From: a virus
Strand: one strand, 5' to 3'
Virus record (IMG/VR): IMGVR_UViG_3300022074_000476
Location: 1-20,411 of that record
DNA: 20,411 nt
The notes beneath the pieces are model-generated. The model was not told where the DNA came from, did no database searches, and saw only the letters and a list, made by a program, of their open reading frames with translations. Of the stretch, positions 1 through 20,411 are shown piece by piece. The translations under genes were made by a program, and so were the position numbers. Every line of letters begins with the position of its first letter. Within the stretch, counting starts at the first letter, position 1.

Positions 1-37
1 CAGTTTTTCTAATAGTATCTGCTAGTAATGTACTCAT
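1..37 (-). CDS. Partial fibre-type tail protein (N-terminus only)
   Basis: An ATG at 37 (minus strand) opens a frame that runs off the left edge; it reads MSTLLADTIRKT. The ATG overlaps the TGA stop of the preceding gene (ATGA), the same coupling seen throughout this operon. A start of the form MSTL-x(3)-TIR is common for tail or fibre proteins of marine phages that carry an N-terminal particle-attachment segment; that comparison is from memory. With 12 residues visible, the assignment rests mostly on position after three other fibre-type genes. Confidence 0.5.
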   Translation of the reverse strand, partial: MSTLLADTIRKT

Positions 38-483
38 AATGTCACCAATGTTCCACCTGATTCAATCGTAAGTGTTACTCCACTTGCAACTGTAAATGGG
101 CCTGTTACGTTAGCGTTCTCTGTAGCAAGTATTGTTATATCTGCTGTCAATGACTGAGCATTTGTTCTAAACAATCCACCACCTTTAAAATTACCTTTGT
201 TCTCAGCAGCAGGTGTTATTGTTGATGCTTGAGGAGCTAGATAGTTTACGAATATATTACCTGTACCACTTGAAGGTGCGGCAGTAAAAGTTAAAGTTGT
301 ACCATCAGGTATTGTGTAAGCCGCAGTATCCTGTACCACACCATCTACAGATACAAGAACGTCTTGCACAGAACTTACGGCTGTTGTTAATGTAAATGTT
401 GTATCACTGCCGTCACCATCAAATCTTTGTACGGCTGTTGTACTTTGATATGCTGTTGCTACATCTTTACCTATATACGGCAT
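34..483 (-). CDS. Putative tail fibre / virion appendage protein
   Basis: A 149-aa protein rich in Thr, Ser, Gly and Val. Residues about 15-85 contain a beta-rich module (QRFDGDGSDTTFTL, then VSVDGVVQD, TLTFTAAPSSGTGNIFVNY) of a kind found in many phage fibre proteins, where it probably acts as a structural repeat unit. The C-terminal third (ATENANVTGPFTVASGVTLTIESGGTL) reads like one turn of a beta-solenoid and ends abruptly, as if it were an N-terminal domain without a long shaft. The start codon shares one base with the stop of the upstream gene (TAATG), so translation is probably coupled. The fibre role is inferred from composition and neighbours; no enzyme motif is visible. Confidence 0.6.
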   Translation of the reverse strand: MPYIGKDVATAYQSTTAVQRFDGDGSDTTFTLTTAVSSVQDVLVSVDGVVQDTAAYTIPDGTTLTFTAAPSSGTGNIFVNYLAPQASTITPAAENKGNFKGGGLFRTNAQSLTADITILATENANVTGPFTVASGVTLTIESGGTLVTL

Positions 484-824
484 TAGGTTATCTCCATAAT
501 ACTCATTGTAGCACTAATTTTATCAGCTACAGAACAATCTACTTTAATAATATCAGTTGCTTCCAAAACTAATTTATTTCCTGCCATAACCTCAATGCTA
601 CTGCCTGCTGGGACTGGAACATCTTTCAACAAGTGAGAAACAACATCAGAACTTTCGTTGTCTGTTACTGTGACAGTAGCCGTAACTTGAGAAGTATGTA
701 CATTACATAACATTAATCCAAGAACGATTGTTGTTGTGCTACTTGGAACAGAATACAATTCATCTGGTGTTCCTGCACTACTTGGCATTACTGCGTTGTT
801 TTTAAGTTTAAATGTGTTTGCCAT
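483..824 (-). CDS. Small conserved virion-type beta protein
   Basis: A 113-aa protein without membrane segment. The sequence alternates hydrophobic and Thr/Ser residues (STTTIVLGLMLCNVHTS, then TATVTVTD) and continues with HLLKDVPVPAGSSIEVMAGNKLVLE, a pattern I recognise from small structural proteins encoded beside marine phage fibres. A ribosome-binding site (AGGA, 6 nt before the ATG) lies in the last codons of the upstream long fibre gene. It may be a fibre-associated cap or baseplate-like subunit, but that is inference from position. No catalytic motif is seen. Confidence 0.6.
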   Translation of the reverse strand: MANTFKLKNNAVMPSSAGTPDELYSVPSSTTTIVLGLMLCNVHTSQVTATVTVTDNESSDVVSHLLKDVPVPAGSSIEVMAGNKLVLEATDIIKVDCSVADKISATMSIMEIT

Positions 825-827
825 ATC

Positions 828-3035
828 TTATCCTAACGCTATTGCTAATGCTGTTGCTTCATTAGACGCTGCTGTTGCTGTTGTCTTTGCATCTATCTGT
901 GTTTGTATTGCTGATGTCACACCATCTAAGTAACCTATCTCTGTTGATGTAACAGCACTTACTGAAACATCCCCACTACCATCAGACACCAAAGCTCTTG
1001 ATGCTGTTAAGTCTGCCATCTTACTAAATGCTATCGCTGCACCTGACGCTACACTTGCGTTGACTACAGCGTTTGCTGCAAGTTCATCAGCACCAACTGC
1101 ATCATCTGCTAACATAGAATTTTCAACAGCACCTGCTTGTATTGTGGCTGATCCTGTTACATTTCCTGCACCAGTAAAACTAGCAGATGTCCAAACAACA
1201 TCTCCTGTCATTCCAATAGTTCTGCCTGTAGCTAATGCTGTAGCTGTGTCTGCATTGCCTGTTACGTCACCTGTCAAAGGGCCAGCAAAAGCATCTGAAG
1301 TAACTGTTCCGTCAAAAAAAGCATCTTTAAATTCAACACTACTACTACCAAGGTCTAAAATATTATCAGCACCCGGAGTCAATGCTCCATTAGTTAGTAT
1401 TAATTGTTTTTCATTTCCAGCATAAAAATTAATTGTATCGGCTGTTTCAAAATCTATTTTAGTTTGATCGTCTTCACCAATTTTAATATCTGTAGCAAGT
1501 AAAGATGTAATTCCAGTTTGTGCAGCATTAATAGTAAAGGTTAAATCATAAGGATCGCCATCTGAACCAGTAGAAGTATCTGTCCAGTTTATATCTAAAC
1601 CACCACCTTCTACAAACTTAACTTCTTTGTCTTTTGTAATCTGTACTTCTGTGCCATCACCATCTTCTAAAACAAACTGCATATCTGCTTTTTGAGAATC
1701 AACATATGCCTTAATTGATTGTTGAGTGGCTAAATGAGTAGCTGAGTCAGAAGACATAGTATCTTCATCTTTTATAGCTGTGCCACTTACGCCAGTGTTT
1801 AGAACTGGTGAGGTTAAGGTTTTATTTGTTAATGTTTTTGTTGTTGCAGATAAGTATGTATCAAACGTATCAACATTAGTCTGTCGCATTGTACCACCAT
1901 CATTGGTTACAATGCCATCTCCACTTGCCACAGCCGTTGTACCTACAGAGGTATTACCATCTACAATATTAAGTTCCGTAGCTGTAGAATCAACTGCAGC
2001 AAGTTTAGTAAAATCAGCTTGTACTAAACCAGATACACCATCTAACAAGTTTAGCTCTGTAGCTGTTGCCGTAAGTGCTACATTTTCATTAATTTTAGGT
2101 GAAGTTAATGTTTTGTTTGTAAGAGTTTGTGTTGCAGTTGTTCCTACAATATCTTGATCTCCACCATCAGGTAGTGTAAGAACATTTGTTACACTTGATG
2201 TGTGAGCGTGTGTTTTTATTGTTTGTCCATGTGAGTTAGACTCACAATTTAATACAATTGTACCCGGATTACTATTACCTTTAATTACAACTTTACCAGT
2301 TCCATGTGCTGCAAGATCAATATCTTGATTGGATGCTGTAGTTACAATATCTTGTCCACCTAAGTTTAAATTACTAGCTAGTGTTCCAAGACTAGTTAAA
2401 CTAGATGCCGTTACTCCTGAATTAAGTGTATTACCTGTTAATGTTCCTGCTGCAGCAGTTACAGTTATATTTGCACTTCCATTAAAACTTGTTCCGTTAA
2501 TTTCCCTAGCTGTTGCTAACGTAGTGGCTGTAGTGGCGTTTCCAGTAGTATCTTGATTTCCTGATGCGTTAACACCCGGTAAATCAATATTACCTGTGCC
2601 ATTAAAGGATACGCCACCGATTGTTCTGGCATTTGCTAAAGCAGTAGCAGTATCAGCGTTGCCTGTGACATCGCCTGTAATGTCACCTACAAATGTGCCG
2701 TTTATATTATTACTTGCATCTTCAAACACTGCCTTGTCAGCAGGGTATGTCATAAAGATACTTCTTGTGCCAGATGACCACACGACAGAATTATTTGAAT
2801 TAGAACTGGCTAATATAGTTGTTCTTGCTAATTTATCGGTTGATGAATTATATGTACCTAAACCAATTTCAAAATCAGTATTGTCTGTGCAAACATAATA
2901 CGTTGTATCAGAACCACTAAGGTTAGCACTAAAAGCTTCAAACCCACTTACTGCACCAAGAAGATCATAATCATTTGTATGATTGCCTGTCGTGTTAGTG
3001 GTTTCTTTAACTCTATCCTTTATTACTAAAGCCAT
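828..3035 (-). CDS. Long repeat-containing tail fibre protein
   Basis: The longest tail gene, 735 aa. Residues 1-110 form an N-terminal domain that starts MALVIKDRVKETT and has YYVCTDN and FEIGLGTY segments; this kind of domain heads many marine phage fibres and probably attaches to the virion. The shaft has internal repeats: the TATALA-x-R-TI / NG-S-FNG-x-NI unit at about 126-150 and 166-190, with a related unit at 594-626; TLTNKTLTSP at 304 and 401; and TATELN with a following (L/V)DG at 323 and 351, with TSTEIGYLDG at 696. The C-terminus is a short Ala/Thr-rich helix after IQTQIDAK. Such modular repeats usually form trimeric fibres that recognise the host surface. Start and stop overlap neighbouring genes by one base or lie within a few bases. 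Confidence 0.85.
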   Translation of the reverse strand: MALVIKDRVKETTNTTGNHTNDYDLLGAVSGFEAFSANLSGSDTTYYVCTDNTDFEIGLGTYNSSTDKLARTTILASSNSNNSVVWSSGTRSIFMTYPADKAVFEDASNNINGTFVGDITGDVTGNADTATALANARTIGGVSFNGTGNIDLPGVNASGNQDTTGNATTATTLATAREINGTSFNGSANITVTAAAGTLTGNTLNSGVTASSLTSLGTLASNLNLGGQDIVTTASNQDIDLAAHGTGKVVIKGNSNPGTIVLNCESNSHGQTIKTHAHTSSVTNVLTLPDGGDQDIVGTTATQTLTNKTLTSPKINENVALTATATELNLLDGVSGLVQADFTKLAAVDSTATELNIVDGNTSVGTTAVASGDGIVTNDGGTMRQTNVDTFDTYLSATTKTLTNKTLTSPVLNTGVSGTAIKDEDTMSSDSATHLATQQSIKAYVDSQKADMQFVLEDGDGTEVQITKDKEVKFVEGGGLDINWTDTSTGSDGDPYDLTFTINAAQTGITSLLATDIKIGEDDQTKIDFETADTINFYAGNEKQLILTNGALTPGADNILDLGSSSVEFKDAFFDGTVTSDAFAGPLTGDVTGNADTATALATGRTIGMTGDVVWTSASFTGAGNVTGSATIQAGAVENSMLADDAVGADELAANAVVNASVASGAAIAFSKMADLTASRALVSDGSGDVSVSAVTSTEIGYLDGVTSAIQTQIDAKTTATAASNEATALAIALG

Positions 3036-3481
3036 TACTTCAACTCAATACTCAAGTTTGTTGCGTTAATTCTAAATATGTCACCCTCTGCTAATGTCTT
3101 AGTTGCATCCAAAGCACCTACAAATAATATATTGCCACTTGAACTTGCATCTACAATAAATACATGAGTTATTGTTTGTGTTCCACTATCTGTCTTAGCT
3201 GGAAAATCAATTGCACTTGTGTTCTTGGCTGTCTGTGCATCTGTTGAGTCAGCACCTATTGTTGTCCAACTTGCTGCTGCTACTTGTTGCCTAGCATACC
3301 CACCAAAACTTGCTTCTGTTAATGAACCTGTTTCAGCGGCAGATACGGCTGTTGCTAGTCCTACATAAATACTGTCACCGGGACTTGCGAATGTTACGCC
3401 CCCTATAGCTGCGTTATTTTTAAATAAAAAGTTTAACAACCTTCTTTCTAGATAGTTTGTTGCTGCGTTTGATGTAGCCAT
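3035..3481 (-). CDS. Phage tail-fibre-associated structural protein
   Basis: A 148-aa protein. The N-terminus is helical (NYLERRLLNFLFKN), followed by GDSIYVGLATAV, SFGGYARQQV and ITHVFIVDASSSGNILFVGAL, which matches a family of phage proteins that combine a short helix with a beta sandwich and sit between adaptors and fibres. The family is known to me as conserved and structural, not as an enzyme. A strong site (GGAGGG, 4 nt spacing) precedes the ATG. Its stop shares a base with the ATG of the long fibre gene, which suggests joint production with the fibre, perhaps as its connector to the tail hub. Confidence 0.65.
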   Translation of the reverse strand: MATSNAATNYLERRLLNFLFKNNAAIGGVTFASPGDSIYVGLATAVSAAETGSLTEASFGGYARQQVAAASWTTIGADSTDAQTAKNTSAIDFPAKTDSGTQTITHVFIVDASSSGNILFVGALDATKTLAEGDIFRINATNLSIELK

Positions 3482-4105
3482 TTAGCCCTCCGTTTTCATG
3501 TAAAAATTATCGCTAGAAAGTTTGTTAGACTGTTCGTTATTGATTGCTTTTACTGCCTGTTGATACATGGCTGTGTATCTATCTTGTAAATTATAGTTTC
3601 GATTAAATGCTGATGCTTCTATTAAACACGCATATAACAAAGCATCTGCTGCATTAATACTTGTCCAGTTAGAAGTGTTAGAACTGCTTAATGCTGGCAG
3701 TCTTCTTTTATATGATAACTCTAATGATAAGTTGCTTGATGGTGTTGGAGCAACATAAATAGTAGAGGTATCAAAATAAGTATAATATTTAGGAACACCA
3801 GTTGATGTTCTGTTAGGCCAGTATTCTGTTATAAATTCATCTGACTTTAATAAAAGCAATGTTCGTACATTAGAATTAATAACTTGAAGATGTTCTAACG
3901 TAACCAAATCAGTCGGCATTGTTAAAAATGGATCATTAGCTGAGAATGCTGAAGTTACCTTTCTTTTAAACTCAGGTGTAATTATATCTCTTGATATTCT
4001 TAATTCAGCTAAATCAATAAACTTATCAATCTCATTAGAAAACTCTGTGCCATCATCTTCCATAAAATCTTTTATGTTTTGAACTAATTCTGCATACGTT
4101 GTCAT
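3482..4105 (-). CDS. Phage head-tail adaptor protein (SU10-adaptor-like)
   Basis: A 207-aa protein that fits the adaptor family described for podoviruses such as SU10. Visible family features are the acidic N-terminal helix (YAELVQNIKDFMEDD), IDLAELRISRDI, the FLTMPTDLVTLEHL strand-turn, the GVPKYYTYFDTSTIYVAPTPSS segment and ELSYKRRLPAL, followed by a helical stretch near ADALLYACLIEAS. Adaptors of this type bind below the portal and close the head while giving a platform for the tail. The ATG overlaps the upstream stop (ATGA). A second adaptor-like protein lies just upstream, so this cassette probably builds a two-ring neck. Confidence 0.7.
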   Translation of the reverse strand: MTTYAELVQNIKDFMEDDGTEFSNEIDKFIDLAELRISRDIITPEFKRKVTSAFSANDPFLTMPTDLVTLEHLQVINSNVRTLLLLKSDEFITEYWPNRTSTGVPKYYTYFDTSTIYVAPTPSSNLSLELSYKRRLPALSSSNTSNWTSINAADALLYACLIEASAFNRNYNLQDRYTAMYQQAVKAINNEQSNKLSSDNFYMKTEG

Positions 4106-4383
4106 GATCTAGTACCTGCTGTGTGTGGGTGTCTATTATCAAAAACTGTATTAGTAGTTGCCGTTTCTGCAACGTCTGGTCTAGGGTCTCTTAAAGACTG
4201 AGGATCATGTATTTTAATTTTACCTAACCTATTTTGTGGATGATCTTTGTCAACAACATCTTTACCAACCTTCAATCCATTTTTTTGACCGTTTTCATAT
4301 TCAAACACTAAGTCTTTAATTTTGTATCTTAATCCTGTTCGGTCACAAATACCGTATGAATGTTTTCCTGAAGCAAAGCTCAT
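4102..4383 (-). CDS. Small conserved phage protein, degraded zinc-ribbon type
   Basis: A 93-aa protein beginning MSFASGKHSYGICDRTGLRY. Related phage proteins that I recall start the same way but carry a CxxC pair here and a second pair about 20 residues later, forming a zinc ribbon. Here only one cysteine is present (Cys13): the second is replaced by Thr (CDRTG), and the distal pair is absent from the NGLKVGKDVVDKDHPQN segment. The PQNRLGKIKI and DPQSLRDPRPD segments resemble the conserved C-terminal part of the family. AGGAG lies 6 nt before the ATG. It sits between two adaptor genes, so a neck or head-completion role is possible but unproved. Confidence 0.6.
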   Translation of the reverse strand: MSFASGKHSYGICDRTGLRYKIKDLVFEYENGQKNGLKVGKDVVDKDHPQNRLGKIKIHDPQSLRDPRPDVAETATTNTVFDNRHPHTAGTRS

Positions 4384-4391
4384 ATACTCTC

Positions 4392-5072
4392 CTAAGATAC
4401 CATTGGAACAATTTTAAAATCTGATCTGTCACGATCCTCTTCTGCGGCTCTTTGGAAATCTTCTTCGTAAAGAGTTTTTAAAAGTTGGACTCTTTCTAAT
4501 ACATTTGGATTTTTTAATGCTAACTGATAGGATAGGCCAGATACAATAGCAGGAAGAAATCTTGTTGGAGCATCATATTGATATTCTCCACCATTTAAAG
4601 AATCATGAATTCTTCTTATTTTATAATACACTAAAGTATAAGTATTGTTGTTTGGCACTGGCCATAAGTTTACTCTTGGTGCATCTCTTAATCTTTCAAT
4701 GTAAATTTTGGTAGGTCTACCTGTTGTGTTTTTAGATGTGATAGATGAGTACTCGCCAACACTCATACGAGTTATATTAATGTCTGATTGACTTGTTCCT
4801 GTACCAGTTCTTATAACATGATCCAATATAGCCACTGTATCAGATGGAAGTGTATATGCAGAAGTGCTAGTGCTTAAAGCTTGTGTTGCTTCTTCTATAG
4901 TCCAAAGATTAACGCCACGATTTGAAAATTCTTGAGCTAAAAGATTTAGTGATCTTCGTGCAGTTCTATAATCAGCACCACTATAAGATCTACCTAAACC
5001 TGCTCTCTCATGAGCTTCTTCAATTATTTCGTCAATATCTAAATTGAATGCTGTTGTATTACTTGTTGCCAT
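4392..5072 (-). CDS. Putative head-tail connector / tail-nozzle adaptor
   Basis: A 226-aa protein starting MATSNTTAFNLDIDEIIEEA. I place the start at 5072, not at the upstream TTG at 5114, because AGAAGG lies 7 nt before this ATG and the resulting N-terminus fits the family. The order of elements is an N-terminal helical pair (IDEIIEEAHERAG, RTARRSLNLLAQEF), SNRGVNLWTIEE, a YTLPSDTVAILDHVIRTG beta segment, RPTKIYIERLRDAPRVNLWPVP, and a helical C-terminus with LKTLYEEDFQRA. Marine podovirus genomes carry such proteins near the adaptor, where they are often annotated as tail tubular-like or connector proteins. Function is inferred from family and location. Confidence 0.65.
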   Translation of the reverse strand: MATSNTTAFNLDIDEIIEEAHERAGLGRSYSGADYRTARRSLNLLAQEFSNRGVNLWTIEEATQALSTSTSAYTLPSDTVAILDHVIRTGTGTSQSDINITRMSVGEYSSITSKNTTGRPTKIYIERLRDAPRVNLWPVPNNNTYTLVYYKIRRIHDSLNGGEYQYDAPTRFLPAIVSGLSYQLALKNPNVLERVQLLKTLYEEDFQRAAEEDRDRSDFKIVPMVS

Positions 5073-5108
5073 TCTAAAACCTTCTGTATAAACCAGAGAA
5101 GTCCACAC

Positions 5109-5122
5109 ACTCAAAATTGAGT
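5109..5122. repeat. Short inverted repeat in the gap before the connector gene
   Basis: ACTCAA and TTGAGT form a 6-bp dyad with a 2-nt spacer in the 78-nt gap between 5072 and 5151. No T-tract follows on the minus strand, so it is not a good terminator. It could be an operator or an RNA hairpin; nothing else supports either. Confidence 0.35.
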
Positions 5123-5150
5123 TTGAACCTTTCTCTGATTTTTTTAAACA

Positions 5151-5453
5151 TTACTTAAATTGATCCTTAATACTTTTAATTACGTTTTTTAAATTAAACG
5201 GCTTTTCATTTGGTCTGTACGGACACTGATAATCTCTTGGACATTCTCCTGCTCCAACTGGAACATACTCTCTATATTGAGTATGATTTGCTCCAACAAA
5301 AACACATATTCTTGTGTCACCTTGTAATAATTGACTTGCCAATCTACAGGTTGTCATTTGTTTTTTTGGCTCATCAGCTTCCAAAACTATGGAAAACAAA
5401 ATAGCAAAACAAATAAGAACAAGTATTTTTATAAAGAAACGCTTATGATCCAT
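5151..5453 (-). CDS. Small exported or membrane-anchored protein with four cysteines
   Basis: A 100-aa protein from the ATG at 5453, which has AGG at 9 nt; an ATG at 5462 has its AGG directly adjacent, so I prefer the shorter form. The N-terminus MDHKRFFIK is followed by a hydrophobic stretch ILVLICFAILFSIVL and then charged EADEPKK, which fits a signal anchor or uncleaved signal peptide. The outer part carries four cysteines (TTCR, RICVF, GECPRDYQCPY) that could form two disulfides in the periplasm. The first codons overlap the end of the upstream coiled-coil/membrane gene by 25 nt. No function is recognised; lysis or superinfection exclusion are possibilities only. Confidence 0.6.
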   Translation of the reverse strand: MDHKRFFIKILVLICFAILFSIVLEADEPKKQMTTCRLASQLLQGDTRICVFVGANHTQYREYVPVGAGECPRDYQCPYRPNEKPFNLKNVIKSIKDQFK

Positions 5454-5908
5454 ATCATCCATCCTAAAGCACTACATCCTATTAAAGATGCAATACCCAT
5501 TATGGTGTAATCTCTTATCATTTTCTTCTGCTCAATTTTTTTCCAGACAGCTTCTTGCCTAGCTCGTCTAACACGACCTTCTTCTTTAATTAAGTCATCC
5601 CACGCTTGTAATCCATAGTGACCAATTAAAAAGTTTTTTAGTTCTTCTCTTTGTTTTTGAAGTTTCTTTTTACTTGCAAAACTTTCAATAGCAACGCTTT
5701 CAATTGATCCGTTAAACAATTTGTCAAAAGTTGATGGATTGTTAGCGTTCTTACTTATATTATCTACATCACTTACAGCAGTCATCCATTGTGACAACTG
5801 TCCACCTAAATCTTCTATTTCACGGCCCATTGTTATGGCTTTTTTAATACCATTATATGCAGTCGTTGCAGCAGAAACAGCCGCAGATAGAGTTACTGGA
5901 TCTAACAT
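5429..5908 (-). CDS. Conserved phage protein with C-terminal membrane segment
   Basis: A 159-aa protein with two parts. Residues 1-45 are helical (DPVTLSAAVSAATTAYNGIKKAI). Residues about 75-130 are highly charged and probably coiled (KKKLQKQREELKNFL, GRVRRARQEAVWKKIEQKK). The last 25 residues form one hydrophobic segment (IMGIASLIGCSALGWMIWIISV). Proteins of this composition recur in marine phage contigs beside virion genes; no experimental role is known to me. AGGGGG precedes the ATG by 5 nt. The tail-anchored topology and the overlap with a downstream exported protein gene would suit a lysis or membrane-associated pair, but no holin or spanin signature is decisive. Confidence 0.6.
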   Translation of the reverse strand: MLDPVTLSAAVSAATTAYNGIKKAITMGREIEDLGGQLSQWMTAVSDVDNISKNANNPSTFDKLFNGSIESVAIESFASKKKLQKQREELKNFLIGHYGLQAWDDLIKEEGRVRRARQEAVWKKIEQKKMIRDYTIMGIASLIGCSALGWMIWIISVSL

Positions 5909-5927
5909 TATTCCCCCTAGTTTAGAA

Positions 5928-6290
5928 TTATTCTAAAATAGTTTTTGATGCGTGGTAATTGCCATATAACGAATCTGGCCCTAAACTTGTTCTCGTGTCA
6001 GCAAATTGAATACCACCAGTAAAAGATTCATTTGGAGTTCCCATATAAGGTTGTATACGATCTTGAAGACCTTTAAAAAATTCGTCACGTTGTGTATTAT
6101 ATAATTCCGTATTTTTTTTAATAGCATCACCAAATCTATCATTAGCCATCTTATCTATTTCATCTAAAAAAGAATTAACTTCTTCTTGATTATTGCTTCT
6201 AAGTCTTTGTTCTAATGGTCTTAATAAACTTCTAATGCCAGAAGAATCTTTTCCCATACCATCGTTTATACTGCCACACGCAAATCCCAT
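5928..6290 (-). CDS. Hypothetical phage protein, helical
   Basis: A 120-aa protein starting MGFACGSINDGMGKDSSG. The middle is strongly helical and charged (RSLLRPLEQRLRSNNQEEVNSFLDEIDKMANDRFGDAIKKN) and the C-terminus has SFTGGIQFADTRTSLGPDSLYG. The Cys5 near the N-terminus is not preceded by a signal segment, so it is not a lipoprotein. The ATG shares a base with the stop of the 26-aa upstream gene (TAATG), so translation is likely coupled. I do not recognise a family. Its place among small accessory-virion genes suggests a minor virion or assembly protein. Confidence 0.55.
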   Translation of the reverse strand: MGFACGSINDGMGKDSSGIRSLLRPLEQRLRSNNQEEVNSFLDEIDKMANDRFGDAIKKNTELYNTQRDEFFKGLQDRIQPYMGTPNESFTGGIQFADTRTSLGPDSLYGNYHASKTILE

Positions 6291-6370
6291 TACTTTTTCT
6301 TCCTTTTCTTTTTTTTCTTTTTGTCACCATAAGTTACAGACTTAGGAATATTAGATCTTGATATAGCCAT
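6290..6370 (-). CDS. 26-aa poly-lysine-tailed small protein
   Basis: This short frame starts at an ATG at 6370 and gives MAISRSNIPKSVTYGD followed by a ten-residue tail of nine Lys and one Arg. Two things support it as a gene: AAGGG sits 6 to 7 nt before the ATG, and its TAA stop shares a base with the ATG of the next gene (TAATG), the coupling used all along this operon. The start MAISRS resembles the N-termini of other small basic proteins of marine phages (from memory). The tail would bind nucleic acid or acidic surfaces. It belongs with the two other Lys/Gly-rich proteins of this region. Confidence 0.65.
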   Translation of the reverse strand: MAISRSNIPKSVTYGDKKKKKKRKKK

Positions 6371-6412
6371 TATTTTCCCTTAAAGTATTTCGGAACTTTG
6401 TCTTCTGATTTT

Positions 6413-6592
6413 TTAATCTGTTTTTTTAGGAATGCAAAAAGTTTTGATATATAACTTGTCGCCTGCTTGTCTTTGATGAAAGTCTTGTTTCCTGACTCTT
6501 TCTGCATACTCAAGGCACGTATCCAAACTATCGAAATAGACAAGTTCTTCTACCTCTGTACCCATAAGAAACACATACAGTACCCAAATCAC
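6413..6592 (-). CDS. 59-aa small protein with hydrophobic N-terminus, GTG start
   Basis: The frame starts at GTG 6592, whose last bases overlap the TGA stop of the upstream gene (GTGA), and ends at TAA 6413-6415. The protein reads (M)IWVLYVFLMGTEVEELV, then FDSLDTCLEYAERVRKQ, and finishes KLYIKTFCIPKKTD. A short hydrophobic leader followed by a two-cysteine domain ending FC-I-P is a pattern I have seen in small exported proteins of marine phages. An internal ATG at 6565 has no ribosome-binding site, so the coupled GTG is preferred. The two Cys (26 and 53) may form a disulfide outside the cytoplasm. Function unknown. Confidence 0.65.
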   Translation of the reverse strand: MIWVLYVFLMGTEVEELVYFDSLDTCLEYAERVRKQDFHQRQAGDKLYIKTFCIPKKTD

Positions 6593-7155
6593 GAAACATT
6601 AAAACCACCACCTCTTGAAGCTGCACCCATACCTCTGCATTGACCACCTTGTTTCATGCCTTTAATATTATTGATGCCTGCCACAATTCCGCCTTTTTTC
6701 TTAAATCCCATTTTGTCAGTAATTTCTGGTGCTTCTGCTTTTAATGCTCTTAGTCCTGCACCCTTTGGGCCTTCAGGTATAGGTTTGCCACCATCTTTTT
6801 TGCCAGTAACTTTTTTAACAGTGTCACTAATATTTTCTTGGGCTATTTCTCTTAATCTTTCTTTTGAAGTTACTTTAGCTTGATTTCCACTTTCAGTTTT
6901 TTTAAATTTACTAGAAAGATTTTTTGGTTTTGATGGAGGTGTTTTTACAATTTTAGGTTTAGAAACAGGCTTGGATACATTAGATGTTTTGCCAGTTTGT
7001 TTTTTGTTTTTGCTACCACTTAAACCCATAAGACCGCCAACAAGCAAAGCACCTACACCTAATTCTTTTGGCTTAATTTTAATTGTTGGGTCGTCAGATT
7101 TTTTTATACCTTTTCTGCCAGCACTATATCCGTAATCGTAACCGTATCTTCCCAT
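6589..7155 (-). CDS. Basic Lys/Gly-rich phage protein with C-terminal CRGMGAA motif
   Basis: A 188-aa, strongly basic, low-complexity protein. It begins with a Tyr/Gly segment (MGRYGYDYGYSAGRKG), has one short hydrophobic stretch (LGVGALLVGGLMGLSGS, about residues 33-49) that may insert in or touch a membrane, then a Lys/Pro/Ser region with KPKIVKTPPSKPKN, and a helical part near TSKERLREIAQENISDTVKK. The C-terminus is glycine-rich and ends KQGGQCRGMGAASRGGGF. C/V-RG-x-GAA-x-RG endings occur on several small proteins of marine podophages, as far as I recall, perhaps as a shared targeting or packaging tag. GAGGA precedes the ATG. A virion or ejected DNA-binding protein is possible. Confidence 0.55.
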   Translation of the reverse strand: MGRYGYDYGYSAGRKGIKKSDDPTIKIKPKELGVGALLVGGLMGLSGSKNKKQTGKTSNVSKPVSKPKIVKTPPSKPKNLSSKFKKTESGNQAKVTSKERLREIAQENISDTVKKVTGKKDGGKPIPEGPKGAGLRALKAEAPEITDKMGFKKKGGIVAGINNIKGMKQGGQCRGMGAASRGGGFNVS

Positions 7156-7830
7156 TTAGTCCTCACTATATAAATTATTAAATATTTGATTTGTATCCAA
7201 AGTATAGTCTAAGTTAGACTTTGAATAATGAATGTGTTGTGATGGCAAAAAGTCTGGTGCTCCTTCGCCTGTTTGAAACCAAGCAGGATGTGTAACCCTG
7301 ACACGATTGTTAGGCAAAGCAACTAAATTACCAGTCCAGTTACCTGCATCTAATAAATACATTACATGACTTTGTTTGTGTTGAGCAGGATCGTCTGCTA
7401 TTTCGCTTTCAGTATAATCGACTGTAAACAAATACTTAGCAGGATAAAACTCTCCATCTATCTTAGCTAACCACGGACATGGTGTTGCTCTGTCCATGAC
7501 ATAAACTGCATGATTGTAAGACGAACAATCCCAAGGCTGTACGTTATGTGTATCCATTTGATCTGGCCATTCCTCTACAGGAATATCTGCCATCAAACCA
7601 GTTATAGGCATTCTAGCCCACATTGCACCGCCATGAACATTGGGATCTTTTGTATCGTCAGTCTCACAACCAGTGAATATTACTTGAAAACTTAGGCATC
7701 TGTTTGGCATTGTTGTTACACCTATTGCCATAGCGTGTAAAAATTCCCCCTGATACCTTAGATGATTACAAGTAAACTCACGTCTTACCCAACACTTAAA
7801 GTGTGGGATGTTACTTTGCAAATATGGCAT
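7156..7830 (-). CDS. Conserved uncharacterised phage protein, 224 aa
   Basis: I recognise this as a protein conserved across many marine phage genomes, from its start (MPYLQSNIPHFKCWVRREF) and the segments VHGGAMWARMPITGLM, QPWDCSSYNHAVYVMDR, KYLFTVDYTESEIADDPAQHKQSH and NWTGNLVALPNNRVRVTHPAW. No function is assigned that I know of. It is rich in Trp, His and Cys, has no membrane segment and no signal peptide, and shows a compact globular composition unlike the Lys/Gly-rich neighbours. The His and Cys content would allow metal binding, but no standard metal motif is visible. Its ATG shares a base with the stop of the upstream gene (TAATG). Confidence 0.7.
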   Translation of the reverse strand: MPYLQSNIPHFKCWVRREFTCNHLRYQGEFLHAMAIGVTTMPNRCLSFQVIFTGCETDDTKDPNVHGGAMWARMPITGLMADIPVEEWPDQMDTHNVQPWDCSSYNHAVYVMDRATPCPWLAKIDGEFYPAKYLFTVDYTESEIADDPAQHKQSHVMYLLDAGNWTGNLVALPNNRVRVTHPAWFQTGEGAPDFLPSQHIHYSKSNLDYTLDTNQIFNNLYSED

Positions 7831-8033
7831 TAAGCTTTGACTAGTTTATAACCTTTCGTCTTAGCTGCTGATCTAACTTGTGCCAAAGTCATTGTAGGTT
7901 TTTTACCACCCTTTGTCATCATTTTGGATTTCATCTTACCGCCATTCTTCATGCCTTTGGCTTTCATTTTGCCACCCATCATCATGCCTTTAATTTTGCC
8001 ACCACTACGGTAACCTTTTTTCTTTTTAATCAT
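7830..8033 (-). CDS. 67-aa Lys/Met/Gly-rich repeat protein
   Basis: The start is the ATG at 8033, which overlaps the upstream TGA stop (ATGA) and has AGGG 8 nt before it. Residues 1-45 are almost only Lys, Met and Gly, with GGK repeated at residues 11, 20, 31 and 42, i.e. every 9 to 11 residues. In total 20 of 67 residues are Lys and 10 are Met. The last 20 residues are different, a helical segment TLAQVRSAAKTKGYKLVKA that may be a small DNA-binding or docking helix. Such proteins recur near virion genes in marine phages; a role in DNA condensation, ejection or membrane contact is inference. Confidence 0.6.
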   Translation of the reverse strand: MIKKKKGYRSGGKIKGMMMGGKMKAKGMKNGGKMKSKMMTKGGKKPTMTLAQVRSAAKTKGYKLVKA

Positions 8034-8236
8034 TTCAACCACCCTGTAGTTATATTTGCAATTACACCAATAGCACCGCCAAGACCCATCATGACCCAGA
8101 ATGCACCTTTCCAACGATTAGCTACGGCTCTTAATTCAGACATATCAGATCTCATTTCTTTCATGTCATCCTGAAGGGCCTCAACTCTTTCTTCTAATCT
8201 AGCTAAGGCCACTTCTAATCTTTGTTCGTTGGACAT
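8030..8236 (-). CDS. Coiled-coil plus single-membrane-segment protein (XhlA/holin-like)
   Basis: A 68-aa protein from the ATG at 8236 (MSNEQRLEVALARLEERV); an in-frame TTG at 8254 would add six residues, but neither site has a strong ribosome-binding site. Residues 1-38 form heptads (LARLEERVEALQDDMKEMRSDMSEL), then RWKGAFWVMMGLGGAIGVIANI gives one membrane helix close to the C-terminus. This architecture matches small XhlA-like or haemolysin-like phage membrane proteins, some of which help lysis, and also small proteins of unknown role. No endolysin is visible in the window, so the lysis role is unproved. It is placed between virion protein genes. Confidence 0.6.
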   Translation of the reverse strand: MSNEQRLEVALARLEERVEALQDDMKEMRSDMSELRAVANRWKGAFWVMMGLGGAIGVIANITTGWLK

Positions 8237-8256
8237 CTTTTGAACCAACTTCAATA

Positions 8257-8655
8257 TTAATATTCTTTAATCAAACTAAGTATAATGGTGTAAGTATCAC
8301 CACTTGAATGACCCACAGTTGTAAACTTAATGTCACCAGTAACACCACTACCTGCATTGTTTGACAAACCACCAAACCCACTATAGTCATGATCACCAGA
8401 TTGATTTTCGCCTAACTGTATTGCAAGAACGTCAGTTGAAGCATCAAACAAAATATTTACTTTCATGCCTACACACTGCCACCATATTTTTTCTATAGTA
8501 ACACCTGTACAAGTACGACCATCATTTGTTGCTAAACCACTAACGTCAACTTTAGTGACAGCACTTTCACCTGTACCGTCACTAATGTTAGTAAGTTTTA
8601 TTACTGCTCGTCTATTATCATCTACTAGAGTTTGACTTGCTACTGCATCAGCCAT
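8257..8655 (-). CDS. Conserved virion-associated beta protein, 132 aa
   Basis: I recognise this as a conserved marine phage protein from MADAVASQTLVDDNRRAVIKL, the TNISDGTGESAVTKVDVS segment, IEKIWWQCVGMKVNILFD and the ending GVTGDIKFTTVGHSSGDTYTIIL. The alternating hydrophobic pattern predicts an all-beta fold. It follows the capsid-proximal genes, and such proteins are generally treated as structural, perhaps head decoration or minor tail; I know of no direct assignment. AGGAGG with 5 nt spacing gives a strong translation start, in line with high copy number. No signal peptide, membrane segment or catalytic motif is visible. Confidence 0.6.
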   Translation of the reverse strand: MADAVASQTLVDDNRRAVIKLTNISDGTGESAVTKVDVSGLATNDGRTCTGVTIEKIWWQCVGMKVNILFDASTDVLAIQLGENQSGDHDYSGFGGLSNNAGSGVTGDIKFTTVGHSSGDTYTIILSLIKEY

Positions 8656-8667
8656 TTATTCCTCCTA

Positions 8668-9294
8668 CTAAGCTTCGTATCCCATTAATTCAATAAATAG
8701 TTTACCTGCTGTATAGTCAGCATCTGTTGCTGCACCTGTTGTTAGGTACAGGAATTGATCTGCTGCTGGAACGGCTGAGAAGAAAACTTTACTACCTAAT
8801 GTAGCGTCACCTGCATTGACCAATAGTGTCTCAGTTAAGTCTGCAATTGCTCCATCTTCAACACCAGTACCCTCTGTAGCAGAGTGAATATTAATGTCTG
8901 GATCTCCACCTGCTGGAGCTTCAAAACATTCCATGCTACCAGTTAAGATAGTACCGTTTCTTGCTGCAGTAATTTGTCCAATGTGACAAACTAATGCTGT
9001 TCCGTTAACACCAATAATGTCACCAGATCCAGTAGACCTAAGACCAGTTAAGTCAATCAATATTCTTGTTGTAATGATACCACCACTTCTTTGTACAGAA
9101 GTTCTGTAAATAGTTCCAGTACCAGTTGTTATACCTGTACCAGCTTCTACTGCCATTGTATTTGCGTCAAAAGAAGCAAAACCAGCAGTTGAAATAGACA
9201 TCTGTGTAGTTTCAATACCTGTGTTTGCTGCTGTGGCTATTGATGAATAACCACCTTCGGAACGTAATGTTCCTTTAAAAGTTGTATTTGCCAT
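8668..9294 (-). CDS. Conserved phage structural protein, 208 aa
   Basis: The start is the ATG at 9294 (MANTTFKGTLRSEGGY) with GGGAG 9 nt upstream; an in-frame TTG at 9339 would add an unrelated-looking leader. The protein carries segments typical of a family found beside capsid genes in marine phages: ITTRILIDLTGL, SGDIIGVNGTALVCHIGQI, TGSMECFEAPAGGDPDINIH, and a C-terminal half with VFFSAVPAADQFLYLTTG and TAGKLFIELMGYEA. It is predicted all-beta and neutral in composition. It is the first gene after the capsid terminator, so it is probably made in lower amounts than the capsid protein or from its own promoter. A head decoration role is likely but not shown. Confidence 0.6.
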   Translation of the reverse strand: MANTTFKGTLRSEGGYSSIATAANTGIETTQMSISTAGFASFDANTMAVEAGTGITTGTGTIYRTSVQRSGGIITTRILIDLTGLRSTGSGDIIGVNGTALVCHIGQITAARNGTILTGSMECFEAPAGGDPDINIHSATEGTGVEDGAIADLTETLLVNAGDATLGSKVFFSAVPAADQFLYLTTGAATDADYTAGKLFIELMGYEA

Positions 9295-9339
9295 TTTGAG
9301 TTTCTCCCTGTCTTGGCTAAAGTCAGCTTTCGCTGTCAA

Positions 9340-9368
9340 AGAAAATTAGAGGGAGGGTTGCCCCTCCC
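9340..9368 (-). terminator. Rho-independent terminator after the major capsid gene
   Basis: On the minus strand, GGGAGGG, loop GCAA and CCCTCCC form a perfect 7-bp stem with a stable GNRA tetraloop, starting 13 nt after the capsid stop. TCTAATTTTC follows, a short broken T-tract. It separates the capsid protein from the next virion gene and would set a high capsid to downstream ratio. Confidence 0.75.
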
Positions 9369-9381
9369 CCATTTGATTTAT

Positions 9382-10287
9382 TTAAGCTCCCGGTGAAGCA
9401 TAGTACGCTAGTGGATCAGAGTATCCAAAAGAATATCTCTCTCTACCTTTGTACCTTACGTTACCAGTATCAAAGTCGCCTTCCATTGAAGTCTTCATTG
9501 GAACACGAGTAAAGTGCTTGAAACCATTTGGAATGTCAGTCTTCAAAAAGAATGCATCTGTATCTGTCAAATAGTGGTTAATTGCATAGCCACCTGACAA
9601 AGCATTTCTGCTTACTAATGCGTTCACATCGTTGTCTGCTGTTCCAATTCGGCCTTCACTTTTCATTAATCTTTCAGCTACAAACTGTAGATCTGAAGGT
9701 ATTAATAAGCTTACAGGTCTTGCAGCTATTTTCAAGCCACGCTCATCTGTATACTTACCAATAGCGATCACAGCCGCTTCAAGAGAAGTCTCATTCAAAT
9801 CAACAGCAACTGATGGTCTGTTTGCATTTGTACCACCACTTACTAATGGGTGATCTGTAGCAAAAAGACTTTTACCATCTCCGCCTGTTTGACCTGTAAA
9901 GCCTTCATTGAAAAGGGCAGCACCCTTTACTTCTTTAGTATGTTGGAAACTCCTAGCAAGTGCTTTAGTATACCTAGCAGATAAAGAATCATAAAGATTA
10001 TCTTCAACAGCTTCCTCTGTAATAGAGAAACCTAATGCGATAGTCTCATGTGTATATCTACTTGTGTGTACTTCTTGTGCATCGTCAAATGCAATTGCAG
10101 CACCTTCATCCTTAATCGGAGCAGATCCAAAACCACTGAGCTTTGTCTCTTCTTCAAAAGACCTCTCAGAATTTTCTACCTCAAAAGAATTCTTCCACTC
10201 TTCAGGATATCTTGCATACTCTAGTCCGAATAATGCATTAAGTCCCGGAAGAAGTTCTTTCATGAGTTGACTTCTAGCTATTGCCAT
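9382..10287 (-). CDS. Major capsid protein, Mu gpT-like
   Basis: A 301-aa protein that I recognise as the gpT-like major head subunit group used by many marine podoviruses (HK97 fold in this group). Visible landmarks are MAIARSQLMKELLPGLNALFGLEY at the start, the FEVENSERSFEEETKLSGF segment, RYTHETIALGFSITEEAVEDNLYDSLSARYTKALARS, a DHPLVSG motif, and the C-terminal KHFTRVPMKTSMEGDFDTGNVRYKGRERYSFG. It has no long N-terminal delta domain, in line with a separately encoded scaffold two genes upstream of its own small partner. A terminator follows directly. GGGAG precedes the ATG. The protein builds the icosahedral shell; a GroES-like gene in the same operon suggests that folding needs chaperonin help. 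Confidence 0.85.
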   Translation of the reverse strand: MAIARSQLMKELLPGLNALFGLEYARYPEEWKNSFEVENSERSFEEETKLSGFGSAPIKDEGAAIAFDDAQEVHTSRYTHETIALGFSITEEAVEDNLYDSLSARYTKALARSFQHTKEVKGAALFNEGFTGQTGGDGKSLFATDHPLVSGGTNANRPSVAVDLNETSLEAAVIAIGKYTDERGLKIAARPVSLLIPSDLQFVAERLMKSEGRIGTADNDVNALVSRNALSGGYAINHYLTDTDAFFLKTDIPNGFKHFTRVPMKTSMEGDFDTGNVRYKGRERYSFGYSDPLAYYASPGA

Positions 10288-10300
10288 ATTATGTCACTCC

Positions 10301-10897
10301 CTAAGTTATTGGATCTGTTAAGAACGCATTTTCAGCAGGGCTTAACATAACTACTAAATCAGTATATGTATCGCCTACAGAAGATCCCGGTCTATTAACA
10401 AAGTCCACGATTTTGAATAACTCACCACCGACAGAAGCTGTAGAAGCGTCTGCCTGAAGACCTGAGTTTCCAGTTGTTGTATTTCCAGCAGAGGTTTGAA
10501 CTAGGTCTAATGTCATACCTAAACTGGTTTGTGCTACTGCACCATCTGCTTGCACTTCGTAAAGTGTATGCGGATGAACGGCTACTACAGCTTTAATATC
10601 TGAAGCAGAAATACTGCCCGGATAGTATTGCTTAAAAGTAGGTTGCGAGGTGTTAGGGTCTGTATAGGAAACTCCTAAAAAGACACCTATTGGATTTATT
10701 TCACCTGCTGCAGTTTCTCTGACGAGATAACCATCGTCTGAAGAACTTGCAACATTCGCAAAGCCAACAACGTCACCATTGAAGATAGCTGTACTGTACC
10801 CAGAATTAATTAAATATTCTCTAGTTGAACCAGCAAACGGCATACCCCCAAGGATTCCTATTGGCTTCAGTCCTCTAGGGGCTGAAGTTGTACTCAT
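10301..10897 (-). CDS. Head decoration-type structural protein
   Basis: A 198-aa protein beginning MSTTSAPRGLKPIGILGGMPF, with AGSTREYLINSGYSTAIFNGDVVGF, PIGVFLGVSYTDPNTSQPTFKQYYP and KIVDFVNRPGSSVGDTYTDLVV, all of which I associate with a family encoded just upstream of gpT-like capsid genes in marine phages. Strong AAGGAG at 8 nt before the ATG. The all-beta, Gly/Thr/Ser-rich composition suits a protein that sits on the capsid lattice. Decoration is the likeliest role, as the gene directly precedes the capsid gene; a scaffold function is already covered by the upstream gene. Confidence 0.65.
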   Translation of the reverse strand: MSTTSAPRGLKPIGILGGMPFAGSTREYLINSGYSTAIFNGDVVGFANVASSSDDGYLVRETAAGEINPIGVFLGVSYTDPNTSQPTFKQYYPGSISASDIKAVVAVHPHTLYEVQADGAVAQTSLGMTLDLVQTSAGNTTTGNSGLQADASTASVGGELFKIVDFVNRPGSSVGDTYTDLVVMLSPAENAFLTDPIT

Positions 10898-10928
10898 AGT
10901 ACATTCTCCTTAAAGTTAAAGTTTAAAG

Positions 10929-11396
10929 TTAAGTACCCTTACCAAATGAAACCCTGCTATCTCTATTAGGATTGTTAATTGGCATTCTAGGGTTGGATTC
11001 CTTCATTAAAGCATTGTCAACGCTCTTCATCGCTTCAGAAGATTGACTTCTGTAGTGTTCATTACGTTGCTTTGCCATATTTTCAGGCATCCTGCAAAGA
11101 AGCAGTCCTCCGACTTCTACCTTTCCTTTAAAACGTGGACTTGGATCTAATACCAAGTGTTCCATTTCTGGAGCGTCTTCGATAGGTACGGCTTCCCAAC
11201 CTTCTCTTAACTTCTTACTATAATTTGTAGGATCATCTTGACCCTGCGTAGAAATGCGAATCCACTTAAAAGACCATCCGTCTTTAGGATGTGGATCAGG
11301 TAAAAGGTTTGGTGGAGACCATGATTGATTGCGTTCCTCATTCTCTCGCTTCTCGACAGAGCGTGGGGATCGTTTTGCTTGCTTGGTGTCGGACAT
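10929..11396 (-). CDS. Conserved phage protein between scaffold and capsid genes
   Basis: A 155-aa protein. The N-terminal 30 residues are basic and probably disordered (KQAKRSPRSVEKRENEERN). A core follows with WSPPNLLPDPHPKDGWSFKWIRIS, NYSKKLREGWEAVPIEDAPE and FKGKVEVGGLLLCRMPENMAKQRNEHY. The last 40 residues end DSRVSFGKGT, a terminal motif seen in homologues I recall from marine phages. Function is not established; the place between scaffold and capsid genes suggests an assembly or minor head role. GAGAGG lies 7 nt before the ATG. One base separates its start from the scaffold stop. Confidence 0.65.
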   Translation of the reverse strand: MSDTKQAKRSPRSVEKRENEERNQSWSPPNLLPDPHPKDGWSFKWIRISTQGQDDPTNYSKKLREGWEAVPIEDAPEMEHLVLDPSPRFKGKVEVGGLLLCRMPENMAKQRNEHYRSQSSEAMKSVDNALMKESNPRMPINNPNRDSRVSFGKGT

Positions 11397-11397
11397 T

Positions 11398-12231
11398 TTA
11401 ATTCCTCTCTAATGCGGCAAACTGCTTGGCATATTCCTGTAACGGAACTCCAAGCCGATTGGCGACAGCTACTTGGCTGGGTGTTAATCGAACTTTGCGA
11501 GATTTACCAGTTTGGTTTCCTCCCGGTGTAACAACAGTAGAATGATCAGTAGATTTGGGTGTCGATGTACCCCCAAGTTTACTTGGAAACTCTTCCTTCA
11601 TTCGCCTGTCAATCATTTCATAATAATTGGCAGACTCTGCTGTAATTCCTTTTTTTACTAACTCATCATGAATAGCATAAGCTGCATTGGTCATAACCAT
11701 ATCTTGATTAAACCATGTATTATCTTGAGCCCATTCAACTGCCCTTTGGTCAGGCGGTGGTGCAACAACAGGTAACTCACGCTGTTCAAAGTTTTTAGGA
11801 TTTGCATAATCCTTCATCTTGTTAAGATCAGATGTTTGCGATGCCGCTTTAACCATCTTCTCTTGAGCTTCTACAATTTTATCTGCGTCACCGTCTTCAT
11901 AAGCTTGCTTATATTCGGTTTTTGCATTTGCTATATCAGCGTTAATTCTGCTTTCCATTTCAGTAGCAGATATTGATGAGAAATTTTTTGACTGTTGTCT
12001 TAACTTATTGTTCTCATCCATAACCTTTTGGGCTACCGAGTAGTATTCATCACGCTGACGTTCAGCTTCACGCTGTCTATGTGTAAGCTCGTCAATTCTT
12101 TTTTGATACTTAGTTGGTTTTTTTACTTCTGCTACTTGTTCAACTTCTTGCTCTGGAGCTTCTTCAACTTCAGGCTGTTCAGTTTCAATAGCTTCATCAA
12201 CTACTTCAATTTCTTTTTCTTCTTCGCTCAT
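11398..12231 (-). CDS. Capsid scaffolding protein
   Basis: A 277-aa protein with the classic scaffold make-up. The first 40 residues are very acidic (MSEEEKEIEVVDEAIETEQPE), then a long helical, coiled-coil part runs from about 40 to 150 (YQKRIDELTHRQREAERQRDEY, AQEKMVKAASQTSDLN). The C-terminal third (SRKVRLTPSQVAVANRLGVPLQEYAKQF) is basic and helical, as expected of the segment that binds the coat protein. It lies upstream of the capsid gene in the usual head-gene order. The ATG overlaps the GroES-like stop (ATGA), so the two are translated together. Identification rests on composition and position, since scaffolds diverge quickly. Confidence 0.75.
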   Translation of the reverse strand: MSEEEKEIEVVDEAIETEQPEVEEAPEQEVEQVAEVKKPTKYQKRIDELTHRQREAERQRDEYYSVAQKVMDENNKLRQQSKNFSSISATEMESRINADIANAKTEYKQAYEDGDADKIVEAQEKMVKAASQTSDLNKMKDYANPKNFEQRELPVVAPPPDQRAVEWAQDNTWFNQDMVMTNAAYAIHDELVKKGITAESANYYEMIDRRMKEEFPSKLGGTSTPKSTDHSTVVTPGGNQTGKSRKVRLTPSQVAVANRLGVPLQEYAKQFAALERN

Positions 12232-12605
12232 GTTGTTGCCCTCGAAACTTTAGTTGGATCGTCTAATGTTGCTAAAATAGCATCATCATTAAGTAAACGC
12301 ATTTCGACATTATCGTATTCAAATCTATGACCTGAATATTTTGAGATAAGAACCCAGTCGCCTTTTTCACACCAAGGCCCGTTTTCAAATCTTCTGTCAC
12401 TATTTGGATATGCGTCTTCACCCACATCTACAACTTTACCAACAATAGATGCTACATCTTCTCTGGTTTTAGTTGTGGTAGGTAAGTAAACACCACCTTT
12501 AGTTGCGTCTTGTACTTTTGGCATTACAATAAGCAAGTGATACCCTTTAGGCTTCGGAGGATTTTCAGGTATCTTGACCTCCGCAGTAGAATATACTGAT
12601 GTCAT
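12228..12605 (-). CDS. Phage GroES-like co-chaperonin
   Basis: A 125-aa cpn10-type protein. I take the ATG at 12605 because AAAGGA is placed 7 nt before it; the GTG at 12638 has no such support. After a 20-residue leader, PKGYHLLIVMPKVQ matches the first strand of GroES; TKGGVYLPTTTK at 36-46 matches the mobile loop with hydrophobic tripeptide VYL (IVL in GroES); EDVASIVGKVVDVGE follows; and KGDWVLISKYSGHRFEYDNVEMRLLNDDAILATL (81-114) matches the KVGDIVIFN to SDILA end of GroES. A short insert (AYPNSDRRFENGPWC) lies between. It would cap the host GroEL chamber during capsid folding, as T4 gp31 does for its own coat protein. Confidence 0.85.
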   Translation of the reverse strand: MTSVYSTAEVKIPENPPKPKGYHLLIVMPKVQDATKGGVYLPTTTKTREDVASIVGKVVDVGEDAYPNSDRRFENGPWCEKGDWVLISKYSGHRFEYDNVEMRLLNDDAILATLDDPTKVSRATT

Positions 12606-12633
12606 TTTTTTTCCTTTGCAGCAGTTTAAAATG

Positions 12634-12648
12634 TTCACATTATGTGAA
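12634..12648. repeat. Near-perfect 15-nt palindrome upstream of the GroES-like gene
   Basis: TTCACAT and ATGTGAA form a 7-bp dyad with one central base, 29 nt upstream of the co-chaperonin start. It lies in the 63-nt gap and resembles a protein operator more than a terminator, since no T-tract follows on the minus strand. Not identified with a known binding protein. Confidence 0.4.
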
Positions 12649-12668
12649 TTGCGGTTGTGCTGAAACCG

Positions 12669-12872
12669 TTAATCGTCTTCTTGATCGTTGGTCTTAATAA
12701 GATTAAGGAGTTCTCGTTCTGCGATAGCCAACCCTTCTATTTGACCCACAAACCTTTGATATTCTTCAAAGTTTTTGGCGTTCCCCAGAGCAACGCTATC
12801 GGTTAAATCATTCATATACTGACGTAAAGTTTTTCTCATACTGTCAGCAAAATTGTGAACTTCAGGACTCAT
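12669..12872 (-). CDS. Small helical phage protein after portal gene
   Basis: A 67-aa, all-helical protein. Its core (FEEYQRFVGQIEGLAIAERELLNLIK) resembles short proteins, present in many podovirus genomes next to the portal gene, with the pattern FEEY-x(3)-G-x-I-x-GL-x(3)-E. Their role is unknown to me, though they are usually grouped with head genes. AAGAGA is a weak site before the ATG at 12872. The gene stands slightly apart (53 nt after the portal stop), with a possible promoter in that gap, and starts the scaffold/capsid part of the operon. Confidence 0.6.
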   Translation of the reverse strand: MSPEVHNFADSMRKTLRQYMNDLTDSVALGNAKNFEEYQRFVGQIEGLAIAERELLNLIKTNDQEDD

Positions 12873-12889
12873 AATAATCTCTTATCTTA

Positions 12890-12920
12890 TCTATAGCATA
12901 GGTTAAGTGGTTAATGCCAA
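12890..12920 (-). promoter_or_regulatory. Possible promoter for the scaffold/capsid block
   Basis: On the minus strand, TTGGCA (12920-12915) and an extended -10-like TGCTATAGA (12898-12890) are separated by 18 to 19 nt, within a 53-nt gap. The spacing is slightly long and the calls are made by eye, so this is weak. A similar TGCTATATT occurs before the small terminase gene. Confidence 0.3.
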
Positions 12921-12925
12921 TAAAA

Positions 12926-15274
12926 TCAACGACTTCTACCTTTAAGTAAATCTGCTTGTATCTTTGCTTCTGCTATCTCTCTTTGTTGAGCTAATCTTTT
13001 CTCTTCTAAGGTAGTTCTCATTTGAGCTTTTTGAAGTTCAGTTTGTGACTTTAATTGTGCTTCCTGAGCATCTTGTTGTACTTTTGCCTGCTCTATTTGC
13101 AGTTCAGCTTGTTGTTGTTGCATTACAGGATCTTGTGCAGCCGCCATTTGTTGTTCTAGTGTAGCCTGTTGTTGTGCTTTACCTGTAATTTGAGCAGCGG
13201 CTTGAGCTGCAGCAGTTGCTATCTGTTGTTCTTGTTCTTCACTAATACCCTTTCCATCTTTATTATCCAATGGAGCAATAGGCATTTGCATAAGTTGTTC
13301 TGCTTCATTTCTATATTTATGTGCCATATGCTCAGATATATGAGAACTTACTGAAGCTTGAATTACTTTAGCATTTGGATTTTGTGCAATTTGTGGGTTC
13401 TGCATCAATGACATATGAGCAGAGATATGTGAGTCATGGTCTTGATATGAAAATACCTTAACTGGCCCACCTGACATCATTCTTGCATTTTCTGATATTG
13501 GATCATAGACTGGTATATCAGACACGTCTGGCAAAATTGTGTCAACATCTTCTAATCCTGCTGTCTTTAAAAACTTTCTGTGTAGTTCTCTCATGTCATA
13601 CATCTGTGGTGCTTGTGATGCAGTTTGCAAAGCCGCTTGATGTTGCATCATTCTTTGTGCAAACGATGTTGCATTCGGATCAGATACAGGTAGAATATCT
13701 ATTCTTTTGTCAAAGTCTTGTTGTATCATCATAGGATCTACATCTAATTCATATGGATATTGTTCCATACTGTCTCTTATTATTCTTGATAATAACTTAA
13801 ATTCTTTTCTAAATGAACTGTGAATTCTTGCGTGGACTGCTGACATAACCTTCATAGATCTCTCTATTAGAGCTAGTGTTGTTCCTACTGGTGCTTCCTG
13901 ATTACCTTCACCAACATTAATATCAGCTATTGATGCCATACGTCTACCTTCATCAACAAGAACACCCATTAACTGTGCAAGTGTTGCACTTGGTTCTTTA
14001 AATGGTAAAGGTAATATGTTGTCTCTTATTGCACCACCGGGTAAATCTATGTCTCTAAATTCTCCCGGCTCAATTGGCTTGTCATCACCTTTAATTCTTA
14101 AACCTCTTGCTTTAAATCCAGCAGGTAAATTAGCTAATGTTCCTGCGTCAATTAACTGACGTAGTATAGATGTCGAACTTTTGGCAATAGATCCTATTAA
14201 ATGAATTAAACCAAAACCATAAAACCCAAGTCCCGGCTGAAACTTATAATGAACAAAGTGTTGTCTTGATTTTTTTAATGGGTCTTCCTGTAAGAAATTA
14301 CGGTAAATCGAAAGAACTTTTCCTGATGACTCATCGATTGTGACGACATAGGGGAGTTGTAGTCCTGTAGGTTCTCCGTCTGCTCCTTTATCTTCGTAGC
14401 CTTCGATGTCGAGTTCAATGTGCATTTCGAGGATAATCCGAATGTCACTTTCCGAGACTTCTGTAACACCTGTGAGGTCGTTGTATTTTGTTTTGACACC
14501 TGTTGTATCTCCTTCTGGATCTCCTAAATCTATATCTCTATAAAATCCATTTAGTTGCATTTTCCTTACAAAGTTATCTGTCTTACGCATAATATGTGTA
14601 AAACGTGGTGAGCTTTTTAAGTCATGAGTTTCATAGCTTACCACAAAATCTTCTGCTGGTACAAATAAACTTTCAGGTTTTTCATTTGTTGCGTCATAAT
14701 ATACTTTACGGAACGCTGAACCAGACAATGCTAATTGAAATAATAACTGTTCTGTACTAGATCTGTATTCCTCCATCTCTTCAGTCAATAGATAATTCAT
14801 ATATGACTGTACACGTTGAGCCTGTTCAACTTTTTCTTTTGTTGTCGTTCCAACTATAGAAGCTTTTACTGGCCCTGATGCAGGAAATATTTCCATCATA
14901 GCTTGTGATACAAATCTAATTGTTGCTTCATTTAATATAGGATGTGTAACTCCTGTAGCTCCATCAAACGGAGTGCTTCTTTGTTCTGTTTTAACACCTA
15001 ATAAATCTAAACCATCTGTATATGCTTCTTCCCAATCAGCACGACTGTTTCTGTCATCATCGTACATAGCAGTTAATTCATTTGCTATTTGATCTAAAAC
15101 ATTTTCATCGATAAATTCAGCAAGGTTTGAGCCAAATTCAGCTACATCTGAGGATTGGCTTGGATCAAAATCTATCGTTACAGACCCATCTTCTCCTTCT
15201 ATTTGCACAGCTTCAGGGTTTAAAATACCTATTTTAAGATCAATGTCGTCTAATTGTTCTGTGTTTTCTGCCAT
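12926..15274 (-). CDS. Portal protein, P22-type
   Basis: A 782-aa portal. Landmarks are the ADWEEAYTDGLDLLGVK helix, the RSTPFDGATGVTHPILNEA segment that is highly conserved among podoviral portals, then FQLALSGSAFRKVYYDATNEKPESLFVPAEDFVVSY, IMRKTDNFVRKM, KSRQHFVHYKFQPGLGFYGFGLIHLIG, and EAPVGTTLALIERSMKVMSAVHARIHSSFRKEF in the crown-side half. The last 100 residues are rich in Gln and Ala (QQQATLEQQMAAAQDPVMQQ, then KRLAQQREIAEAKIQ) and are predicted to form a long helical barrel, as in the P22 portal. It forms the dodecameric DNA entry vertex and is the seed for capsid assembly. It lies one base after the large terminase stop. Confidence 0.9.
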   Translation of the reverse strand: MAENTEQLDDIDLKIGILNPEAVQIEGEDGSVTIDFDPSQSSDVAEFGSNLAEFIDENVLDQIANELTAMYDDDRNSRADWEEAYTDGLDLLGVKTEQRSTPFDGATGVTHPILNEATIRFVSQAMMEIFPASGPVKASIVGTTTKEKVEQAQRVQSYMNYLLTEEMEEYRSSTEQLLFQLALSGSAFRKVYYDATNEKPESLFVPAEDFVVSYETHDLKSSPRFTHIMRKTDNFVRKMQLNGFYRDIDLGDPEGDTTGVKTKYNDLTGVTEVSESDIRIILEMHIELDIEGYEDKGADGEPTGLQLPYVVTIDESSGKVLSIYRNFLQEDPLKKSRQHFVHYKFQPGLGFYGFGLIHLIGSIAKSSTSILRQLIDAGTLANLPAGFKARGLRIKGDDKPIEPGEFRDIDLPGGAIRDNILPLPFKEPSATLAQLMGVLVDEGRRMASIADINVGEGNQEAPVGTTLALIERSMKVMSAVHARIHSSFRKEFKLLSRIIRDSMEQYPYELDVDPMMIQQDFDKRIDILPVSDPNATSFAQRMMQHQAALQTASQAPQMYDMRELHRKFLKTAGLEDVDTILPDVSDIPVYDPISENARMMSGGPVKVFSYQDHDSHISAHMSLMQNPQIAQNPNAKVIQASVSSHISEHMAHKYRNEAEQLMQMPIAPLDNKDGKGISEEQEQQIATAAAQAAAQITGKAQQQATLEQQMAAAQDPVMQQQQAELQIEQAKVQQDAQEAQLKSQTELQKAQMRTTLEEKRLAQQREIAEAKIQADLLKGRSR

Positions 15275-15275
15275 A

Positions 15276-16784
15276 TTAATACCAAGGTTCTCTTCTGTTT
15301 ATATTATAAAATTCATCTTCATCATCTACATCATGTGGTAAAGCAAGGAAACCACCTTGTCTAAATCTCATCAATGCAAGTGTTGTTGAGTCAACTAAAT
15401 CATCATGTGATCCTCTTGGAAAGGATGCACACTGTTCTATCACTTCTTCAGCCCAAGGCGTTTTAGGATACCATACCATACCAGAAGCAAAGATATCTGC
15501 AACTGCATTAACCCTTGATAGCTTATCTTGGCCACGGCTTGGGGTATAGTCAGTAACTGGTATACCAGATGACCTAAGTTCTTGAAGCAAAGGTAAACCA
15601 GCTGCTTTAGCTTCAATAAGAAATGAGTCAGGTTCGTAAGCTTCAAAAAGCTCATAAGCTCTCCTTTTAAGTTCAGGGAATTCTAATTTTTCATTTACAG
15701 CATCAAGTAAAATAATATTTGGTTTTGATATACCGTCATCACCACTATAGTCAAAAACTCCCCACGTTGTAATTGCACTATAATCTGATCTTGCATTTTT
15801 TGTATGTGCTGTATCGATTGATTGTATAATAAAGTCACAGGCTGGTGGCTCTCTGTATGTCCACTCTTTCCAGTATTCTCTTTTAATTAAAGCACCTTCT
15901 TCTGATGTGGGCTTTTGTTGGTACTGTGATAGCCATTTAGACTGTGGCAATTCTGCCTTAATTGCGTTTAATTCTTCTACTGACCAAAAATCTGGCCATA
16001 AAGGTTTTCCTGTGTCATATAATGCAGGCAGTTCAATAACTTCCCATTTATCAGCACCTTTTCTTTTTTCGGATGCGTCAATAATCTGTCCTGTTAAGTC
16101 TGACTGATGCCATCGTGTCATAACAATAATAATAGATCCTCCCGGCTGTAAACGCTGACGAGGGCCAGATGAATACCATTCGTAAACACCGTCAAAGTAT
16201 TCTATTGATGGATTTATACCTGCTGATTCTGAATGTGGATCATCTATAATAAGTAAATCCGCACCACGACCAGTCATAGCACCACCAACACCAACAGCAA
16301 AGTACTCCCCACCACCAGAGACATCCCATCTTCCAGCCGCCTTTGAGTCTGCTCTTAACGACACGTTGGGAAATATTCTCTTGTAATCATCAGAAGCAAT
16401 TAAGTTTCTAACCTTACGACCAAATCTTACTGAAAACTCTGCTGTATGAGTCGCTGCAATAATCTTTCTTGCAGGATTCCGTCCTAGCATCCAAGCTGGC
16501 AACAGCCAAGAGGTTAGTTCGGATTTGCCGTGGCGAGGAGCAATATTAATAATAACTCTCTTTAGTTCGCCTGACGCAACCTTTGCAAACTTCTCAGCCA
16601 TAATTCTGTGGTGAGCACCTTCTATAAAAGCAGGCCAGACACATTTAGCAAACTTTAAAAAATTTGATTTGGACTGATCGATATTGCTCGCAAGGTTGTA
16701 TTTACTTAGTGCCTGTATTAATGCACTCCTATGGTCTTCAGGGAGTTCATCTATTCTTGATAGGATCTCCCTTTTATCGACCAT
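15276..16784 (-). CDS. terL: Large terminase subunit (ATPase-nuclease)
   Basis: A 502-aa packaging motor. ATPase part: Walker A APRHGKSEL at 82-90, Walker B LLIIDD at 177-182, and coupling motif MTRWH at 222-226. Nuclease part (RNase H-like fold): Asp324 in QSIDTA, Glu391 in FLIEAKAAG, and Asp461/Asp462/Asp465 in SHDDLVDS. All key residues are present and the length is normal for the family, so it should be active. It cuts concatemeric DNA and drives it through the portal, encoded directly downstream. The ATG at 16784 has no clear ribosome-binding site and lies 17 nt after the stop of the 83-aa gene, so coupling to it is possible. Confidence 0.95.
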   Translation of the reverse strand: MVDKREILSRIDELPEDHRSALIQALSKYNLASNIDQSKSNFLKFAKCVWPAFIEGAHHRIMAEKFAKVASGELKRVIINIAPRHGKSELTSWLLPAWMLGRNPARKIIAATHTAEFSVRFGRKVRNLIASDDYKRIFPNVSLRADSKAAGRWDVSGGGEYFAVGVGGAMTGRGADLLIIDDPHSESAGINPSIEYFDGVYEWYSSGPRQRLQPGGSIIIVMTRWHQSDLTGQIIDASEKRKGADKWEVIELPALYDTGKPLWPDFWSVEELNAIKAELPQSKWLSQYQQKPTSEEGALIKREYWKEWTYREPPACDFIIQSIDTAHTKNARSDYSAITTWGVFDYSGDDGISKPNIILLDAVNEKLEFPELKRRAYELFEAYEPDSFLIEAKAAGLPLLQELRSSGIPVTDYTPSRGQDKLSRVNAVADIFASGMVWYPKTPWAEEVIEQCASFPRGSHDDLVDSTTLALMRFRQGGFLALPHDVDDEDEFYNINRREPWY

Positions 16785-16801
16785 AATATTTTTTGACTAG
16801 A

Positions 16802-17053
16802 CTATATTCTAGTATCCCAAAGTCTAAAGGTTTCTCCAAAAGAATTCCAGACGATAGTCTTTCCATTCTCTTCTGCAACGTCATGAAACTTTTTTGCTGC
16901 TCTTTCATACTCTTCTCTTGCTTGGGAAATCTTTTTCGTTTTTCTTGATTTTTGTTCATCTGTTAAATCATTTAATCTGTTAACACATTTAGATATTGCC
17001 TTCTCTAAACTATCATCAGACATATCAGAAACAGTGGAATTGCATTCACTCAT
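16802..17053 (-). CDS. Hypothetical charged helical protein upstream of large terminase
   Basis: An 83-aa protein, strongly charged and helical (SLEKAISKCVNRLNDLTDEQKSRKTKKISQAREEYERAAKKFHDVAEE) with a more hydrophobic end KTIVWNSFGETFRLWDTRI. AGGAG sits 6 nt before the ATG, so expression is well supported. Its place directly before the large terminase would suit a small terminase, but it lacks a helix-turn-helix and the separate gene at 18640-19131 fits that role better. It may be a packaging or regulatory accessory. No family is recognised. Confidence 0.55.
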   Translation of the reverse strand: MSECNSTVSDMSDDSLEKAISKCVNRLNDLTDEQKSRKTKKISQAREEYERAAKKFHDVAEENGKTIVWNSFGETFRLWDTRI

Positions 17054-17090
17054 ACATTACTCCTACTTAAAATTTATCATTGTTTACTGG

Positions 17091-17411
17091 TTAGGGCTTA
17101 TTTTTATTTTCAAGCCTTGCTATGAGTCTATGTAAGTACCATTGTGCTTTTTTCAAGTCTTCAATGCTGTTATTTTTAAAAGGAAAACGCCAAATATACT
17201 TAAATATAACTTGCCAATAATAATGTTCATGACCGTCCAATTCAGTCAAATAATCTCTGTCTTGATTAACCATAGCTTCCATAGCATCAATACACTCTAT
17301 CTTAGATGATGCATAGTGAGATGGATGATTTACATTGTCAGAAGAACTCGTCAAGCTTGTTTCCTTTATTTTTAGGTTTACTTTTCCTGACTCCTTGACG
17401 TTGCCTTTCAT
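17091..17411 (-). CDS. DUF3310 protein
   Basis: A 106-aa protein whose C-terminal three-quarters match DUF3310 (SaV-like): VNHPSHYASSKIECIDAMEAM, then HEHYYWQVIFKYIWRFPFKNN and SIEDLKKAQWYLHRLIARLE. Proteins of this group occur in many phages and are sometimes called nucleotide-kinase-like, without firm biochemical proof. I place the start at the ATG at 17411, with AAAGGA about 9 nt before it. An open frame extends upstream to a TTG at 17534, but that extension (ALPFGFAFPPIMPETGTAGG) looks like a shadow of the zinc-ribbon ORF that overlaps it in another frame. The product would act on nucleotides or DNA in the cytoplasm. Confidence 0.75.
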   Translation of the reverse strand: MKGNVKESGKVNLKIKETSLTSSSDNVNHPSHYASSKIECIDAMEAMVNQDRDYLTELDGHEHYYWQVIFKYIWRFPFKNNSIEDLKKAQWYLHRLIARLENKNKP

Positions 17412-17535
17412 TTTCTTTTTTCCTTTCTTCTTCTGTTGCGTTGGGTCTGTGCCCCCAGCAGTACCAGTCTCTGGCATGATTGGGGGAAAAGCAAACCCAA
17501 ACGGTAGAGCCACATTCCTTACACTTCTTTTCAAT
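17338..17535 (-). CDS. Zinc-ribbon-like 65-aa ORF, possible ATT start
   Basis: This frame, not reachable from ATG, GTG or TTG, opens 65 codons from ATT at 17535 to TGA at 17338-17340. It reads (M)EKKCKECGSTVWVC, then DWYCWGHRPNATEEERKK and ends in a basic tail with KGNKLDEFF. C5-x2-C8 and C26-x2-H29 pair up like a zinc ribbon, with extra C15. AAGGAG stands 6 nt upstream of the ATT, a good match for translation start. A +1 shift from the preceding gene, whose stop overlaps the ATT, is the other way to reach it. It overlaps the DUF3310 start by 74 nt. Zinc-ribbon residues would be improbable in a random frame, so I consider it coding. Confidence 0.55.
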   Translation of the reverse strand: MEKKCKECGSTVWVCFSPNHARDWYCWGHRPNATEEERKKENERQRQGVRKSKPKNKGNKLDEFF

Positions 17536-17737
17536 GAGTTTCTCCTTCGTTATCCTCGTTATTAGCCCTGAATACAGTCTCTGCTCCCATCAAGAATATA
17601 AGCCAAGCTGCTTCTTCTTTTGTCGCTTGTACTTCTTTTAAGTTTTGAATTGCTGAAATGAACCATGCGTTCATTCTATCTTCGTCTATTTGAACCTCGC
17701 CTTGATCATCAGTCCACATTATTTTATTTGTTTTCAA
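17531..17737 (-). CDS. Small phage protein with TTG start
   Basis: A 68-aa protein from TTG at 17737, with GGAG 7 nt before it; the in-frame ATG at 17719 has no ribosome-binding site. It reads (M)KTNKIMWTDDQGEVQIDED, then NAWFISAIQNLKEVQATKEEAAWLIFLMGAE, an amphipathic helical centre, and an acidic end. No family recognised. Its GGAG lies in the 3' arm of a hairpin inside the upstream 37-aa ORF, so its translation may depend on ribosomes passing through that ORF. The last codon and stop overlap the possible ATT start of the zinc-ribbon ORF. Confidence 0.5.
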   Translation of the reverse strand: MKTNKIMWTDDQGEVQIDEDRMNAWFISAIQNLKEVQATKEEAAWLIFLMGAETVFRANNEDNEGETH

Positions 17738-17837
17738 GTAACTGCTCCATTAGGGGGAAGTTAACGGAGCAGTCACAATCTTCAGCACACGGCAGCAGCC
17801 GTATTTTGATTCTATGTTCTCCATTTGTTCCTGTCAA
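17724..17837 (-). CDS. 37-aa Cys-rich small ORF, TTG start
   Basis: A short frame from TTG at 17837, which overlaps the TGA stop of the putative nuclease gene (TTGA), to TAA at 17724-17726. The product (M)TGTNGEHRIKIRLLPCAEDCDC then SVNFPLMEQLLENK has Cys at 17, 21 and 23. Support comes from the stop/start overlap, the sensible amino-acid make-up and its filling of a gap that would otherwise be non-coding. A weak point is the lack of a clear ribosome-binding site. A competing 24-aa ORF (from ATG at 17823) shares this stretch in another frame. It may be a metal-binding mini-protein. Confidence 0.45.
   Translation of the reverse strand: MTGTNGEHRIKIRLLPCAEDCDCSVNFPLMEQLLENK
17741..17773 (-). 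promoter_or_regulatory. Hairpin covering the ribosome-binding site of the 68-aa gene
   Basis: ACTGCTCC (17741-17748) and GGAGCAGT (17766-17773) are exact inverted repeats, 8 bp with a 17-nt loop. In the minus-strand RNA the 3' arm holds the GGAG used by the TTG at 17737. The whole hairpin lies inside the 37-aa ORF, a layout typical of translational coupling. Confidence 0.5.
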
Positions 17838-18316
17838 TATAAAATTTCTAAATCTTTTATCTTTACATTATAGCAGTCTGCTCTAAATGTGAAGTTATTT
17901 GATGGATCTTTCTGACCTTTCTTAAAGAATGAGGCCTTATCAAAGTAATCTTCCTTCGATAATTTACCCAATATCCATGCTTTTGTGTATATATTCAACA
18001 CTCTGACGAACACATACATATCACAGTCCTGCTTAGTGCCTATTGCAGCGATACTACAGTCATAATCTGACTTAGGTTCAGAGCTACATCGCTTTGTTTT
18101 AACGTCTATACGGTTGCCTACACGGTCTATAAGGTCATAATCATAGGTATTCTTGTGTTTAGCCTTCATTCTGTCAGCTACAATGATCTCTCCTATGAAT
18201 CCTGCTATGTTTCCTGCACCATTTGTGATAGAATTGTTAAGTCTACCCATCTCATGTGCCATTTTACGAGCTTTTAATAGCTGCCCACCTGTTACATCAA
18301 CTTCTATTATGCCCAA
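17834..18316 (-). CDS. Putative PD-(D/E)XK-like nuclease
   Basis: A 160-aa protein from TTG at 18316 (GGGGGG lies about 7 nt upstream). Motifs that suggest the PD-(D/E)XK fold: GFIGEIIVADRM with Glu43, then YDYDLIDRVGNRIDVKTKR with Asp64 and the Asp71-Val-Lys73 D-x-K signature, then DCDMYVFVRV and KAWILGKLS as the later strands. Proteins of this type act as phage nucleases, resolvases or restriction-like enzymes. I do not see a DNA-binding domain outside the catalytic core. It lies between the small terminase gap and small zinc-type ORFs, so DNA processing or nucleotide salvage from host DNA is possible. The family call is from motif pattern, not a search. Confidence 0.55.
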   Translation of the reverse strand: MGIIEVDVTGGQLLKARKMAHEMGRLNNSITNGAGNIAGFIGEIIVADRMKAKHKNTYDYDLIDRVGNRIDVKTKRCSSEPKSDYDCSIAAIGTKQDCDMYVFVRVLNIYTKAWILGKLSKEDYFDKASFFKKGQKDPSNNFTFRADCYNVKIKDLEILY

Positions 18317-18639
18317 AATGTAGCCCCCCTATAGGATTCCTGCACCATATCTTGTGTTTTACCCTAGAGAAAAATAAAAGTAAAGCTTCCTGTGTCAGAT
18401 TTTTGGTATTATTTGTGTAAAATACTATGTATAGATGTGTGCGTGTGTATGCTGGTAAGGGGGGGGTGTGGGTATGTGATACCCAAGATTTCTCCTGAGT
18501 AGGTACACCCCAAAAGAACAAAACATGAACAGCCGCCACTAGAACAAACCAAGAACAACTGCGGTAAAATACAATAATAACAACGACTTACCAGAGATAG
18601 TTAAGGTTTACCCTAAAAGCTGTCATGCTCCCTTTCAAT
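18317..18639. other. 323-nt non-coding gap between small terminase and nuclease genes
   Basis: No convincing gene is present; the longer open frames here are GT-rich or low-complexity and lack ribosome-binding sites. The centre (about 18427-18475) is GT-rich on the plus strand and contains eight Gs in a row (18459-18466), unusual in this AT-rich window. A structured element lies at 18463-18511. Its place beside the small terminase makes a packaging signal or an untranslated RNA worth testing. Confidence 0.6.
18463..18511. repeat. Nested inverted repeats in the G-rich gap
   Basis: GGGGTGT (18463-18469) is complementary to ACACCCC (18505-18511), and between them GGGTAT (18470-18475) pairs with ATACCC (18479-18484) around a 3-nt loop. 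Both stems are exact. A single strand with TCTCCTGAGTAGG remains open. This may be an RNA fold or a binding site for the terminase. Confidence 0.45.
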
Positions 18640-19131
18640 TTATTCTGTATCATCCTTGTTAAATAGTTTAATCACGTTGTCATCCTTAGATATTTCAGTA
18701 ATCAGCAGATCTAGTTCTTGGATGCTATCTTTAATATTTATATTCTGCTCAGTTTTTATGGTGTTATCCTTAAAAAAGTCTTCTGTAGCTTGTGCAATTA
18801 GTCTTAATGCTCCCACGTTTTGGCTGTTATCTTGGTCTGCAATTTCCCATAATCTATTCAATACTCTTTTTTTCTGAGTTTCCTTGTCTGCTTTATATAT
18901 GCTATTCAACTGCTCCTGAAGGTCTTCAATCCTGAGTTTAACTTGAGGGAAATTCAAGACCTCATGAGCCTGACGATGGATGCTCTCAGGTTTGGTGTTT
19001 GGTCTTACATTATAACTCTTTTTATAACAAGCTGTCGCATTCCCTGCTGTTTGTTCATCACCATATACAAACAAATTGCAAAAGGTCTCCTGACTTGGAG
19101 TTAATCCATATTTATTCTTAAATCTGCTCAT
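18640..19131 (-). CDS. terS: Putative small terminase subunit
   Basis: A 163-aa protein with the Terminase_2-type opening: LTPSQETFCNLFVYGDEQTAGNATACYKKSYN, then KPESIHRQAHEVLNFPQVKLRIEDLQEQL, which gives the LT-x-Q-x-x-F...GNA-x-A-x-K-x-Y helix-turn-helix region and the following helix. The remainder is helical and polar, for oligomerisation and contact with the large subunit. The length is normal. AGGA stands 9 nt before the ATG at 19131. It lies about 1.9 kb away from the large subunit, with five or six small genes and a non-coding gap between them, instead of adjacent as in most phages. It would recognise the packaging start site on viral DNA. Confidence 0.7.
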   Translation of the reverse strand: MSRFKNKYGLTPSQETFCNLFVYGDEQTAGNATACYKKSYNVRPNTKPESIHRQAHEVLNFPQVKLRIEDLQEQLNSIYKADKETQKKRVLNRLWEIADQDNSQNVGALRLIAQATEDFFKDNTIKTEQNINIKDSIQELDLLITEISKDDNVIKLFNKDDTE

Positions 19132-19166
19132 TTTTATAAAATCCTGAAAAAAAATTACTTATCTAA

Positions 19167-19175
19167 AATATAGCA
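19167..19175 (-). promoter_or_regulatory. Possible extended -10 for the small terminase transcript
   Basis: On the minus strand TGCTATATT fits an extended -10 (TG-N-TATATT). It lies about 36 nt before the terS ATG. No good -35 is visible, as can happen with extended -10 promoters. Similar TGCTATAGA lies before the 67-aa gene after the portal. Confidence 0.35.
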
Positions 19176-19209
19176 TTATCAACACCTTGAGGTTTATTTA
19201 ATTTAAAAA

Positions 19210-19224
19210 ACAAAATTATTTTGT
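19210..19224. repeat. Operator-like 15-nt dyad
   Basis: ACAAAAT and ATTTTGT are exact inverted repeats around one T, in the middle of the divergent promoter region, between the two candidate promoters. AT-rich sequence gives such dyads by chance fairly often, so confidence is modest. Confidence 0.35.
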
Positions 19225-19233
19225 ATTTAGTTA

Positions 19234-19265
19234 TTGCAATATATTTTTATTAATATATATATAAT
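19234..19265 (+). promoter_or_regulatory. Possible promoter of the rightward genes
   Basis: TTGCAA (19234-19239) and a perfect TATAAT (19260-19265) lie 38 nt before the ATG at 19303. The spacing of 20 nt is long; overlapping TATATA hexamers at 16 or 18 nt are alternatives. The perfect -10 is the main argument. Confidence 0.4.
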
Positions 19266-19302
19266 GATATAAACAAAAACTTTTTGCATAGGAGTACAGC
19301 AA

Positions 19303-19605
19303 ATGACACATATATTAAGAGAAGACAATTTTTCAACTTTCACTCAAGCTAAATTAATTGAAATTGATAGAATGGATAATTCTAAAAGTGGAAATCCAAA
19401 TTTTAAATTAAAGTTTGAACATCAAGAAGGTGAAAATACAAGAGTGATTTATATTTATACTGAGGATGATTACAGTATTAATAATTCAATATGCAGTAAT
19501 ATGTTGAGAAAATTATTTAATGTTGGTGTATTTGTTCCACATTTTCACGAGTATTATGCACAAAATCCAAACTATAGATTATCTGAATTGTTCAGATTAT
19601 CATAA
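19303..19605 (+). CDS. Hypothetical 100-aa protein preceding ArdC gene
   Basis: A 100-aa protein with AGGAG 8 nt before the ATG. The N-terminal half looks like a small beta fold (FTQAKLIEIDRMDNSKSGNPNFKLKFEHQ, then TRVIYIYTEDD), and the C-terminal half is helical (SICSNMLRKLFNVG, then FHEYYAQNPNYRLSELFRL). No catalytic motif or membrane segment. I do not recognise a family. It shares a direction and probably a transcript with the ArdC-type gene, so a role early in infection, perhaps with DNA protection, is possible. A terminator-like hairpin follows directly. The codon choice is very AT-rich, more so than in the late genes. Confidence 0.6.
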   Translation: MTHILREDNFSTFTQAKLIEIDRMDNSKSGNPNFKLKFEHQEGENTRVIYIYTEDDYSINNSICSNMLRKLFNVGVFVPHFHEYYAQNPNYRLSELFRLS

Positions 19606-19611
19606 AACAAG

Positions 19612-19634
19612 AGGGGCAGTAATGCCCCTTTTCC
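19612..19634 (+). terminator. Terminator-like hairpin after the 100-aa gene
   Basis: AGGGGCA, loop GTAA and TGCCCCT give an exact 7-bp stem closed by a GNRA tetraloop, followed by TTTCC. The T-tract is short, so termination may be partial and let some transcripts continue into the ArdC gene. The same GNRA-capped design occurs after the capsid gene. Confidence 0.6.
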
Positions 19635-19685
19635 TTCGCTAGGTATTGGTAGCCTAGCCTGAATGAGTAACCACGAAAAGGAAAA
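19629..19685 (+). promoter_or_regulatory. Structured leader hiding the ArdC ribosome-binding site
   Basis: TTTTCCTT (19629-19636) is exactly complementary to AAGGAAAA (19678-19685), which contains the ArdC ribosome-binding site. Inside lies a second hairpin, GCTAGG (19638-19643) with CCTAGC (19653-19658). The 5' arm of the outer stem is also the T-tract of the terminator just before, so the two folds may compete. Confidence 0.45.
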
Positions 19686-19690
19686 AAGTT

Positions 19691-20411
19691 ATGAATAAAA
19701 AAGAAAATTTTACTAAAAAAATTCAACAGGATTTAACATTAAAAGTTATTGACCTGATGGAGAATAAAGACCTGATGAATACAAAATGGAACATGGAGAC
19801 CTTCGGTCTAGCATCAGGTTTACATTACAACCATGATAGTGATCATGTATTTACAGGGGGCAATCAGCTATTATGTATGTTTTCAGGATTTACAGATAAT
19901 AGGTGGATTACTTCATCAACAGCATTTAAAAAAGATAATGATTATAAAGTAAAAAAAGGTTCAAAAGTGACTTATCTTTTACAACCACGAATAGTAAAAA
20001 ATGACGTTGAAAAAGTTATTGAAGGCAAAAAAATTACTGAGGAAAGGACATGGAATTATTTTGTTCCTGTTGCCTATTTTAATCTAGAGCAGATAGACAA
20101 TGCACCTGAAAAGGAAAAGATAGAATTACAGGAATTTCAAATAATAAAACAAGCTGAAAATTTTAAAACTAAAATGATTAAAAATGATCTCGATTTAAGA
20201 TTTACGAATGAAAGCAGATATTTTTACAGCCCATCAGGTGATTTTATTTCTATGCTACGTCCTGAAGGTTTTAAAAATAATATTGATTTCTATTCTGTAT
20301 TCTTCCATGAAACTGGTCATTGGACTGGTCACAAAAGCAGATTAGATAGAATTCAGAATGGTAAATCACATAAACAAGATTATGCATTTGAAGAATTAAT
20401 TGCAGAATTAT
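19691..20411 (+). CDS. ArdC-type antirestriction protein, N-terminal 240 residues (cut by window edge)
   Basis: The frame starts at ATG 19691 with AAGGA upstream and stays open to the end. Residues 1-135 match the ArdC N-terminal (ssDNA-binding-type) domain: FTKKIQQDLTLKVIDLMEN, WNMETFGLASGLHYN, GGNQLLCMFSGFTDNRWITSSTAF, KVKKGSKVTYLLQP and YFVPVAYFNLEQI. Residues about 165 on enter the zincin-like protease domain: RFTNESRYFYSPSGDFISM, then the zinc motif HETGH at 206-210 in FFHETGHWTGHKSRL, and AFEELIAEL at 232-240, which supplies the third ligand Glu. ArdC proteins protect incoming DNA from restriction, and are mostly known from plasmids. The remaining C-terminal part is outside the window. 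Confidence 0.9.
   Translation, partial: MNKKENFTKKIQQDLTLKVIDLMENKDLMNTKWNMETFGLASGLHYNHDSDHVFTGGNQLLCMFSGFTDNRWITSSTAFKKDNDYKVKKGSKVTYLLQPRIVKNDVEKVIEGKKITEERTWNYFVPVAYFNLEQIDNAPEKEKIELQEFQIIKQAENFKTKMIKNDLDLRFTNESRYFYSPSGDFISMLRPEGFKNNIDFYSVFFHETGHWTGHKSRLDRIQNGKSHKQDYAFEELIAEL

Follow-up and report, generated by a model that had tools for sequence, protein, structure and literature searches.

A 65-codon zinc-finger frame in the window (the whole stretch of DNA that was analysed, 20,411 nucleotides of the IMG/VR virus record IMGVR_UViG_3300022074_000476) is very probably a functional small-protein gene, judged by its comparison with relatives, and it carries no ATG, GTG or TTG at which translation could begin. 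We infer that initiation probably takes place at a non-AUG codon of some kind, whether the AUA/ACG pair at 17562/17559, AUU 17535, CTG or another; the AUA/ACG pair is the preferred candidate, held tentatively and a little short of an even chance. Gene callers accept only ATG, GTG and TTG, so genes like this one are lost; with two diverged genomes in which a zinc gene is selected although it lacks such a start, non-AUG initiation in phages can be tested directly. The features of the locus are listed in Table 1.

Table 1. Features of the zinc-finger locus, with positions in the window.
Feature	Positions	Strand	Remarks
Zinc-finger ORF	17338..17535	-	65 aa from ATT; purifying selection and Cys/His conservation across the family
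5' in-frame extension of the zinc frame (WEQRLYSGLITRITKEKL)	17536..17589	-	shared with the 3' end of the 68-aa gene
ATA (17562-17560) and ACG (17559-17557)	17557..17562	-	homologues of the relatives' start ATGs; preferred candidate start
CTG	17575..17577	-	further candidate start behind GGGAG; common to L013
ATT, start proposed by the first-pass annotation	17533..17535	-	AGT in L013
AAGGAG, SD-like site	17542..17547	-	6-7 nt to the DUF3310-frame start codon
68-aa gene before the zinc gene	17531..17737	-	TTG start, ATG in relatives; stop overlaps ATT/TTG
DUF3310 ORF, 147 aa	17091..17534	-	frame open to TTG 17534

The core of the zinc frame is CxxC-x17-CxxH, the basic tail ends in L..FF, and the translation from ATT 17535 reads IEKKCKECGSTVWVCFSPNHARDWYCWGHRPNATEEERKKENERQRQGVRKSKPKNKGNKLDEFF. 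The first-pass annotation had described C5-x2-C8 and C26-x2-H29 with a basic tail, a frame without ATG, GTG or TTG start, and an AAGGAG 6 nt before ATT 17535 with the TGA of the 68-aa gene overlapping; these were confirmed, and none of the three start codons was found in frame in the window from the upstream in-frame TGA to the first Cys. Its view of ATT as the sole possible start did not hold, and the frame stays open 5' of ATT, back to the TGA before WEQRLYSGLITRITKEKL (the open frame starts WEQRLYSGLITRITKEKL|IEKKC), with the near-cognates CTG 17577, ATA 17562, ACG 17559, ATA 17553 and ACG 17550 in frame. The zinc gene belongs to the packaging region (TerS ... TerL), where the 68-aa gene precedes it and DUF3310 follows; TerS and nuclease-like genes lie on one side and DUF3310 and TerL on the other, and the zinc gene overlaps both the 68-aa gene and DUF3310. 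The 68-aa gene stops with TGA at 17533-17531 in the window and ends GCT TAG in L013, the nearest diverged relative. The 147-aa DUF3310 ORF from TTG 17534 was present as described, and the expectation that standard start rules miss the zinc gene, which overlaps the DUF3310 frame, was supported.

Relatives of the 65-aa frame were found by database search in IMG/VR, about a dozen of them diverged and from marine phages, and all carry CxxC...W[YFST]C[WY]GH or something very close to it. Two contigs, L001 and L002/L006, are near-identical to the window; the nearer diverged relatives are L013, L003, L096 and L008, and the further ones L014, L015/L016, L017, L018, L019/L105, L020, L023 and L103. L013, whose DUF3310 is 93% identical to that of the window and whose version is known from a single contig, was placed with the window, L001 and L006 in the window clade. 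Five residues before the first Cys (position -5), 12 of 13 members have I, L, V or M; tested against composition, this gives a P of about 2e-10, a value that overstates independence because the 13 members are related. The residue is Leu, encoded directly 5' of ATT, in both the window (CTC) and L013 (CTT). Residue -2 is K or R in 12 of the 13, the window and L013 among them. That such a pattern would hardly arise by chance was thus borne out, the relatives retaining the frame and the Cys/His pattern and every tested pair being under purifying selection.

Among GenBank phages no match covered the zinc protein (short partial hits at E 0.5, or none), PHROG gave no convincing match, and the species genomes gave one 9-residue match only. 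A DNA pattern scan for further genomes of the window clade returned, besides contigs already known, just two that are unrelated. Since GenBank phages and PHROG yielded no covering or convincing hit, this is a small uncatalogued family of phage zinc fingers tied to DUF3310 and the terminase region. A sequencing error is unlikely, the ATT version being present in the window and in two other contigs from different IMG samples. The spacing of the ligand pairs is that of TIGR04272 (CxxC-x17-CxxC) and PF23477 (zf_Tbcl_2, a probable treble-clef), and each of the two models was weakly matched by four of the nine members scanned; the window protein stayed below the curated cut-offs (21.9 vs 36 bits for TIGR04272, 23.6 vs 27 bits for PF23477). 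It differs from both in its last ligand, a His (CxxH) with x17 kept, and the family differs in being phage-borne, in the W[YFST]C[WY]GH signature and in the basic tail. The AlphaFold2 model of the zinc protein had a mean pLDDT of 65, about 80 in the Cys/His region, with no PDB match at E<=0.001. From fold class and neighbourhood, the protein, stabilised by zinc and basic in its tail, may bind nucleic acid or protein as an accessory in the DUF3310/terminase region.

Compared between the window and L013 over 43 codons, the zinc frame showed dN 0.27 and dS 1.47, whereas the +1 (DUF3310) frame showed dN 0.43 and dS 0.30 with an amino acid identity equal to the neutral expectation. The amino acid identity of the zinc frame exceeded that of all 2000 neutral simulations. 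In all tested pairs, the comparison of dN/dS per frame, suggested beforehand as a check, gave purifying selection in the zinc frame; it was absent from the +1 frame there except for a short tail. Strong conservation of the alternative frame from TTG 17534, named beforehand together with a lack of homologues as an outcome that would speak against the zinc gene, was not seen, this frame looking neutral over the 43 codons apart from that tail.

The zinc gene of L013 likewise has no ATG, GTG or TTG in frame, and its sequence up to the first Cys reads CTG TAC ATA GGG CGA ATA ACG AGG ATC TCG AAG GAG AAG CTT AGT GAA AAG CAG TGC; it is the one diverged relative that shares the missing start. Because the window and L013 have diverged substantially while the gene remained selected, it would have to be translated in this clade without an ATG, GTG or TTG of its own. 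The ATGs of the relatives indicate where initiation may lie. The zinc gene of L003 (ATG 2024), L008 (ATG 3929) and L096 (ATG 1471) begins within the 3' end of the 68-aa homologue, preceded by GAGGGG or AAGGGG, and that of L014, L016 and L017 has its ATG within a different upstream gene; since all six are so placed, a start inside the upstream gene is the family habit. When the loci are aligned on the codons of the 68-aa gene, the ATGs of L003 and L096 fall on ACG 17559 and that of L008 on ATA 17562, 24-27 nt upstream of the ATT position, where the window reads ATA-ACG. Substitutions between the window and L013 fit this position: from ACG 17559 to ATT, three of four are synonymous in the zinc frame and none of four in the 68-aa frame, and 5' of ATA, one of five is synonymous in the zinc frame and three of five in the 68-aa frame. 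On these nine substitutions in total, it appears to be near ATA/ACG 17562/17559 that the zinc frame takes over codon constraint from the 68-aa frame.

The zinc gene of the relatives starts at an ATG that lies in the preceding gene, within its 3' end; in the mechanism we propose for the window clade, where that ATG is absent and the protein is still under selection, initiation would occur at a near-cognate non-AUG codon with low protein yield. The likeliest codon would be the AUA/ACG pair at the homologous position, with AUU 17535 second, while CTG or other codons would take what remains of the probability of a non-AUG start. AUA and ACG are inefficient start codons, and the SD near them in the window is weak (CAGGGC, -3.1 vs -8.8 kcal/mol for AAGGAG). 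There is about an even chance that this phage lineage lost the AUG and kept the gene over a dS of about 1-1.5 by one of two routes, conserved AUA/ACG initiation inside the upstream gene or a +1 slip at AGG-G out of that gene.

Initiation at AUU 17535 itself is unlikely; it would depend on AAGGAG and on translational coupling to the 68-aa gene, whose UGA stop overlaps the AUU. The AAGGAG is the strongest SD of the region and well spaced to ATT (-8.8 kcal/mol), ATT is retained in L001 and L006, and the ATG at L003:2081 aligns exactly with its place; L001 and L006, however, are near-identical to the window and lend little independent support, the SD of the L003 ATG is badly spaced, and L008 and L096 have neither ATT nor another start at this codon. 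S. aureus cvfC1, which encodes a putative zinc-finger protein of 61 aa, starts with an AUU behind a strong SD, and AUU and AUA starts in S. aureus give about 10% of AUG output (PMC13009471). On the AUU reading, the window gene would resemble cvfC1 as a small putative zinc-finger gene with a non-AUG start, but cvfC1 is a cellular gene whose AUU is conserved and was mapped experimentally, whereas the window ATT is not conserved. The codon is AGT in L013 though the zinc protein stays selected, codon constraint is already in the zinc frame between ACG 17559 and ATT, and an ATT start would lose the conserved aliphatic residue -5 encoded 5' of it. An AAGGAG-type site is found in all five close loci (-8.8, -8.8, -9.1, -9.1 and -5.4 kcal/mol), as AAGGAG in the window, L013 and L003, AAGGAAGG in L096 and AAAGGA in L008, and is followed in all five by a well-spaced start in the DUF3310 frame (TTG, GTG, GTG, ATG and ATG); the UUG one base on is a better start for AAGGAG than AUU. 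This last argument is weak alone, because most TGA stops will have an NTG across them by chance. Overall, the proposal that ATT 17535 is the start is probably wrong, given the AGT in L013, the conserved residue upstream and the relatives' ATGs, which mostly do not begin at its place but upstream, inside the preceding gene.

Ribosomes could instead make a fusion protein by slipping +1 out of the 68-aa frame, whether at AGG-G (about 17569-17566) or at CAU-UGA, but this is improbable. The open zinc frame extends 5' into the 68-aa gene, the C-terminal tail of the 68-aa protein is poorly conserved, and AGG followed by G, which could re-pair on GGG, occurs in all five close loci and adjoins the opening of the zinc frame in several relatives; AGG makes up 12% of the Arg codons in the window, and the constraint switch sits just past it. 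A slip there would yield the same comparative pattern as the AUA/ACG start. Against it, L003, L008 and L096 have an in-frame ATG directly after the AGG-G place, and the different gene before the zinc gene in L014, L016 and L017 indicates that a fusion is not ancestral; homologues fused to the 68-aa protein, one of the outcomes considered earlier, were not found. The suggested prfB-like shift at the UGA received no support, since CAU-UGA in the window, GCU-UAG in L013 and CAC-UAG in L003 do not re-pair (CAU to AUU and, in L013, GCU to CUU being poor), and no RNA structure conserved at the junction was shared among the loci (z between -1.6 and +1.2). A -1 slip that would bring ribosomes from the TTG/GTG start to the zinc frame was rejected, as A.AAA slippage is possible in L008 and L096 but not in the window, L013 or L003. 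The first-pass claim of a non-canonical event therefore stands insofar as a non-AUG start or a frameshift is required, and is not supported in the two forms proposed, the ATT start and the prfB-like shift.

It is quite improbable that the clade has stopped translating the zinc frame and makes only DUF3310, from TTG 17534 or ATG 17411. The missing canonical start in the zinc frame of the window clade, the SD and DUF3310-frame NTG that each of the five close loci has at the 68-aa stop, and the DUF-frame constraint in the last approximately 10 codons of the overlap would agree with such a loss. The zinc frame nevertheless retains every ligand and is under purifying selection between the window and L013, amino acid constraint is absent from the first 43 codons of the DUF frame, and an NTG at a TGA is frequent by chance. 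Openness of the +1 frame says little, as it is open in 12 of 13 members even where it is not the frame of DUF3310. A long DUF3310 from TTG 17534 as the sole product was rejected on the unconstrained 43 codons, and the stop-free +1 frame was rejected as proof of a long DUF3310 because controls in which +1 does not lead into DUF3310 are also open.

The identity of the DUF3310 gene itself is clear, the 147-aa ORF scoring 58.1 bits against PF11753 (Pfam cut-off 24). Constraint in its frame is visible only from about ESGKVNL onward; all five close loci retain the motif [EQ]SG[KE]V.L within the tail of the zinc gene, and variation in its seven columns falls at zinc codon positions 1, 2 and 3 in four, three and one of them. 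Identical DUF-frame residues in the zinc tail numbered 59, against 37.6 simulated. Because DUF-frame constraint reaches into the zinc tail, DUF3310 in the five close loci probably starts upstream of the motif. In the window, the start is probably ATG 17411 (AAAGGA, 8 nt) or TTG 17534, and ATG 17411 with its AAAGGA is likely an internal start. In L003, L008, L096, L014, L016 and L017 an ATG, the DUF3310 start, follows within a few bases of the zinc stop. At this place (window 17091-17340) the window and L013 read AAT, so this ATG too is missing from the clade.

In E. coli, infC and pcnB have AUU starts, and prfB is read through a +1 frameshift. The window locus resembles them in a putative non-AUG start behind an SD and in an SD near a stop codon; it differs in that no IF3-type autoregulation is expected, there is no CUU-U-type re-pairing at the stop, and ATT is not kept in L013. 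In T7 gp1.7, a Cys-rich N-terminus precedes a DUF3310-like C-terminus, by eye in the same order as in the window, but gp1.7 is one polypeptide whereas the zinc and DUF3310 parts of the window lie in separate frames; homology of the zinc protein to gp1.7 was rejected, with no detectable sequence similarity.

Several further observations were made around the locus. The +1 frame of the zinc gene, free of stops in all but one of the 13 members and without amino acid conservation, showed a joint deficit of stops against synonymous shuffles. On its 5' side, the zinc gene has successive out-of-frame overlaps with different upstream genes; in L014 (1049-1243), L017 (1040-1246) and L016 (about 1090-1286) a small gene that looks like a ribbon-helix-helix by eye, for which Pfam gave no match, overlaps it by about 80 nt in another frame. 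About 31 nt (AATGACAAAAAGYTACAGTTGGTGGAACACAAG), at and just after the 68-aa stop, are nearly identical between L096:1492-1525 and L008:3953-3986, whose genomes are otherwise diverged. After DUF3310, the window carries an 83-aa gene (16802-17053), which is reduced to a short remnant in L002/L006 (L002 about 3480-3540), contigs otherwise near-identical to the window. Between TerS and TerL, a 160-aa gene (17834-18316) has a TTG start with a very strong SD (-11.0 kcal/mol) and a VDVKT motif that hints at a PD-(D/E)XK nuclease, and L003, L008 and L096 carry an HNH_3-like gene in the TerS-TerL region.
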